From the NCBI GenBank assembly GCA_002172675.1, contig NETF01000146.1, positions 1 through 62,247 of the forward strand: a DNA stretch of 62,247 bases. The letters are read 5' to 3'. This DNA comes from an unicellular cyanobacterium SU3. Lineage in GTDB: Bacteria > Cyanobacteriota > Cyanobacteriia > Cyanobacteriales > Microcystaceae. The notes beneath the pieces were generated by a model. It was given only the letters and a program-made list of their open reading frames with translations, was not told where the DNA came from and searched no databases. Shown here piece by piece: positions 1-62,247 of the stretch (positions are counted from its first letter, which is position 1; each line of letters opens with the position of its first letter). Both the position numbers and the translations under genes were made by a program.

Positions 1-72
1 GTCTAACAACTGCGAGGTCTTTCTACCAATTTTAGCGGTTTTTAGCTGCACTAGCTGATCTTTTTTCCTCAT
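1..72 (-). CDS. possible 5' end of an ORF running off the window edge
   Basis: An ATG at 72-70 on the minus strand opens a 24-codon lysine-rich frame (begins MRKKDQLVQL) that is still open at base 1. No convincing ribosome binding site is visible and nothing can be recognised from so short a piece, so it may equally be non-coding. Confidence 0.2.
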   Translation of the reverse strand, partial: MRKKDQLVQLKTAKIGRKTSQLLD

Positions 73-100
73 CGAGTATAAGTGTAACCTTTTAATAATG

Positions 101-128
101 AGGGTTTAGCTTTTATTCAGCAAACCCT
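101..128. terminator. hairpin after the GT-C gene
   Basis: Inverted repeat AGGGTTT / AAACCCT (101-107 with 122-128), extendable by a few pairs with a bulge, directly downstream of the stop of the glycosyltransferase gene on the minus strand. There is no strong T-run, so termination is probable rather than certain. Confidence 0.4.
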
Positions 129-130
129 AA

Positions 131-1729
131 TTAGTTTTTACTTTCTTCGATTACCCAGAGCCAAGGATTATTAGATTTATAAGCAGCTTGTAACTGATAT
201 TTCTCGTTCTGTTCAAATTTCTCTCTTAAATCCTTTGAGGGTTTATATAAAAAGTAATTGTTAAAATCATTAGGCAATTTTTTTTGCTTATATTGTTTAA
301 CTAATTGATATTTAATATTAGGAGAGAGACTATAACTTAATGTTATGATTTGATCCCATTTTTCGTCACTAATAACTAAAGAATTAGAAGTTTGATTAAT
401 GATTGCTATAACTTCAGCATTTTGATAATAGCGAGAAGGATCTTTATTCCACCAAAACCCTTGAGACGAGATATAAAATGAAGATAATAAACCAGTACAA
501 CAAATAAAAATCGTGATTAATTGGAATCCTTTTTGTTTCCCAACTAGAGTAGCATTTCTAGTTTTCACGGCTAAAAAATAGGCAACAGATATTTGTAATC
601 CTAAATAAGAGGGTAAAAGATATCTAGCTGTCCCAGAACGTCTACCTCCTAAAATTAGATCAGCTAATATTAGTGGCACAGCTGTACTTAAAATCCATAA
701 TATAATAAATGACCAAGTTGATTTTGATGTGTTTCGACAAAGAAAATAAACTGAGTAACCAACCAAAAGACTAATAGGAATAACTACTATTAAATAAATA
801 AGTGGATGTTGAGAGAAGTAGCTAAAAGGTGCATTTAATAATTCAAAATCCACAAAAGTACGAGTTATATTACGTAACCAATTAAATATTAATTCAATCA
901 ATCCATTGTCATAACTATTACTTGACCAACTTGTTCGCCCTTTAATTTGATGATACCTGATAAAAATAATGGCTAACCAAGGAGAAAAACCTAAGATACC
1001 TATTATTAAAGACATTAGATAGTTTTTGACGATTTCATTAAGTCTCAACTGTTCCATTAGAAAAACATAAGCTGCCTGACCTAAATTCAAAAATAACGAA
1101 AAAGGAGAGGTATAAAGTCCTAAAATAATGGTTAAAGCATACATACTCCAGTTTAATTTGTTATTAAGTCTCAAAGAACGTAAAAGCATCCAATTAGACA
1201 ATAAGCTTGTTAACAACCATAAACTATAGGGTCGAGCTTCTTGGGAATAAATAACATAAAATGGCGAAACAGCTAACAAGGCCATAGCTAACCATGCAAC
1301 TCTATTAAATTCAAATAATTCTCTACATAATAAATATAAAAATAAACAAGAAATGATACTCAATATTGCTGAGAGACTTCTGGTAATGGTTACTGAGTTA
1401 CCAAATAGACTAACCCAAAGTTTGACCAGTAAAAAATATAAGGGTGGCAATTGTGCTTCTTCTTTGGCTAATCCATACACAGTTCCTATGGGATTATTAA
1501 AGAAACGAGTTTGTTGATATTTATCTAAATCGTCTGAACTAAGAACCCTGCCATCATAAAGATTTTTGATAACTTCTTCTTCTGTATAACCAGACACTCT
1601 TAAAGAAGTAAAAACCTCGTCTTTCCAGTAAACTCTATTCTCTAAATTAATTAAGCGAACGATAATCCCCAATATAATAATGAAAATAAGAATTATTTTA
1701 AAAGGTTGTTTAAGTAAAGTGGTTTTCAT
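131..1729 (-). CDS. GT-C family membrane glycosyltransferase (GT39/ArnT-like)
   Basis: A 532-aa polytopic membrane protein expected to transfer a sugar from a lipid-phosphate donor at the outer face of the plasma membrane. The first hydrophobic helix (about residues 9-26) is followed by the loop YWKDEVFTS, whose Asp37-Glu38 pair matches the catalytic acidic pair of GT-C enzymes; SQEARPYSLW near residue 162 is also typical of this family. About ten further hydrophobic segments follow, then a soluble C-terminal tail of about 100 residues. The acceptor cannot be read from sequence. The next two genes upstream on the same strand encode a sulfotransferase and a DxD glycosyltransferase, which suggests a surface-polysaccharide locus. 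The start is the only ATG before the first helix. Confidence 0.75.
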   Translation of the reverse strand: MKTTLLKQPFKIILIFIIILGIIVRLINLENRVYWKDEVFTSLRVSGYTEEEVIKNLYDGRVLSSDDLDKYQQTRFFNNPIGTVYGLAKEEAQLPPLYFLLVKLWVSLFGNSVTITRSLSAILSIISCLFLYLLCRELFEFNRVAWLAMALLAVSPFYVIYSQEARPYSLWLLTSLLSNWMLLRSLRLNNKLNWSMYALTIILGLYTSPFSLFLNLGQAAYVFLMEQLRLNEIVKNYLMSLIIGILGFSPWLAIIFIRYHQIKGRTSWSSNSYDNGLIELIFNWLRNITRTFVDFELLNAPFSYFSQHPLIYLIVVIPISLLVGYSVYFLCRNTSKSTWSFIILWILSTAVPLILADLILGGRRSGTARYLLPSYLGLQISVAYFLAVKTRNATLVGKQKGFQLITIFICCTGLLSSFYISSQGFWWNKDPSRYYQNAEVIAIINQTSNSLVISDEKWDQIITLSYSLSPNIKYQLVKQYKQKKLPNDFNNYFLYKPSKDLREKFEQNEKYQLQAAYKSNNPWLWVIEESKN

Positions 1730-1798
1730 AGTTCATACACTATTGCTTATCTATAAATTAAACAATACGAAAAATAAGCAATTAGTAATACTATTTTA

Positions 1799-2641
1799 TC
1801 AATCGTTGAGAGTTTGGCAACACTTTTGTAAAATTGCATAAGAATCATTAAAATGATTTGTTGCTTTGTCTATTAGATCAGGGGAAATGGAAAAATTAAG
1901 TGGTCTTGGATTTCTGATGATACGGCCAGAACGAATATTTTCTTTAAAATCTCCTACATGACGCTTTCCAGTAGTTTTCAATATCTGATAGTTTTCTGAA
2001 AAAGCTTCACGGGTTTTTAAGAAATTTTGCAGGGAACTAAACACCGTCTCGCTCTTATTAATTAGTTGGTCATAATTCAAGAGAAAACTTCGCTTTTTGT
2101 CATTAATAAGTTGAGAATATTCTGATAAACTTAACAAGCGTTGAGTATAGTAACTAACTGCATCTTCTTCAGTCCAGTGAGATTTATGATCTAACATACT
2201 CATTAAACTTCTCTGGGGTTCTCTAATCAAAAAAATAAAATAAAAATTCTTCTTTTTTAAAAGGTTCTTGTTTAACAATTTTTTATCGTGTAAAAGCTTA
2301 TCTAAAATATAAGTATGATTCATCCGTAATTTACCTAAGTCTTTTAAATTAGTAAATTCTTGATTATGAAAATATGTTTTATACATTAATGATTTTAAAT
2401 CAGCTTCTGACTCATACTGAATATGACTTTCACCATAACCTTTAATGGCTGGATTGGAAATTAAAATGTGAGTCAGTAAAGAAGAGCCAGAGCGCATATG
2501 ACTTAAAATAAAAAGAACTTTATAAGGCTCCTTTTTCATAACAACTTGATCAGAATAATTACTCCTACTAATTCTAAAATGGTAATATCGGTAAATCAAA
2601 TCGTTTTTAAGATGTCTAATAAATTCTCGTAAATTGGTCAT
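1799..2641 (-). CDS. sulfotransferase family protein
   Basis: A 280-aa protein predicted to move sulfate from PAPS to a carbohydrate or other acceptor. The 5'-phosphosulfate loop is visible as ILSHMRSGSSLL at about residues 45-56, and the 3'-phosphate loop as the FLIREPQRSLMSML segment near residue 136. The length is normal for bacterial carbohydrate-type sulfotransferases. The gene lies in the same orientation as the glycosyltransferases on either side, with gaps of 69 and 55 bases. This suggests that the surface glycan made here is sulfated, as in many cyanobacterial exopolysaccharides; that is inference from context. Confidence 0.75.
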   Translation of the reverse strand: MTNLREFIRHLKNDLIYRYYHFRISRSNYSDQVVMKKEPYKVLFILSHMRSGSSLLTHILISNPAIKGYGESHIQYESEADLKSLMYKTYFHNQEFTNLKDLGKLRMNHTYILDKLLHDKKLLNKNLLKKKNFYFIFLIREPQRSLMSMLDHKSHWTEEDAVSYYTQRLLSLSEYSQLINDKKRSFLLNYDQLINKSETVFSSLQNFLKTREAFSENYQILKTTGKRHVGDFKENIRSGRIIRNPRPLNFSISPDLIDKATNHFNDSYAILQKCCQTLND

Positions 2642-2696
2642 AGCTTAATTAATATTTTTAAACAATAAGTTTTTTTTGTAGCAATCCTAATTATTA

Positions 2697-3719
2697 TTAG
2701 TCAACAGAATGATTGTCTAAAAGCTCTTTCCATGACTCTAGAACTAAATCATAATAACCAGCTTGTTCTAAAGGATATTTTCCTTGTTCAATTAGTTTAA
2801 TTAGTTGGGGAAGAGCTTCTATAAAGTCCGCAGTATGCTTCGGTGGATGAATTGTCCATGCTTGGGTAGAAGACAAGTTTGCCCTCACAAAATCTGTTTC
2901 GGATAATTTCTTGCTAGTCATCGGTTCAAAAGACTCTATTGCACCTTGAGCTGAACCTTTTGTTTTGCGTAGTTTTCTTTCAATTTTGGCAGCTAAAAAC
3001 TGTAAAGGTTGTGGTAAATAACGTGACCATAAAGGAGGATATTTCCACATAAGAGGGATAGGAGACAATTGAGCAAATCGTTTTCTATCAACTAAATACG
3101 CTCTCATACTAAAAAATTTGTGACCATAAAAGCCTCTATCATCTTTATAAAAATTGGGTGTATGAATAATTTTTCCTTCTGGATGAGGTGGACCACAAAA
3201 AGGGCGAACAGTAGCGATGTTTGGTACAGAATCCATCAAATTTATCCCTTGTGTAATCCAGTCAAACCCCGACTCTTGATGCAAAAGCATATCAGCATCA
3301 AAATGTAAATAATAATCACTTTTTGATGCTTCAATACAGTACAAAGAAGCATAAACCGTTGACCCTTTCCAATTATGAGTATGATGGAGCATTTTGGGAG
3401 CTTGTTCAGGTCCAAAATACTTTTCATAAATGGTTTGAATTCGTTCTGGATGATAATCAATTTTAGCTACCCTATCCATGACTCCTTCATTTATCAACCT
3501 TTGACAAGCTTGTTCTAATTGTTCCTGACTTCCTGTGTCATATCGATAACGTTTATCCCCCATCAGTGGTGCTGTATCCATCGCTAAAACCCGCTCAACA
3601 AAAGGATAATTACAAGAACGAATTAAATGGGGAATAGTCTGTAGCATATAAGGAACATCAGTTCTCGCTACAAGAATCCATAATGATACAGGGGGTTTAA
3701 TCGGTTGATTGCTATTCAT
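2697..3719 (-). CDS. glycosyltransferase-like protein with DxD motif
   Basis: A 340-aa protein with the start of a nucleotide-sugar binding fold (SLWILVARTDVPYM, residues 12-25) and a metal/nucleotide-sugar binding motif YYLHFDADMLLHQ with Asp141-x-Asp143. These features fit a GT-A glycosyltransferase acting in the cytoplasm. No transmembrane segment is seen. It sits upstream of the sulfotransferase on the same strand. The decayed stretch immediately upstream (3734-3962) shows that another gene of this region has been lost. The substrate is unknown. Confidence 0.6.
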   Translation of the reverse strand: MNSNQPIKPPVSLWILVARTDVPYMLQTIPHLIRSCNYPFVERVLAMDTAPLMGDKRYRYDTGSQEQLEQACQRLINEGVMDRVAKIDYHPERIQTIYEKYFGPEQAPKMLHHTHNWKGSTVYASLYCIEASKSDYYLHFDADMLLHQESGFDWITQGINLMDSVPNIATVRPFCGPPHPEGKIIHTPNFYKDDRGFYGHKFFSMRAYLVDRKRFAQLSPIPLMWKYPPLWSRYLPQPLQFLAAKIERKLRKTKGSAQGAIESFEPMTSKKLSETDFVRANLSSTQAWTIHPPKHTADFIEALPQLIKLIEQGKYPLEQAGYYDLVLESWKELLDNHSVD

Positions 3720-3733
3720 TTGATACTTGGTAA

Positions 3734-3821
3734 CTAGAGTTGGTTTTGGACTTTTTCTAAATCACTTTCTGAATAATATTTATTCACTAATTCTTTTAAT
3801 TAAGAGAAGATATTTAGGATT
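3734..3821 (-). pseudogene. C-terminal gene stub upstream of the glycosyltransferase
   Basis: On the minus strand a frame beginning just after a stop codon reads LKELVNKYYSESDLEKVQNQ-L and ends at TAG (3736-3734). It is charged and helical, like the tail of a cytoplasmic enzyme, and has no start of its own. It directly follows the broken MBOAT start, so it is probably the C-terminal end of a deleted gene. Identity unknown. Confidence 0.35.
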
Positions 3822-3962
3822 TCAGTATCCATAAAAAAATAAAGAATCAGCAACTAACCAACCAATCGATAAGACAGGACTTTTAAAATGAGTTAAGGTA
3901 AAAAATCCGAAAAGAACAATAGGTAAAAATATAAAAATAAATTCATAAGAATTAAATAACAT
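3822..3962 (-). pseudogene. MBOAT acyltransferase remnant (N-terminus only)
   Basis: The minus strand from the ATG at 3962 encodes 46 residues starting MLFNSYEFIFIFLPIVLFGF and ending ADSLFFYGY. This is the characteristic N-terminus of AlgI-type membrane-bound O-acyltransferases. The next codon is TGA where the family has Trp (FFYGY-W-NPKYLLL); the frame then continues NPKYLLLI before it decays. The gene is therefore a nonsense-mutated and deleted remnant. The family acetylates surface polysaccharides, which fits the glycosyltransferase/sulfotransferase neighbours. Confidence 0.75.
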
Positions 3963-4096
3963 AATCTTAATAAATTTTGGCTAGATTAATCACTAAACCT
4001 AACTCAATCACCGTAATGATAAAAGTTAATGCTACTCTAGCACAAAATGTACAACAGTGTTACTGTAGAACCAGTGAAAGAGAAACTCATTCAAAT

Positions 4097-5011
4097 TTAA
4101 GCTAAATTAACTACGTAGACCCAATCTGCATACTGCGGATCTTTATTTTCAGTAATAGCAAATAACTTATCTCTTAACTTTTCAGTAATAGGGCGATGAG
4201 AAGACAGTTTAAAGGTTTCAATTTGTTTGACTGGAGCTATTTTTGCTGCAGTTCCACACAAAAATACTTCATCAGCAATAAATAATTCTGATTTATCAAT
4301 GGGTCGCTCAATGATGGGAATATCTAAATTTCTCGCTAATGTTAAAATACTATCTCTTGTAATTCCTTCTAAAATATCTTGTTCAAATCCAGGAGTAATT
4401 AATTTGTCATTTCTAACAATAAAAATATTCATCCCAGTCGCTTCACAAACCTTTCCTTGAGAGTTCATTAAAATGGCTTCATCAAACCCTGATTCTACGG
4501 CTTCTGTTTTCGCTAACGCAGAAGTAATATAAGCAGCACTAATTTTTCCTCTCAATGGAAAACTGCGATCTTCTTGACGAGTCCAAGAACTAATACGACA
4601 ATTAATCCCATCAGGAGAAAGATAGTCTCCCATCTCTAAACCGTAAACAAAAAAGTTCTTTTCAATGTTGTGTAGTCTTGGGGCAATTCCTAATCCTGAA
4701 CTATACACTAAAGGACGAATATAAAATGATTGAGTAGGCTTATTTTTCTGAACAAAATCAATAATAATTTGTTGCAGTTTCTCTGGAGATAATTCATAGT
4801 TGAGAAACTTGGCACTTTGAGAGAGACGCTGACAATGACGGTCTAAACGAAACAGTAAGATTTGTTTTGGATTTTCAGGATTGGGAATTCCACGCATTCC
4901 ACCAAAAGCTGCTGTCCCATAATGTAGGGCATGGGTTGCTATAGAAAGCTTAGCATTTTCAAAAGGAATAAATTCGTTCTCAAAATAAGCAATTGGCAAA
5001 AAAGTGTGCAT
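4097..5011 (-). CDS. ilvE: branched-chain amino acid aminotransferase
   Basis: A 304-aa class IV PLP aminotransferase that interconverts Leu/Ile/Val with their 2-oxo acids using glutamate/2-oxoglutarate. Family features include the start FENEFIPFENAKLSIATHALHYG with the GTAAFGGMRG turn, the PLP-lysine region RGKISAAYITSALAKTEA (Lys156 is the likely Schiff-base lysine), the EATGMNIFIV segment, and GITRDSILTLA. Length is typical. It is transcribed divergently from rpoZ across a 302-base gap. Members of this fold also include D-amino-acid transaminase and aminodeoxychorismate lyase, but the full-length match to IlvE is good. Confidence 0.88.
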   Translation of the reverse strand: MHTFLPIAYFENEFIPFENAKLSIATHALHYGTAAFGGMRGIPNPENPKQILLFRLDRHCQRLSQSAKFLNYELSPEKLQQIIIDFVQKNKPTQSFYIRPLVYSSGLGIAPRLHNIEKNFFVYGLEMGDYLSPDGINCRISSWTRQEDRSFPLRGKISAAYITSALAKTEAVESGFDEAILMNSQGKVCEATGMNIFIVRNDKLITPGFEQDILEGITRDSILTLARNLDIPIIERPIDKSELFIADEVFLCGTAAKIAPVKQIETFKLSSHRPITEKLRDKLFAITENKDPQYADWVYVVNLA

Positions 5012-5313
5012 TTTTTATTCCGTTATCCTTGCATTGGGTAAAATTGTCCTAATCTCTAAGACTTTGCTCTTAGTTCACGCTTGACTCAAAATAGATAACC
5101 CATCGGCTTATCTAGTTTATGGGTTGAGGTCGATGATAATAATAATTGATGTTAGGTTAACTCGTCAACTTAAGTTAATCTAAACAGCAATCGGCAACTA
5201 TTAACATTTTTAGCTAAAATGGTCGACACTTATTAAACAAATGAGGAATCATGCCATTTCCCTTAACCCAAACAACTCTGTTAAGCTAAAGGTTTATTCT
5301 CTATAAAGTCGTT
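5012..5313. other. divergent intergenic region ilvE/rpoZ
   Basis: A 302-base AT-rich spacer between divergent ilvE and rpoZ. It must hold both promoters, but I see no unambiguous -35/-10 pair, riboswitch or conserved hairpin in it. Confidence 0.5.
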
Positions 5314-5544
5314 ATGCAAAAAAAACATACCTTCGATTCGTCTCAAGTCATGTATCGCGCTCAGGAGTTGCTCGATAAAGCTTCTAATCGTTATCGTATC
5401 ACAGTACAAGTAGCCAACAGAGCGAAACGTCGTCGTTATGAAGAATTTGATAGCATTGATGACCCTAACATGAAACCTGCCGTTCGTGCCATCATTGAAA
5501 TGTCTGACGAATTAACACAACCAGAAATTATTAGTGATGTGTAG
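5314..5544 (+). CDS. rpoZ: RNA polymerase omega subunit
   Basis: A 76-aa protein with the omega-subunit core [20 protein letters not shown] (residues 25-44), and the cyanobacterial acidic tail [20 protein letters not shown]. Omega binds the C-terminal region of the beta-prime subunit, helps assemble RNA polymerase, and in cyanobacteria supports sigma-factor recruitment. It is the first gene of a tight same-strand run; the next gene starts 9 bases after its stop. Confidence 0.92.
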
Positions 5545-5553
5545 GTAACAAAA

Positions 5554-6186
5554 ATGAAGAGGAAAACAATTACACTATCCAAACACAACTACAAATGGTT
5601 AGGGGTTTTCCTTCTCAGTCTTAGTTTGACTTGGGGAGTGACACAACTAGAGAGTAATTCTGTCACCCATTTCACCCATCATTGGGGTTTAAAAGCTGTC
5701 AACGCTCAAATCTTACGTCCTGAAGAAGCAGCGGCGATTATTTATGAAGAATTGCCCTATCTTCCCCAGGAAAATCAATATCGGAGTGCTGAAACAGGAG
5801 AAATTAACCCAGAACATACTTTAATGAGTCGTTTTATTCGTTATCACAAAGATTTTCAGCGACGTTCTCCTCAATATCGTTTAGACTGGAAAGTAACCTT
5901 AGCTGATTATTTAGGGGTGAATCGCTCAATTAGAGAATCTAATTATCCAGGATCGACGCTACAAAGTAACCCTTTAGCACAAGATATTGAAGTGATTCGT
6001 CAACTGAGCCGTCGTCAACGTCAACAGTTAGTAGATTTATTAGTCAAAATTTATAATCCTCAATCTCAACCAACAACGAATAAACCTGTCCCACAAGAAG
6101 AAGAAACAGAACAAACATCAGAGGTGTCAACCCCCTCAACACCGAGTTTATCTGAACCCGGAGATGCTCAATTATTAATACCCTAA
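5554..6186 (+). CDS. conserved secreted or membrane-anchored protein
   Basis: A 210-aa protein with an N-terminal hydrophobic segment (about residues 13-30) followed by NAQILRPEEAAAIIYEELPYLP. This fits a signal peptide or membrane anchor with an exported body. The middle region (about 70-165) is helical and charged (SRFIRYHKDFQRRSPQYRLDWKVTLADYLG) and the last 40 residues are a Gln/Pro/Thr-rich tail of low complexity. It lies 9 bases after rpoZ and 16 bases before the DUF1818 gene, so it is probably co-transcribed. I know it only as a conserved cyanobacterial protein of unknown function. Confidence 0.65.
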   Translation: MKRKTITLSKHNYKWLGVFLLSLSLTWGVTQLESNSVTHFTHHWGLKAVNAQILRPEEAAAIIYEELPYLPQENQYRSAETGEINPEHTLMSRFIRYHKDFQRRSPQYRLDWKVTLADYLGVNRSIRESNYPGSTLQSNPLAQDIEVIRQLSRRQRQQLVDLLVKIYNPQSQPTTNKPVPQEEETEQTSEVSTPSTPSLSEPGDAQLLIP

Positions 6187-6202
6187 ACATAATTGTTAAG
6201 TT

Positions 6203-6571
6203 ATGAGCGATCGCATCATTAAAAAAGGTCAAGGATGGCGATTAGGATGGAAAAATGAAAAAACTGACTATCCAGGGTTAATAGGAGGTGAAGATTGGGC
6301 GATAGAGCTAACAGCAACAGAATTTTCTGAATTTTGTCGGCTTTTTGAACAATTAACCACAACAATGACCGCCATGAAAGATGAATTAATGGAAGAAGAA
6401 AGAATTGCCTGTGAAGCAGAAAGTGAATTATTGTGGTTAGAAGTCGAAGGTTTTCCCCATGCTTATTCCTTACGGGTAATTTTAAATCAAGGTCGTCGCT
6501 GTGAAGGAAACTGGCCAGCAGAAGTCGTCAGGGAATTGTATCAAGAAATTCAAAAATTAAAGACCTTTTAA
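6203..6571 (+). CDS. DUF1818 family protein
   Basis: A 122-aa soluble protein beginning SDRIIKKGQGWRLGWK, with the central EDWAIELTATEFSEFCRLFEQL and the C-terminal RCEGNWPAEVVRELYQEIQKL. This matches the DUF1818 family, which is found in cyanobacteria and plastid-containing organisms and has no assigned reaction. It is the last gene of the rpoZ run and is followed by tRNA-Pro. Start chosen at the ATG 16 bases downstream of the preceding stop. Confidence 0.75.
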   Translation: MSDRIIKKGQGWRLGWKNEKTDYPGLIGGEDWAIELTATEFSEFCRLFEQLTTTMTAMKDELMEEERIACEAESELLWLEVEGFPHAYSLRVILNQGRRCEGNWPAEVVRELYQEIQKLKTF

Positions 6572-6618
6572 CTTGCTTTTTTAGAAAGAATAGGTATATA
6601 ATAAGAATCTGTGAATAT

Positions 6619-6692
6619 CGGGGCGTAGCGCAGCTTGGTAGCGCACTACTTTGGGGTAGTAGGGGTCGTGGGTTCAAATCCCGCCGCTCCGA
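6619..6692 (+). tRNA. tRNA-Pro (anticodon GGG)
   Basis: A complete cloverleaf. The 7-bp acceptor stem is CGGGGCG with CGCTCCG (one G-U pair) and the discriminator is A. The D-arm contains AGCGCAGCTTGGTAGCGC. The anticodon stem CTACT/AGTAG encloses the loop TTGGGGT, giving anticodon GGG. The T-stem GTGGG/CCCGC encloses TTCAAAT. CCA is not encoded. It reads proline codons CCC and CCU. Confidence 0.95.
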
Positions 6693-6873
6693 TTTAAAAG
6701 GAACAACAAGAATAATTAATCTTGTCAACGGTCCTAAATTTAGTAGATTAGTAACAAAACATTATATTCTACGTTATACTGATAGTTCGAGTTCAACTGG
6801 ATAGATTACCCAAATTATTAAAAATCCAGTGTCGTAACCAAACACTGTCGTTTTATGTTGAGAAGAGATCGCC

Positions 6874-7101
6874 GTGGTTAGACAAGAAGGATCTAAAAAA
6901 GATACAAAGCAAGCGAAAGGTGAAACTAAAGCAAGTAACTTTGTCGTTGAGACGAAAGAGGAACTAGCCAAAGTTGTTTGGCCATCCAGACAGCAACTGT
7001 TAAGCGAATCTGCCGCAGTTATCTTAATGGTTAGCCTAGTAGCAACTGTGATTTATCTTGTAGATAACCTCTTTTCATGGGCATCAGGGAAGGTATTTTA
7101 A
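6874..7101 (+). CDS. secE: preprotein translocase subunit SecE
   Basis: A 75-aa single-span membrane protein. The conserved amphipathic segment ETKEELAKVVWPSRQQLLSES (about residues 26-46) precedes one transmembrane helix (AAVILMVSLVATVIYLVDNLF), the standard short SecE of cyanobacteria. It clamps the two halves of SecY in the Sec channel of the plasma and thylakoid membranes. The start is a GTG (6874-6876); no ATG fits the conserved N-terminal length. Its stop TAA overlaps the nusG ATG by one base. Confidence 0.9.
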   Translation: MVRQEGSKKDTKQAKGETKASNFVVETKEELAKVVWPSRQQLLSESAAVILMVSLVATVIYLVDNLFSWASGKVF

Positions 7102-7721
7102 TGAGTTTTGCTCACGATCACACATCTGAACCAGAACAACAGCAAGAACAACCGAAACGCGCAGCCCGATGGTATGCCGTTCAAGTGGCCTCTGGTTGTG
7201 AAAAGCGAGTCAAAAATAACCTAGAACAACGGATTCAAACCCTAGATGTAGCGGATCGAATTTTACAGATTCAGATTCCCAAAACACCAACGGTAAAAGT
7301 TCGTAAAGACGGAAGCCGTCAACAAGGGGAAGAAAAAGTCTTTCCTGGCTACGTTTTAGTGAAGATGATCATGGATGATGATGCTTGGTTAGTGGTTAAA
7401 AACACCCCCAACGTTATCAACTTCGTGGGATCAGAACAAAGACGGGCTTATGGTAGAGGCCGAGGTCACGTTAAACCCCTTCCCCTCAGTCCCTCAGAAG
7501 TAGAGAGAATCTTTCGGCAAGCAGAACAACCAGAACCCGTTGTTAAGATTGATATGGCAGTCGGCGACAAAATTCTGGTACTCTCAGGGCCATTTAAAGA
7601 TTTTGAAGGGGAAGTGGTAGAAGTTAGTTCTGAACGAAACAAACTCAGGGCCTTACTGTCCATTTTCGGGCGAGACACTCCAGTTGAACTCGAATTTAAC
7701 CAAGTTGAGAAACAAAATTAG
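7101..7721 (+). CDS. nusG: transcription termination/antitermination factor NusG
   Basis: A 206-aa protein with the NGN domain ([23 protein letters not shown], then [14 protein letters not shown]) and a C-terminal KOW domain ([19 protein letters not shown]). It binds the beta-prime clamp of RNA polymerase and couples elongation to termination or translation. The ATG at 7101 is preferred because it overlaps the secE stop; a longer in-frame start at 7077 would lie inside secE and add eight unconserved residues. rplK begins 2 bases after the stop. Confidence 0.93.
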
Positions 7722-7723
7722 CG

Positions 7724-8149
7724 ATGGCCAAGAAAGTTGTTGCCTTGATTAAACTAGCCCTTCCTGCCGGAAAGGCGAACCCAGCCCCTCCCGTCGGCCC
7801 TGCCTTGGGACAACACGGGGTGAACATCATGGCATTTTGTAAAGAATACAATGCCAAAACCTCCGATCAAGCAGGAATGGTTATTCCTGTGGAAATTTCC
7901 GTCTTTGAAGATCGCAGTTTTACCTTTGTCCTTAAAACGCCCCCTGCTTCTGTATTAATTCGCAAAGCAGCCGGCATCGAAAGAGGCTCAGCCCAACCCA
8001 ATAACCAAAAAGTGGGCAGTATCACCCGCGATCAACTCAAAGAAATCGCTCAAACCAAAATGCCCGACCTCAATGCTAATGACATTGACGCGGCCATGAA
8101 CATTGTAGAAGGAACCGCCCGCAATATGGGTGTAACCATCAAAGATTAA
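7724..8149 (+). CDS. rplK: 50S ribosomal protein L11
   Basis: A 141-aa protein of standard length with the family N-terminus [20 protein letters not shown] and [20 protein letters not shown], and the RNA-binding C-terminal domain ([30 protein letters not shown]). It binds the GTPase-associated region of 23S rRNA and is needed for factor-dependent GTP hydrolysis. It is the third gene of the secE-nusG-rplKAJL operon. Confidence 0.96.
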
Positions 8150-8211
8150 TTAACTATTAAATTGACCCAAGAGGGGAGAAGCCAAGCTTCGTTAGGACCC
8201 CAGGAGGAACT

Positions 8212-8931
8212 ATGCCTGTAAAACTCTCAAAACGAATTAAAACAGCGTTAGAAAAAGTCGACCAAGATCGAGCCTACGAGCCGTTAGAAGCCTTACAACT
8301 CCTCAAAGAAACGGCTACGGCTAAATTTAACGAATCAGCAGAAGCTCACATTCGTCTTGGTATCGATCCCAAATATACCGACCAACAATTACGGACAACC
8401 GTTTCTTTACCCAAAGGAACCGGTCAAGAAATTAGAGTCGCTGTAATTGCCAGAGGGGAAAAAGTTCAAGAAGCTAGTAACGCAGGGGCTGATATTTATG
8501 GCTCTGAAGAATTAATTGATGAAATTCAAAAAGGAATGATGGATTTCGAGGTCTTAATTGCCACCCCTGATATGATGCCCAAAGTCGCTAAATTAGGGCG
8601 TTTATTAGGTCCTCGTGGCTTGATGCCATCACCTAAAGGGGGAACCGTTACCGCCGACCTCGAAACCGCCATTAACGAATTTAAAGCAGGGAAATTAGAA
8701 TTTAGGGCCGACCGAACCGGCATCGTTCATGTTATGTTTGGAAAGGCATCATTTTCCCCCGAAGACTTGCTGGCTAATCTCAAAGCCTTACAAGAAACCA
8801 TCGACAGACAACGCCCTTCTGGGGCAAAAGGCCGCTACTGGCGTAGTGTGTTTGTGTCTGCTTCAATGGGACCCTCGATTCAAATCGATATTAGTGCCTT
8901 ACGAGACTTAAAACTCGAAGGCCAAGCCTAA
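8212..8931 (+). CDS. rplA: 50S ribosomal protein L1
   Basis: A 239-aa protein matching L1: [20 protein letters not shown] at the start, [17 protein letters not shown], then [19 protein letters not shown] and [15 protein letters not shown] in the middle. It forms the mobile L1 stalk that handles exit-site tRNA. In many bacteria L1 also represses its own operon by binding the mRNA; the 62-base spacer upstream is GC-richer and has a strong AGGAGG Shine-Dalgarno (8201-8206), but I cannot show an L1 site there. Confidence 0.96.
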
Positions 8932-8947
8932 TAACTAAAAAAATAAA

Positions 8948-9096
8948 CTTTGGATTACACCGAAGACAGCAGGAGCAAAACTTGCTTAAATATCCTGCCG
9001 AGGTTGAAGCCTGAAGCCATAAAACCCAGAAAAATAGTAGGTTTTCCTTGCTATTTTTAGGATGGGATTCGACTTCAGCCCCGGCAAAAAAGCTAG
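8948..9096 (+). promoter_or_regulatory. L10 leader (rplJL autoregulatory RNA)
   Basis: The 205-base rplA-rplJ spacer carries the hallmark of the ribosomal L10 leader. CCGAAGACAGCAGGAGC is followed by CTTGC and ATCCTGCCGAGG, where AGCAGGA pairs with TCCTGC-type sequence. A second set of complementary arms, GCCGAGGTTGAAG with CTTCAGCCCCGGC (9084-9096 region), closes a long stem. By analogy, L10(L12)4 binds this RNA and represses translation of rplJ and rplL. An AAGGAGGTGAG Shine-Dalgarno precedes rplJ. Confidence 0.8.
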
Positions 9097-9136
9097 GGGT
9101 TTATTTTTTTCCCAAAATTAAGGAGGTGAGAGCAGA

Positions 9137-9703
9137 ATGGGAAGAACCAGGGAAAATAAAGCAACAGTAATCGCCGATATCAAGGAACTCTTGAGTGAGG
9201 CGCAATTAGGCTTTGTTATTGATTATCAAGGCTTATCCGTTGCCGAAATTACCGATCTGCGCGATCGCCTACGACCCAGTGGTGCTATCTGTAAGGTGAC
9301 TAAAAACACCTTAATGGAACAAGCCATTACTGGGGACGAAGCATGGGAACCGATGGCCAACTTTTTAAACGGGTCATCAGCCTTTGTGTTAGTTAAAGAC
9401 GACGTAGGTAGCGCAGTCAGGGCTTATCAGTCCTTCAAAAAAGACACCAAAAAAACCGAATTTCGCGGTGGTGTCATGCAAGGGCAAAGCCTGAATGAAG
9501 ATCAGGTTAAGGCGATCGCTGATTTACCGTCTAAAGAAGAACTGATCGGACAATTGGCAGGAGCGATCAATTCTATCGCCACCAAGTTGGCCGTCGGAGT
9601 CAACGAAGTACCGACTTCTATCGGACGGGGTATCAACGACATCCCCAACTCTTTGGGGCGTGTTATGGCCGCCATGGCCGCCAGAGAAGAAGGGAATGGT
9701 TAA
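9137..9703 (+). CDS. rplJ: 50S ribosomal protein L10
   Basis: A 188-aa L10: GRTRENKATVIADIKELLSE at the start, FVIDYQGLSVAEITDLRDRL, CKVTKNTLMEQAI, and a C-terminal helix region that binds L7/L12 dimers (IGQLAGAINSIATKLAVGV). It anchors the L12 stalk to 23S rRNA. Translation is probably controlled by the L10 leader directly upstream. Confidence 0.95.
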   Translation: MGRTRENKATVIADIKELLSEAQLGFVIDYQGLSVAEITDLRDRLRPSGAICKVTKNTLMEQAITGDEAWEPMANFLNGSSAFVLVKDDVGSAVRAYQSFKKDTKKTEFRGGVMQGQSLNEDQVKAIADLPSKEELIGQLAGAINSIATKLAVGVNEVPTSIGRGINDIPNSLGRVMAAMAAREEGNG

Positions 9704-9777
9704 AGCTCATTCCCCAATCCATTTATCTTGTTTGTCCAATTATCCACTTTTTTCGTTCATTTTCAAGGAGTTAAATT

Positions 9778-10179
9778 ATGTCTGCTGCAACTGATGAAAT
9801 TCTCGAAAAGCTAAAATCTTTAACCCTCTTAGAAGCGTCTGAGTTGGTTTCACAAATTGAAGAAGCTTTTGGTGTTAGTGCTTCTGCTCCTTCTGGTGGC
9901 ATGATGATGATGGCACCAGGCGCCGGCGCACCTGGGGCTGCCGCGGCTGAACCCGAAGAAGAGAAAACCGAATTTGACGTTATTCTCGAAGACGTTCCCG
10001 GCGATAAGAAAATTGCTATTCTTAAAGTCGTTCGCGGTATCACCGGTTTAGGGCTTAAAGAAGCAAAAGATATGGTTGAATCTACACCTAAGCCGATTAA
10101 AGAAGGTACAGGAAAAGAAGATGCCGAAGACATCAAGAAAAAACTCGAAGAAGCTGGTGCTAAAGTTAGCGTTAAGTAA
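9778..10179 (+). CDS. rplL: 50S ribosomal protein L7/L12
   Basis: A 133-aa stalk protein: dimerisation domain ([20 protein letters not shown]), an Ala/Gly/Pro-rich hinge (about residues 40-60), and the C-terminal factor-binding domain ([36 protein letters not shown]). It recruits EF-Tu and EF-G. It ends the ribosomal operon; a strong inverted repeat follows 23 bases after the stop. Confidence 0.96.
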
Positions 10180-10202
10180 CGTTTGACATACAGTTATCGA
10201 GC

Positions 10203-10245
10203 CAACAAACAACCTCGACTTTTCAAAAGTCGAGGTTGTTTGTTG
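10203..10245 (+). terminator. terminator hairpin of the ribosomal operon
   Basis: A perfect 21-bp inverted repeat centred on 10224, with a core CCTCGACTTTT / AAAAGTCGAGG, right after rplL. It has no long T-run after it, so it may act as an RNA 3'-end stabiliser as well as a terminator. Confidence 0.8.
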
Positions 10246-10381
10246 CTTCATATAGCAGAAGGCAGGCGTTATAGTGCTACGCACTGGGGAATAGGGAATG
10301 GGCTTTCTTGCAATGGTTGATTAGATAATGGTTTCAGCGTTAACAAGTATCATAACCTTTGTTTGTACTGCTAATAACAAA

Positions 10382-11752
10382 TTAACTTAATTGGCTAGAA
10401 CATTTCTCTGTTTCCTCAATTTCATTGGTCAGTCGAGACAGGGCATAATTGAGGAGCAAACGGTCTTCAATATTATATTTAGCACTAGGACAAGGTTCAA
10501 TTCCTTCTGCCCAACTTTTAGGACAACCTCCCCCACACACCGGTAACATTTCACAGGTAGAACAAGGGTAATTTCCTTGAGATACTTTTTGGTTAAAATT
10601 CCCTAACCGTTCTCGATTTCCTGGCATTTTTTGACCTGATAAATGGTCAATAGCATATTCATTCGGGGTGCCATAAGTGGGAACATAAGATACTTCAGTA
10701 CAGTTAAAAATATTGCCATGAGCATCTACTAATTCAGAGTTAGGAGAAACTGCCATACAAACAATAGGAACTCTCCCTGGAATTAATTGAGGATAGAAGC
10801 CTAATTCAATCATTTCACCAAGCCAAAAAATCTCTAATTCTGCAAAGTCTTCTTTAGAAAGAGACTGTTTATGGGCATCATTTCCCCAAGAATGGATAGG
10901 GGCAACATAAAATTTAACTTTATCTTGAAGATTGGCTGTTGCTAATTCCTGTAATAATGGTAAAACTGCTTCATAATTTTGATAATCAACGTTACAACGA
11001 ATACTTAAAGTAACTTCAAGGTCTTCTTGATTCGCAAGGTTAACAATATTAGTGAATATTTTTGAAAACGTAGGTAGCCCACTTTTTTGCATTCTACGAA
11101 GATCATGATATTCTTTTGTGCCATCTAAAGTAATCTCAATGAAGGTAATATTCCAATCTTCAACTAATTCTTTAGCAATTTTTGGAGTTAAAGCTAAACC
11201 ATTGGTGACAATTTTAGCATCATAACTACAATTAAACTCACTGGCTAAAGCTTTAAGTTGAGGGGTTAAACTTCTAATAACCGATAAACCGACTAAAGGT
11301 TCACCGCCAAACCAACCAATAGATAAACTAGTAAATGTTCCTGTTTCTAGTTTTTTTCTGGCGCGTTCGACGAATTGTTTTTGTGCTTCTTCACTCATCA
11401 TTTTTGGACTATGTTCTTGTCCACAATAATGACAGCCCAACTGACAGTAAGCAGTGGGTTGAATGACTAAATAAAGGTCACTATCTTTGGTAATCGTTGC
11501 TTGATTTTGTTGGATAATGGTTTGAAGTTCATCCTCTTCTCCAGGCACCAATAACTCAATGTCGATCAATTCTGCTAATATATCTGGAGGTAATTGTTGA
11601 AACTTGCCTTGTTCAATTAAACTCCAACTTGCTTGATCGATAATGCGAAAACTAGCAGTTCTCGTGACAAAAATTGCTCGTTTCGTCTGTTCTTCTATTT
11701 GATCAAAAACAGGACGACTAACCACATGATAATGAGATAATTTCAGAGCCAT
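10382..11752 (-). CDS. radical SAM/SPASM peptide maturase
   Basis: A 456-aa enzyme. An N-terminal domain of about 90 residues (possible leader-peptide binding region) is followed by the radical SAM cluster motif CQLGCHYC (Cys103, Cys107, Cys110), which binds the 4Fe-4S cluster that cleaves S-adenosylmethionine, and by the GGEPL motif (IGWFGGEPLVG). The C-terminal SPASM domain has the Cys pattern VCMAV...NCTEV...PCSTCEMLPVCGGGCP...EPCPS expected for two auxiliary clusters. SPASM enzymes of this build modify ribosomal peptides (thioether or carbon-carbon crosslinks). The gene lies 127 bases downstream of a small secreted-type protein on the same strand, its likely substrate. Crosslink type is not predictable here. 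Confidence 0.82.
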   Translation of the reverse strand: MALKLSHYHVVSRPVFDQIEEQTKRAIFVTRTASFRIIDQASWSLIEQGKFQQLPPDILAELIDIELLVPGEEDELQTIIQQNQATITKDSDLYLVIQPTAYCQLGCHYCGQEHSPKMMSEEAQKQFVERARKKLETGTFTSLSIGWFGGEPLVGLSVIRSLTPQLKALASEFNCSYDAKIVTNGLALTPKIAKELVEDWNITFIEITLDGTKEYHDLRRMQKSGLPTFSKIFTNIVNLANQEDLEVTLSIRCNVDYQNYEAVLPLLQELATANLQDKVKFYVAPIHSWGNDAHKQSLSKEDFAELEIFWLGEMIELGFYPQLIPGRVPIVCMAVSPNSELVDAHGNIFNCTEVSYVPTYGTPNEYAIDHLSGQKMPGNRERLGNFNQKVSQGNYPCSTCEMLPVCGGGCPKSWAEGIEPCPSAKYNIEDRLLLNYALSRLTNEIEETEKCSSQLS

Positions 11753-11783
11753 TATTTTTCCTCAAAATTGAATTAACAAAATT

Positions 11784-11818
11784 GATAGTAAGTCAACTAT
11801 TTTGAATGACTTACTATC
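11784..11818 (-). terminator. intergenic hairpin between precursor and maturase
   Basis: A perfect 12-bp stem GATAGTAAGTCA / TGACTTACTATC with an 11-nt loop, between the stop of the precursor gene and the start of the maturase. A partial terminator here would give more precursor than enzyme mRNA, a common arrangement in RiPP operons; this role is inferred. Confidence 0.6.
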
Positions 11819-11879
11819 TTGGAAACTTCCAAACGTCAAATTTAGTTACTGATAATGTTTTGACAGTTTCAAAGGATTT

Positions 11880-12212
11880 CTATCGTCTCAGTTGAGGAAT
11901 AGAATAGTTAGTCAGGGTAGCAGGATTAGTTAAAGTTTCAGTGGGTTTTTTATTACACCCTTGATTACAACCAAAATTATGATCTGCTAAACCACCATTT
12001 TTTCCAGGTTTAATGGTTTCTAAAGTAGGCTTAAAGGTTCCCTCACGGCGTATTGTATCAGTGGTAGCCTCAATCTGTAATCCAGAACGATTGAGAAGGT
12101 TTTGACTGGCAATAGGAGGCTTCGCTTCAGCTACAGGGGTTAAAGCTGCGACACTGGTTAAAGCGAGAAAGCCGAGAAGACATTTAAGATTGTGAGTACG
12201 ATTAGTGGACAT
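11880..12212 (-). CDS. probable radical-SAM-modified RiPP precursor
   Basis: A 110-aa small protein. Residues 9-30 form a signal-peptide-like stretch (CLLGFLALTSVAALTPVAEA) with a possible cut after AEA. A polar helical part follows (LQIEATTDTIRREGTFKPTL), then a distinctive segment around residues 72-88, NGGLADHNFGCNQGCNKKP, and a Thr/Asn/Pro tail ending QLRR. From memory the leader resembles GrrA/OscA-type precursors, which also begin with a signal-like stretch, but the glycine-rich repeats of that family are absent. Aromatic and His residues next to Cys/Asn in DHNFGCNQGCN are plausible crosslink sites. An AAGGAT ribosome binding site precedes the ATG. Function unproven. Confidence 0.6.
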   Translation of the reverse strand: MSTNRTHNLKCLLGFLALTSVAALTPVAEAKPPIASQNLLNRSGLQIEATTDTIRREGTFKPTLETIKPGKNGGLADHNFGCNQGCNKKPTETLTNPATLTNYSIPQLRR

Positions 12213-12544
12213 TTGTGTTATCCTTAAAATTATGTAATGTTTACTAGGGCTACTCTTTCAAAAAACCAGTCAAAAGTAGTTAACTAATGTTGGTTTTAAG
12301 GTTCAAGCCCTTGTTTTCATGTAAACATAATAATTCAGATAAGATGGGGATGTCAGTCCCAAATTAAAAAGATATCTTCTAGATTTTAGTAAGGTTCAAG
12401 TAGAGACAAGTAGAGATAAGTAGATAAAATTAAAGGTAAAAATAGTTTAACCTCCTGAAATTAACACAAGGTACACTATTATTACCTGCTACTAACTACG
12501 GCATCTTGATGTTACCTAATGCCTAGCGTTAAACTATTTCTATT
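12213..12544. other. upstream region of the RiPP precursor with tandem 10-mers
   Basis: A 332-base AT-rich spacer. At 12398-12427 there are three consecutive 10-mers AAGTAGAGAC, AAGTAGAGAT and AAGTAGATAA. They could be regulator sites for the precursor gene (minus strand) or simple repeat noise. Nothing else is recognised. Confidence 0.4.
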
Positions 12545-13342
12545 TCATGAATTCAAAAAGTTAGGATACAGAGTCATCCCACCATCAATAAAAAGCGTTT
12601 GACCTGTTATATATTGGGCTTCATCAGACATTAAAAAAGCGGCTGCAGCAGCCATTTCTTCAGGGGTTCCCACTCTACCTAAAGGAATACGACGTTTCAT
12701 TTGTTCTTTTTTTTGTGGATCATCGAGCCAATCATCGTTAATCGATGTATCTGTCGCACCAGGAGCGATCGCATTAACCCGAATACCATAGGGAGCATAT
12801 TCTAAGGCTAACGTTTGGGTCATACTTTTCATGCCACCTTTACTAATCGCATAGCTAACATATTGAGGTCTAGGGATGATTTCATGCACACTAGAAACAT
12901 TGAGAATAATTCCCTTTTTTTCTGTCTTTAAAAAGTGTTTAATCGCTTCTCTTGCACACAGATAAGCACCTCGAACATTAACAGTAATTACCTTGTCAAA
13001 ATCATCAGTTTCAACTTGCTCCGAGGGATCATCTATTTGAATCCCTGCATTATTAACTAAAATATCTATACTTCCCCATTTTTTTATCACTTCATCATAC
13101 ATTCTAATAATATCTTTTTCTTCAGAAACATCTCCCTCTACAGGTAGATGTTGACCTCCTTTATTACCCATGTTAGAAGTCATTTTTTCTATCATTTTTT
13201 TTGTATCGTCAAGCTTACTAATATCATTACGATAATTTAAAGCGACATTAGAGCCTTCAGCTACTAAACGAGCTGCGATCGCTTGTCCAATGCCAGAGCT
13301 TGCCCCGGTTACTAAAATATTTTTTCCTGTTAATCCTTCCAT
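12545..13342 (-). CDS. SDR oxidoreductase, glucose 1-dehydrogenase-like
   Basis: A 265-aa classical short-chain dehydrogenase. The cofactor motif is TGASSGIG (residues 13-20), NNAG follows near 96, and the catalytic Ser (NVSSVHE) and YxxxK (YVSYAISKGG) are in place. The MEGLTGKNILVTGASSGIGQ start, the IIPRPQYVSYA segment and the Gly-rich C-terminus (DGGMTLYPNF) are like bacterial glucose 1-dehydrogenases that oxidise beta-D-glucose to gluconolactone with NAD(P). Substrate assignment inside SDRs is uncertain. Nearby genes include two further SDRs and a large glucosidase. Confidence 0.75.
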   Translation of the reverse strand: MEGLTGKNILVTGASSGIGQAIAARLVAEGSNVALNYRNDISKLDDTKKMIEKMTSNMGNKGGQHLPVEGDVSEEKDIIRMYDEVIKKWGSIDILVNNAGIQIDDPSEQVETDDFDKVITVNVRGAYLCAREAIKHFLKTEKKGIILNVSSVHEIIPRPQYVSYAISKGGMKSMTQTLALEYAPYGIRVNAIAPGATDTSINDDWLDDPQKKEQMKRRIPLGRVGTPEEMAAAAAFLMSDEAQYITGQTLFIDGGMTLYPNFLNS

Positions 13343-13467
13343 GAATTTTTAAAATATTTTCGGTCATTAATTACTGATAACTATCAAAATGGAAGGCTTT
13401 AAACCTGAATGACTTCATTATCCAGTTTAAAACCTTACCCACTTTCTTTAATAGTATTTAACTAAAA

Positions 13468-13863
13468 TTAGGCTGCTCTTCCTTCTGTCGGTCCAGCAAT
13501 GCTCTTCCATTTTTTTAAACCGCCTTCAATGCGAGAAACACGATTAAAGCCTTTGTTTCTCAATTTTTCGGCTGCTTGTTGAGCCTTTTCTTCTCCGTCT
13601 GCGTAAACATAAATATCTCGATTTTCAGACATAGAAGACAGACTATCTTCAACAAATTCCAGTAACATCGCTCCTGTAATATGTTCTTCTAAAAATGACT
13701 CATTACTACGAGCATCGAGAATAGTTAATCCAGGCTCACCCCAGTCTAAGCGTTGCTTTAGAGCTTCAGCGCTAGATACTGGCATTTGTTGGTCAGGAGG
13801 AATAGGAAGACTATCTTTTAGACCTGACTGTTCTACTATGGGGGGTTTTGCTTCAGTTGACAT
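13468..13863 (-). CDS. rhodanese-domain protein lacking the catalytic Cys
   Basis: A 131-aa single rhodanese domain: LTILDARSNESFLEEHITGA (about residues 47-66) is the CH2A-type signature and FNRVSRIEGGLKKWKS the C-terminal one. Where active rhodaneses have Cys-x-x-G at the start of the active loop this protein has VYADGEEKAQQ, so Ala88 replaces the persulfide-carrying Cys. It should not transfer sulfur and may act in binding or regulation. It is transcribed in the same direction as the SDR gene downstream. Confidence 0.75.
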   Translation of the reverse strand: MSTEAKPPIVEQSGLKDSLPIPPDQQMPVSSAEALKQRLDWGEPGLTILDARSNESFLEEHITGAMLLEFVEDSLSSMSENRDIYVYADGEEKAQQAAEKLRNKGFNRVSRIEGGLKKWKSIAGPTEGRAA

Positions 13864-14194
13864 AAACGGTTATAAATAAATGATAACGACAAAGTAATCT
13901 TACTTACTGTTTATTTAAACAAGTATTTATTGAGTAATCAATCTATCTAAAGTCATAAAATTTAAACAGAGAAAACTATAAATTATCAAATAAATATTTC
14001 AGCATGAGTAAATATTGCGGTTATATAGTCAAGAAAAATCTAACCTATGAGGTATTTTAAAAAATATTATTATTTTTACAATATTAGTTAATTCCTATAA
14101 AAGCTCTGAGAGTTTTAGAAACAATATAGTTCTGAAATTCACAATAGCACTAAATTGAGTTCACCCTTCTACAACACAATATTTAATACTTACT
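13864..14194. other. divergent intergenic region
   Basis: A 331-base, very AT-rich spacer between the rhodanese gene (minus) and an SDR gene (plus). It must contain divergent promoters, but I see no clear motif, repeat or RNA structure. Confidence 0.4.
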
Positions 14195-15067
14195 ATGGTA
14201 CATCAAGAACATCGCCCTACTCCACAAGATATTCCCGGCCAAAAATTAGACTATCCTGCTTCTCAACGAAACATGACACCTCAACCGGATAGTGACTTAT
14301 CTAACTATCAACCGGCCAACAAACTGCAAAATCAAGTGGCAATCATTACAGGAGGAGATTCTGGTATTGGCCGCGCTGTGGCGATCGCCTATGCTCTAGA
14401 AGGTTCAGAAGTTGCTATCTTATACGACCAAAACGACCAAGATGCTGAAGATACCAAAAAAATGGTTAAAGAGATAGCCAATAAAGACTGTTTAATTATT
14501 AAAAATGATGTTCGCGACTATGCAAACTGTGAACAAGCGATTCAACAAGTGATCGATCGCTTTGGCAGATTAACCATTTTAGTGAATAATGCAGCCTATC
14601 AAATGACTCAGAAAAAGTTTGAAGATATTTCGATTGAACAGTTTCGTCGCACCATGGAAACCAATATTTTTGGCTACTTCTATATGGTAAAAGCGGCCCT
14701 TCCCTACTTAGAATCGGGGGATACGATTATCAATACCGGTAGTATTGTCGGCAAAATGGGTAAAGGAATGCTAATCGATTATGCCACCTCTAAAGGGGCT
14801 GTCCATAGCTTTACTAAGTCCTTAGCGCAAAATCTTGGCGATCGCGGTATTCGTGTTAATTCGGTGGTTCCGGGCCCCGTATGGACTCCCAATATTCCGG
14901 CGACTATGCCAGAAGAAAAAGTCGATAATTATGACACTGATGGCATTATGAAACGGGCAGCCCAACCGGAAGAACTTGCCCCTGCTTACGTCTTTCTCGC
15001 CTCTGAAGATAGTAGTTTTGTCACGGGTGCGCTATATGATGTGACTGGGGGACAGTTAGCGGCCTAG
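14195..15067 (+). CDS. SDR oxidoreductase (YghA/general-stress type)
   Basis: A 290-aa extended-N-terminus short-chain dehydrogenase. The first 45 residues (HRPTPQDIPGQKLDYPASQR and following) are typical of the YghA/YhxD/YdaD group. The SDR core has TGGDSGIGRAVA, NNAAYQ, a Ser (NTGSIVGK) and YATSKGA. Family members are induced by general or osmotic stress and reduce aldehydes or ketones; the true substrate is usually unknown. The gene lies 230 bases before the start of the glucosidase gene on the same strand. Confidence 0.75.
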   Translation: MVHQEHRPTPQDIPGQKLDYPASQRNMTPQPDSDLSNYQPANKLQNQVAIITGGDSGIGRAVAIAYALEGSEVAILYDQNDQDAEDTKKMVKEIANKDCLIIKNDVRDYANCEQAIQQVIDRFGRLTILVNNAAYQMTQKKFEDISIEQFRRTMETNIFGYFYMVKAALPYLESGDTIINTGSIVGKMGKGMLIDYATSKGAVHSFTKSLAQNLGDRGIRVNSVVPGPVWTPNIPATMPEEKVDNYDTDGIMKRAAQPEELAPAYVFLASEDSSFVTGALYDVTGGQLAA

Positions 15068-15238
15068 TTATTTTTTAGTAATACCCCATTGCAACAGATT
15101 TTTATACTGATGAGATACAGAGGTTATCACTCTCAGACAGATGAGCAACCCTGCGCTCTAAGACGGCGTAATAAGATAGGGGTTAGATGTACCGTTTGCA
15201 GTTATGCTCACGGCAAAACCTCATTGTCTCAAAAAATG

Positions 15239-15260
15239 TTATTTTGTCAATACAAAATAA
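15239..15260 (+). promoter_or_regulatory. small AT-rich inverted repeat upstream of the glucosidase
   Basis: TTATTTTGT (15239-15247) and ACAAAATAA (15252-15260) form a 9-bp dyad with a 4-nt spacer, 37 bases before the chosen glucosidase start. It could be an operator or simple AT-rich sequence. Confidence 0.25.
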
Positions 15261-15297
15261 GTTGTATGTTAAAAACATAATCTATTCATTTATTTAT

Positions 15298-17976
15298 ATG
15301 TCATCCTCAAAACAACTTACCCAAGAAGAAATCAGATTAAAAGAAGATCGAGAACGTCAGGCTTATTGGCGACGATGGGGCTGTTATTTAAGCGATCGCC
15401 AGTGGGGAACCGTTAGAGAAGATTATAGTAAAGATGGCTCAGCTTGGGAGTATTTCAGTTTTGAACAATCCCATTATCGGGCTTATCGTTGGGGAGAAGA
15501 TGGCATTGCAGGGATTTCTGATAATCATCAAAGATTATGTTTTGCCCTATCGTTTTGGAATGGTCAAGATCCCTGTTTAAAAGAAAGATTATTCGGTTTA
15601 ACTAACAAACAAGGAAATCATGGGGAAGATGTTAAAGAGTGTTATTTTCAGTTAGATAATACTCCTACTCATTCTTATATGAAATACTTATATAAGTATC
15701 CTCAAAATTGTTTTCCTTATGAACAACTAATAGAAAAAAACAAACAGCGAGGACTAACCGAAGGAGAATTTGAAATCCTTCATACAGGTATTTTCGATGA
15801 TAATCAATACTTTGATATTACGGTAGAATATGCTAAAGCCAGTGACGAAGATATTCTCATCAAAATTCATATTACAAATCGTAATTCAGAATCTCAACAA
15901 CTCCATTTATTACCGACTTTGTGGTTTCGCAATATTTGGTCTTGGAATGATGAAACTGAAAAACCAAACTTGAAAATGTATGAAGATAAAGAAGATTATA
16001 GTATCATTGAAGCCAACCATTACGAGTTAGGAAAAAGATGGTTATATTGTTCTGAGACAGAAGAACTTTTATTCACTGAAAATGAAACAAATTACCAACG
16101 ATTATCTAACGTAGACAATAAATCTCCCTATGTTAAAGATGGTTTTAATCATTATATTGTTGATGGTGAGAAATCAGCGGTTAATCCTGATAAACTTGGT
16201 ACAAAATTTGCCGCTTATTACTGTTTAGAAATTCCAGGAGAAGAGACGCAAACGATTACACTAAGACTGTCTGATAATCCTCGTTTAAACTCTCCCTTTG
16301 ATCAAACATACCATAATATTTTTGACATTCGCCATCAAGAAGCAGACGAATTTTATCAGAGAATTTCCCCCTACGAAAAAAATCCAGAACTCCGCAATAT
16401 TCAACGACAAGCTTTTGCTGGTTTACTGTGGAATAAACAATATTATTACTATGAAATAGATACATGGTTAGCAGGAGATCCCAAACAACCACAACCCCCA
16501 GAAGAACGAAAAGAAGGAAATAATAGCGATTGGCAACATATTCACATTTATGATGTTATTTCTATGCCCGATAAATGGGAATATCCTTATTTTGCCGCTT
16601 GGGATTGGGCATTTCATCTAATACCTTTAGCTACTATTGATCCCGAATTTGCTAAAAAACAACTCCATCACCTCACCCGTGAATGGTATATGCACCCTAA
16701 TGGACAATTTCCCGCTTACGAATGGGATTTTAACGGTGTTAACCCTCCGGTGCAAGCTTGGGCGGCATGGCGTATCTATACCATTGAAAGGAAAATGTAT
16801 GGACACTGCGATCAGAAATTTTTAGAAAGAGTATTTCAGAAGTTATTATTAAACTTTACTTGGTGGATTAATCGACAAGATAAAGAAGGAAATAACGTCT
16901 TTCAAGGAGGATTTTTAGGCTTAGATAATATTGGAGTTTTCAACCGAGGAGGTGAGTTACCAACAGGGGGAAAATTAACCCAATCTGATGCAACCAGTTG
17001 GATGGCAATGTATTGCTTAAATATGCTGACTATTGCCTTAGAATTAGCCAAAAAAAATGATGTTTATGAAGATATGGCGAGTAAATTTTTTGAGCATTTT
17101 CTCTATATTGTTGAAGCCATGAATCATATTGGTTCAGAAGGGGCAAGACTTTGGAATGAAGAAGACGGATTTTATTACGATGTTTTAGATTTACCTAATG
17201 GGGAAAATATTGATCTTAGAGTTCGTTCTCTTGTGGGTTTAATTCCTCTTTTAGCTGTGACAACTATAGAAAGTGAAACGTTGAAAAAACTTCCTAATTT
17301 TAGTCAACAAGTTGATTGGTTTGTTAACAATCGTCCCCAACTTAGTCGTAATTTAGCTTGTCTTGAAGGATGTGGTCAATACTCTCGCCGATTATTGGCT
17401 ATGGTAGATCAAAATAAATTGCGCCTTCTCCTCGAAAAAATGCTTGATGAAAGTGAATTTTTGAGTGATTTTGGTATTCGTTCCGTTTCTCGTTATCATG
17501 CCGATAATCCCTATAAATTTGAGACAGAAGACGAAACCTATACCATAGGTTACGAACCCGCAGAATCACAAACAGCTATGTTCGGCGGTAACTCTAACTG
17601 GCGCGGACCGGTTTGGTTTCCTATTAATTACTTATTAATTGAAGCCCTACAAAAATTTGACTTTTATTATGGGGACGATTTTAAAGTTGAATGTCCAAAG
17701 GGTTCGGGTAATATGATGAGTTTATGGGACGTTTCTCTAGAATTAGAAAGACGTTTAGTTGATATATTCTTAGCCGATGACTCAGGAAATCGCCCTGTGT
17801 TTAAAGATATGGAACGATTTAATAATGATCCCCATTGGCAAAATTTGTTTCTGTTTTGTGAATATTTTCACGGTGATAATGGCAAAGGGTTAGGAGCTTC
17901 CCATCAAACGGGATGGACGGGTTTAATTGCTAAATTGATTTTACAACGCAGTGAATATTCAGGCTCTGAGCAATAA
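15298..17976 (+). CDS. GH63/MGH1-like glucosidase
   Basis: An 892-aa protein with no signal peptide, so cytoplasmic. The N-terminal segment is rich in Trp/Tyr (AYWRRWGCYLSDRQWGTVRE) and the C-terminal half carries the (alpha/alpha)6 glucosidase pattern of GH63 enzymes: PYFAAWDWAFHLIPLATIDP, PAYEWDFNGVNPPVQAWAAW, GGNSNWRGPVWFPINYLL and GASHQTGWTGLIAKL. This group includes bacterial enzymes that release glucose from glucosylglycerate or related compounds; the substrate here is not known. The ATG at 15298 is preferred over a longer frame from 15187, whose 37 extra residues look non-coding. Flanking SDR genes suggest carbohydrate turnover. Confidence 0.78.
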   Translation: MSSSKQLTQEEIRLKEDRERQAYWRRWGCYLSDRQWGTVREDYSKDGSAWEYFSFEQSHYRAYRWGEDGIAGISDNHQRLCFALSFWNGQDPCLKERLFGLTNKQGNHGEDVKECYFQLDNTPTHSYMKYLYKYPQNCFPYEQLIEKNKQRGLTEGEFEILHTGIFDDNQYFDITVEYAKASDEDILIKIHITNRNSESQQLHLLPTLWFRNIWSWNDETEKPNLKMYEDKEDYSIIEANHYELGKRWLYCSETEELLFTENETNYQRLSNVDNKSPYVKDGFNHYIVDGEKSAVNPDKLGTKFAAYYCLEIPGEETQTITLRLSDNPRLNSPFDQTYHNIFDIRHQEADEFYQRISPYEKNPELRNIQRQAFAGLLWNKQYYYYEIDTWLAGDPKQPQPPEERKEGNNSDWQHIHIYDVISMPDKWEYPYFAAWDWAFHLIPLATIDPEFAKKQLHHLTREWYMHPNGQFPAYEWDFNGVNPPVQAWAAWRIYTIERKMYGHCDQKFLERVFQKLLLNFTWWINRQDKEGNNVFQGGFLGLDNIGVFNRGGELPTGGKLTQSDATSWMAMYCLNMLTIALELAKKNDVYEDMASKFFEHFLYIVEAMNHIGSEGARLWNEEDGFYYDVLDLPNGENIDLRVRSLVGLIPLLAVTTIESETLKKLPNFSQQVDWFVNNRPQLSRNLACLEGCGQYSRRLLAMVDQNKLRLLLEKMLDESEFLSDFGIRSVSRYHADNPYKFETEDETYTIGYEPAESQTAMFGGNSNWRGPVWFPINYLLIEALQKFDFYYGDDFKVECPKGSGNMMSLWDVSLELERRLVDIFLADDSGNRPVFKDMERFNNDPHWQNLFLFCEYFHGDNGKGLGASHQTGWTGLIAKLILQRSEYSGSEQ

Positions 17977-18057
17977 TCAATCTTTAGAAAGATAAATTAT
18001 CAGTGAAAAACTGGAATCCTAGTAATAAAGGAAAATTTACTTTCAACAGCAATAATT

Positions 18058-18858
18058 ATGGATTTTGGAATTAAAAATAAAGTTGCTCTTATTACAGGAG
18101 CAGACTCTGGTATTGGGAAAGCAACAGCCAAACTATTAGCAGCAGAAGGAGTAAAAATTGCGCTTTCGGATAAAACCACCGATCAATTAAAAGCCAATGC
18201 TGAAGAAATCAGCGAAATAGGGGAAGTTATTCCTGTTACCGCCGATTTAACTAAACCTGAAGACATTGAAGCTGCCAAAAAAGAAATTTTGACTCGTTTC
18301 GGAACTTTACATATTTTAGTTAATTGTGCCGGTATTACAGGAGCAACCAAAGACTTTCTACAACTTACTGATGAAGATTGGTATCAAACCCTTGAAATCG
18401 ACTTTATGGCTGCTGTTCGCGTTTGTCGTGCCTTTATTCCCATGATGCAAAAAGAACAATGGGGTAGAGTCGTTTTAATCGGTTCAGAAGATGCAGTACA
18501 ACCTTACCCCGACGAAATGCCCTATTGTGCAGCTAAAGCAGGAATTCTCAACTTAGCGAAAAATCTTTCTAAGGTTTATGCTAAAGATGGGATTTTAGTT
18601 AACTCTGTTTCTCCTGCTTATATTGAAACTCCCATGACTGACGCTATGATGGAAAAACGGGCTAAAGAAAAGGATATTAGTTTTGATAAAGCGATCGACA
18701 CATTCCTAGAAAATAAACGGCCTCACCTCGTTCTAAACCGTCGCGGAAAAGCTAACGAAGTCGCCGCAGTTATCGCTTTTCTGTGTTCTCAACAATCTAG
18801 TTTTGTTGTGGGTTCTGATTATCGCGTTGATGGTGGTTCAGTGGCTACTGTTGCCTAA
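18058..18858 (+). CDS. SDR oxidoreductase
   Basis: A 266-aa short-chain dehydrogenase with TGADSGIGKATA (cofactor), NCAGITG, the catalytic segment IGSEDAVQPYPDEMPYCAAKAG (Tyr-x-x-x-Lys) and VVGSDYRVDGGS at the end. It is 81 bases after the glucosidase gene on the same strand and is probably co-transcribed, with a T-rich terminator following. Substrate unknown. Confidence 0.75.
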   Translation: MDFGIKNKVALITGADSGIGKATAKLLAAEGVKIALSDKTTDQLKANAEEISEIGEVIPVTADLTKPEDIEAAKKEILTRFGTLHILVNCAGITGATKDFLQLTDEDWYQTLEIDFMAAVRVCRAFIPMMQKEQWGRVVLIGSEDAVQPYPDEMPYCAAKAGILNLAKNLSKVYAKDGILVNSVSPAYIETPMTDAMMEKRAKEKDISFDKAIDTFLENKRPHLVLNRRGKANEVAAVIAFLCSQQSSFVVGSDYRVDGGSVATVA

Positions 18859-18887
18859 AACAAACTTGAAAAACTCACTTGTTTATG

Positions 18888-18917
18888 CTCCCTGGCGTTA
18901 AGTTAGGGGGTTTTTTT
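18888..18917 (+). terminator. rho-independent terminator
   Basis: CTCCCT (18888-18893) pairs with AGGGGG (18905-18910) with one G-T pair and an 11-nt loop, followed by seven T. It ends the glucosidase/SDR transcript. Confidence 0.65.
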
Positions 18918-19017
18918 ATTTTCAGATTTTATTACTTTTGCCTCTTGCATAACCTCCCTATGCTATTTTGAATTAAGCTGTGTGAAATGTAAAATAAAAA
19001 ACATGAGCGTAGCTTAA

Positions 19018-19911
19018 ATGAGTGAACATAAATTTCTTAGCCAAATTACAGATATTAGTAAAGTAATAACACCTATAAACAGCACAATTCGATTTCCCGA
19101 AGTTCTTCAAGTGTTAATAGACAAATATGGTAAAGCTATAGATATTTTCTGCACTCTAATAAAGGATTCTCAATCGAGCGCAGAAATTCTTGAGCGTATT
19201 CGCTCTTCACAACGTCCAGCTAAAGAAAGAATGGCTCTTTTAAAAATGTATCGACGCTGTGTTTCTCCAGTGCTAGATACTGAAACAACGAAGAAAATAA
19301 AGAAGATTAAGACAGAGACGCTAATTGAAACCTATGGAAATACTTTTAAACCTATTGCTAAACTTAAAAAACAATTTTCTGACTTACCAATTGAATATAA
19401 GTATGCTTTAGCTGCTTTAGTAGGAGAATATGACACAAGAGGACAACTAGGATATCAACTTACCGAATCATTTTTTGACTGGTTTGAGGAACATTTTCAT
19501 GGTCGCTATAGCATCGAAGGACCACGAGGGGCAGGGCGCGACATCGAACTTTCTGAGCTTTATCCAGATTTTAAACAATCATATCCTTGTGACTTTGTTA
19601 TTAAGCGCATCACTGATGAAGAAATTTTAGCAGTCGGATTTGCTCGATATGATTCTACTCGTGGAGGGGCTCAGTCGGATGATCGAACTGGAGGTAATGC
19701 AAACAAGGTTGAAAAAGCGAAACAATTTGATGGTTTTATTTCGACACAACTGAAACTTGTCTTTCTTTCAGATGGTCCAGGTCTCATGCATTCCGATACC
19801 TGGAAAGAAGCTTGTGATTTAGACGGGCAATGGAATGGACGTGTTCGTGTCGTTACTCTCAAGCTTGCAGAGAAGCGTATAACATCCCAATGGCTAGAGT
19901 CCTATATCTAG
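19018..19911 (+). CDS. probable type II restriction endonuclease
   Basis: A 297-aa protein convergent with a DNA methyltransferase and overlapping its 3' end by 18 bases, the classic layout of a restriction-modification pair. The C-terminal half contains GPRGAGRDIELSELYPDF, then CDFVIKRITDEEILAVGFAR and DSTRGGAQSDDRTGG, a region with acidic and basic residues that could be a diverged PD-(D/E)xK site. I cannot place the exact catalytic triad or the recognition sequence. The call rests on context plus the REase-like C-terminal half. Confidence 0.7.
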   Translation: MSEHKFLSQITDISKVITPINSTIRFPEVLQVLIDKYGKAIDIFCTLIKDSQSSAEILERIRSSQRPAKERMALLKMYRRCVSPVLDTETTKKIKKIKTETLIETYGNTFKPIAKLKKQFSDLPIEYKYALAALVGEYDTRGQLGYQLTESFFDWFEEHFHGRYSIEGPRGAGRDIELSELYPDFKQSYPCDFVIKRITDEEILAVGFARYDSTRGGAQSDDRTGGNANKVEKAKQFDGFISTQLKLVFLSDGPGLMHSDTWKEACDLDGQWNGRVRVVTLKLAEKRITSQWLESYI

Positions 19912-21231
19912 CGTAATCTTACCAATTTCATCTTGATATTCTTCCCAAAGTTTACTATCAACTATAAAAAGACACTCTTCATTCTTGTTATTAGAATACT
20001 CAAGAGCTAACTGCTTAGACTTTGATTTTTTCTTTTTGTTTACATAGTCTCCCATAGGTTTAAGACCATACCTCATACGATGTAAGGTGGCTTTTGCCGC
20101 ACTAAATGAAGCATCAATTCCAATATATTTTCGTCCAAGTTCCCTTGCTGCGTGTATTGTTGTACCTGAACCACAGAAAGGATCGATAACTAAATCTCCT
20201 GAATTAGAACTAGCACTAATGATCATTTTGAGCATTTCAAAATTCTTTTCCGTAGGATAACCCGTAATCTTAATACTCTGATGATGTGCATCACGGTATT
20301 GCTCCCAATAGTCAGTTAGAGGTCTTTTTTTGTCACAGTTCCAGTACACTTTACGTCTGGGATTTCCATTACGAGACCAATGAATATCTCCTTCTCGATC
20401 CAATTCATCTAGTTTGGATGGTGTGTATTGCCAATGTTTTCCTGGGGGTGGCAGCTTTCCACGCCATGCCTTACCAGTTTCACCGTTACGAGTTCCTGGT
20501 GCGTGTACTGGTACAAGCTTAAACCTTCTTCCAAATTCATCTTTTTTTGGATACTCTTTTTCGATCCATTCCTCTTCTGGCACTACCCCTGGTTGATTCC
20601 ACACATAAGAACTTGTTTTTGTATAGAAAAGAATATAGTCATTAAGATTTGCGTACTGGTTACGAGTAAAGTTTTTACTACTACACTTTCTTCTTGTGAT
20701 TAAGTTACGGAAATTGTTAACTCCAAATATTTCATCCATCACGACTTTTAAATAAGCTAACATTTGATGACCAATGTGAACATATATTGAGCCATTATCG
20801 TTTAAACATTCACGCATAAGAATTAAGCGTCGCCGCATGAATTCAAGATATTCAGCTTGCCCCATATTATCTTTATATGCGTGTTTTAACTTCCGACACT
20901 GGAAATCAAGACCAGTTCCGTATGGAGGATCAAGATAGAAAAGCATAGCTTTTTTATTAAGCCTTATCAATTCGTTGAGAACAAAAACATTATCATCTAA
21001 AACAAACGAATTTGTTGGAAGAGTCTCAAGTTTTGTATTTGAAGATGATGATTCAATTCTTAAAAATTCACGCGGAACATCGCAAAAAATCTCATCTAAA
21101 GATGATTTCCCTGAATAGGTTAGTGTAGCCATTTCATCTTTTTTCGGAAGTGGTATCGGCTCTTTATAAAAATCGGATGCTGAGATTGCATCTTCTGAAA
21201 GTTGCTCCTGTTTTGTAATACCTGTAGCCAT
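19894..21231 (-). CDS. type II DNA methyltransferase (beta class, N6-A or N4-C)
   Basis: A 445-aa enzyme in which motif IV, DPPYGTG (residues 101-107), precedes motif I, DPFCGSGTT (350-358), the circularly ordered beta class with the target-recognition domain between them (about 180-320). DPPY marks exocyclic-amino methylation (adenine N6 or cytosine N4). GRKYIGID after motif I binds the cofactor. It would protect host sites from the convergent endonuclease. The stop lies inside the endonuclease gene. The target sequence cannot be read from the protein. Confidence 0.88.
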   Translation of the reverse strand: MATGITKQEQLSEDAISASDFYKEPIPLPKKDEMATLTYSGKSSLDEIFCDVPREFLRIESSSSNTKLETLPTNSFVLDDNVFVLNELIRLNKKAMLFYLDPPYGTGLDFQCRKLKHAYKDNMGQAEYLEFMRRRLILMRECLNDNGSIYVHIGHQMLAYLKVVMDEIFGVNNFRNLITRRKCSSKNFTRNQYANLNDYILFYTKTSSYVWNQPGVVPEEEWIEKEYPKKDEFGRRFKLVPVHAPGTRNGETGKAWRGKLPPPGKHWQYTPSKLDELDREGDIHWSRNGNPRRKVYWNCDKKRPLTDYWEQYRDAHHQSIKITGYPTEKNFEMLKMIISASSNSGDLVIDPFCGSGTTIHAARELGRKYIGIDASFSAAKATLHRMRYGLKPMGDYVNKKKKSKSKQLALEYSNNKNEECLFIVDSKLWEEYQDEIGKITLDIGL

Positions 21232-21462
21232 TATACTTATTTTGGTAACCAGATTGCTGTATTATAGCTCTAAAATTGTCATTTTGTGGTCAAAGATGAA
21301 TTTCAATTATTTTTCTATACAAAAACTATAATTGGGTAAACAAATAATAAACGGTAACCAGAAGCAAACCACATATTTAAAACTGAACTTCCCCATAGAA
21401 AAATCGCTGAAAGCGTTTCTTAAAAGTAGTTGTAGCCATTTTTCAACGGAAATATAGTCATG

Positions 21463-22293
21463 TTACATCCACTTTTGTTGTATCCACTGACGAAATTGTT
21501 GTGCATCAGACAGAGAAGAGTTGACAGCAAAAGAGCTATTAGACCAAGTTTGCCACAAGTTAAGCATCAGGGGAATTCCTAATCCTAAACCTTCCATTAA
21601 TTGTCGTTGCTTAAAAACGTTGTCGGGTGTGCCTTCCACTTGTAATTGACCATTATCCATAACCAATAGCCAATCTGCCCAAAGATATACAAAGTCTAGA
21701 TCATGGGTGGCAATAAGGATAGTTGTTCCCTTAGCTTGAATATAATTAAGGGTATTGATTAAATGGCGAGTTTGATAAGGATCAAGGTAAGCGGTGGGTT
21801 CATCGAGTAATAATAATTTGGGCTGAAGGATCATAACATCAGCGATTGAAAGGCGTTTTTTTTGTCCTAAACTAAGATAATTTACAGGGGTATAAGCTAA
21901 GTCTGTTAACTCAAATTCTGTCAAAGTTTGCTGAATGCGATCGCTAATTTCTCTCGGTTTAAGTCCTAAATTACATAAACCATAAGATAAGTCTTCTTCG
22001 ACTGTGGTTCCTACTAATTGTTGTTCGGGATCTTGAAATACCAAACCCACTTGTTGCCTAAGTTTATTTAAAGCAGTATGATTATATTTTAAAGGTTTTT
22101 CTTGCCAGCGAATTATGCCTTTTTGGGGACGATATAAACCATTAGCAAGGCGAAATAGGGTTGTTTTTCCACAACCATTACGTCCAATAATTGCATAGCG
22201 TTTGCATTGCCCAATTTGTAGAGAAAGACAATTGATCGCAGGTTTTTGAGCGCAAGGATATGTATATTCAATCTCTTCAAATTCCATTAACAT
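21463..22293 (-). CDS. cbiO: energy-coupling ABC ATPase of cobalt transport
   Basis: A 276-aa ATPase of the CbiO/EcfA type: Walker A GRNGCGKTT (residues 37-45), Q-loop VFQDPEQQL, signature YLSLGQKKR, Walker B KLLLLDEPTAYLDP and the switch ATHDLDFV. It would power cobalt (or nickel) uptake with CbiQ and CbiM. The start overlaps the end of cbiQ by 7 bases. CbiM/CbiN and the start of CbiQ are missing upstream, where an IS5-like remnant sits, so the transporter is probably non-functional although cbiO itself is intact. Confidence 0.85.
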   Translation of the reverse strand: MLMEFEEIEYTYPCAQKPAINCLSLQIGQCKRYAIIGRNGCGKTTLFRLANGLYRPQKGIIRWQEKPLKYNHTALNKLRQQVGLVFQDPEQQLVGTTVEEDLSYGLCNLGLKPREISDRIQQTLTEFELTDLAYTPVNYLSLGQKKRLSIADVMILQPKLLLLDEPTAYLDPYQTRHLINTLNYIQAKGTTILIATHDLDFVYLWADWLLVMDNGQLQVEGTPDNVFKQRQLMEGLGLGIPLMLNLWQTWSNSSFAVNSSLSDAQQFRQWIQQKWM

Positions 22294-22901
22294 AGATAAT
22301 AATATCCTAAAGAAATTAATAAAAATAAAGAGCCTGCGATCGCTTCTAAGCTATACCTTAAACTAGAACAATAACGGGTAGAATGCCAGAATTCTAATTG
22401 CCCTTGGAATCCTCTAGAGGCTAATCCTAAAGAAATTTGTCGATAATTGTCTAAACTTCGCCGCAAAAGCTGACTAATAACCAAAGAAAGACTTCTCATC
22501 GAGGTTTTCCAATTAATATAACCATTACGGGAGTTTTGAGCATCTAAAAGTTCTAATACCGTATCGGTTAAAAGAAAAATAAAACGATACATTAAGATGA
22601 GTAATTCTAAGATCAGGGGGGGAAATCCTATTTTTCTCAAGAGTTGCAAGGTTTCGGCTAAAGGAATCGTTAATAAGATAAAATATAAACTAGATGTTAA
22701 TGCAATCGCTCTCGTTAAAAGGGTTATTCCCTGTTTAATCCCTTCTTTGCTGAGATAAAGATAAAAATCTCCGACTGACAGTCCCCGCTGAACATCTGCG
22801 CTAACATTTATTAAATTGCTCTGTAAAGCGATTCCCAGACTTAAAGCGGGCAAACTCATTAACCAAAAACTCAAGGGAATTCCTAACAATTGCAAGAACA
22901 A
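22287..22901 (-). pseudogene. cbiQ: 5'-truncated cobalt transporter subunit CbiQ (EcfT)
   Basis: About 204 codons of a CbiQ/EcfT membrane protein: hydrophobic helices, RKIGFPPLILELLILMYRF and the coupling segment SLGLASRGFQGQ, which contacts the ATPase. The family N-terminus (first helices, usually beginning with a KLxxxL segment) is absent, and the frame has no ATG; its first possible start is TTG at 22901. The open frame runs directly into the IS5 transposase remnant on the opposite strand, so the insertion or its later deletion removed the 5' end. Confidence 0.8.
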
Positions 22902-23816
22902 ATAAGAGAAAATCCATATCTACAATACCTTATCGGTCTAGAAGCCTATAAATTTGAAGCACCCTTTGAAGCCTCAATGATGGTGCATTTTAGACAGAGA
23001 ATAAATGTAGAAAAGGAAGAAAAGCAACTGAACAGATAATAGAACAAATGAACTATATTAAAAAGAATCTAGTCAGTATAAAGAAACTCATTTTAGAGGG
23101 AGCGACCCTAGATAGCCTAAATAAAAGACAAAGAAATCTTCTGGAAGTCGTTAAAAACGTCTATGAGCAGCAGCATGAGATGTGGGAAAAAGAAACCCAA
23201 AGCGTCCCCCAAAGAATTGTCAGTATAACTCAACCGCATATTCGACCTATCGTGAGAGGAAAAGCAGGAAAACCCACAGAGTTTGGAGCAAAACTCTCAG
23301 TAAGTTATGTAGACAATTATATATTTTTAGACCAAATAAGTTGGGAAAATTTTAATGAATCTGGAGAATTAAAAGGGCAAGTTGAAAAGTTTAAGCAGAC
23401 TTATGGTTGCTATCCATCTTCAGTTCATGCAGATAGAATTTATCGAAGTAAGGCTAATAAAAATTGGTGTAAAGAAAGCGGATGCGACCCCGCGCCGTCT
23501 CACGGCGCAAGGGAACGCGCACCAAGCAGAAAATTTAGTCTAGATTTAGTTAAAACTAAGCTTAAAGAAACATCAGAAACTACCATTGCTATTACATTTT
23601 TAGTAGTTAATCTTTCCCAACTGCTTCGGCAGTTATTTTTACTTCTTTTGTCATTTTCTTTTATTAATAAAACACTTGAACTAGATGAGCGAAATATAAT
23701 AACAAAAACTTATTTTATCAATCTTTTTACAGCAGTTAAAGTTCTTGATTTAGAGGCAAATTACTGGCTTTTGGCCGCATAAATTTTTGAGTGACTTTTT
23801 CAGCAAAGCCTAACTA
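22887..23816 (+). mobile_element. IS5-family transposase remnant carrying a 37-bp repeat
   Basis: The plus strand first encodes QLQEQIRENPYLQYLIGLEA and EAPFEASMMVHFRQRINVE, the N-terminal part of IS5-type transposases, but this ends in stops at about 23037. From 23048 a long frame reads RQRNLLEVVKNVYEQQHEMW, KAGKPTEFGAKLSVSYVDNY, SSVHADRIYRSKANKNWCKE and, after the repeat, KLKETSETTIAITFLVVNLS. The first codons, the stretch around 23037 and the region normally rich in catalytic residues after NWCKE are missing or altered, so it is inactive. A likely terminal sequence GACTTTTTCAGCAAAGCCTAA ends near 23816. Confidence 0.8.
23484..23520 (-). repeat. 37-bp hairpin repeat, copy A
   Basis: Arms GCGACCCC (23484-23491) and GGGAACGCGC (23511-23520) enclose a perfect 7-bp hairpin GCGCCGT-CTC-ACGGCGC plus a 2-base spacer AA. 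It lies inside the IS5 transposase frame, where it replaces conserved residues but keeps the frame open. Two further copies lie at 39067 and 39122 with the same arms and different hairpins. Confidence 0.8.
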
Positions 23817-23832
23817 AAGTGAGAGAATTTCT

Positions 23833-23990
23833 TGGCGGGCATCCTGACTCACTGATTTTGGACGTTTTGACTTTGTTTAGTCTAAAACCAGATTCACAGT
23901 TGCGGGACAGCGATGGATTTACACCATACTTTCCCCGTTACCTTCAAAGGCTGATCTCCTTTGAAACAAAGTCAACGTTAACCTTAGCAT
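23833..23990 (-). promoter_or_regulatory. cobalamin riboswitch
   Basis: On the minus strand, after TTTGAAGGTAACGGGGAAAG, the core reads GTGTAAATCCATCGCTGTCC and CGCAACTGTGAA, then ends GTGAGTCAGGATGCCCGCC. These are the conserved B12-box and closing elements of the adenosylcobalamin aptamer. It points toward the broken cbiQ-cbiO genes, fitting control of cobalt uptake, but the gene it directly controlled (probably cbiM) has been deleted by the IS5 remnant. Confidence 0.88.
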
Positions 23991-24122
23991 AATTTGATGA
24001 TAGCGATCGCAAATTAGCAATTCTTCTATGATAAAAACTATCTAAAGTTTTTTCTAAAACATTTATTATACCAAATTCGCTTATTTTAGTAGAGTAACGT
24101 TTTTTCTCCTTCTTTAAGTTAA

Positions 24123-25343
24123 TTAAACCGAACTTCTTAAAGCAACAATGGGATCAAGTTTCGCTGCTTTTTGAGCAGGAATTACCCCAAACCCTAAACC
24201 AATACCACTAGAAACTGCTAAAGAAACAATAATAGAAACAGAAGAAATTGTAGTAGATAAAGGAGAAACAATTCCTACTATTGTTACTAGACCTACTCCG
24301 GTTAAAATACCAATAATTCCCCCAGAAACCGAAATGATAACTGCTTCAATTAAAAACTGTCCTAAAATATCACTTTGACTCGCTCCCAATGCTTTTCTTA
24401 ACCCAATTTCTGAGGTTCTTTCACTCACCGAAACTAACATAATATTCATCACCCCAATGCCACCCACAATTAAAGAAATTCCTGCAAGAAATGTCAACAT
24501 AACTGTTAATCCAGTGGCAATACTTCCCACAATATCTAACATCTGTTTTGAACTTTCTACCCCGAAGTCATCTTCGTTGGTGATTTGATGTCTTAGTCTC
24601 AATAAATTTTCGATTTGAAATTGAGCAGCCGAGACAGTATCAACACTCTCTGCTTCTACATTAATCCAACTCACTTGTAATCCATAGGGAGAGGTTTTCC
24701 CTACAATTTGATTGGCCATAGTCGTCAGAGGAATTAACACTGTTTCATCCAAATTAGTGCCAACTAAAGACCCTTTCGGAGACATTACTCCTACAATTTC
24801 AAACGAAATATTTTTAATTCTAATAGATTCACCAATGGGATCACTAAGTCTAAAAAAACGCTCAACAATATCCTGTCCAATGACAGCAACTCGTTTATTT
24901 CGTTGCATATCAATCTCATTAATAAACCGGCCTTCTTCTACTGGAAAGCTTCTGACTTTAGGATAGTTTGGGGTGGTTCCAATGAGTAAAGCACTGGTAT
25001 TTTCGCTTTTGTAATTAATTAATTGTCGTTGATTTCTTTCCGGTGCAACAGCGGTGACGCTGGGAACTTGTTCTGCGATCGCCTCTGCATCTTCCCAGAC
25101 TAAAGTCTTCGGTATATCTAGGGTAGCACGTCGCGCTTTACGGGTTCCAGGCACCACAAACAGCACTTTAGGACCTAATTCATTTAACTGTTCAGTGGCC
25201 AGGTTTTCGGCCCCTTGACCAATCCCAATGGTAGCAACCACCGAAGCATTACCAATAATCATCCCTAACATGGTTAAGCTAGTGCGTAATTTATTAGCAG
25301 CTAACATGGAGGTTGCCATTTTAACACTGTCTAAAAAATTCAT
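24123..25343 (-). CDS. MacB-type ABC transporter permease
   Basis: A 406-aa permease with one N-terminal transmembrane helix (LRTSLTMLGMIIGNASVVATI), a long periplasmic MacB core (about residues 45-270) and three C-terminal helices with SERTSEIGLRKALGASQSDI between the second and third, typical of FtsX/MacB mechanotransmission proteins. It is immediately downstream (12 bases) of an HlyD-type adaptor gene, forming an exporter pair. The ATPase expected to complete it is not in this neighbourhood. Substrate unknown; cyanobacterial relatives include DevC-type glycolipid exporters. Confidence 0.8.
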   Translation of the reverse strand: MNFLDSVKMATSMLAANKLRTSLTMLGMIIGNASVVATIGIGQGAENLATEQLNELGPKVLFVVPGTRKARRATLDIPKTLVWEDAEAIAEQVPSVTAVAPERNQRQLINYKSENTSALLIGTTPNYPKVRSFPVEEGRFINEIDMQRNKRVAVIGQDIVERFFRLSDPIGESIRIKNISFEIVGVMSPKGSLVGTNLDETVLIPLTTMANQIVGKTSPYGLQVSWINVEAESVDTVSAAQFQIENLLRLRHQITNEDDFGVESSKQMLDIVGSIATGLTVMLTFLAGISLIVGGIGVMNIMLVSVSERTSEIGLRKALGASQSDILGQFLIEAVIISVSGGIIGILTGVGLVTIVGIVSPLSTTISSVSIIVSLAVSSGIGLGFGVIPAQKAAKLDPIVALRSSV

Positions 25344-25355
25344 AGGAGTTATTAA

Positions 25356-26825
25356 TTAAAAGAGTGATTTCTGTTTTTCGTCTTCGGGTAAATCTATAAA
25401 TACCCTTTCTCCCGTGGTTAAACCGGAAAGAATTTGGGTTTTTTCATCTAATACTTGACCGATAGTAACGGGTTTAAATTTTGGTTTCTCGTTTTCATCA
25501 GCTACCATTACCCCGGTTTCCCCGTTTTTGGTGACAATGGCGACGGTAGGAACCACTAAAGCGTCTTTCACTTCTTCCCCTAAAAAGTTCACATCTACAT
25601 TCATCCGTGATAATAATTGATCCCGTCCTGTCACTAAACCGATGGTCACTTCAAATGAGGTGACATTGTCTTCGACAACCGCTTCGGGGGCGATTAACAC
25701 CACTTGTCCTTTAAAAACTTCGTTAGGGAAAGCATCAGCCTTAATCATCACGGGTTGCCCCTGTTTAATCATAGCAATATCCACTTCTGGGACTTTCGCT
25801 ACCACTTTTAACCCTCTGGCTATGGCTAAAATTGAACTGGAGGTGGCTGAGGCTGTGCTAGATGCGGAGGTAGTCGGAGTGACAAATGCTCCTGGGTCAG
25901 CATATTTTTGGGTCACAATGCCCTCAAAGGGGGCGCGAATAGCGGTATCTTGGAATTGAATAACCACTTGTTCGAGTTGGGCTTTAGCAGCCTCAGTGGC
26001 CGCTTCTAAGCGGGCTATTTCGGTTTTAGCGGTTCGTTTGCGTTCTTCGAGTTGAATTTGTGCTTCCGCGACGGATGCTTGCGCTTGTACCACTTCTTGC
26101 TTCAACTGCTCAATTTCTGGCTTAGTAGTCTGATTAGCCTGTTCCAACCTTGTCTGAAGCTCGATAAGACTGGCTTGAGCATTATTATAATTATTAAGCA
26201 GTTCATCGAATCGATCTTGAGTTATGGCTCCTTCTCTTAGTAATTCTTCGTTTCGTTTCACACGAGAAGCCGCTAATTGAACAGTTGACTGGGCTGATAC
26301 AATTTGTGCTTTAATTTGATCGATATCTTTGGGAATCCTTTCACCTGCTTGTTCTAGATTAGCTTTAGCTTGTTCAAGTTGAGTCTGTGCTTGAACGTAA
26401 CGGGTTTGAGCCTGTTGAACTTCACTAGGAATACGGACTTTAGCCGCGTCTAATTCGGCTAAAGCTTGATTGTAATTAGCTTCAGCGTATTTTCCTTCGG
26501 CTTTAACTTCTGTATGTTCCATCAGGGCTAAAATTTGCCCTTCTTTGACTTTCATCCCCTGTTCCACTCGCAACTGTACTAACCGTCCTGGATTTTTAGG
26601 GCTAATATTGACACTTTCGATGGGTTCTACGACTCCACTGGCTTCGATATCCACGGCTAGGGTTTCTCGTTCAGCAATGACGGTCATTTTCTCCAGTTCA
26701 TTTTCGGAAACAGGAGTTTTAGCGATTCTATAGGTTAATCCTCCAACCAACAGTAGTCCACCTGTCATAATGGCTAAAATCCACGGAAGAGGACGATTTA
26801 TTTTATTAGGCGCAGGAATTTCCAT
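25356..26825 (-). CDS. HlyD-family periplasmic adaptor
   Basis: A 489-aa membrane fusion protein: N-terminal membrane anchor (LPWILAIMTGGLLLVGGL), a biotinyl-lipoyl-like half domain (GVVEPIESVNISPKNPGRLV), a long Gln/Ala-rich coiled coil (about residues 110-300), then the second lipoyl half (TAIRAPFEGIVTQKYADPGA) and beta-barrel region. It bridges the plasma-membrane permease encoded next to an outer-membrane channel. It ends 12 bases before the permease ATG. DevB-like adaptors of cyanobacteria have this build. Confidence 0.8.
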   Translation of the reverse strand: MEIPAPNKINRPLPWILAIMTGGLLLVGGLTYRIAKTPVSENELEKMTVIAERETLAVDIEASGVVEPIESVNISPKNPGRLVQLRVEQGMKVKEGQILALMEHTEVKAEGKYAEANYNQALAELDAAKVRIPSEVQQAQTRYVQAQTQLEQAKANLEQAGERIPKDIDQIKAQIVSAQSTVQLAASRVKRNEELLREGAITQDRFDELLNNYNNAQASLIELQTRLEQANQTTKPEIEQLKQEVVQAQASVAEAQIQLEERKRTAKTEIARLEAATEAAKAQLEQVVIQFQDTAIRAPFEGIVTQKYADPGAFVTPTTSASSTASATSSSILAIARGLKVVAKVPEVDIAMIKQGQPVMIKADAFPNEVFKGQVVLIAPEAVVEDNVTSFEVTIGLVTGRDQLLSRMNVDVNFLGEEVKDALVVPTVAIVTKNGETGVMVADENEKPKFKPVTIGQVLDEKTQILSGLTTGERVFIDLPEDEKQKSLF

Positions 26826-26950
26826 AAAATTATTTTTTTAAGAGATGCAACAAAATGAAAATTTATTCTCTCTATACTAGCGTTTCTGGCCTCAGACACC
26901 TATTTTTATCAGCTTAATCTCAAAGAAGTAATTAGGTCTGTGCTGAACTA

Positions 26951-26979
26951 CCCCAACTATACCAAGAGCTTAGTTGGGG
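26951..26979. terminator. hairpin between DUF3386 and adaptor genes
   Basis: CCCCAACTA (26951-26959) pairs with TAGTTGGGG (26971-26979) with an 11-nt loop. It could terminate the DUF3386 transcript on the minus strand, although no T-run follows in that direction. Confidence 0.4.
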
Positions 26980-27039
26980 CTTTTGAACTCATATTGATCT
27001 TAAAGATAAGAGATTATCTCATCCCCAACACCAAAGCCA

Positions 27040-27696
27040 TTAAACCATCGCAGGTTGTAATAACTTAATATTAGAAAAGCCGAATTCTTTGGTAACAGTT
27101 TCTCCGTTTTCTTCCCCTGTAATCACACGACTGGTTAAAATGTAATAACCATCTACTTTTTCGTAGTTATCCTCAAAATAACTTTTGCCTCCCTTGGGTT
27201 CTCCAGTTTTTGGGTCATGATAAATAGAGTCATAACGGTGAGAAAGATAGCCTTCTTCTGTTTTATGACTACTGAAAGTATCGATTGTTACCACAACCCC
27301 ATGAATATGACGGTGAACATGACACACCTCATTATCACGGAGTTTATAGCGATCGCCTTCTGATTTTCCTCCCATGAGAATTTCTACGGCCCCACTTTCG
27401 TCCCTATCACCGTAACGAAAGGTATTTTGACCATGAACATCTTCAAAGGAACGACGAACCCGATGAATGGCGGTTTCCCAAAGTTGGGACTTAACTTGGT
27501 TTAACGCTTGTTCATCTTCTATGTTAAAGACTTCTGTAGACATATCGCCATTTACCCGCACTTGACCAGTAAAGGTGAGATCGTTATCCTTAAAGGTGAC
27601 ATCGGCTGTATATCCTGGAAAATCTTTATCCCAAGTGTAACGGTTCTCGTAAGCAGCACGAAATAAGTCTCTAGCGTCAAGGGTAGTTGCACTCAT
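27040..27696 (-). CDS. DUF3386 family protein
   Basis: A 218-aa soluble protein. It opens with SATTLDARDLFRAAYENRYTW and contains repeated beta-type segments, including GYTADVTFKDNDLTFTGQV and a His-rich stretch CHVHRHIHGVVVTI; the end reads EFGFSNIKLLQPAMV. I recognise the cyanobacterial DUF3386 family, whose function is unknown. The ATG at 27696 is preferred because a longer frame to 27816 adds 40 residues that do not look like the family. It follows the response regulator gene on the same strand. Confidence 0.7.
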   Translation of the reverse strand: MSATTLDARDLFRAAYENRYTWDKDFPGYTADVTFKDNDLTFTGQVRVNGDMSTEVFNIEDEQALNQVKSQLWETAIHRVRRSFEDVHGQNTFRYGDRDESGAVEILMGGKSEGDRYKLRDNEVCHVHRHIHGVVVTIDTFSSHKTEEGYLSHRYDSIYHDPKTGEPKGGKSYFEDNYEKVDGYYILTSRVITGEENGETVTKEFGFSNIKLLQPAMV

Positions 27697-27849
27697 ATTA
27701 TTATTTTGACCTGTCTTGTAGTTAATATTGGAGAGAAATAAGCAACTTGTCGGTACACTTATCTTAATCAATTGATGCTGAAAATAATGATAAGTGATCT
27801 TATGTTCACTCATCAACTAACGAACCTTTATTTTAATCAGTTTTTGAGT

Positions 27850-28533
27850 CTAATCTCGTAACACATAACCCACCCCTCGAACGGTTTGAATGAGTCGTTT
27901 TTCTTTCTCAGCTTCCAATTTTAAGCGTAAATAACGCACATAAACCTCAATGATATTAGAATCTCCCATAAAGTCATAACCCCATACCCTTTCTAAAATT
28001 TGATCTCGACTCAGGACTTGTTTAGGATGAGACATTAAATAATCTAGTAAATCGAATTCTTTGGCCGTTAGTTCAATTAAACGACTACCCCGAAACACCT
28101 CACGGGTGTTCCGATTTAAACTAAGGTCTAAAAACTGCAAAAGATCGGGGTCTTCCTCGTGGTTTCGCCTTAAATTGGCTCTGACTCTTGCTAATAGTTC
28201 TTCTAAATTAAACGGTTTAACAATATAATCATCGGCCCCTGCATCTAAACCAGCCACGCGATCGCTAATATCATCTTTAGCGGTTAATAAAATAATAGGA
28301 ACTTTACTCCCGGTTTGTCGTAGTCGTTTACAAATTTCGAGTCCTGAAATACCTGGTAACATCCAATCTAATAAAATGAGGTCAGGGTTACTTTCTCTTG
28401 CTGTTGTCAGTCCTGATAACCCATCATTAACCACTGTCACCTCATGGCCTTCATATTTCAGTTCTAACTCAATAAACTGAGCCAGTTTGGCTTCATCTTC
28501 AACCACTAAAATACGGGAGTTACTCATAGTCAA
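27850..28533 (-). CDS. OmpR-family response regulator
   Basis: A 227-aa two-component regulator: receiver domain with acidic pocket VVEDE and phospho-acceptor Asp56 (LILLDWMLPGISG), conserved KPF, and a C-terminal winged-helix DNA-binding domain (ELTAKEFDLLDYLMSHP, TVRGVGYVLRD). In cyanobacteria close relatives resemble NblR, but the sequence alone does not settle that. No histidine kinase is adjacent. It is followed on the same strand by the DUF3386 gene and preceded by a small LapA-like gene. Confidence 0.85.
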   Translation of the reverse strand: MTMSNSRILVVEDEAKLAQFIELELKYEGHEVTVVNDGLSGLTTARESNPDLILLDWMLPGISGLEICKRLRQTGSKVPIILLTAKDDISDRVAGLDAGADDYIVKPFNLEELLARVRANLRRNHEEDPDLLQFLDLSLNRNTREVFRGSRLIELTAKEFDLLDYLMSHPKQVLSRDQILERVWGYDFMGDSNIIEVYVRYLRLKLEAEKEKRLIQTVRGVGYVLRD

Positions 28534-28546
28534 TACTTACCTTAAT

Positions 28547-28837
28547 TTAATTATCAAAGTCAAAGTACCCCCCATCATCCATTGGACTTCTTAGAGGTCG
28601 TTTTTTCTTGCGTTTAAACGGTTGTAAGAGAAAAGGCAATAAACCCCCGATAATAAAGCCTCCTCCAACACAAAAGGAGAGTAACACACCGATGGGTAAT
28701 TTAATTGATTCCCAGAATAAAAATTTTAGGGAAACGGCAGTAATATTTTGAATAGAAAAAATAGCGATCGCCCCTATCCAAAAGGCAATTAAAATACTAA
28801 TGATGATATTAGCTAATAGTTGTAGCATATTTAGCAT
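28547..28837 (-). CDS. LapA/DUF1049-domain membrane protein
   Basis: A 96-aa protein with two transmembrane helices (IIISILIAFWIGAIAIFSIQ and GVLLSFCVGGGFIIGGLLPF) linked by the short NITAVSLKFLFWESIKLP, and a basic tail PFKRKKKRPLRSPMDD. This is the LapA (DUF1049) topology. Such proteins help organise lipopolysaccharide or membrane assembly in enterobacteria; the role in cyanobacteria is not known. It lies 13 bases upstream of the response regulator and 17 bases after the Coq4-like gene, so co-transcription is likely. Confidence 0.7.
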   Translation of the reverse strand: MLNMLQLLANIIISILIAFWIGAIAIFSIQNITAVSLKFLFWESIKLPIGVLLSFCVGGGFIIGGLLPFLLQPFKRKKKRPLRSPMDDGGYFDFDN

Positions 28838-28854
28838 AATTTTTGACTTATTAA

Positions 28855-29616
28855 TTAAGCAATAGCAGCTTTAAGTTTTTCACGACTGTACCAACTATAA
28901 GGACCGTTTAAAGCTGGTTTAATATTTAACATTTCCCGCCATTCATCTAAAGGACGGTCTAAGTTTTCCTCCCATTTTACAGGAAATAAGGGTTTAGCTG
29001 CTTGTCCCATATCGATACCAGCAGAAACTAATTTAAAAGCATAATTTAAAGTTTTTACCTGTTCTTGGGGGGTCATATCTTTATTATAAGCTTGATCGTT
29101 TTTAAAAAATCTAAACAAAAAAGACATTAAATCAAGAAACGTGAAACCAGGATACGCAAATTGTCCAACGCTAACAGAAAGAACCCCTAATTCTCCCAAA
29201 TCATCTAAACTATACCCTGTCAAAATATGATGGAGATCATGGGTTTTAAAGACACGAAAGGTAACATAATCAGCATCGGTTTTAAAGTTTTCCGTGCTTC
29301 GATAAAACTGAGGATCATAACCTAGGGTACTCAACACTTTCGCGTAAGTCCATCCTAAAGAACCTTTCGGCATTTTTAACATAGTTTCTAAGTCAAAATA
29401 AGGACCGACGTAGCATTCTTTGAGCATTTGAGCGCAGTCAGCATCTTGATTCAGTATCTGAAGGCAAACTTTCATCGGGGCTGTTTCGTGCAGTTTTTGG
29501 CTTAAATCAATGGCATTATTAACATTTTGACCCGCACCTGCTGCTAAATCTACTAAGTTAAGAAATTCCTGTAAATTGTCGGGGTTAGCAATTTGATTAA
29601 TATATTTAAAACCCAT
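28855..29616 (-). CDS. Coq4-like protein
   Basis: A 253-aa protein with the Coq4 signature HDLHHILTGYSLDDLGELGV (His126, Asp127, His130, Glu142), the metal-binding pattern HDxxH-x11-E of the ubiquinone biosynthesis protein Coq4. Coq4 in eukaryotes removes the ring carboxyl/hydroxylates the quinone ring as part of complex Q; cyanobacteria make plastoquinone by another route, so the function here is not established. The gene opens the same-strand run with LapA-like, response regulator and DUF3386 genes. Confidence 0.75.
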   Translation of the reverse strand: MGFKYINQIANPDNLQEFLNLVDLAAGAGQNVNNAIDLSQKLHETAPMKVCLQILNQDADCAQMLKECYVGPYFDLETMLKMPKGSLGWTYAKVLSTLGYDPQFYRSTENFKTDADYVTFRVFKTHDLHHILTGYSLDDLGELGVLSVSVGQFAYPGFTFLDLMSFLFRFFKNDQAYNKDMTPQEQVKTLNYAFKLVSAGIDMGQAAKPLFPVKWEENLDRPLDEWREMLNIKPALNGPYSWYSREKLKAAIA

Positions 29617-29642
29617 AAGATTTCTCCCTATATTTCAAAGTT

Positions 29643-29781
29643 TATATAGCAATCAGGTTTCAGTTGTGAGAAAATATTAAGCAGGGTTTAACAATGTTAA
29701 ACCCCTACAGAAGTGATTCGTAGGGACATAATATTATTATGTCCTGAGCAGTTCTCATATATCATTCCTGATTGCTATATA
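29643..29781. mobile_element. MITE with TATATAGCAATCAGG terminal inverted repeats
   Basis: A 139-bp non-coding element. The 15-base end TATATAGCAATCAGG (29643-29657) is exactly inverted at 29767-29781. Inside are two further inverted repeats, GGGTTTAACA/GTTAAACCC near 29684 and GACATAATA/TATTATGTC near 29729. The TATAGCAAT ends match those of the IS630-type element at 48302, so it is probably a non-autonomous IS630 derivative. Confidence 0.75.
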
Positions 29782-29835
29782 TATCAAAGTTGTGTCAGAT
29801 TTCTACGAAATGCCACAAAATTTAATAATTTATTT

Positions 29836-30291
29836 TTATATTCTGTTGAGAAAATCTAACAAAATTGCTTGATGAATTTTCCCTAAAGGACGAACGCCGT
29901 CCACTTTTTTAGAATAACAGTGTCCTTGTTTAACATCATCAGGGGAAACTAACCCTAAATCAGCCCCTTCTTGTAAATTTAAGTCATCGATAGACACCGT
30001 TAACGGGGCTTGAAAAATATAGCGTAACGCCACTTCATCATCATAACGACAGAAGAAAATAGGATTTTCGATGGTGAAATTAATTTCTTCAATAACTTCT
30101 CGTTTAACTCCCATTTCTGGGGTTTCTCCTGGTTCAAGATGGCCACCAAAAAACCCCCAGCGATCGGGATAAATAATCGTAGGAATATTATCCCGTAACT
30201 GCATCAAAAAATGGCCGTCTTGATGAAGAATAGCCAAAGCAACAGAACGGATATTATTTGGTGTTGCGTTTGTGGGGGAGGAGAAACTCAT
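29836..30291 (-). CDS. Nudix hydrolase
   Basis: A 151-aa protein with a Nudix box at residues 50-72: GGHLEPGETPEMGVKREVIE with Glu56, Arg64-Glu65 and Glu68-Glu69, although the position usually held by Gly after EE is Ile70. It hydrolyses a nucleoside diphosphate linked to another group; substrate not determinable. The ATG at 30291 is chosen because the frame upstream runs through the lipoprotein gene; the two genes overlap by 38 bases. Confidence 0.75.
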   Translation of the reverse strand: MSFSSPTNATPNNIRSVALAILHQDGHFLMQLRDNIPTIIYPDRWGFFGGHLEPGETPEMGVKREVIEEINFTIENPIFFCRYDDEVALRYIFQAPLTVSIDDLNLQEGADLGLVSPDDVKQGHCYSKKVDGVRPLGKIHQAILLDFLNRI

Positions 30292-30784
30292 TAGCTTCTG
30301 GTTTAGGGGTGGGTTTAACTTCAGTATCACTAGAAGTCTCGACTTCAGTATCAACGACGGGTTCAACTGTCGAGATATTATCAGGGGTATTGGCCTCTAG
30401 TTTTTCAACTTCTAAGATATACAACTCTCCGACATCTTGACCCTCGATAGGAATGGATTGATAGGTCACTTTTCCTGTAATTTGAATCCTGTCCCCAGTT
30501 TCAGGAAGTGGACCATCGGTGAGTACCCAGACAGTCCCGGTTTGATCTTGAAGTTGATAGGAACCACTTTCCATAAAAGGCGCACTGTCCACCACTTTTC
30601 CCTCTAAATAGATGATATTTTCTTCGGCGGTGCTTTCTGTTGAGGATTGGGGAGACAGTTCCCCAATGGGAGTAATAGAGGGTTGTGCTAACCCTAAATA
30701 GTTGACGGGGGTACATCCGATCAACCCTCCCACCAGAAAGGAAAAAATAGCACCATGAACCCCTCGAATGCTTAAAACTTTCAT
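30254..30784 (-). CDS. OB-fold lipoprotein
   Basis: A 176-aa exported lipoprotein: signal with lipobox LVGGLIGC (Cys at residue 24), then a serine/threonine linker and a small beta-rich domain (YQLQDQTGTVWVLTDGPLPE, GDRIQITGKVTYQSIPIEGQ) resembling OB-fold nucleic-acid or ligand-binding modules. The acidic tail (TVEPVVDTEVETSSDTEVKP) is low complexity. The ATG at 30784 is preferred because it gives a proper lipoprotein signal; an upstream frame to 30838 adds 18 residues. Overlaps the Nudix gene by 38 bases. Confidence 0.6.
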   Translation of the reverse strand: MKVLSIRGVHGAIFSFLVGGLIGCTPVNYLGLAQPSITPIGELSPQSSTESTAEENIIYLEGKVVDSAPFMESGSYQLQDQTGTVWVLTDGPLPETGDRIQITGKVTYQSIPIEGQDVGELYILEVEKLEANTPDNISTVEPVVDTEVETSSDTEVKPTPKPEANEFLLPHKRNTK

Positions 30785-30875
30785 GATCACTGCGGTGAAA
30801 TTAACGGTCTTGAGATAGGCTAAATTATAGGACATCATAAACTACTCCTACGTTCCAAATTTATCTAGGTTATCC

Positions 30876-31751
30876 ATGTCTTCTGAAACTGCTTCTTTGT
30901 TAAACGGTAAAGCATTAGCGCAAAAAATTCAGGGAGAATTAAAAACAACCGTTGAAAAATTACAAGGGAATATGGGTCGCCCTCCTGGGTTAGCCGTTAT
31001 TATGGTAGGAGATAACCCTGCTAGTGCGGTTTATGTTCGTAACAAAGAAAAAGCTTGCGCTAAAGTAGGGATCGCTTCTTTTGGTCGTCATTTACCCACG
31101 GAAACGCCACAAGAAGACGTTGAAGCATTAATTCATCAATTGAATGCAGATGAACGGGTGGATGGTATTTTAGTTCAGTTACCCTTACCTCCCCATTTAG
31201 ATACGGTTAAGTTACTTCATGCGATCGCTCCAGAAAAAGATGCTGATGGTTTACACCCCATGAACCTCGGCCATTTAATACGGGGTGAACAAGGGTTACG
31301 CAGTTGTACCCCTTGGGGTGTGATGCGTTTGTTAGAAGAATATAACCTAGATGTTGCCGAAAAACACGCGGTAGTGGTAGGGCGCAGTATTTTAGTGGGT
31401 AAACCCTTGGCGTTGATGTTGTTAGAAAAAAATGCAACAGTTAGTATTGCCCATTCTCGTACCCCCGACTTAGGAGAAATAACCCGTCAAGGGGATATTA
31501 TTATTGCTGCGGTGGGTAAAGCGAATATTATTACCGGGGAAATGATCAAACCCGGAGCGATCGCCATTGATGTGGGCATTAACCGTATTATGACAGAAGA
31601 TGGTGCTTCTAAGTTAGTAGGAGATTTTGAGTTTAACTCAGTTTCTCAAGTTAGCAGTTATATTACCCCTGTTCCCGGTGGTGTCGGACCGATGACGGTG
31701 GCCATGTTATTACAAAATACGGTTTTGAGTTATCAAAAAAAGTGTGTTTAG
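30876..31751 (+). CDS. folD: methylenetetrahydrofolate dehydrogenase/cyclohydrolase
   Basis: A 291-aa bifunctional enzyme that converts 5,10-methylene-THF to 10-formyl-THF for purine synthesis and initiator Met-tRNA formylation. Seen: [15 protein letters not shown] with the catalytic Lys, [45 protein letters not shown], and [15 protein letters not shown] at the end. Length and start are standard. It is divergent from the lipoprotein gene. Confidence 0.93.
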
Positions 31752-32052
31752 ACTGAGTTCGGAGTTCGGAGTTGAGAAGATTATTCATATTGTCTCCTCT
31801 GCCTCCTCTGCTCCCTACTCCCCTCAAAGTAACATTTATTGTTGTCCAGGTACTTATATCTTGGGATATAGAGAAAAAGCTATTAAATTCCTGCCTAGGA
31901 TAGAGGCAAAAAAAAATAAAAAATAATTAAATTAGATATTATCGTTAAATCACAAAAAAGTATTGTCTTTTCTTAGTAACGATTTTAAAACTAAGTAACC
32001 TAAAATACGAAAATTTTTTGTATATTCTATAATTTACAATTGAGGTAAAATT
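31752..32052. other. spacer with heptamer repeats after folD
   Basis: A 301-base spacer. It starts with three tandem heptamers GAGTTCG, GAGTTCG and GAGTTGA (31755-31775), then a CTCC-rich low-complexity stretch near 31795-31828 of the sort scattered through cyanobacterial intergenic DNA. No gene is seen. Confidence 0.5.
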
Positions 32053-32655
32053 ATGTCTAAAAAAGAAATTTATCACACTGAAAAAGTAACAGGAAACGTT
32101 AATGCTAGACCCACTACTTCTGAAGAAGTTTCTTATCGTAATGGTTACGTAGATGGTCAAATGACCGAAAACTATCAACAAAACCGCCTTAAAACTCGTG
32201 ATAATAATAACGCGACGGGCGGTTTACTATTAGGAATTTTTCTAACCGTTGCTATCGGTTTAGTGGCAGGGATCTTTTATACAGTTTTTTCTCAACAACA
32301 AAAAACCATTGATACTCCACCTATTAGTGAAGAACAACAATCCAATAAAGAAATGACCATCATTGAAAGGACAAAAGAAATTGTTCCAGTTCCTGTTATC
32401 TCCGATCAAACTCCTGAACAACAACAACCTGATAAAGAAACAACGATTATTGAAAAGACAAAAGAAGTTATTCCTGTCCCTGTGCAACAACAACCTGAAG
32501 CCTCTTCTTCAGAACCAAAAGTAGAAGTAAATATTCCTTCTCCTGTACAACAAAATCCGCCTGAACCTCAATCTTCTACGAACCAAAATCCTCCTGAAAA
32601 CGAGACTCCTATCAATTCAGCTACGAACGAAACTGTAGCACCTCCTCAACAGTAA
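32053..32655 (+). CDS. membrane-anchored Pro/Gln-rich protein
   Basis: A 200-aa protein. A polar N-terminal part (residues 1-55) precedes one transmembrane helix (GGLLLGIFLTVAIGLVAGIF). The rest is a Glu/Gln/Pro/Val-rich low-complexity tail in which the unit TIIEKTKEVIPVPV occurs in near-duplicate (residues about 101-116 and 135-148). This is a spacer-type extracellular or periplasmic tail with no recognisable domain. It is followed by a hairpin terminator. Confidence 0.55.
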   Translation: MSKKEIYHTEKVTGNVNARPTTSEEVSYRNGYVDGQMTENYQQNRLKTRDNNNATGGLLLGIFLTVAIGLVAGIFYTVFSQQQKTIDTPPISEEQQSNKEMTIIERTKEIVPVPVISDQTPEQQQPDKETTIIEKTKEVIPVPVQQQPEASSSEPKVEVNIPSPVQQNPPEPQSSTNQNPPENETPINSATNETVAPPQQ

Positions 32656-32706
32656 ATTTTAAAAAAGTTATTTTAAAAATCTAGTTTATCGCCATAATTT
32701 TTATCA

Positions 32707-32732
32707 AAAGGGAGCAATTTTGCTTCCTTTTT
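32707..32732 (+). terminator. rho-independent terminator
   Basis: AAAGGGAGCAA (32707-32717) pairs with TTGCTTCCTTT (32720-32730) with one G-T pair and a 2-base loop, followed by TT and TTCTTT. It separates the membrane-tail gene from the convergent lipid-A-synthase-related gene. Confidence 0.65.
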
Positions 32733-32739
32733 CTTTAAC

Positions 32740-33948
32740 TTATAAATGTTTAACGTCCAAATGAGACAACAAAAAACGGGCAATTCTTTCAGAAGCCCCA
32801 GAGGGTCCAAAACGGGCTTTTCCTTTCTCTTCGCACTCGTGTAAATAAGCGTGATCGGTAACGGTTTTAGCCACACATTTGGCTGCTTCTGTAAGGATTT
32901 CGGAGGTTGCTGGGCCTTGACCAATGGTTTGGGCGCAACTGCCAATGAGACGGTTTTGTGCCTCAGCAAACTCATAGGTAAACTGGGGGCCAACTCCTGG
33001 TACTTGAATGACGGGTTTACCTAAAGCAATACCTTGATCGACGGCTAATCCTGCCATGCCTAACATTAACGTACAGTTGTGTAAAATATCATTAAACGCA
33101 TCAGAATAACACGAGACTTTTACGGTTCCTTGTTCAGTTTTTTTGCTTAATTGATTATCTTCATATTCCCAACCTTCACTATTCGCTATCGTTGCTAATT
33201 CTTGCATCAGTTTAGGAACTAAAGCAGCCCGAAATTGTATTTTTTCGGGAGACATTATTTTGATAATTTCTAATATAAGATTAAGTTGTAATTTAAAATT
33301 GCGAACGGCTTCAGGTAGGCGTGATCCCGGCAATAACGCAACCATCGGCACATCGGGTTTTAATTGTAAATCTTTGCCTGTGGGTTGTAATTTATCTAGA
33401 GAAGGAATACCCCCAAACTGTGCCTTACTGATGCCTTGTTGTTTTAAATCTTTTGCCGTGTAAGGATCTCTAGTAAACACTGCTAAACAGCGAGGCGATC
33501 GCAAAAAAGTTCCAATAAACGGTCCAACGTTTAACTTGCCTTCATATAACGCAGATAAACAGGAAATAAAAGAGACATAAGGATACCCCGTCGAATAAGC
33601 AAACCCTTGGGATACGGTGTCACCAGTAGCCATAATTAAATCGCAACTCGGGGCATATTTCCAGACTGCTTGTAACTGTCGCCAGGTTAACCCCACTAAC
33701 CCGGCTTTTAAGTCGGTGAAGAGACGCAAACGGTTAATATAGGAAAAGCCTCCAGAGGGCATATTTTGGGTTGGGCCAATGATGGGTACATTTAAGCGAC
33801 GATAGGCGTTCCCTTCCCCCACAATAGGCATAGCCGCCACCTCTAGATTAGGATACATTTGTAATAGGGTTTCAATGACATAGGATGAGTGGTTATCTTC
33901 TCCATGGCCATTACTGATAAATAATATTCGCTTAGACGGTGACGACAT
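32740..33948 (-). CDS. lipid-A-disaccharide synthase-related protein
   Basis: A 402-aa GT-B-type protein: RILFISNGHGEDNHSSYVIE at the start, the interdomain region NFKLQLNLILEIIKIMSPEK, and VKVSCYSDAFNDILHNCTLM and AGLAVDQGIALGKPVIQVPG near the sugar-nucleotide site. It resembles LpxB but belongs to the cyanobacterial relatives whose exact acceptor is unknown. It may add a sugar to a lipid carrier or lipid A-like molecule. The start is the ATG giving a MSSPSKRILFIS beginning. Confidence 0.75.
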   Translation of the reverse strand: MSSPSKRILFISNGHGEDNHSSYVIETLLQMYPNLEVAAMPIVGEGNAYRRLNVPIIGPTQNMPSGGFSYINRLRLFTDLKAGLVGLTWRQLQAVWKYAPSCDLIMATGDTVSQGFAYSTGYPYVSFISCLSALYEGKLNVGPFIGTFLRSPRCLAVFTRDPYTAKDLKQQGISKAQFGGIPSLDKLQPTGKDLQLKPDVPMVALLPGSRLPEAVRNFKLQLNLILEIIKIMSPEKIQFRAALVPKLMQELATIANSEGWEYEDNQLSKKTEQGTVKVSCYSDAFNDILHNCTLMLGMAGLAVDQGIALGKPVIQVPGVGPQFTYEFAEAQNRLIGSCAQTIGQGPATSEILTEAAKCVAKTVTDHAYLHECEEKGKARFGPSGASERIARFLLSHLDVKHL

Positions 33949-34055
33949 AAATGTTCCTATAATTTTTTCTATAGTTATTATTTAACCTTTTTTAAAAATT
34001 ATTATATTAAAATTGGCTAACTTTAAATAATTTTTGAGTCAATCTTATCATCGCA

Positions 34056-35078
34056 ATGTTACAACAAAATTCCATTATTCATCAACTTTGGCGCATTTAC
34101 CATTTCACTTTCGCTGAACCAGCTTTTTTTCGGGGAGTAGGGGAAATAGATGGTGTTCCTTCAACCATCCTTTTCGCACTAACTGATCCTGGTGCAACTA
34201 ATGTGACTTCGGTTCTCATTAATGGAGAAATTAGAAACCCATTGAGAAGACAAATATTTAATGGGGAAGTAACCGGTAGAACAGAAACAGTTGAGTTTAA
34301 TGGGGAAACATTCGAGATAAATAGACAATACGTTACTTTTCAAGATGGTTTTTTCCCAACTTTTGCTCTACTAGATTTGACAGAAGATCAAATTACTATC
34401 GATCCAGTTGAAAATGATATTATTCCCCCATTTCTGACAGATCTGCCTCAAAGGGGATTTGAAGTGGCAGCTTTTCTCGATACTATCTATACGTTTGAAT
34501 ACGAACCGACAACTCTAACTTATGCCTTAGACTTTTTATCTTTATCCCCTGATTTTGATGCAGCCCAGTACGGAGCGTCTCATAATGATCTTATTACTAA
34601 TATTGGATTTGATTTACACGGTTTAATTGACGCATTGCAAGGCGATCGCCAACAAGCGACTCTACATTATGTCAGTGCTGGTCATTTTGAGCAACGACCT
34701 CGAAACAGCTTTGATTCTAAGCAGTATCTAGCTTCTCATTCGGATTTACTGGGCGCGTTTGGCGTTAATTTAGAAGCAGCTAAGGATCATTTTGTCGATC
34801 AAGGTCACTCGGAAGGACGTAGTGCTGATAATTTTTCAGAATTTGGTTATATTGCTTCTTACAGCGACTTAATTCAAACTTTTGGACTAGACGGAGTGGG
34901 AGCAACTGATCATTATCTCACCTCAGGAGTCACAGAAGGTCGTGATCCCTTTGTGTTTAACCCAGTTAGTTATATGAATCTCAATCCTGATGTTAGTCAA
35001 GCTGTCGGAGGAGACGCGCTTTCAGCAACAAAACATTATATTCAGTTTGGATGGGCCGAAGGACGTTCTATTATTTAG
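34056..35078 (+). CDS. repeat protein with YxASxxDLxxxFG units
   Basis: A 340-aa protein with no visible signal peptide and an N-terminal beta-rich half (residues 1-165). The C-terminal half holds four repeats of about 45 residues with pattern Y-x-ASHSDL-x3-FG-x-(N/D)-x5-A-x2-HY-x3-G-x2-EGR, at about 167-216, 219-257, 260-296 and 301-337. The unit occurs in cyanobacterial adhesin-like and hemolysin-type Ca-binding proteins. Function unknown; possible export without a classical signal. Confidence 0.55.
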   Translation: MLQQNSIIHQLWRIYHFTFAEPAFFRGVGEIDGVPSTILFALTDPGATNVTSVLINGEIRNPLRRQIFNGEVTGRTETVEFNGETFEINRQYVTFQDGFFPTFALLDLTEDQITIDPVENDIIPPFLTDLPQRGFEVAAFLDTIYTFEYEPTTLTYALDFLSLSPDFDAAQYGASHNDLITNIGFDLHGLIDALQGDRQQATLHYVSAGHFEQRPRNSFDSKQYLASHSDLLGAFGVNLEAAKDHFVDQGHSEGRSADNFSEFGYIASYSDLIQTFGLDGVGATDHYLTSGVTEGRDPFVFNPVSYMNLNPDVSQAVGGDALSATKHYIQFGWAEGRSII

Positions 35079-35092
35079 TAAAAAAAACAGAG

Positions 35093-35140
35093 GTTTAGAC
35101 TCAATAGCCAATTAAAAGATCAAATTTGTTGAGTCTAAAC
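35093..35140. terminator. bidirectional hairpin between convergent genes
   Basis: GTTTAGACTCAA (35093-35104) pairs perfectly with TTGAGTCTAAAC (35129-35140), a 12-bp stem with a 24-nt loop. It lies between the convergent repeat-protein and GH13 genes and may terminate both. Confidence 0.55.
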
Positions 35141-35159
35141 TCTAGTTCAAACTCCGAAC

Positions 35160-36776
35160 TTAACTAACTAATACTTTACCTTCGTACTCTCCTATATTCA
35201 GAATCAATTGATTGTCTGATGCTTCATACTCTTGATCATTGAGGTAATCTTTCCAATCTTTAGAATTAGGAAAATTAGGAATCTTATAATCTGATAAAGA
35301 ATTGCCTGAAAAATTAAGTACAACAACCACACGAGAATCTTCTTGATCCCAACGCTGATAGACTAGAATTTTATTGTCAATATCTTCGTGGATAAAATCA
35401 ATATTATCGGTGTGTAAAGCATCCTTGTTCGTTTTTAACTCGATCAATTTTTTGTAAGTCTCTAATAGAGTTTTGTTGTTATCATTTTCTAGTAAATCCC
35501 AATTGATACTTGATTCTGCATCTGCATCATATTCTCCGAATTCATTGCCCATCCAAAGTAAGGGAACACCGACGGTTGTCATCAATAAAATAGCCCCTAA
35601 CTTAGCCCGTTTGAAGGCTTCTTCGTCAAAAATATTACGATCGCCTAATTCACTGAACACAGATTGATGATCGTGACAAGAAATATAATTAATGGTACTA
35701 TTTGCCCCTTGATAACCTTGTTGTTGACAATTAATGACTTCTTTTAAGTCTTCAAAATTACAATTATCTCCACAAATATGAGCAATCGCTTGCTGATAAA
35801 AACTTTCATGCCAACAACTATCTACGGGTCGATCAAAACCGGCTAACTGAGGATTTTCGGGGATATATTCTGCGGTGTTAAAAAAGGGTTTATCTCCTGC
35901 CGAAGTTCTTGCTTGTTCACTTAACCAATTTAAAAATTCAGAGTTATCAATTTGATTAGCTGCATCATAACGAAAGCCATCAACATGATATTCTTCAACC
36001 CAAAATTTAACCACATCGCCAATAAATTGCCAAGCTGGTTTAATATCTAAATTTTCATCATAATATTCATAATCAAATTCGGGACCCCAGCTATGATCGG
36101 GATCTTTTGGTTCTTTACGATACCAATAATCATGATTAATTTGGGTTAAGGGATTTTCGGTATCAGAATGATTAAATACACAATCTAATAAGACACGAAT
36201 TCCTTTTCCATGACATTCATCAATGAGGCGTTTTAAGTCTTCTGAAGAACCATAAGTTGGTTCGGGCGCAAAATAATAACGAGGAGTATAACCCCATTTT
36301 TTTTCATCAGGAAATGCTTGCAGTGGCATTAATTCTATGGCATTAATCCCTAATTCAGCTAAATAATCTAACTGATCGATAACTCCTTGAAAATTAGTGC
36401 AAAACTTATCAACAAATAATTCGTAAATAACTAAACTGTCGTTACTAGATAAAGAAACATCATCATGTTTCCAGACATAAGTATCAATGACTTTTTCACC
36501 ATCTTTAACACGAGTAATACTATTTTTTCCTTCTTTATCTATTTCCTTTGTATAAGGATCATTAATTTCTACCCATTCATCTTCTTCTAAAAAAGGAGAT
36601 TTACTTTGCACACGGAATTTATATTCGTAAACCCCATCTTCTAGTTCTACTTTGGTACGAAAGTAACCGTTTTCATCTTTTTCCATTTCAATGTCTGACC
36701 AATCAGAAAAAGATCCTTTTAAGGTCGCCTTTTCATTGTAAGGAGCAAATAACTCGAATTCGATTAAATTTGCCAT
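35160..36776 (-). CDS. GH13 alpha-glucan enzyme with N-terminal CBM48-like domain
   Basis: A 538-aa cytoplasmic enzyme. Residues 1-95 form an immunoglobulin-like starch-binding fold (NEKATLKGSFSDWSDIEMEK). The (beta/alpha)8 domain follows: VLLDCVFNHSDTENP, the nucleophile in VDGFRYDAANQ (Asp), the acid/base Glu in FFNTAEYIPENPQL, and the transition-state Asp in YISCHDHQSVFSELG. The C-terminal beta domain starts near residue 455. The build suits a glycogen-active hydrolase or branching-type enzyme; the exact bond is uncertain. Confidence 0.8.
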   Translation of the reverse strand: MANLIEFELFAPYNEKATLKGSFSDWSDIEMEKDENGYFRTKVELEDGVYEYKFRVQSKSPFLEEDEWVEINDPYTKEIDKEGKNSITRVKDGEKVIDTYVWKHDDVSLSSNDSLVIYELFVDKFCTNFQGVIDQLDYLAELGINAIELMPLQAFPDEKKWGYTPRYYFAPEPTYGSSEDLKRLIDECHGKGIRVLLDCVFNHSDTENPLTQINHDYWYRKEPKDPDHSWGPEFDYEYYDENLDIKPAWQFIGDVVKFWVEEYHVDGFRYDAANQIDNSEFLNWLSEQARTSAGDKPFFNTAEYIPENPQLAGFDRPVDSCWHESFYQQAIAHICGDNCNFEDLKEVINCQQQGYQGANSTINYISCHDHQSVFSELGDRNIFDEEAFKRAKLGAILLMTTVGVPLLWMGNEFGEYDADAESSINWDLLENDNNKTLLETYKKLIELKTNKDALHTDNIDFIHEDIDNKILVYQRWDQEDSRVVVVLNFSGNSLSDYKIPNFPNSKDWKDYLNDQEYEASDNQLILNIGEYEGKVLVS

Positions 36777-36857
36777 AACTTTATATCCTTTTAAGCATCA
36801 ATTTTATGGTATCGAGACGTTATTAAAAACGCCTCTGTCTAGGGATATAAAACGACT

Positions 36858-37217
36858 TTAACTATCGGTTAAATCTACCCAAATACTTCCTTCTTCGGTT
36901 TTCACTGAAAACACAGATAAGGCTTTTTCTTGAGAGATCATCCCCATAGCTTTTCCCACTAAAGGTGGCCAAGGAGTCCACTCTTTTACTGCCCCTGTTT
37001 TCAGATCAAAAGCACTGCGGTGCATAGGACAAACTAAAGCACCATCCTCGTTAATTTTGGCTTTTTTTAAGGAAATCTTGAGATGGGGACAGCTATTTTT
37101 TACTGCGTAAACTTGTCCATTATGATTCAACAATAATAGGTTATGATTTCCTGTCTTTACGACTTGACGAGAACCCATTGGCAGGTCATCAACAGCAAGC
37201 ACTTTTGTCCAACTCAT
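36858..37217 (-). CDS. Rieske [2Fe-2S] ferredoxin-like protein
   Basis: A 119-aa Rieske domain: NSCPHLKIS gives Cys43-x-His45 and ALVCPMHRSAFD gives Cys63-x2-His66, the four ligands of a Rieske cluster. It is like the ferredoxin component of ring-hydroxylating or nitrite-reductase small-subunit proteins. The redox partner is not visible here. NAD kinase lies upstream on the same strand. Confidence 0.85.
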   Translation of the reverse strand: MSWTKVLAVDDLPMGSRQVVKTGNHNLLLLNHNGQVYAVKNSCPHLKISLKKAKINEDGALVCPMHRSAFDLKTGAVKEWTPWPPLVGKAMGMISQEKALSVFSVKTEEGSIWVDLTDS

Positions 37218-37307
37218 GGCTAATTATTTTCTATAGATTAGATGATTACTTTAGCATTTTAAGAGATAGTTTTAGACAATTTATGACTAGTAATAATTCT
37301 TATTACT

Positions 37308-38231
37308 CTAATTAACCCGATGATTATTATCAAAATGAATTCTTGTCCCTGCCCATTGTAATTTTTCTCGTAGGGTTTGATAAAAAGAATAATTTTCTCG
37401 TAAGACAATAAATCTGGCCATACAATGGGCTATTTTTACTGATATCCATTGACCCGGCCAAATAGAAGTGGCCAAAGAACTATCAGTCCATAGTTTAGTA
37501 TTTAATTCATAATCTCCGAGGGGCCAAATATCCACGATTGAACCTGGAGGAATGACAATGGGACGACTTGATAGACTTAACGGGCAAATCGGGGTAACAG
37601 CGATCGCATCCATTCCAGGGTGAATAATCGGCCCATTGGCCGAAGCGGTGTAACAGGTTGAACCGGTAGGTGTGGCCACTAATAAGCCATCCCCTTGATA
37701 TTGATCGACCACTTCCCCATCCACTTCTAGTTCTAAAATAGCGGTGGGCATTCGGTCAATACTAGCGGGTTTAATGCACATTTCGTTGAGACAGTAGAAG
37801 CGATCGCTACTTGCTTGACGAGAACAGCGATCGCCTTCACAAACCCTGGCCTCTAACATCATCCTCTGTAACATAGCATAGCGATCGCTTTGCAGACGAT
37901 GCCATACTTGTTGAGTATCTCTAAATAATTCAAACGGTTCGGTTAAAAAACCTAAATGTCCCCCCACATTGACTGCTAAAATAGGAATGCTTTCTGGGGC
38001 TAATTGTCGCGCGGCCGCTAAAATAGTGCCATCTCCCCCTAAAACAATGGCGAGATCAATGTTTTCTGAAGCAGAGGAAAGAAATACGGGATAGGGATTA
38101 TCTTTATAGCCACTGGGTCCCATCAATACCTTACAGTGGAGGGCTTCTAGTTCTTTAGCACATCGTTGCGCCCATTTTTGGCTTTCGATGTCTCCTGCTT
38201 TATAAGCAATGATGACTTGTTTCAGTTCCAC
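37308..38231 (-). CDS. nadK: NAD kinase
   Basis: A 307-aa kinase that makes NADP from NAD using ATP or polyphosphate. The catalytic GGDGT is at residues 65-69, followed by the second signature NVGGHLGFLTEP, and LLVATPTGSTCYTASANGP forms the NAD-binding site. Length is standard. The HIP1 octamer occurs several times within the gene. Confidence 0.92.
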   Translation of the reverse strand: MELKQVIIAYKAGDIESQKWAQRCAKELEALHCKVLMGPSGYKDNPYPVFLSSASENIDLAIVLGGDGTILAAARQLAPESIPILAVNVGGHLGFLTEPFELFRDTQQVWHRLQSDRYAMLQRMMLEARVCEGDRCSRQASSDRFYCLNEMCIKPASIDRMPTAILELEVDGEVVDQYQGDGLLVATPTGSTCYTASANGPIIHPGMDAIAVTPICPLSLSSRPIVIPPGSIVDIWPLGDYELNTKLWTDSSLATSIWPGQWISVKIAHCMARFIVLRENYSFYQTLREKLQWAGTRIHFDNNHRVN

Positions 38232-38341
38232 GTTAATCTACTAGCTAGGGATCTTTATGTTTATTGTCAACCCTCTTTATAAAGAAAGGGGAAACTTTAG
38301 TTACATTTTAACGATAGCAATCACTGTTTACCTGTCCCCAC

Positions 38342-38362
38342 ACACCCAACACCCGACACCCC
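38342..38362. repeat. heptamer tandem repeat
   Basis: Three consecutive heptamers ACACCCA, ACACCCG and ACACCCC in the spacer upstream of nadK. It is a typical cyanobacterial short tandemly repeated sequence. Confidence 0.6.
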
Positions 38363-38459
38363 ATACTTTCGATACATTGCATCTTTTTGAGTTTTGATTA
38401 TCTTAATAAGTAGAGCTAATTAGCCTAGTCTTTATTGTGATGGAGTCAACGAATCAGTT

Positions 38460-38840
38460 ATGAACCCTTTACGACTTGTTAATTATATTTGGCCTGCCTT
38501 TATCAGTATGATCCTTTTAAGTGCGATTGTCGCTTCTTTGCCTGAAGTATTGGCCAATGAACCCTCAGTTACTAACGTTGAAACTGTTGAACCTTTAGAA
38601 ACTTCTACTGGAGAGTGGCAAGACTTGCAGGGGTTGGAAGTAAAAGACAGGGAACAATGGTCTTGGGATATTCAAGAAAGCGATGGTATTATCTCTGAAA
38701 ATATGGAGTATAATATTTCACCAGATTTGTTGAATGATGCTGATCTAGTCGATGTTGAACAGGAAGATGAAGACTGGGAAAATAGCCACCGAGGTGATCC
38801 TAAAAGTAGTGGCGGATTAGTTCCTTTGGCTGAATTTTAG
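38460..38840 (+). CDS. small secreted acidic protein
   Basis: A 126-aa protein with an N-terminal signal peptide (YIWPAFISMILLSAIVASLP, cut near VLA-NEP) and an acidic body (WQDLQGLEVKDREQWSWDIQ, then EQEDEDWENSHRGDPKSSGG) with no recognised domain. Probably periplasmic or extracellular. It stands alone between divergent nadK and a repeat-rich intergenic stretch. Confidence 0.5.
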   Translation: MNPLRLVNYIWPAFISMILLSAIVASLPEVLANEPSVTNVETVEPLETSTGEWQDLQGLEVKDREQWSWDIQESDGIISENMEYNISPDLLNDADLVDVEQEDEDWENSHRGDPKSSGGLVPLAEF

Positions 38841-39066
38841 GTTGTTTCGACTTTGGCGATCAATTCACGATTTACTTGAGCTTAAGATCGTTTTTGAATA
38901 TATAACCTTTATTTATTTCTTTTCTTTCTCTTCTTTCTCACACTGACATCTTGCACCAGTACAAAATAACCTAATAGCTAAAAAGAAGACAGTCAATGCT
39001 CAAGCAGTTAGCCTTAAAATAAGATACTTTTGCCTCTTGCCTGTCTTGAGTGTGTCTTCTCTTGGT

Positions 39067-39103
39067 GCGCGTTCCCTAGGTGCTTACGAAGCACCGGGGT
39101 CGC
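39067..39103 (+). repeat. 37-bp hairpin repeat, copy B
   Basis: Arms GCGCGTTCCC and GGGGTCGC (complement of the copy A/C arms), separated by TA plus a perfect 7-bp hairpin GGTGCTT-ACG-AAGCACC. Arms are identical to those of copies A and C, while the hairpin differs at nearly every position. Confidence 0.8.
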
Positions 39104-39121
39104 ACCGCTACATTCTGACGA

Positions 39122-39158
39122 GCGACCCCGGCGAATCGCATTCGCCTTGGGAACGCGC
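39122..39158 (-). repeat. 37-bp hairpin repeat, copy C
   Basis: Arms GCGACCCC (39122-39129) and GGGAACGCGC (39149-39158) around a perfect 7-bp hairpin GGCGAAT-CGC-ATTCGCC and a 2-base spacer TT. Same arms as copies A and B, new hairpin. Confidence 0.8.
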
Positions 39159-39194
39159 GAGGAAGACACCTCAGAATTACACACTCGCTTTTGC

Positions 39195-39473
39195 CTATTT
39201 TTCTTCAATTTTTTCCATTGCTTTTTTAGTAAGCTTTACTCCTTTTTCGTAAGTTTCAGTAATCAACTTAACAACGGGGTGTTTTCCTTTCCAGGTCATA
39301 GTTTGGGCGAATTTCAAAGCGGTTTCGATTTCATCTAAAATACTCCCATTCCAATGGTTTTCTAATACAGCCCAGGTTCGTTCAATAGGATTATATTTAC
39401 TATGGTAAGGAGGATAATAAGCTAAACGTACATTCACTCGATATTTTTGGGAGAACTCAACTATACGTTTCAT
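39195..39473 (-). pseudogene. ISAzo13-type transposase fragment (C-terminal)
   Basis: About 92 codons at the C-terminal end of a transposase: RLAYYPPYHSKYNPIERTWA, LENHWNGSILDEIETALKFA and TMTWKGKHPVVKLITETYEK. The DDE catalytic region and N-terminus are missing, and no inverted repeat pair is found. The piece begins at a start codon only by chance. The outer end borders the hairpin-repeat block. Confidence 0.75.
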
Positions 39474-39642
39474 AAGCAGATGAATGGCGAGTTGTTGCGC
39501 TCGCTGGTTTAATTGTTGATAAGTTAACCGTCTCGACTCGTTTTTGCCATTTTTAAGTAGTAAGTTTGAGTGAAAATTAGCATATTATCTCGATTTTGTC
39601 AAGTATCTAAAGAATAAAATCTTAAACCAAAAAAGTTTAACG

Positions 39643-40827
39643 TTAAGGTTTTGGAGTTTCTTCTAGAAAGTGGTTAATCTTTTGTACAGCCAGTTCTAGA
39701 ATATCGGGATCATGGACTAAAGCAAACCGCACATATCTTTCTCCTTGTTTTCCAAACCCGGCACCAGGAGACACAGCAACCCCTGTTGCTGCTACTAACT
39801 CAGTACAAAACTCAACGGATTTATTTTCCCACGGTTGGGGTAATTTAGCCCAGACGTACATGGTTGCTTGAGGGGATGTAACTTGCCAACCAATGGCATT
39901 GAGGGCGTTGATAAAAGCGTCTCGTCTGGTTTGAAAGCGTTTCACTGTCTTTTCGACTGTCTTTTGATCTCCGGTTAAAGCGGCGATCGCCCCGTTTAAA
40001 ATGCCTCGATATTGATTAAAATCGACAACTGCTTTAACTCGTCTTAAGGCTTGAATAATGTCTGCGTTACCGATGGCGTAACCGATACGAAAGCCACCCA
40101 TATTATAGGACTTAGAGAGAGTAAAAAACTCAATAGACAAAGATTTCCTTGGATCAGCCTGTAAAATTGAAGGCGGTTGAGCCATTCCCTCGAAAACAAT
40201 ATCAACATAGGGAAAATCATGAACTAATACTAGCCCATGCTCTTGACAAAACGCCACTGCTTCTTTGAAAAAAGCTAAGGATGCGGTTGCAGTGGTGGGA
40301 TTATGGGGGTAACTTAACACCATTAAACGCGCTTGGGGTAATATGTGGCTTGGAATATCTTTAAAAACGGGTAAAAACCCATTTTCAGCCAACAATGGCA
40401 TGGGATAAATTTGACCGCCAGCCAAATAGACACCTCCTGCATGGGAAGGATAGCCAGGATCAAGGAGTAGGGCAAAATCCCCCGGATCAAGCAACGCGAG
40501 GGGTAAATGTGCCGTTCCTTCTTGGGAACCAATGAGGGTTAAAACTTCAGTATCAGGATCAACTTCAACCCCAAAGCGTTGATGATACCATTGGGCTACC
40601 GTTTCCCGAAATTTCAACGTTCCATAGTGGAGAAGATAGCCATGAGTGGTGGGATCGTCAAGGGAAGAGGCGATCGCATTGAGGGCTTTTGGATCGGCCG
40701 GTAAATCTGATGATCCTAAGGATAAATCAATAATGGTTTTGCCGTTGCTGATGGCCTGTGACTTAGCCCGATCCATATCAGCAAAGACATTTTTTTTTAA
40801 AGTTTGAAGGCGATTAGCGAAGTGCAT
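39643..40827 (-). CDS. class I/II PLP aminotransferase (LL-DAP aminotransferase-like)
   Basis: A 394-aa fold-type I aminotransferase: IIDLSLGSSDLPADP at the start, SYPHNPTTATASLAFFKE, VLVHDFPYVDIVFEG and the PLP-lysine motif FFTLSKSYNMGGFRIGYA. The C-terminal part includes the substrate Arg region RYVRFALVHDPD. Relatives are often labelled LL-diaminopimelate aminotransferase or aspartate/alanine transaminase; substrate choice is uncertain. It is upstream of thioredoxin on the same strand. Confidence 0.78.
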   Translation of the reverse strand: MHFANRLQTLKKNVFADMDRAKSQAISNGKTIIDLSLGSSDLPADPKALNAIASSLDDPTTHGYLLHYGTLKFRETVAQWYHQRFGVEVDPDTEVLTLIGSQEGTAHLPLALLDPGDFALLLDPGYPSHAGGVYLAGGQIYPMPLLAENGFLPVFKDIPSHILPQARLMVLSYPHNPTTATASLAFFKEAVAFCQEHGLVLVHDFPYVDIVFEGMAQPPSILQADPRKSLSIEFFTLSKSYNMGGFRIGYAIGNADIIQALRRVKAVVDFNQYRGILNGAIAALTGDQKTVEKTVKRFQTRRDAFINALNAIGWQVTSPQATMYVWAKLPQPWENKSVEFCTELVAATGVAVSPGAGFGKQGERYVRFALVHDPDILELAVQKINHFLEETPKP

Positions 40828-40890
40828 GGTTTTGATTATTTTGCAGAAAGAGGGAGATGAGAGGAATCAAATCCTCCCTACCTCACTGTT

Positions 40891-41217
40891 TTAGTTAAGA
40901 TGTTTTTTAAGCATCTCTTCTAGTTGTTGTTTTCCGATTGCCCCTTCATGTTCGGCCAAAAGCTGTTTATCTTTAAACAGGCGTAAAGCAGGAACCCCCT
41001 CTACTTTACATTTACTTCGTGCATCGGGGTTAGGGTCGACCTCTAATTTGACCACTTTGAGACTATCGCCGTAGCTATCAGCAATTTTTTTAATGGAAGG
41101 AGAAACCAACCGACAAGGACCACACCAAGAAGCCCAGAAATAGACTAATACAGGGGTGTCGGCCTCAAACACTTCTGTATCAAATTGAGGATCTGTAATT
41201 TCGAGAACACTACTCAT
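40891..41217 (-). CDS. thioredoxin
   Basis: A 108-aa thioredoxin: YFWASWCGPCRLVSPSIKKI with active-site Cys32/Cys35, and VPALRLFKDKQLLAEHEG with the cis-Pro. A cytoplasmic disulfide reductant. It is 63 bases upstream of the aminotransferase stop-to-start region on the same strand and 117 bases after vipp1. Confidence 0.85.
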   Translation of the reverse strand: MSSVLEITDPQFDTEVFEADTPVLVYFWASWCGPCRLVSPSIKKIADSYGDSLKVVKLEVDPNPDARSKCKVEGVPALRLFKDKQLLAEHEGAIGKQQLEEMLKKHLN

Positions 41218-41334
41218 AGTTTAGTTATCAGTAATCTAATGATTCCGTTACCAGTTAATAGCTTACAAGTTTGGCCATTTTCTTCAACTGGGTTTTCTTG
41301 ACTTTTAGGGCAATAAGATAAAATACCCATGGTT

Positions 41335-42108
41335 TTAAAGATTATCGAGTTGACGGCGTAAGTCGTCTAACTCTGCATCAACTACTTCATCTTTAGGAGT
41401 TGCTTTATCTTCGGTTTCTCCTTCTGGTAGGGCCCCTTTGGGTTCTGCTGATCCCGTCATTTGGGCTTTGAGCATGGCCAGTTCATCTTCGACACCGCTG
41501 CCTGCTTCGAGTTCAGCAAATTGATTTTCTAGACTCGATCCCCCTAATTCTCCCACGGCTTGGGAACGGGCTTCCATGTCTAAAACTTTGTTTTCCATGC
41601 GTTCAAAAGCGGCCATAGAACCACTGGTGTTTAGACCATTCATGGTTGACTGTAGTTGTTCGTTAGCTTTGGCTGCCTTAGACCTAGCAATGAGCATATT
41701 TTTCTTAGTTTTCGCTTCAGAAATTTTGCTTTCTAGGGCTGTCAGGTTACGGCGCATGGTTTCAATTTGGCCATTTTGTTGCTCAAGTTGTTCTTTTAGG
41801 GTTGTGGCCGTTTCTGTATAAGATTTTTTGCGAACTAGGGCTTCTCTGGCGAGGCTTTCTTCCCCTTTGGAGAGGGCTAATTTTGCCCGTTGTTCCCAAG
41901 TATTGGCATCTTTAAGGGCTTGTTTATACTGTGCTTCTGTTCGTTTTTGGGAAGCTAGGGTTTGGGCGAAGGCTTGTTTTAATTGGATCAAGTCTTCACC
42001 CATATCCGTAATGGTTTGTTCTAAGACTTTTTCTGGATCTTCTGCTTTGCTAACAAGATCGTTGAGGTTAGCTCGGACCACTCGGCCTAGGCGATCAAAT
42101 AATCCCAT
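41335..42108 (-). CDS. vipp1: Vipp1/IM30 membrane-remodelling protein
   Basis: A 257-aa PspA/IM30 protein made of long helices: GLFDRLGRVVRANLNDLVSK (N-terminal membrane-binding helix), a coiled-coil core (about residues 25-185), and a C-terminal extension of about 35 residues (NQFAELEAGSGVEDELAML) that distinguishes Vipp1 from PspA. Vipp1 forms rings and rods that maintain thylakoid and plasma membranes. Confidence 0.88.
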   Translation of the reverse strand: MGLFDRLGRVVRANLNDLVSKAEDPEKVLEQTITDMGEDLIQLKQAFAQTLASQKRTEAQYKQALKDANTWEQRAKLALSKGEESLAREALVRKKSYTETATTLKEQLEQQNGQIETMRRNLTALESKISEAKTKKNMLIARSKAAKANEQLQSTMNGLNTSGSMAAFERMENKVLDMEARSQAVGELGGSSLENQFAELEAGSGVEDELAMLKAQMTGSAEPKGALPEGETEDKATPKDEVVDAELDDLRRQLDNL

Positions 42109-42259
42109 AATACTGTTTATCCTCTTGGTGTGTTTAAGGTGTCAAGTTAAAATAACGTTGTTATGCTCTTCACGTGAGACATTCCTGTATTCTAGTTTAT
42201 CAAAGAGAAGACGGGACGTTGCAATTAGAGTTCGGCGTGGGGAGTTATAAATCCTGAAC

Positions 42260-43483
42260 CTAAACTAATTTGATAAACTTCTTTTTCCCTACTTGTAAAA
42301 CTTTACCTGAAAGTTGTTCTAAGTTATCAAAGGTAATATTAACATCGCTGATTTTTTCCCCGTCTAAACGAACTGCCCCTCCTTGTATTTGTCGTCTTCC
42401 TTCTCCACTACTTCCACAGAGTCCACTGGCATTTAAAATATAGAATAATTTGGCGGGAAATTCTACATTGGATAAATCATATTCGGGAACCGCATCCGTT
42501 GCACCTGTCCCTTTATTTTTAACTAAATCTTCTGCGGTTTTTTGGGCGGTTTTTGCTGTTTCTTTGCCGTGGAATTGGGTGACAATTTCTAGGGCTAATA
42601 ATTTTTGAGAGTCCCTAGGATTGTCGGGTAATTGATCCAGGGGTAAATTAGTTAATAGTTCAAAATAGTCTTTAATAATAGCATCGGGAGTTTTTTCTAG
42701 TTTAGAATACATGGACAACTCATCTTCTTTTAATCCCACATAATTATTCAGAGATTTTGACATTTTTTGACTGCCATCTGTACCGAGTAAAATGGGTAAT
42801 AATAATCCAAATTGAGGTTTTTTCCCAAAATGTCTTTGTAAGTCTCTTCCCACGGCAATATTAAACTTTTGATCCGTTCCTCCTAATTCCACATCTGCAT
42901 CGATCATCACTGAATCATATCCCTGCATTAAGGGGTAAAGAAATTCATGGAGAAAGATGGGATTTTCTTTTTTATAGCGTTCTGAAAATCCTTCTTTTGC
43001 TAACATTTGGCCGACAGTCATTGTGGCTAGAAGTTCTTGAATTTTTGCTAAATTTAGATCCTTTAACCATTCAGAATTGTAGCGAATTTCTAATCGTTCT
43101 GGGGTTTCAAAATCCAGGATAGGACGGAGTTGTTCTAAATAATTTTCGGCGTTATTTTTTACCTGTTCAGGTGTTAATTGTTTACGAACTTCTGATTTAC
43201 CGGTGGGATCGCCAATTTGTGCAGTAAAATCTCCAATAATTACCACCGCAGTATGGCCTACATCTTGAAAAGATCGTAACTTACGAAAGGGAATAGTATG
43301 ACCTAAATGTATATCGGTTCCGGTGGGATCAATTCCTAATTTAATTCTCAAAGGACGATCACATTTTTCTATTAATTTTTCTAAGTTTTCTTCGGGGTTA
43401 TTAGAGTCAGGTTGATTAGGAAAAATTTCGCTTGTTCCTCTATATAACCAATTCAAAGAGTCAGGGGTATTTACTGAGGACAT
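42260..43483 (-). CDS. tyrS: tyrosyl-tRNA synthetase
   Basis: A 407-aa class I aminoacyl-tRNA synthetase: [20 protein letters not shown] with HLGH at 59-62 (HIGH equivalent), the tyrosine pocket [20 protein letters not shown], and the KMSKS equivalent [11 protein letters not shown]. The C-terminal S4 RNA-binding domain includes [20 protein letters not shown]. It charges tRNA-Tyr. Confidence 0.94.
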
Positions 43484-43706
43484 GGGAGGTCAATAATAAT
43501 TGATTGTTTAATAATACATCCTTGATTTTAACAGATTTTAACCTCTAGTTATCAAATTCTATTCAACTTTGTAAGTAGGAGTTTCTAAGAGCATTAGGTA
43601 ACATCCCTGAGTTCCTAATCAAAAATTTTTCTATAATTTCTCCCATTCCTTTTTATTTCTGTTAAGATAAAATGTTAATGAAAGCTTTTTCGTTATTCAA
43701 AAAATC

Positions 43707-43901
43707 ATGACAACAGAAAGAGAATATCAAGAAGGTCAACGAAGAATTAGAAAACTGAGAAAACAACCAACAAAAAATAATAATCCCTTCCTATGGATTC
43801 TTATGGGATTCTGTGTTTTTATTGGTTTGCTTACCGTTCAAATTAATCAAAATCGTCCTTCACAAACTCTTCCCACCAACTCAAATCAAATGAGTCAATA
43901 A
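43707..43901 (+). CDS. small single-span membrane protein
   Basis: A 64-aa protein: a basic N-terminal part (REYQEGQRRIRKLRKQPTKN) and one hydrophobic segment (PFLWILMGFCVFIGLLTVQI) followed by a polar tail. No family recognised. The codon use resembles its neighbours, so it is plausibly real. Confidence 0.4.
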   Translation: MTTEREYQEGQRRIRKLRKQPTKNNNPFLWILMGFCVFIGLLTVQINQNRPSQTLPTNSNQMSQ

Positions 43902-44167
43902 AATAGAGTAAGGTGAATCAATTCTATTGCTCTTTTTCCATCAAACTCAATTTAATAATAATTAATAATTAATTGTTGATTTTGATAAATCATGACATTA
44001 ACGTGACATTAAATAAAAAATTTAAGCTTTATTTTACAAAAGAAGACAGAGAGATAGGATAATCTAGAGGTAGAGTCTGGGGATAAATTAGTTAATATTG
44101 TCCTTAAAAAAACAGACTTAAAAATGTTGTCCTTGTAAGATAAATTCTTCTCCTCGACAGGTAAAAT

Positions 44168-44602
44168 ATGAGAGAACTTGACCGAGAAAAAACTAATGAC
44201 ATTCTCAACACCATCATGGAATATGAATTGGCTGGTGTTGTTCGCTATACTCATTATTCTTTAATGGTAACAGGCCCTCATCGTCTTCCTATTGTACAAT
44301 TTTTCCAACAACAGGCCACAGAATCGTTGCTTCATGCTCAACAAGTAGGAGAAATCCTAACAGGATTAGAAGGCCATCCTAGCTTAAAAATTGCCCAGAT
44401 GGAAGAGACGAACGAGCATAGTTTACACGCCATTCTCCTAGAAAGTCTCAACCATGAAAAAAAAGCATTAGATTTGTATAAAGACCTCTTAGAATTGGTA
44501 GAAAATGCCAGTATTTACATTGAAGAATTTGCACGGGGAATGATTGGACAAGAAGAAGTTCATAACATAGAATTGAAAAAAATGTTACGGGATTATGTTT
44601 AA
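44168..44602 (+). CDS. bacterioferritin/ferritin-like protein
   Basis: A 144-aa four-helix ferritin-like protein. Helix segments MEYELAGVVRYTHYSLMVTG and ESLLHAQQVGEIL supply Glu18, Glu53 and His56-type iron ligands, with EEFARGMIGQEEVHNIE providing Glu/Glu/His in the last helix. It oxidises and stores Fe(II). The FTR1 iron permease gene starts 108 bases downstream on the same strand, making an iron uptake/storage pair. Confidence 0.82.
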   Translation: MRELDREKTNDILNTIMEYELAGVVRYTHYSLMVTGPHRLPIVQFFQQQATESLLHAQQVGEILTGLEGHPSLKIAQMEETNEHSLHAILLESLNHEKKALDLYKDLLELVENASIYIEEFARGMIGQEEVHNIELKKMLRDYV

Positions 44603-44710
44603 TCAGACCCCAGCAATTTAAAAGTAACCCAGACATCTCGTCTGGGAAATCTAGAAAATAATAGAAAAAAATTATATAATCGATAGGTAATCAATAAGCC
44701 CTTGTAAATC

Positions 44711-45637
44711 ATGGATTTCAGTGCTGCATTACCGACATTTATTGTCACCTTACGAGAAGGATTTGAAGCGTCTCTGGTGGTGGGTATCGTACTCGCTTGT
44801 CTAAAAAAAGTCGAACAAACCCAACTCAATCGTTGGGTATATAAAGGAATTGGCGGAGGGATTGTCGCCAGTATTTTAGTAGGATTATTATTAGGAGGAA
44901 TCCTGCAAGGGGTGAATAATTATCAAAGTCCTTATACCCCTATTATCAAAGAATGTTTAGCCACATTATTTGGCATCATAGCGGTTGCTATGTTAAGTTG
45001 GATGCTCATTTGGATGACCCAACAAGGAAAGCAATTAAAAGGAGAAGTTGAACAAGGAATTGAAGCAGCCATAAGTGGCAATAATAGTGCAGGAAAAGGT
45101 ATTTTCTTATTAGTTTTTGTCGCTGTTTTAAGGGAAGGCTTTGAAACAGTTTTGTTTATCATTGCGAAATTTGAAAACAGTTGGAAAATTCCTAGTATCG
45201 GCGCAACGTTAGGATTACTAACTGCAGCTACATTAGGATTTCTTCTCTTTAAGTTAGGGGTTAAAATTAATATTCGTCTCTTTTTTAAAGTGATGGGAAT
45301 TTTCTTACTATTAGTGGTAGGCGGATTAGTTTTAGGAGTCCTGAAACATCTTAATTTAGTGGTGATGTTTTTAGCTCAACTAGAACCCAGTTTTTCACAA
45401 TGGTGTTGGGTTCCTGGTGACTCTTGTATTTTAGGTCCTTTGGTTTGGGATGGGTCTAATATTTTGCCTGATAAAACTTTTCCCGGCATTATTCTTAAAT
45501 CTCTGTTTGGCTATCGACAAACTTTATATTTAGGACAAATCCTTGTTTATCTATTGTTTTTATTGATTGTAGGGACTTTTTATTTCAAAAGTTTATCCAG
45601 TTCTACCCCTTCCAAATCAGCAGAAAAGGTAAGCTAA
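44711..45637 (+). CDS. FTR1-type iron permease
   Basis: A 308-aa polytopic permease with the two signature REGFE motifs, LREGFEASLVVGIVLA (Arg15-Glu19) and VLREGFETVLFIIA (about residues 138-151), seven predicted helices, and WVPGDSCILGPLVWD in the last loop. It imports ferric iron. It sits just after the bacterioferritin gene and before the sensor/vWA/tubulin module. Confidence 0.85.
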   Translation: MDFSAALPTFIVTLREGFEASLVVGIVLACLKKVEQTQLNRWVYKGIGGGIVASILVGLLLGGILQGVNNYQSPYTPIIKECLATLFGIIAVAMLSWMLIWMTQQGKQLKGEVEQGIEAAISGNNSAGKGIFLLVFVAVLREGFETVLFIIAKFENSWKIPSIGATLGLLTAATLGFLLFKLGVKINIRLFFKVMGIFLLLVVGGLVLGVLKHLNLVVMFLAQLEPSFSQWCWVPGDSCILGPLVWDGSNILPDKTFPGIILKSLFGYRQTLYLGQILVYLLFLLIVGTFYFKSLSSSTPSKSAEKVS

Positions 45638-45760
45638 TTCAAGACAATCTCTAAAAAAATTGCTAAGCTAACTTTATGACGAAAAATGAGTCAAAAGCAT
45701 CCGCTTTCTCAAATAATCGTTCATAGTTTTAAAGATGGTGATTAGGAGAGTAATCGACCC

Positions 45761-47350
45761 ATGAGTTCATGGACTTGTGATGGAGTACCCAAAGACGGTA
45801 AACAATACCCTGGAGTATCTCCCCACACCCCTCAAGTCAACACCGGCCCTGACTGTATCATTTGCGGCTTACCCAAAGAAGCTATGGAAGCAGGGAAACA
45901 AGGGAAACAAAAACCAAGTAAAACCGTTGTAGCAGGGAGTTCGGGCAGTGGTAGTCCTTCCTGGCTTATCCCTGCTATTATTGCTCTGATTATCATCATT
46001 TTGGGTGGTGGGGTGGCTGCATTCTTCTTGCTGAAAGGTAACGAGCAAAGCATCAATCCTCCGACTCCTCCTCCCTCACCCACCCCAACCATCCCGACTC
46101 CTAGCAATGGGGAGTCTGTTAGTCGAGGAGAGAAACTCTTTTTACAAGCAACCCCCAATAAACAAGCAGGGGCCGACGCATTTGTCCAAGAAAATTGGGA
46201 CGAAGCGATCGCAGCTTATGAAACAGCCGTTCAAAGCGATCGCAATGATCCAGAAAGTCGCATTTATTGGCAAAACGCCCAAGCCAAACAAGCCGGCAAC
46301 CCCCTAACTATTGCCGTTGCCGTTCCCACCAGTAGTAGTCCCGACTCTGCGGCCGAAATTTTGCGAGGAGTAGCTAAATATCAAACAGAATATAATCAAT
46401 CTTCGGCTTCAGGGCAACTGTTAGAAGTGGCCATCATCGATAGTAGTGACCCCACCACTGCCGCTAATGTTGCCCAAACAGTGATCAATACTCCCGATAT
46501 TTTAGGTATTGTCGGCTATGGAATTGATCAAGGCAGTCAAGCAGCCTTACAACAGTATGAAAATGCAGGAGTTGCAGTTTTATCTCCCCTTACCACTAGC
46601 TTTCAAGGATCAACCCTGAGAACCATTCCCATTAATGAAAAAGAAGACGAATTATTAGTTAATTATTTGCAAGCTGTGGGAAAAACCTTAACCCAGTATG
46701 CAGCGCAACAGCAACCTTCACCTAACATTGCTATTTTTTATAATTCTGATAGTGGTTATAGCCAACAATTACAACAAGAAATTATTAATAGTTTGCCCGA
46801 AGTTCAAGGCAATTTAATCGAGCAAATTGATATTAGTTCCCCTAACTTTGATGCAAATAGTACCGTTAGTAACGTGCAAAATAGTGGAGCAAATGTAGCT
46901 ATTTTAGCCTTGAGTAAAAGTAAAGTGCCTCAAGCCGTAGAAATAGCTAAAGCGAATGAAAATAATGGCTCTCCTTTGCTCTTAATGGGAGGAGATGAAC
47001 TCTATAATGCTGATATTTTAGTTCAAGGGGGCGATGCGATCGCAGGTATAATCTTAGCCGTTCCTTGGAGTTTTAGTCCCACAGATGACTTTGCTCAAGA
47101 TGCTTTGCAAAGTTGGAAAGGACGAGTTAGTTGGCGTACAGCCACCGCTTATGATGCTACCAAAGCTTTAGTCGAAACCGTCAGTCAAAATCCCGATCGC
47201 GCGATGATATTTCAGGGATTTAACAACGGTGTCACCCTGTCTGATAGTACCACCGATTTTAATTTATTTAATGAAGTTCCCTTAGTTCAAGCGGTTAAAG
47301 GAAATGAAGGTCCCACAGGATCAGACTATCAATTTGATTCACTAAAATAA
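45761..47350 (+). CDS. membrane sensor: zinc-ribbon-like N-terminus, TM, TPR-like and periplasmic binding-protein domain
   Basis: A 529-aa protein. N-terminal about 40 residues hold a Cys-x-x-Cys-type knuckle (VNTGPDCIICGLPKEA) with Cys6. A Ser/Gly linker leads to a single transmembrane helix (WLIPAIIALIIIILGGGVAA), then a Pro-rich spacer, a TPR-like helical pair (NWDEAIAAYETAVQSDRNDP), and a Peripla_BP_6-type ligand domain (PLTIAVAVPTSSSPDSAAEI and NAGVAVLSPLTTSFQGSTLR). The binding domain should face the periplasm. It overlaps in cluster with a vWA membrane protein and a tubulin-like GTPase. Confidence 0.7.
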   Translation: MSSWTCDGVPKDGKQYPGVSPHTPQVNTGPDCIICGLPKEAMEAGKQGKQKPSKTVVAGSSGSGSPSWLIPAIIALIIIILGGGVAAFFLLKGNEQSINPPTPPPSPTPTIPTPSNGESVSRGEKLFLQATPNKQAGADAFVQENWDEAIAAYETAVQSDRNDPESRIYWQNAQAKQAGNPLTIAVAVPTSSSPDSAAEILRGVAKYQTEYNQSSASGQLLEVAIIDSSDPTTAANVAQTVINTPDILGIVGYGIDQGSQAALQQYENAGVAVLSPLTTSFQGSTLRTIPINEKEDELLVNYLQAVGKTLTQYAAQQQPSPNIAIFYNSDSGYSQQLQQEIINSLPEVQGNLIEQIDISSPNFDANSTVSNVQNSGANVAILALSKSKVPQAVEIAKANENNGSPLLLMGGDELYNADILVQGGDAIAGIILAVPWSFSPTDDFAQDALQSWKGRVSWRTATAYDATKALVETVSQNPDRAMIFQGFNNGVTLSDSTTDFNLFNEVPLVQAVKGNEGPTGSDYQFDSLK

Positions 47351-47362
47351 GGAGTTAACATA

Positions 47363-48286
47363 GTGTTAAAATATCGCCGTAAAGTGATTGAATATCCTTT
47401 ATTTTATACCCCATTAATTCTGGTAGGGATTTTTTTAGCTTTAGCTTTATTATTTGGTGTATTAAATATCGGAAAACCACCCGTTGCGGTGGTTATTGCC
47501 CTTGATCTCAGTAGCAGCACTTATCAAGGTCAAACCTTTAACGCTCCTAATACTATTATGGATCAAGAGGTACAAGCAGTTAATGCTTACCTAGAAGCTA
47601 ATGCTAAATTAAGAAATCCTAATAAAGTACAAATTTTGGGTATTGGAGGAGGAAAAGCCCCAAAATTAACGTCTAGTATGGAATCATCTCAAGATGTGAT
47701 TGTTGGGCAATTAAATAGTCAATTAAATGATCCCAATTTACCCTATCAATTACGTCCTGAACCTCAACAAGATGATTTAGATATAGTGATTAATAATGCT
47801 ACGGAAATTCTAGAAGAACAACAAAATCACTGCAAAGAATTATTGATGGTAACAGATACTGGGGTTAATATTACTCAGTCAGCCGTTACCCAAGCAACAG
47901 GGAAAAATATTAAGATCAATTCTCTCATTTTTGGTACAGACAGTGTTCCTAACTTAAGATCAGCGAGTCGTCAAACTGATGGCATTTATATTGATAATAT
48001 TAATCTTTCTAATGCAGGAGGAAGTTATTTAGAAGAAGTCTTTTTAAATGACTTTTTTAGACAGTTTAATAGTAACTGGAAATGGATTAAATTTTGGTTA
48101 GGTTGTGCTGTGATTGCTTTCTTTTGGTTATTAGTTTTACCGTTAGATAGATGGGTGTTTCAAGGAGTATTAAATATGTCCATGGAACCAGCAGGAAAAA
48201 TATCATTAGCGATCGGTTTTATTGGCACAATTATTACAGTTGCTTTGATGATTGCTGGTGGTTTACCTTTAATTTCTCCTTGTTGA
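47363..48286 (+). CDS. membrane vWA-domain protein
   Basis: A 307-aa protein with a membrane-anchored N-terminus (LFYTPLILVGIFLALALLFG), a vWA fold whose MIDAS is DLSSST (about residues 49-54, the DxSxS pattern), ILGIGGG and a second metal-site region, and two C-terminal transmembrane helices (WIKFWLGCAVIAFFWLLVLP and LSLAIGFIGTIITVALM-type). Its start is GTG 13 bases after the sensor gene, with a GGAG Shine-Dalgarno. It should form a complex in the membrane with the sensor and perhaps the tubulin-like protein. Confidence 0.7.
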   Translation: MLKYRRKVIEYPLFYTPLILVGIFLALALLFGVLNIGKPPVAVVIALDLSSSTYQGQTFNAPNTIMDQEVQAVNAYLEANAKLRNPNKVQILGIGGGKAPKLTSSMESSQDVIVGQLNSQLNDPNLPYQLRPEPQQDDLDIVINNATEILEEQQNHCKELLMVTDTGVNITQSAVTQATGKNIKINSLIFGTDSVPNLRSASRQTDGIYIDNINLSNAGGSYLEEVFLNDFFRQFNSNWKWIKFWLGCAVIAFFWLLVLPLDRWVFQGVLNMSMEPAGKISLAIGFIGTIITVALMIAGGLPLISPC

Positions 48287-48316
48287 TAGGAGAATAATAT
48301 ATAGCAATTCCCATAG

Positions 48317-48861
48317 TTATGAGGTACAGTAACAGCAATGAGTAAACCAGTTACGAATATCTTGTTTGGTAACTTGTAACATAGCTGATGTAATACCTTC
48401 TATTAAGTCTTTATAGTTTCTTGCTTTGATTTTTCTCAAAATAGCTTTAACTTTTGACCAGAAATTTTCAATCGGAGAAAATTCAGGGGAATAAGGAGGT
48501 AGATAGATTAAATTAGCCCCAGCTTTTTCAATAGATTCTTTGACCATTTCTCCGAGATGAATTCTAGCATTATCCATAATAACACAAGCATCTTTCCATA
48601 GCTTTGGTACTAATTTTGTAAGGATAAAAGCTTCAAATGTAATTCCGTCTACTGACCCATAAATATTCTTTGTTGCCAGAACTTTATCCAAGGATAATGC
48701 ACTAATAATAGAAATATTTTTGCCTCGCTTCTGAGGTTTTTCTACCCTAGCTCTCCTGCCTTTTAGAGACCTAGCGTATAGTCTCAGCATTGCTAAATTT
48801 ACCCCTGATTCGTCTATAAAAATTAAATTATTTGTTTTTATCTCTCGAAGAGTTTCCCAAA
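48317..48861 (-). CDS. IS630 transposase, DDE half (orfB)
   Basis: The catalytic half of an IS630 transposase. The open frame continues through 48790 to about 48861 without an ATG. It contains FIDESGVNLAMLRLYARSLK, VIMDNARIHLGEMVKESIEK and IYLPPYSPEFSPIENFWSK, giving the DDE/DDD residues. It is expressed probably as a fusion with orfA by -1 frameshift at the A9 tract. Confidence 0.8.
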
Positions 48862-48864
48862 ACT

Positions 48865-49266
48865 TTACTCTTTTTTTATGGACTTTTTCAGTGTCCTTTT
48901 CAGGGGCATATAAAGTTTTTTTTTGACACTATAGTTCAATTTTTTGCTGATTCTTCCCATTGTGGTTTTTTGGACTTGCACTCCTGTTTCTTTATAGAGT
49001 AACTCACATAATTCTTCGAGAGTTGCATCATTATTTTTTTCCATGATTTCCACTAAAATCACCAATTGCTCACTATTAAGCTTAGGAGATGGGCTTCCTC
49101 CTTGCTGTAAAGGTCTAATATCTCCAGTTTGTTGATATTGTTTAAGTAATTTTTGAATAAAGCTTTTCGCTACTCCAAAACGCTTAGCTAGACTCCTGAT
49201 AGAGAGGTTCTCTTTTTTCCACACTTCGATGATTTTTTCTCTAAAGTCTATAGAATAAGGCTTCAT
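48865..49266 (-). CDS. IS630 transposase, helix-turn-helix half (orfA)
   Basis: A 133-aa frame: KPYSIDFREKIIEVWKKENL, LAKRFGVAKSFIQKLLKQYQ (HTH) and TLEELCELLYKETGVQVQKT. It ends in an out-of-frame tail after an A9 tract at 48916-48924; a -1 slip there restores TLYAPEKDTEKVHKKRVKFW, the family continuation. Confidence 0.8.
   Translation of the reverse strand: MKPYSIDFREKIIEVWKKENLSIRSLAKRFGVAKSFIQKLLKQYQQTGDIRPLQQGGSPSPKLNSEQLVILVEIMEKNNDATLEELCELLYKETGVQVQKTTMGRISKKLNYSVKKKLYMPLKRTLKKSIKKE
48916..48924 (-). promoter_or_regulatory. A9 slippery site, probable programmed -1 frameshift
   Basis: Nine consecutive A on the minus strand (T9 on plus) at the junction of the two transposase frames. 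A -1 shift joins SVKKK to TLYAPEKD, fusing orfA and orfB into one IS630 transposase. Confidence 0.7.
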
Positions 49267-49310
49267 TTTTACTACATTAGTAATAGATATTACAATCTAT
49301 AGTGTACCTC

Positions 49311-49463
49311 ATGAGTCAAGGAAATGCTATAGCAGATTTTCGTAATCTTTTAGTCCATGAATATTTTAGAGTTGAATTAGAACTTGTTTGGCAAATTATT
49401 GTACAAGAAATACCAGAACTAAAATATCAAATTAATTTACTTTTAAAAGATATAGAACAATAA
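49311..49463 (+). pseudogene. HepT-type (DUF86) toxin, 3' remnant
   Basis: The frame reads IADFRNLLVHEYFRVELELV and WQIIVQEIPELKYQINLLLK, the C-terminal HEPN RNase signature of HepT/DUF86 toxins, with Arg-x4-His (RNLLVH) the catalytic pair. Its first residues come from the IS630 end and the N-terminal half is gone. No MntA antitoxin gene remains. Confidence 0.7.
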
Positions 49464-49536
49464 AGTTTTATGTCAATTATATAACGAAAGTGTCTGTAAT
49501 TAACCTAAAATAGACAGTAAGAATCAGGAGGCAGAT

Positions 49537-52500
49537 ATGGCAGCAGTAGAAGAAAAAAGTATGGTTCCCACTGTCTTAGTGGGAGTTGGGGGAACCGGCG
49601 CAGAGATTTTATCAAGAATACGTAGATTAGTAGAAGAAACTTATGGCAGTTTAGAAGCGTTTCCTATCCTCAGTTTTTTAGTGGTAGATACGGATAAAGA
49701 TTATAAAATTAGTAACCCAGAAGCAGGAGGAAGTAAATTCAAAGATCATGAAAAACACTGGGCTAGTGTTAGCGGAAAACAAGTCAGCGATATGGTTTCT
49801 AATATGGAACAATATCCGTGGATTGATCGTTGGTTTCCCAGAGAGTTAGAAAGAAATATTACTTCTTTAGAAGCTGGTGCTGGACAAATTCGTGCTTGTG
49901 GTAGATTTGCTTTATTTTGTAATTATCATGATATTAGAGATAAATTTTTAGGGGCTGTAAATCGGGTTAAAGGCCGCGAAACTTTCATGTTAGATCGGTA
50001 CAATATTAAAGTGAGTACCAACGCCATTAATGTGTTTGTTACAGGGTCACTTTCTGGGGGAACGGGTAGCGGAATGCTTATCGATATCGGCTACTGTGTA
50101 CGTAAATGGTTAGAAGGAGAAGGTAGTCCTTTAGTAACTGCTATTGTTCCCATGCCTCAAGCTTTTGCAGGAATAAAAGTAGGCGATCGCGTCTTAGCAA
50201 ATGGCTACGCAGCCATGATGGAATTAAGTTATTTTTCTGACTATCGAACGGAATATAATTGTCAATTTAGTAAGAATTTGGCCGATGAAGTTCGTAGTAA
50301 TCGCGCCCCCTTTGATTTTACTTATTTAGTGGGAACAAAAAATGGAGAAAGTGACTTTAAACTGGATCAAATACGGGAGATGATTGCACAAAATATTTTC
50401 CTAGATTTGACTTCAGATTTTTCTCCCCATAAGCGATCTATCCGAGATAATATTAAATCTGCTTGGGCGCAAGCTGATCCTGGTGGTAGAGGTTATCCCA
50501 AAAACTTTATGAGTTTTGGCTTATCTACCATTGAAATTCCTATTTTTCAGATTAGAAACTCTTTATGTTATCGATTAGCAAAAGACATCGTTAATTGGTG
50601 GTTAAATGAACAAGTACAATTACCAGCCGATTCGATGGAATTGATTAAAGGTGATATTCTTAAAAAAATGCGTTTAACTGACGTAGAATTATTAGCCGAT
50701 ATGGGGGCAGCACAAGATAAATCTTATATTGAAGAAGTCTCGCAATGGGTTAACCAACTTCGGCAAACTATTAACCAAGAAAATTATTTACAGTGTACCG
50801 CAACAGGAATTAATATTTTTGGTAAAGAACAGGGAAAAATAAAAGATTTAGATCGGTTTATTCAAGAAGAAGTTAATAGTTATAAACAAGATCATTTTCG
50901 AGAATTAAGTCCCGATGAAAGGTTACACGGGGACTATTTTCAAAGAATCTATGATAACCGCGATCGCACCATTAGTCAAGGAAGAAAAGCCCTAGAAAAT
51001 GAACTTTATCGTATTATTGAAGATCGGAATTTAGGACCCAAGTTTGCTCATATCTTTATAACAATGGTCAGACAAATTTTTGATGATACCAGACAAAGAT
51101 TTAGTCAACAAAAAGAACAACTTTGGGAACCCAAAGAAACAGAACGGCAAAAAGAATATGAAAAAGCTTTAGAAGAATTTAGTCAAATAAAAGAGCAATA
51201 TGGTATTACCAAAAAAGATCGAATCACCTTGTGTTGTGATAGCATTTTAGAAAATCTTCAAGGCAGTTTAATCGCAACGATACAGCGAAAAACTCGCGCT
51301 GCTTCATTAACCGTTATTGATCGTTTAAAAGAAGAATTAGACAGTTTAGAAAGGCGTTTAAATCGCTTTCAACAGCGTTTAATACAGACAAGAGACGAAT
51401 TTGCCAAAGAAGCCGATCATCAAGCCGAAAGTGCCGATGTTTTAACCATTAATGGTATTAAATTGTACGATCGCGATAAGATGAATGAACTGTATCAAGA
51501 CTTAATTGAAAAATTAGGATCGAACGTTCAAGGAAGTAAAAGTCGCTTTGAAATGGGACTGGATCAGATTTGTAGTACCCTATCAGAAGACATTTTAAAA
51601 GAAGCCAGTCCGTTATGGAAGAAAAACCGCCTCGCTGATGAATATATGCGCTTATTTGATGTTCAAAAAATTCCCGATGTACAACAAGAAGATTTAGAAG
51701 AAATTATCTATAATTATAGTAAAGAAACCGTGGTGGATAAAACCCCTAAAAATGCCCATCTTTATACTGAGATGGCAGCCTGCGATCGCCTCTTCAAACT
51801 CTATAATGACGAAACAGAAATTACCGATAATATTCGCATTGCCTATCATAAATCTAAGCCCTTAATTATGATGAATCGGGCAATTTTATCAGGAAAAGAT
51901 GCAGGGTTTACTCCTTCTACTAACGTTAATGTTGGCATTTTAGGAGGAAGAAATACCGCCGATCCGGCTGCTCAAAAAATACTCCCTTTACTACAACAAT
52001 TCCCTGATATTAAGGAAAGTGCTATCAAACCGTTAGGTGATTCTGAACGTCATCGGATGGTATTTGTACAAGAAACGGGAGGATTTTCTTTACGTTGTAT
52101 TGATGGCATGAAAGAGTTAAGACAATCCTATCAAGATTGGAAAGGAGACAGTATTGAAGCCAAACGCGCCCAATTACGAGGAGAACCGAGAGACTTACCG
52201 ATTCCTGTTCACATACAAAAAGAGCCTCCTTTTTGGGATGTCTTTCCTGAAGATCCGAAAATCTTTCAATTAGTGATTCAAGCAAGAGCATTAAACGTCT
52301 TATACTTATCAGAAAATCAGGCAACGAGAGAAAACACAATCCGTTACACTCGTAAAACAAATATAGGTCTAGAAAACGTTGACATTGCCTCAAGTTGGGA
52401 AGAAGCATCACAAATACTAGAAGTTCGCGCTTGCCGTGAAGATAGAGAAGAAATACAACGACAAATTACTGAAAAGTTAAACCAAGCAGAAACTCCTGAA

Positions 52501-52878
52501 CAAAAACGACAACTTTATCAAACTTTAATGGCTTATTTAGAACACCGTTCCTTAGAATTAGGAAAACAAGGCGGTAAAGATAGTCCTGAATATAAACGAG
52601 AAGCAGAAATTATTAAAAGATTGATCGATGATCATCAACTTTATGTCACTGAAACGGTAAGTCATACCGAAGAAACAACAGCAGAAAAACCCCCTCAACC
52701 CCCTCAACCTCCTGCTCCTAAAAAATGGTATTTATATAAAGATAATCAGCAAACTGGCCCCTTTTCAGCCGATGACTTATTAACCCAAGGAGTTACCCCT
52801 CAAACCTATATTTGGTGTGCTGGTATGGATGGGTGGAAAACAGCTTTAGAAGTGGCAGAATTAAGACATTTGTTTTAA
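49537..52878 (+). CDS. tubulin-like GTPase with C-terminal GYF_2 domain
   Basis: A 1113-aa cytosolic protein. The first 200 residues show a tubulin/FtsZ-like fold: N-terminal loop VLVGVGGTGAEILSRIRRLV and the tubulin signature GGTGSG at 174-179 (TGSLSGGTGSGMLIDIGYC). A large middle region (about 350-1050) is helical with coiled-coil parts (RLKEELDSLERRLNRFQQRL). The end (about 1062-1113) is a GYF_2 domain (KKWYLYKDNQQTGPFSADDL and TPQTYIWCAGMDGWKTALEV), often linking proteins to partners. An AGGAGG ribosome binding site precedes the ATG. Role with the vWA and sensor proteins is inferred. Confidence 0.75.
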   Translation: MAAVEEKSMVPTVLVGVGGTGAEILSRIRRLVEETYGSLEAFPILSFLVVDTDKDYKISNPEAGGSKFKDHEKHWASVSGKQVSDMVSNMEQYPWIDRWFPRELERNITSLEAGAGQIRACGRFALFCNYHDIRDKFLGAVNRVKGRETFMLDRYNIKVSTNAINVFVTGSLSGGTGSGMLIDIGYCVRKWLEGEGSPLVTAIVPMPQAFAGIKVGDRVLANGYAAMMELSYFSDYRTEYNCQFSKNLADEVRSNRAPFDFTYLVGTKNGESDFKLDQIREMIAQNIFLDLTSDFSPHKRSIRDNIKSAWAQADPGGRGYPKNFMSFGLSTIEIPIFQIRNSLCYRLAKDIVNWWLNEQVQLPADSMELIKGDILKKMRLTDVELLADMGAAQDKSYIEEVSQWVNQLRQTINQENYLQCTATGINIFGKEQGKIKDLDRFIQEEVNSYKQDHFRELSPDERLHGDYFQRIYDNRDRTISQGRKALENELYRIIEDRNLGPKFAHIFITMVRQIFDDTRQRFSQQKEQLWEPKETERQKEYEKALEEFSQIKEQYGITKKDRITLCCDSILENLQGSLIATIQRKTRAASLTVIDRLKEELDSLERRLNRFQQRLIQTRDEFAKEADHQAESADVLTINGIKLYDRDKMNELYQDLIEKLGSNVQGSKSRFEMGLDQICSTLSEDILKEASPLWKKNRLADEYMRLFDVQKIPDVQQEDLEEIIYNYSKETVVDKTPKNAHLYTEMAACDRLFKLYNDETEITDNIRIAYHKSKPLIMMNRAILSGKDAGFTPSTNVNVGILGGRNTADPAAQKILPLLQQFPDIKESAIKPLGDSERHRMVFVQETGGFSLRCIDGMKELRQSYQDWKGDSIEAKRAQLRGEPRDLPIPVHIQKEPPFWDVFPEDPKIFQLVIQARALNVLYLSENQATRENTIRYTRKTNIGLENVDIASSWEEASQILEVRACREDREEIQRQITEKLNQAETPEQKRQLYQTLMAYLEHRSLELGKQGGKDSPEYKREAEIIKRLIDDHQLYVTETVSHTEETTAEKPPQPPQPPAPKKWYLYKDNQQTGPFSADDLLTQGVTPQTYIWCAGMDGWKTALEVAELRHLF

Positions 52879-52968
52879 AAATTATGTATTTTATTGATGT
52901 CCCCAAGGTGACTGCCTTGAGGACTCATTTTTATTATCGAACAAAAATAAAAGAGTGTATCCCTGTTT

Positions 52969-54690
52969 TTATCGCGAACTCCCAACTCCAGACTCCGAAC
53001 TCTTTAGGTGCAACTCCACCGAAGGAATACGCCATAACTGTTCTAATTCATTGGCTGGCATGGTTAAATATAAAACATCTCCAGGCTTTAACTGACTATC
53101 CAATAACTCCCAACTATGGATGGTTAAAGGGTTTCGTTCCAAATATAACGGGACAAACCCCCCTTTCATAGCTGCATCTTTCACTGTTTGCCGACAAAAG
53201 GAGTGTTTCGGAGTAATTAAGGTGGCTAAGGCTACCCATAATAAGTCTTCTGTCATGCCATTGCCTAAAATTTTACCCCCCAACGCAGCCGCCGCAAACG
53301 AAGGAGTAGCCAACTCCGAGGGACATAACACCGTTTCAAACTCAAACACCTCTTGAACCGACTGACCAAACTGGGGATCTTGCGATCGCAGAATAATGTT
53401 AATCTGAGGAGCGATCGCTTTAGCAGTTAAACCAATTTCGACGTTAACCATGTCATTACTGGTGACAACGATAATGCCTTGTGCTTTCTGTATATTTGCC
53501 GTCTTTAAGGTGTCATTAACTCTTGCATCTTCTAAAATAATGGGAACCCTTAACGATCGCGCCGTATGTAAAAAACGGTTATTGGCATCCGACTCGATCA
53601 CCACCACCTCATACCCTTGTTCTTGAAGTTGACGAACAATTTGAATACCAATACCCCCCAACCCACAGACAATATAATGGTGTTTAGTGGGAACTCTAGC
53701 TACATCCCAAAATTGTTTAAAGCGAGTGCCTAAAATAAAATCATTAAGTAGCGCATAACAGACACCGATGACCCCTGCACCCACAATCATCATAATAGCG
53801 GTAAATACTTTAATGCTGGCCGGTGCTTTTTCGGCCACTTGTTCTTGCCCGCCGGCACCAGTGATCATGCCCACGGAGAAGTATAACGCATCCACTAAAG
53901 AGGTGTTGTAATTAACCGCTACATAAGTGAAAGTAGCAGCAAAAATCATCCCCAGTAAACATAACGTTACCGCAATGACAGGATTAACATAACGCTGATA
54001 ACGTCGTAAATTTGCGATCGCTTTAACAAATTTTTGACCCCAAAAACGACGTTTTGACCGACTACTTAAACGAGTTCCAATAATGAGATGATCCCCTAGT
54101 TGTAAGGATTTTTCCTGTAATACTGCCGAAACTAAATCTAATTCTCCCTGTGCTGGTAAATAATAAATTAACATCCGTGAGGGACATTCCCACAACTCCC
54201 CTAAATTTAAGCCCAACCAGGGATGATTTTCATCGATCACCACGTCTTCAATGGGCCAAATTTGGTTAAATAATTGTAATTGACCGATCGCTTTATTGCC
54301 TAAAGCAGCAAAGGAGAAAATGGGGGCAGCTAAAGCCGCAACGCTCATGGTATGGTGATGGGGAAGGGTTTGATCGAGTCTTTCCCCTAACGTATGGTTA
54401 AATAAACGATTAATAATGCGAATTTTGGGGTTAAGTATTCTCGCTTGGGTGAGGGTTCCCAAGTTCACCGCATCGTTATTACTAGCTAAAACGAGGGTAT
54501 GGGCGTTATGAATGCCAGCTTTGGCTAGGGTTGACGGGGAACTTAATTCACCCACAACGACGTTATCTGAGGTTTCTCCTAGAATTAGGCGGTCGCTAAT
54601 TCCTACTACAGCGGCCCCTTGTCGTTTTAATAAACGAAAGATTTTATATCCTGTTCGTCCTAACCCACAGACAATGATTTGTGGTTTCAT
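52969..54690 (-). CDS. two-RCK ion-channel protein with nonstandard selectivity filter
   Basis: A 573-aa protein: an N-terminal NAD-binding RCK/TrkA_N domain (IIVCGLGRTGYKIFRLLKRQ), a two-helix pore module (VNPVIAVTLCLLGMIFAATF and IKVFTAIMMIVGAGVIGVCY) with pore loop ALYFSVGMITGAGGQEQ, and a second RCK domain (YIVCGLGGIGIQIVRQLQEQ). The pore has TGAGG where potassium channels have TVGYG, so K selectivity is doubtful. Its last ten residues (SSESGVGSSR) are encoded by tandem heptamers. Confidence 0.78.
   Translation of the reverse strand: MKPQIIVCGLGRTGYKIFRLLKRQGAAVVGISDRLILGETSDNVVVGELSSPSTLAKAGIHNAHTLVLASNNDAVNLGTLTQARILNPKIRIINRLFNHTLGERLDQTLPHHHTMSVAALAAPIFSFAALGNKAIGQLQLFNQIWPIEDVVIDENHPWLGLNLGELWECPSRMLIYYLPAQGELDLVSAVLQEKSLQLGDHLIIGTRLSSRSKRRFWGQKFVKAIANLRRYQRYVNPVIAVTLCLLGMIFAATFTYVAVNYNTSLVDALYFSVGMITGAGGQEQVAEKAPASIKVFTAIMMIVGAGVIGVCYALLNDFILGTRFKQFWDVARVPTKHHYIVCGLGGIGIQIVRQLQEQGYEVVVIESDANNRFLHTARSLRVPIILEDARVNDTLKTANIQKAQGIIVVTSNDMVNVEIGLTAKAIAPQINIILRSQDPQFGQSVQEVFEFETVLCPSELATPSFAAAALGGKILGNGMTEDLLWVALATLITPKHSFCRQTVKDAAMKGGFVPLYLERNPLTIHSWELLDSQLKPGDVLYLTMPANELEQLWRIPSVELHLKSSESGVGSSR
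52977..53004. repeat. heptamer tandem repeat encoding the channel C-terminus
   Basis: Four heptamers AACTCCC, AACTCCA, GACTCCG and AACTCTT. On the minus strand they encode the last residues of the channel protein. Confidence 0.7.
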
Positions 54691-54933
54691 GGAAAATTTT
54701 GATTATTTTTTAATCTTTAACTATGATACATTCCTTTTCTCTTTGTCTGTAGCATTCTTTACGCTTTGCGAGATTTTAGACTATCTTAATGGTTTATTGC
54801 GTTAAAATTGTGTTGTATTCTAGAAACAGTTGATATTACCGTCGCGTCTTTTGATGCTGAATCGGTTTTAGCAGACTTATAATGTTTCATTATTAGTTAA
54901 ACACAAACATAGCAGTGTTGAGGAAGAAAATCT

Positions 54934-55272
54934 ATGATGTTTAATCCATTTAAAACGACAAAATTAGCGGTTATTCTTACCCTTTTAGGGACTACCCTAG
55001 GGTTAGCACCTGTAACTGTAGCACAATCCATTGATCAAGTGGATAAGCCTTATCAGAGCAATGAAAGAGACCCTAATGGAAGCGAATTAGGGGATTTTAT
55101 GAATCCGTTGGGATTAATGCACCGTGCTAATTTAGAACGGAGTCGTAGTGGAGGTGAGTTTGCTGAAGATACACGCAATAACCTCAGTGAAGCAGCTAAG
55201 TCTTTTAAAGAAGCGCAAAGACAAATGTTAGAAGCGCAAGAAGCTGCCAACCAAAATCAAGAACCACAATAG
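54934..55272 (+). CDS. small secreted protein
   Basis: A 112-aa protein with a signal peptide (KLAVILTLLGTTLGLAPVTV, cut near VAQ-SID) and a polar helical body (LMHRANLERSRSGGEFAEDT, AKSFKEAQRQMLEAQEAANQ). No family recognised. It is followed by a hairpin and is probably periplasmic. Confidence 0.5.
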   Translation: MMFNPFKTTKLAVILTLLGTTLGLAPVTVAQSIDQVDKPYQSNERDPNGSELGDFMNPLGLMHRANLERSRSGGEFAEDTRNNLSEAAKSFKEAQRQMLEAQEAANQNQEPQ

Positions 55273-55298
55273 TTTTAGATATAAAACTGCAAAACTTT

Positions 55299-55323
55299 GT
55301 AAGGTGGGCATTGCCCACCCTAC
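55299..55323. terminator. hairpin after the small secreted gene
   Basis: GTAAGGTGGGCA pairs with TTGCCCACCCTAC-type sequence around 55310; a typical cyanobacterial interspersed hairpin, here placed to terminate the upstream gene. Confidence 0.55.
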
Positions 55324-55334
55324 AGTAAATTCTT

Positions 55335-56840
55335 TTAATGTTTTTTTCTCCATTGTTGTGCTTGAGATTGTATTTCTTTTAATTCTTCTGAGTCCATTTT
55401 TTTGAGATTAGCTAATACTAAATTCATTCTTCCCAATGATTTTAATTGATCTTGATGACGGGATAAAAAATCCCAATAAAAGAAGTTAAAGGGACAAGCT
55501 TTTTGTCCTGTACGTTTTGTGTGTTTATATTCACAACTTTTACAATAATCACTCATTTTATTAATATAATTAGCTGAGGCTGCATAAGGTTTTGACGCTA
55601 ATATTCCCCCATCAGCAAACTGTCCCATTCCGATCACATTTGGAACCATAACCCAATCGTATCCATCAAGAAATGCACTATGAAACCAATCATTAATAGC
55701 TTGAGGAGATACCCCAACAATTAAAGCAAAATTACTCAACACCATTAATCTTTGAATATGATGACCGTACCCTGTTTCTTCTACCTGTTGTAGAATTTGT
55801 TTTAAACAATTCATATCCGTTTGAGAACTATCCCAGTAAAATTCGGGTAAGGTTTCTTGATGGTCAAACCAATTTTTATCCCTATAATCATCATCCATTA
55901 ATTGATAAATTCCATACATATATTCTCGCCAGCCTAATATTTGACGAATTAAACCTTCTACACTGTTTAAAGGATAATCAAACTCATGATAAGCTTTTTC
56001 AATTTTTTGAATGACTTCTAAAGGGGTTAATAATCCAAGATTAATATAAGGAGAGATTAAACTATGCCACATTGTATATTCTCCTGTCACCATAGCATCT
56101 TGATAAGTGCCAAAATTGTTTACATTATTCTCTAAAAAATGGTCTAATATTTGTAACGCTTGTGAGCGAGTGATCCCCCATTTAAACGGTTCAATTTTAC
56201 CGTAGGTTTTTATCTTGTAAGATTTAACATCATTAATTACTTGTTTGGTAATTTCATCAGGTTCAAACCATAAAGGAGTAGGAGGATTTAAGTTTTGTTT
56301 GGGAGGTTTACGGTTTTGTTTATCAAAATTCCATTTGTCACCAATGGGTTGATCTCCATCCATTAAAACATTGAATCGTTTTCGTCCTTCTCGATAAAAA
56401 TCTTCTAATAATAACCGTTTCCTTGAATCATTCCATTGTTTAAATTCTTCTTCACTCCAGAGAAAATGATTATTAGGAATAAACTTAAGTTGACAATCTA
56501 ATTTAAAGCTTTGAATACGTCTTAGAAATGGGCGATCATAAGGTGTCACCAGTCTTAATTCTGTTATTTTATTGTCTTCAATCCAATCATTTAAAGCGGT
56601 TTGAAAATCTTGAGCTATTTTGTAAGTAACTGGCCATCCTTGTGAACTCAATTCTTCAGCAAAGTGACGCATTGCTGAGAAAACTAATACTAACTTTTGT
56701 TGATGATAAGGTCTTTTTTGAATATAGGTATGAGACTCAATAAAAATAACAGGCGTTTCTTGTTTATTATTTTGGCAACTGAGTAAGGCAGCTTGTTCTG
56801 AATGTAATTGATTTCCTAAAATCCAAATACCAATAGTCAT
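55335..56840 (-). CDS. FeS bacterial photolyase/cryptochrome (PhrB-like)
   Basis: A 501-aa flavoprotein of the FeS-BCP group: an N-terminal alpha/beta domain, the C-terminal helical FAD domain (YGHHIQRLMVLSNFALIVGV, DWVMVPNVIGMGQFADGGIL), and four Cys that would hold the 4Fe-4S cluster: Cys345 (MNCL), Cys433, Cys436 (DYCKSC) and Cys449 (KACP). PhrB enzymes repair (6-4) photoproducts. Length agrees. Confidence 0.85.
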   Translation of the reverse strand: MTIGIWILGNQLHSEQAALLSCQNNKQETPVIFIESHTYIQKRPYHQQKLVLVFSAMRHFAEELSSQGWPVTYKIAQDFQTALNDWIEDNKITELRLVTPYDRPFLRRIQSFKLDCQLKFIPNNHFLWSEEEFKQWNDSRKRLLLEDFYREGRKRFNVLMDGDQPIGDKWNFDKQNRKPPKQNLNPPTPLWFEPDEITKQVINDVKSYKIKTYGKIEPFKWGITRSQALQILDHFLENNVNNFGTYQDAMVTGEYTMWHSLISPYINLGLLTPLEVIQKIEKAYHEFDYPLNSVEGLIRQILGWREYMYGIYQLMDDDYRDKNWFDHQETLPEFYWDSSQTDMNCLKQILQQVEETGYGHHIQRLMVLSNFALIVGVSPQAINDWFHSAFLDGYDWVMVPNVIGMGQFADGGILASKPYAASANYINKMSDYCKSCEYKHTKRTGQKACPFNFFYWDFLSRHQDQLKSLGRMNLVLANLKKMDSEELKEIQSQAQQWRKKH

Positions 56841-56951
56841 AAATATAAATTAATGGAATGAATTAAAAACAATATCATTAATCCTAACTGATTATTTAAT
56901 ACTTTCCAAGTACCTTATCTTGATATTTTTATTTCTATCGAAAGTAAGATG

Positions 56952-57458
56952 CTATAAATATAATTGATTAATATAAAGTTTAAATGCTTCAATTTTTTCT
57001 TTTTCTTCATCGGTTAATATAATATTAGCCTGAAAAATAATCTCACCTTCTTCAGAAATATCAGCGATCGCACGATTTCTTAATGCTTCTCCTAACTGTT
57101 TTCCTCCTGTTTTCCATAAAGAGAGTTGAGGACTTTCTAAAATGTCTAGATGTTGCGCTAAAAAATCTTTTTGATAATCATAAGGTATCCAACCTTGGTC
57201 AGATTTTAAGGCTTGAATTAAGGTTTCCGATAAAATCTCAGGATTCGTTTTTTCTCCTTTACTTTTTAACCATAAAACCCAAGAACAAAAAGCCATTAAA
57301 GTATTTTCTAAATTATGAGGACAATAAACAATGGTTTCTAATAAATCTTGAGAAAAATTGACTCCTAACCGTCTCAGTCCCCATTTATATTGATCGAAAA
57401 TTTCAACAATACCATCATCAACATATTCGTAAGAGACAGCTTTTCTTAAATCAATCAT
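56952..57458 (-). CDS. hypothetical protein
   Basis: A 168-aa soluble protein, rich in charged helices (VDDGIVEIFDQYKWGLRRLG, LLETIVYCPHNLENTLMAFC). No domain is recognised. It overlaps the upstream secreted-protein gene by 8 bases, so the two are co-transcribed. Confidence 0.5.
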   Translation of the reverse strand: MIDLRKAVSYEYVDDGIVEIFDQYKWGLRRLGVNFSQDLLETIVYCPHNLENTLMAFCSWVLWLKSKGEKTNPEILSETLIQALKSDQGWIPYDYQKDFLAQHLDILESPQLSLWKTGGKQLGEALRNRAIADISEEGEIIFQANIILTDEEKEKIEAFKLYINQLYL

Positions 57459-57990
57459 CTAGTAAACCTAGAGTATTCAAAATTTCAAGCACCCCTCGCG
57501 CATCTTCCCTCGCATTGGAATTGACGGGTGTGTAAAGCTCAGTGAATAAACAGTTTTCAGCCAGACCTAATACTGGTCGCATTTCATCATCAACAATCAC
57601 CAATTCAGGAGTCTTATAAGTTAGATAACGAGCTTCAAGAATCATTCCCTCAGCCGATCCTCCCAAATTACAACGAATTGTACTTTCTGAGGGTTCTTCA
57701 ATTCCTCCTGAAAGACTATCGTAGCTAAAAGTACGCCTTAATCTATCAAGTCGTTTATAGAGTTCTTCAGGTGCCTCAATTGATTTTCCGTCTATTTTTA
57801 GTGAAAAACTATCGTCAACGGATGTGGAATTAGGATCAATATCATTCCCATAAAACTGAATCTGTCGGGTCGTGGTTTCATCAGATTTGTATTGCAGGTT
57901 TAACAATAATATTTGCTCGGCCTTTACAACATTGGGGAACATCGCCAAACAAGAAACCAAGCTTATGTTAAGACCTACCAAGAACTTCAT
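57451..57990 (-). CDS. secreted hypothetical protein
   Basis: A 179-aa protein with a signal peptide (LVGLNISLVSCLAMFPNVVK, cut near VKA-EQI) and a beta-rich exported body (LNLQYKSDETTTRQIQFYGN, EARYLTYKTPELVIVDDEMR). Two Cys (Cys about 131 and 157) could form a disulfide. Function unknown. It overlaps the next gene by 8 bases. Confidence 0.5.
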   Translation of the reverse strand: MKFLVGLNISLVSCLAMFPNVVKAEQILLLNLQYKSDETTTRQIQFYGNDIDPNSTSVDDSFSLKIDGKSIEAPEELYKRLDRLRRTFSYDSLSGGIEEPSESTIRCNLGGSAEGMILEARYLTYKTPELVIVDDEMRPVLGLAENCLFTELYTPVNSNAREDARGVLEILNTLGLLDD

Positions 57991-58322
57991 AGTCTAAATA
58001 CAGATTAGATTTTATTTTATTGCAACTGTTTGATTATAGACTATTCAACTTTGCACAATTGGACTACTACCCCGATGCTGACTTCGTAGAGCACGGGGCT
58101 TCTCAGCGCTTAGCTAAATACCATTTCTGCGTCCTTTTCCTAAAACTATTAATGGTAGTGTGATGGTGCTACCTAATAAGATTAAACCTTACCGAGTAAT
58201 GTTAAAGCATACCCTTTTCAGGTACAATGTAGGGTGGCAAAAATGCTTAGAATAAATTGCCATTGCTATCATCAGCAACACTATTGATAACGCTTTAACA
58301 CTACATTTGGGAAGGTCGCTCC
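57991..58322. other. spacer before the E2 gene
   Basis: A 332-base spacer. It includes a GC-rich hairpin CCCCGATGCT / AGCACGGGG near 58070-58098, resembling interspersed elements. The rest is AT-rich, with no recognised gene. Confidence 0.45.
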
Positions 58323-59630
58323 ATGATTCACGATATTTTCATGCCTGCATTAAGTTCTACCATGACCGAAGGAAAAATTGTCTCTTGGGTCAAGTCTCCA
58401 GGGGATAAAGTTTCTAAAGGGGAAACTGTGGTTGTCGTAGAATCAGATAAAGCAGATATGGATGTAGAATCTTTCTATGATGGCTATCTAGCAACTATTT
58501 TAGTCGAAGCCGGTCAAGAAGCTCCCGTTGGAGATGCGATCGCTTTAATCGCAGAAACCCAAGAAGAAATTGCCCAAGCCAAAGAAAAAGGCTCCTCTGG
58601 CTCCCAGACATCCCCTGAACCTACCCCGCCGCCACAACAAGAAGAAGAACAATCGTCCAAAGCCCCTGCAACCACCGCTACAGCCCCTGAAAGTCCTTCC
58701 GCTTCAAGTAATAGTAGCAATGGCAAGAGTAACCGTATTGTGGCATCCCCCAGAGCGAAAAAATTGGCCAAACAATTAGGAATTTCCCTCAACACCGTTG
58801 AAGGTAGCGGCCCTTACGGCAGAATTGTGGCAGAAGATATTGAAAAGGCCGCAGGAAAAACCCCCACACCTCCTGCTATTCCTAATCAAACCTCCCAACC
58901 TCCTCAACCCACTGCAACCTCAACACCTACCCCTGCAACACCTGCCCCTGTTACCGCAGGAGAAACTGTACCCCTCAATACCCTTCAAAAAGCAGTGGTG
59001 CAAAACATGGTGGCAACCCTACAGGTTCCTACTTTCCACGTAGGTTACACTATCACCACCGATGAATTAGATAAGCTCTATAAAAAACTGAAGTCCAAAG
59101 GGGTGACAATAACCGCTCTATTAGCTAAAGCAGTAGCAGTTACCCTTGAAAAACATCCTTTAGTTAATGCAAGTTATACTGATCAAGGAATTCGTTATCC
59201 TCAATCTATTAATATTGCGATCGCTGTTGCTATGCCGGATGGTGGTTTAATTACTCCCGTCTTACAAAATGCTGATAAAGTTGATATCTATTCTCTGTCT
59301 CGTACCTGGAAAGATTTAGTTGACAGAGCAAGAGCCAAGCAGTTACAACCAGAAGAATATAATAGCGGTACATTTACCTTATCCAATTTAGGAATGTTTG
59401 GGGTGGATCGCTTTGATGCCATTTTACCTCCCGGACAAGGCTCCATTTTAGCCATCGGTGCATCGAGTCCTCAAGTGGTAGCCACACCTGATGGTTTATT
59501 AGGGGTTAAACGTCAAATGGCGGTTAATATCACCTGCGATCATCGCGTCATTTATGGTTCCCATGCTGCTGCTTTCTTACAAGAGTTTGCCAACTTATTA
59601 GAAACCGATGTGCAATCTTTAACCATGTAA
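58323..59630 (+). CDS. pdhC: pyruvate dehydrogenase E2 (dihydrolipoyl acetyltransferase)
   Basis: A 435-aa E2: N-terminal lipoyl domain with Lys in VVESDKADMDVES (residues about 38-50), Pro/Ala/Thr-rich linkers, peripheral-subunit-binding domain (VASPRAKKLAKQLGISLNTV), and a C-terminal catalytic domain (TCDHRVIYGSHAAAFLQEF) with the His of DHRVxxG. The core complex makes acetyl-CoA. The linker is typical of cyanobacterial E2. A terminator follows. Confidence 0.92.
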   Translation: MIHDIFMPALSSTMTEGKIVSWVKSPGDKVSKGETVVVVESDKADMDVESFYDGYLATILVEAGQEAPVGDAIALIAETQEEIAQAKEKGSSGSQTSPEPTPPPQQEEEQSSKAPATTATAPESPSASSNSSNGKSNRIVASPRAKKLAKQLGISLNTVEGSGPYGRIVAEDIEKAAGKTPTPPAIPNQTSQPPQPTATSTPTPATPAPVTAGETVPLNTLQKAVVQNMVATLQVPTFHVGYTITTDELDKLYKKLKSKGVTITALLAKAVAVTLEKHPLVNASYTDQGIRYPQSINIAIAVAMPDGGLITPVLQNADKVDIYSLSRTWKDLVDRARAKQLQPEEYNSGTFTLSNLGMFGVDRFDAILPPGQGSILAIGASSPQVVATPDGLLGVKRQMAVNITCDHRVIYGSHAAAFLQEFANLLETDVQSLTM

Positions 59631-59640
59631 ATGTAACAAA

Positions 59641-59666
59641 AAAAGTCCGCTATTTAGCGGACTTTT
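59641..59666 (+). terminator. rho-independent terminator
   Basis: AAAAGTCCGCTA pairs perfectly with TAGCGGACTTTT (12-bp stem, 2-base loop) right after pdhC. It serves also the convergent DoxX gene on the other strand. Confidence 0.85.
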
Positions 59667-59688
59667 AGCTTAAGGCAAAGATCAAACC

Positions 59689-60222
59689 CTATCGCATTTG
59701 TTTTTCTTTCTTGGTGGGAGAAGCTTGATAAGATTTTTCTAACAACATGAGTTGCTTAGCTTTTTGGTTGAAAGCTTGACTATCTAACCAGTTCAAGATC
59801 AAAGCATCGGTGGAAAATAAACCGGCACCATTGACTAAAAAGAAGAGAAAACAAGCTGCATAGATAGCAGAGAGTTCGAGATAAGGAATACTAAACCCTG
59901 CTACTAAAATATGGTGATACATCGCCACAAGCATGGTTGAAAATAACCCTAAAGCAGCTGGACGAGTGAATAAACCCAAGGCTAATAAAGGCGCACCAAT
60001 TAATTCAGTAAAGGCAGCTACATAACTAAAGAAAATGGGAAAAGGTAGCCCAATATAAGCCACATAAGCTTCTGCAAAGCTTTCGATGTTGCCTAGTTTA
60101 TCGAGTCCATTATGGATCATCATTAAACCGACAACTACCCGAAAAATTGCCCAAGCGGTTTGAGAGGCAATGCTAGGGTTGACGTTGGGTTTGAAAATTA
60201 AACTTAGTATTGATGTATTCAT
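59689..60222 (-). CDS. DoxX family membrane protein
   Basis: A 177-aa four-helix membrane protein of the DoxX type: WAIFRVVVGLMMIHNGLDKL, FTELIGAPLLALGLFTRPAA, and LSAIYAACFLFFLVNGAGLF. Function of the family is varied (quinone- or sulfide-linked). The ATG at 60222 is chosen; an upstream frame adds 23 poorly conserved residues. Confidence 0.75.
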   Translation of the reverse strand: MNTSILSLIFKPNVNPSIASQTAWAIFRVVVGLMMIHNGLDKLGNIESFAEAYVAYIGLPFPIFFSYVAAFTELIGAPLLALGLFTRPAALGLFSTMLVAMYHHILVAGFSIPYLELSAIYAACFLFFLVNGAGLFSTDALILNWLDSQAFNQKAKQLMLLEKSYQASPTKKEKQMR

Positions 60223-60446
60223 TATGACAAGAGGTGAAATGATTGAAAAAATTAAGGAATTTACAAAACTCAATGAAGTTTTGTAGATCAATGTTTAGAA
60301 AAAATCCAGTGGCGTTATGACCCTAATCCCTTAAACGTCGTTGCTTAGGGGACTAAAGCGATAAGGCTCTAGACAATGCTGATGAGTATAGCATTAACAT
60401 TTCTTAATATCTTAACAAGTTTCTTAAATATTTCAACGTCAGTCAT

Positions 60447-60474
60447 CAGTGAACAGTGAACAGTTATCAGTTAT
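60447..60474. repeat. heptamer tandem repeat
   Basis: Four heptamers CAGTGAA, CAGTGAA, CAGTTAT and CAGTTAT. Confidence 0.7.
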
Positions 60475-60491
60475 TGGGAACTCTCTGTAAG

Positions 60492-60684
60492 TGTCATTGC
60501 GAGGAGGCAAAAACTTTACTGAAGCAAAGTTTTGAGATTTACTTGCATCTCCGAAGCCGAAGCCTCGAGGAGTAATAGCGATGTGGCGGACTCTCTATTT
60601 TTCGGTTTGGTGTTTTATAGATTGCTTTGGGGGATAATAACAATAAATCAAGCTATAGTAGTGATTAACCCCCTCGCAATGACA
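60492..60684. mobile_element. MITE with TGTCATTGCGAGG terminal inverted repeats
   Basis: A 193-bp non-coding element bounded by TGTCATTGCGAGG (60492-60504) and its exact inverse (60672-60684). Internal sequence includes the GAAGCCGAAGCCTCGAGGAG palindrome-like stretch and GATTGCTTTGGGGG. Such elements are widespread in cyanobacteria and other bacteria. No coding capacity. Confidence 0.75.
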
Positions 60685-60760
60685 ATCAAGAAATAACGAT
60701 TCACTGTTAAGCTGACACCAGTGAATAATATTAACTCTCTACGAGACTCAAGAGGTTGGG

Positions 60761-61870
60761 TTACTTTTTAAATTGTTCTAAGCTATTATTTTGAAGCCAT
60801 TTACCTAGTTGATATTGTTTATATTCATAATTATGAGACTTTGGAGGTTCAGCAGTAAAATTTTTAGTTGACTCAGCAAAATGATATTTGATAAGATCCT
60901 CAAACATCTTTAAAGGTAATAAAACAGCTTCTGTAATCAGTCCATCCTCAAACTCAAGTTGTTCAAATTTAAAACTATAACCTACCCACCAAATTGTAGG
61001 TAATCTATTATTAACGATTATTTCAAAATTCTTGATTACACAATTATGGATGGGATCTGGATTTTTCCTATTATGGATAATATACCAATATAAATTATGA
61101 CGAATATAACACTTATTATGTTCATCTTTACAAATTTCTACTTCAACCTCTTCTATATTTACTAACCAGCGTGTCATCTTTTTAGGTAAAGAGGGTGTCA
61201 TTAATTCTTGAGATTGATTTTGTGAGTCTTGTTGGTTGTTGGTGTTCATGGCGTTTTGTAATAAAGGTAATTTCTCTTTTAATTTTTCTTCTATGGGTAA
61301 GTTAGATAAAGTAAGAATTTTTGGGTCTTTTATCATCAAAACGTCAACATCTAAAATAGATCCGTTTTGAAGATAATGACTTCGTTCATCTCTATGATTT
61401 TCTAAATAATTGATAACTTCTAACCCCCCATAAAATTCAAAATGATATCCAGACATTGTATAAATAGGGGTATCTATCCAAACAATGATACGATTAGAAT
61501 GTCGATACAGTCCAGACCAAGCATCTCTAACTAAACCTCCATGTTTCTTAGTTGCAGAATTTTGTAAGATGTCATAGTCATTAGGATTAATCAAACACAA
61601 AAAATGAATTATATTATTATCATCTTCATATTGACCTAAAATCAGGGATCTAATAGTTGGATAGAGACTATTGGGTTTATTTAATACTTTGAGAATACGC
61701 TTAATTTCTTCTTCAAGCGTAGGAACTTTAGGAAGATATTGTTTAACTTTACTATTATTGAGTTCGGGTTTCAGGGTGTTGATATAATAGCGTTCTTTTT
61801 CATCTAGCTGTTCAATAGAAAAGGGATGATAATAAATAGTGTAATTATATTTTTTATTAAAAGTACCCAT
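60761..61870 (-). pseudogene. GIY-YIG nuclease-related protein, N-terminally truncated
   Basis: A 369-codon frame. Its start region (YNYTIYYHPFSIEQLDEKER and YYINTLKPELNNSKVKQYLP) is the C-terminal part of a GIY-YIG nuclease domain, but the GIY and YIG strands that should precede it are absent. The remaining body (EEEIKRILKVLNKPNSLYPT, EVEICKDEHNKCYIRHNLYW) has no recognised catalytic motif. It is divergent from a broken pilin gene, with which it shares a junction. Confidence 0.6.
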
Positions 61871-62163
61871 TAATATCCGAAAAGTAAAAAAGTCTCCTCA
61901 AGGATTCACTTTACTAGAATTATTGATTTCGGGAATAATTGTTGGCGTTTTATCTACTATTGCTACACCTGCTTATATTGCTACCATTGACAAATTTCAT
62001 TATGGAGAAGCTAAACTTCATATGGGTTGTATTAAACGAGAATTAGAAACCTTTAGAATGGAAAAAGGCTATTTTCCACAAGATGTAGGCTCCGATCAAG
62101 TACCCGTGGGTATTGAATGTTTTATCTTAAAATGTTGGATTGAAGACCCTCAGTTTTACTGAC
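61869..62163 (+). pseudogene. type IV pilin-like pseudogene
   Basis: The frame encodes a basic N-terminus (NIRKVKKSPQ) followed by the prepilin motif GFTLLELLISGIIVGVLSTI, then AYIATIDKFHYGEAKLHMGC and ELETFRMEKGYFPQDVGSDQ, like cyanobacterial pseudopilins. No ATG, GTG or TTG precedes the motif (an ATT at 61869 is the only plausible start), and the frame stops early after VGIECFILKCW. Both ends are therefore broken. Confidence 0.65.
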
Positions 62164-62204
62164 GGGATGAAAATGCAACCAGTCTATTAACTGCGAAGCA
62201 TCGT

Positions 62205-62246
62205 TTACACATCAGGACGATCTTGATCTTCTACATATTGTTTGAG
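62205..62246 (-). CDS. possible 3' end of a gene entering from the right edge
   Basis: On the minus strand the last bases read LKQYVEDQDRPDV and a stop (TAA at 62207-62205). This could be the C-terminus of a gene whose body lies beyond the window. Confidence 0.25.
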   Translation of the reverse strand, partial: LKQYVEDQDRPDV

Positions 62247-62247
62247 T

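Follow-up and report, generated by a model that had tools for sequence, protein, structure and literature searches.

Gene content of the locus

The locus spans positions 45,761 to 52,878 of the window, by which we mean the whole 62,247-nucleotide stretch of DNA analyzed here, and its three principal genes lie on the forward strand. The first (45761..47350, + strand) encodes a 529-aa sensor built by an N-terminal zinc-finger-like module, a transmembrane (TM) helix, a TPR-like segment, and a Peripla_BP_6 ectodomain. The second begins 12 bp further on with a GTG start and encodes a 307-aa TM-vWA protein (47363..48286, + strand), while the third encodes a 1113-aa tubulin-like protein of the FtsZl1 family, in the type A clade (49537..52878, + strand). 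All three open reading frames lie where a preliminary description of this DNA had placed them, but they are not all adjacent, as it had stated. The vWA and tubulin genes are separated by an IS630-family insertion (48302..49331, - strand, ends approximate) and a HepT gene remnant (49314..49464, + strand; HepT-like, 4.7e-12). The IS630 transposase is in two frames, covering 48317-49266, and inspection by eye shows TA ends with imperfect inverted repeats at the insertion termini. The remnant is the tail of a nucleotidyltransferase-HepT pair, found at the same place in two Crocosphaera loci. Among the nine window genes typed with Pfam, there was no ABC permease or ATPase, and a kinase, a P-loop GTPase, and an OmpA-like protein were likewise absent.

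The sensor ectodomain (46304..47188, + strand) matches Peripla_BP_6 (7e-17), and its AlphaFold model resembles Leu/Ile/Val-binding proteins (Foldseek, 1z15, 6.4e-14), identifying a type I periplasmic-binding fold. Whereas HAAT-type binding proteins of ABC importers are secreted or lipoproteins and share their loci with a permease and an ATPase, this one is TM-anchored and carries an N-terminal finger, bearing out the membrane-anchored periplasmic binding-type domain that had been described. The anchoring helix, at approximately residues 68-91 (45962..46033, + strand), was read from the sequence, and the model places a helix at 71-82. A hydrophobic segment is present in 35/35 sensors, but the positive-inside signal is weak, favoring the N side in 14 of the 35 and the C side in 7, with ties in the other 14; the predicted topology puts the finger inside and the ectodomain outside. 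The finger module (45770..45874, + strand) was defined by alignment through W4, C6, G8, H22, C32, and C35, all invariant in 22/22 alignment rows, a pattern suggestive of zinc binding. We take it to be RanBP2-like from a resemblance of motifs; the RanBP2-type zinc finger of Pfam (PF00641) gave no match in the window sensor, and a distant relative (L149) matched Zn_ribbon_RanBP at 0.0011, under the cut-off. Neither this module nor the TPR-like segment had been noticed in the first reading of the DNA.

The TM-vWA protein matches VWA_2 only below threshold (3e-4, 21.9 bits versus a cut-off of 27), yet its MIDAS motif, DLSSS (47504..47518, + strand), is intact, as previously claimed, and DxSxS is kept in 37/38 full-length relatives. 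The pattern of the second MIDAS Asp recurs in 34/38, a count made in a sequence span that cuts off N-terminally extended frames. Some relatives have lost the vWA domain and retained the TM scaffold, and the protein was not found in 6/20 type-A genomes; thus, it is not obligatory. The protein encoded upstream of type-B FtsZl1 had no Pfam match, and its ‘vWA-like’ label rests on a motif and on the FtsZl1 passages of a 2010 paper (PMC2875224).

The tubulin-like protein matches Tubulin_2 at 2.8e-114 (382.5 bits versus a cut-off of 27), with the GTPase-type domain at 49573..50592 (+ strand; 7.5e-115) and the T4 loop GGTGSG at 50056..50073 (+ strand), invariant in 40/40 rows. A long helical, coiled-coil-like region follows (50932..51516, + strand), for which the predicted model has mostly long helices over residues 466-660, and then a mixed, mostly helical part. 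The chain ends in a GYF_2 domain (52726..52863, + strand; Pfam, 2e-14), so that both signatures first described in this protein are present. In relatives, a zinc ribbon or SHOCT replaces GYF_2; tails were typed by Pfam in the window, L033, L031, and L074, where the SHOCT match is below cut-off, and read by eye in the others. A kinase-like gene lies ≤1.5 kb downstream of FtsZl1 in 9/67 relatives (counted by homology, with two typed by Pfam).

Sequence support for a complete tubulin C-domain was not found when FtsZl1 was compared with a narrow FtsZ profile of 16 rows: hhalign matched neither residues 255-360 nor 770-960, and the latter scored 11, with 20 column permutations scoring 12-20. An assignment by eye of residues 790-860 to FtsZ strands S8-S9 and of 290-333 to the T7-S7 region was abandoned after this comparison. 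Foldseek alignments cover ~350 columns with high rmsd, and a sequence search of solved structures with E up to 1 returned only a designed helical bundle (0.21). With the T7 loop and C-domain unconfirmed, GTP hydrolysis by FtsZl1 is not assured.

Linkage and co-inheritance

The distribution of the three genes was analyzed across 292 genomes of the phylum. Sixty regions around PF13809 places were compared, and type A was delineated on a tree of 60 proteins longer than 500 aa, many rows of which are weakly supported. G125, the second G072 copy, G016 (a fragmentary match), and weak ~500-aa places were left out of the tree and counted as ‘not type A’. The finger module is present in 20/20 type-A genomes versus 2/272 others, one of the latter being a 50-aa frame with stops and likely spurious. 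Type-A loci supplied the training sequences for both the finger and the vWA profile, a bias toward type-A genomes; removing the eight training genomes leaves the finger in 12/12 type-A genomes versus 2/272 others. Similarly, every one of the 14 genomes with the TM-vWA protein is type A, and five of them were outside profile training. Within six genera that have type-A tubulin in some members only, the finger is present or absent along with it, and G089 (2.6 Mb) has retained the genes even though they lie at three separate places. The association has exceptions: no finger match was obtained in G301 or G304, both of which have FtsZl1-vWA, and G056 has a finger sensor with FtsZl1 of type B only.

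Physical linkage was scored at 57 assessable type-A loci, those left from 80 after removal of 13 that scored <900 and, from the other 67, of 10 with <4 kb upstream. Sensor and vWA genes both lie beside the tubulin gene in 35 of the 57, and the vWA gene belongs to the FtsZl1 operon in a further five, while in the window the IS630 copy splits it off. Of 19 loci without an adjacent sensor, 14 were searched for one elsewhere. The preliminary description would have been contradicted had relatives of the tubulin-like gene not co-occurred with vWA and sensor genes, and the reverse was found. Given the linkage at 35/57 loci and the finger in 20/20 genomes, the reading with the best support is a tubulin-like protein coupled to a membrane complex that senses a ligand.

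Exchange of the outer domain and interpretation

What changes in the sensor is the part predicted to lie outside. A constant finger-TM stalk bears three solute-binding classes: Peripla_BP_6 in 37 labeled rows (a label resting on a profile score >200), PBP_like_2 in five proteins (E of 9e-32 or better), and Phosphonate-bd in two (4e-23 and 6e-23). The class changed at least five times on the sensor tree, in which many rows are weakly supported, 26 type-A rows are unlabeled, and L161, being fragmentary, is not included. More distant FtsZl1 loci adjoin their own zinc-ribbon/TM/PBP protein, with Peripla_BP_6 in L149 and PBP_like_2 in L080, while G187 has two finger-TM proteins near FtsZl1 that are unlike solute-binding proteins (one was typed, with no Pfam match). 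Repeated exchange of the ectodomain suggests that an outside signal is relayed to a cytoskeleton-type protein.

We propose, with about an even chance of being right, that at this locus a transmembrane receptor for solutes controls a tubulin-like GTPase. A periplasmic solute-binding domain of ABC-transporter ancestry would be held by one TM helix, which would join it to a cytosolic RanBP2-like zinc finger. The TM-vWA protein, whose TM scaffold is conserved and whose MIDAS-type vWA domain would lie outside, probably stabilizes or gates the receptor, provided that the two form a complex. Signaling would run inward: a bound ligand would alter the finger or the way it is presented, and through the finger the large cytosolic FtsZl1 would be recruited, released, or clustered. 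The GTP state of FtsZl1, together with its coiled coil, would constitute an output scaffold. Docking of GYF_2 on the sensor finger was considered and judged unlikely: the finger stays the same across relatives in which the tail has become a zinc ribbon or SHOCT, and this speaks against contact between finger and tail. It is conceivable, although we find it somewhat doubtful, that such loci represent a class of receptors whose nutrient-binding ectodomains are interchangeable and signal, by way of a single TM helix and a cytosolic finger, directly to a tubulin-like GTPase, with vWA as an optional outside gate.

The same genes could serve membrane remodeling, as Makarova and Koonin proposed in 2010, with FtsZl1 filaments shaping the inner membrane together with vWA and other membrane subunits, and the solute-binding protein acting as an accessory anchor and not as a sensor. 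The FtsZl1 and vWA domains match the FtsZl1 sections of that paper (PMC2875224), FtsZl1 here has a long helical region and is accompanied by membrane proteins, and there is a separate cyanobacterial clade with stator-like partners. We nonetheless consider remodeling unlikely, as it leaves unexplained both the repeated exchange of solute-binding classes on the same stalk and why the sensor is kept where the genes have come apart.

More improbable still is an accessory role in transport, with the solute-binding protein supplying or regulating uptake and FtsZl1 as an importer scaffold, perhaps for iron handling in Microcystaceae. FTR1 and a ferritin-like gene do lie upstream of the sensor in the window, L035, L091, L092, and L094, and still adjoin it in L171 (genus g3), where the tubulin gene is elsewhere; transport was also proposed in the printed reviewer’s report (PMC2875224, in its part on FtsZl1). 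However, FTR1 occurs in only 3/80 genome-contig loci, importer genes are absent among the nine window genes typed, and the sensor is TM-tethered with an N-terminal finger, as opposed to a free or lipid-anchored binding protein. We give least credence to a conflict or defense system akin to the GTPase-centered systems of Kaur et al. 2020: tubulin does accompany an external TM-vWA protein in Firmicutes GAP1-N2 systems (PMC7159879, in its account of these), the distribution is patchy (20/292 genomes), and a toxin-antitoxin-type pair sits inside the operon of two Crocosphaera loci, but no PADLOC model hit any of the three proteins of the window, GAP1, DO-GTPase, HSP70, and an effector are all absent among the nine window genes typed, the ectodomains are nutrient-binding folds, and the pair (or its first gene) is found only in L091, L093, and L095 of 80 loci.

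Comparison with known systems

Several described systems resemble this locus in part. Synechocystis Sll0445-Sll0447, disruption of which impaired phototaxis according to the relevant portion of PMC9880817, likewise include a cyanobacterial tubulin-like protein. Sll0445 is probably not an FtsZl1 member; it appears to belong to a different family of tubulin-like proteins, ~500 aa long, whose partner is MreB/FtsA-like. The GAP1-N2 systems (Kaur et al. 2020; PMC7159879), as outlined there, share a tubulin-domain protein with a coiled coil and a vWA domain outside on TM helices, whereas the window genes typed are without GAP1, DO-GTPase, FNIII, and HSP70 and include a solute-binding receptor instead. 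The type I periplasmic-binding fold is shared with Leu/Ile/Val-binding proteins (1z15, 2liv) and mGluR ectodomains, from which the sensor differs in carrying a TM helix and, at its N terminus, a finger; an ABC importer is absent among the window genes typed.

Also among the closest relatives are the FtsZl1 systems of Makarova and Koonin, as set out in the FtsZl1 portion of PMC2875224, where FtsZl1 (Tubulin_2, PF13809) is paired with a membrane vWA protein. Common to both are Tubulin_2 with GGTGSG, a helical coiled coil, a membrane vWA protein with intact MIDAS in the operon, and cyanobacterial members, while an OmpA-like protein, kinase, or P-loop GTPase, frequent but not universal in their FtsZl1 operons, is absent among the nine window genes typed. 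A reviewer, in the printed report, pointed to periplasmic-binding neighbors in Polaromonas and Arthrospira, proposed transport or signaling, and asked how a cytosolic FtsZ-like protein works with periplasmic partners; the authors discounted these neighbors as not widely conserved and confined to one or several related organisms. The earlier view that this is not a described pathway therefore stands in part: FtsZl1 with a membrane vWA protein was on record, as were the periplasmic-binding neighbors, which were set aside there. Among the matches listed, the literature searched offered no agreed function for FtsZl1, and the 2010 remodeling proposal and the reviewer’s alternative were previously inseparable. 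A sensor that apparently spans the membrane, with solute binding outside and a finger inside, would be the missing link, making the signaling alternative directly testable in a cyanobacterium that is not a pathogen. The FtsZl1-vWA pairing has been known since 2010; added here is the zinc-finger/solute-binding TM receptor as a conserved partner, which sets this locus apart from the FtsZl1 systems as described in that paper.

Layout and interruption of the locus

In the window, the sensor gene (45761-47350, plus strand, 529 aa; Peripla_BP_6 at 7e-17 in the domain scan) is followed after 12 bp by the TM-vWA gene (47363-48286, plus strand, 307 aa; VWA_2 at 3e-4, sub-threshold), and the gene for the tubulin-like protein FtsZl1 lies at 49537-52878 (plus strand, 1113 aa; Tubulin_2 at 2.8e-114, GYF_2 at 2e-14). 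All three genes reported as adjacent in the preliminary description are thus present, but the third is split off by an IS630-type element, whose transposase runs over two frames, and a leftover HepT tail (48302-49464); the inverted ends of the element, judged by eye, are imperfect. At the equivalent site, a nucleotidyltransferase-HepT pair sits within the operon in the Crocosphaera loci L093 (2776-3335, typed by Pfam) and L095 (8287-8927, typed by homology), L091 has a nucleotidyltransferase without HepT, and L094 is empty of genes. Because the pair, or part of it, recurs in Crocosphaera loci and a HepT tail remains in the window, the target of the IS630 insertion is a toxin-antitoxin-type cassette within the operon, and the sensor, vWA and tubulin genes were spared. 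The nearest tubulin-like protein is that of Cyanothece sp. BG0011 (97% identity), followed by those of the Crocosphaera loci. In Crocosphaera watsonii WH 8501 (L095:9001-12300), the tubulin-like frame is in three pieces, through decay or sequencing error. At L051:11553-12384 and L055:6068-8037, small genes separate sensor from vWA (by eye, a GNAT/DUF1778-like pair and Uma2-like genes).

Genes for a ferritin-like protein and an FTR1 permease lie upstream of the sensor in the window (44168-45637) and in loci L035, L091, L092, and L094; in L171 (8305-11452; genome G095, genus g3), they adjoin the sensor while the tubulin gene is elsewhere. These neighbors hint at a nutrient context, but FTR1 is found in only 3 of 80 loci. 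A kinase-like gene within 1.5 kb downstream (9/67 loci) could be an output in those nine.

Co-inheritance of FtsZl1 with its partners

PF13809 matches were found in 61 of 292 genomes of the phylum. A tree of 60 FtsZl1 proteins resolved type A, comprising the window protein and its relatives (22 proteins from 20 genomes and 14 genera; SH-aLRT 98), and type B (32 proteins; SH-aLRT 99). Of all 292 genomes, 22 carry the N-terminal finger module of the sensor, namely all 20 with type A, G056, whose FtsZl1 is of type B only, and G256, whose match, a 50-aa frame interrupted by stops, is probably spurious (Fisher p = 5e-29, uncorrected for kinship). Eight of the 20 type-A genomes supplied training sequences for the finger profile; without these, the counts are 12/12 type-A genomes versus 2/272 others (p = 2e-19). 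The TM-vWA profile hit 14 genomes, every one of type A, and missed the other 6 of that type; setting aside its nine training genomes leaves 5/11 versus 0/272. Within six mixed genera (g6, g7, g13, g15, g28, and g33), finger and type-A tubulin share presence and absence, and G089 keeps all three genes at three far-apart places.

Scanning contigs with a type-A profile, we kept the best 80 of 107 loci, and 57 of these were assessable (profile score above 900, upstream sequence of 4 kb or more). Counting same-strand partners no more than 7 kb away, both vWA and sensor accompany FtsZl1 at 35 loci, vWA alone at five, the sensor alone at three, and neither at 14 (six from Microcystis, five from Laspinema or Oscillatoria). 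Relatives of the tubulin-like gene therefore do co-occur with sensor and vWA genes, by genome as by adjacency. Among 14 searched of the 19 genomes lacking an adjacent sensor, 11 have a clear finger elsewhere, the match in G303 is doubtful, and G301 and G304 have none. Arthrospira sp. PCC 9108 (L145) has the arrangement noted for Arthrospira by a reviewer in PMC2875224; the finger profile misses its diverged sensor, but the finger residues are present in the alignment. L097, filed as Candidatus Gracilibacteria, falls beside Hydrococcus in the FtsZl1 tree and is therefore probably misbinned cyanobacterial DNA.

Architecture of the three proteins

Within the first 40 residues of the sensor (pLDDT 83-92 per block of ten in the predicted structure), W4, C6, G8, H22, C32, and C35 are invariant in 22/22 aligned relatives; the RanBP2 zinc-finger model matched a distant relative marginally under the cut-off. 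Behind the finger, a hydrophobic segment leads into two TPR-like helices and then a periplasmic-binding domain of type I. Foldseek searches with the sensor model ranked Leu/Ile/Val-binding proteins at the top (1z15, 6.4e-14, TM-score 0.56 on target), with mGluR ectodomains lower. Domain logic and, weakly, the charges suggest that the sensor spans the membrane with its finger in the cytosol.

The same finger-TM stalk carries other ectodomains: PBP_like_2, which we take to be PstS-like, at L112, L114, L137, L151, and L161 (E 9e-32 or better), and Phosphonate-bd, which is PhnD-like, at L144 and L052 (4e-23 and 6e-23). At least five class changes map onto a tree of 70 FtsZl1 proteins, 43 of them labeled (37, 4, and 2), a quick tree with SH-aLRT support only and many weak forks. 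G187 encodes two finger-TM proteins near FtsZl1 with C-terminal parts of another kind, the one typed having no Pfam match. Among 13 distant or fragmentary loci, a protein matching the sensor-PBP profile lies directly 3' of FtsZl1 in L149, L150, L152, L156, L157, and L163, with a zinc-ribbon start discernible in L149, L150, and L163; none is seen at L153, L155, L160, L165, L168, and L170, some cut by contig ends. In L080, a zinc-ribbon/TM/PBP_like_2 protein occupies the equivalent place beside FtsZl1. Such swapping of the ligand-binding class, with stalk and partners kept, is expected if solute binding matters and the ligand is lineage-specific.

The MIDAS motif DxSxS is retained in 37 of 38 full-length vWA relatives (the exception is L112). 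A basic N terminus and at least two hydrophobic TM segments, found in 35/35 proteins tested, would, under the positive-inside rule, put the vWA domain on the outer side of the membrane. L068 and L085 (both G207) keep the TM scaffold and lack the vWA domain in the alignment; 125-aa versions at L113 and L115 match the scaffold profile, vWA loss being judged by length, and L115 and L068 are apparently one contig. The TM scaffold is the more conserved part of the protein.

The AlphaFold model of FtsZl1 (mean pLDDT 82, 40-row alignment) has an N-terminal GTPase-type domain and long helices over about 466-660. Among solved structures it best matches CetZ2, CetZ1, gamma-tubulin, and FtsZ, at E 9e-5 and weaker with high rmsd. 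FtsZ C-domain motifs noted by eye at 790-860 drew no support from profile comparison, which scored under permuted controls.

A putative transmembrane receptor and its relation to known systems

In our best reading, the sensor would span the membrane as a receptor and act on FtsZl1 through its finger, and the vWA protein would be a membrane co-subunit. How a cytosolic FtsZ-like protein could work with periplasmic partners, the objection raised in PMC2875224, would be answered by a sensor that itself crosses the membrane. The FtsZl1 tail varies (GYF_2, zinc ribbon, SHOCT) whereas the sensor finger is constant; on this sequence pattern, the finger probably contacts the core of FtsZl1, with the tail engaging another partner.

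Other tubulin-like families keep different company. Type-B loci (e.g., L039:7768-14720) have a vWA-like protein, recognized by motif alone, plus a stator pair resembling ZorA/ZorB (PADLOC 2e-13 and 3e-11 in L039); the gene content suggests pairing of the type-B tubulin-like protein with an ion-driven stator. A third family of ~500 aa (L199:2892-15180 from G014, genus g2; L178; L179) neighbors a 1086-aa MreB/FtsA-like protein and a lipoprotein-like protein with a DGSGSM motif; L199 also has, by eye, a MotAB-like pair next door, without a Pfam match. These loci probably correspond to the Synechocystis Sll0445-Sll0447 operon, the match to sll0445 being inferred; its mutants are impaired in phototaxis (PMC9880817). 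GTPase-centered conflict systems of Firmicutes include tubulin and extracellular TM-vWA proteins, as Kaur et al. 2020 (PMC7159879) describe.

Makarova and Koonin 2010 (PMC2875224) named the family FtsZl1, found vWA genes with mostly intact MIDAS in most predicted operons, and proposed membrane remodeling as the function. No later work tying FtsZl1 to a solute-binding partner was found among the matches listed from the open-licence literature. The ligand-sensing membrane complex coupled to a tubulin-like protein, put forward earlier as an undescribed pathway, is therefore supported in outline with its novelty overstated: the FtsZl1-vWA association was already published, and the new findings are the conservation of the receptor as a component and the modularity of its ectodomain.
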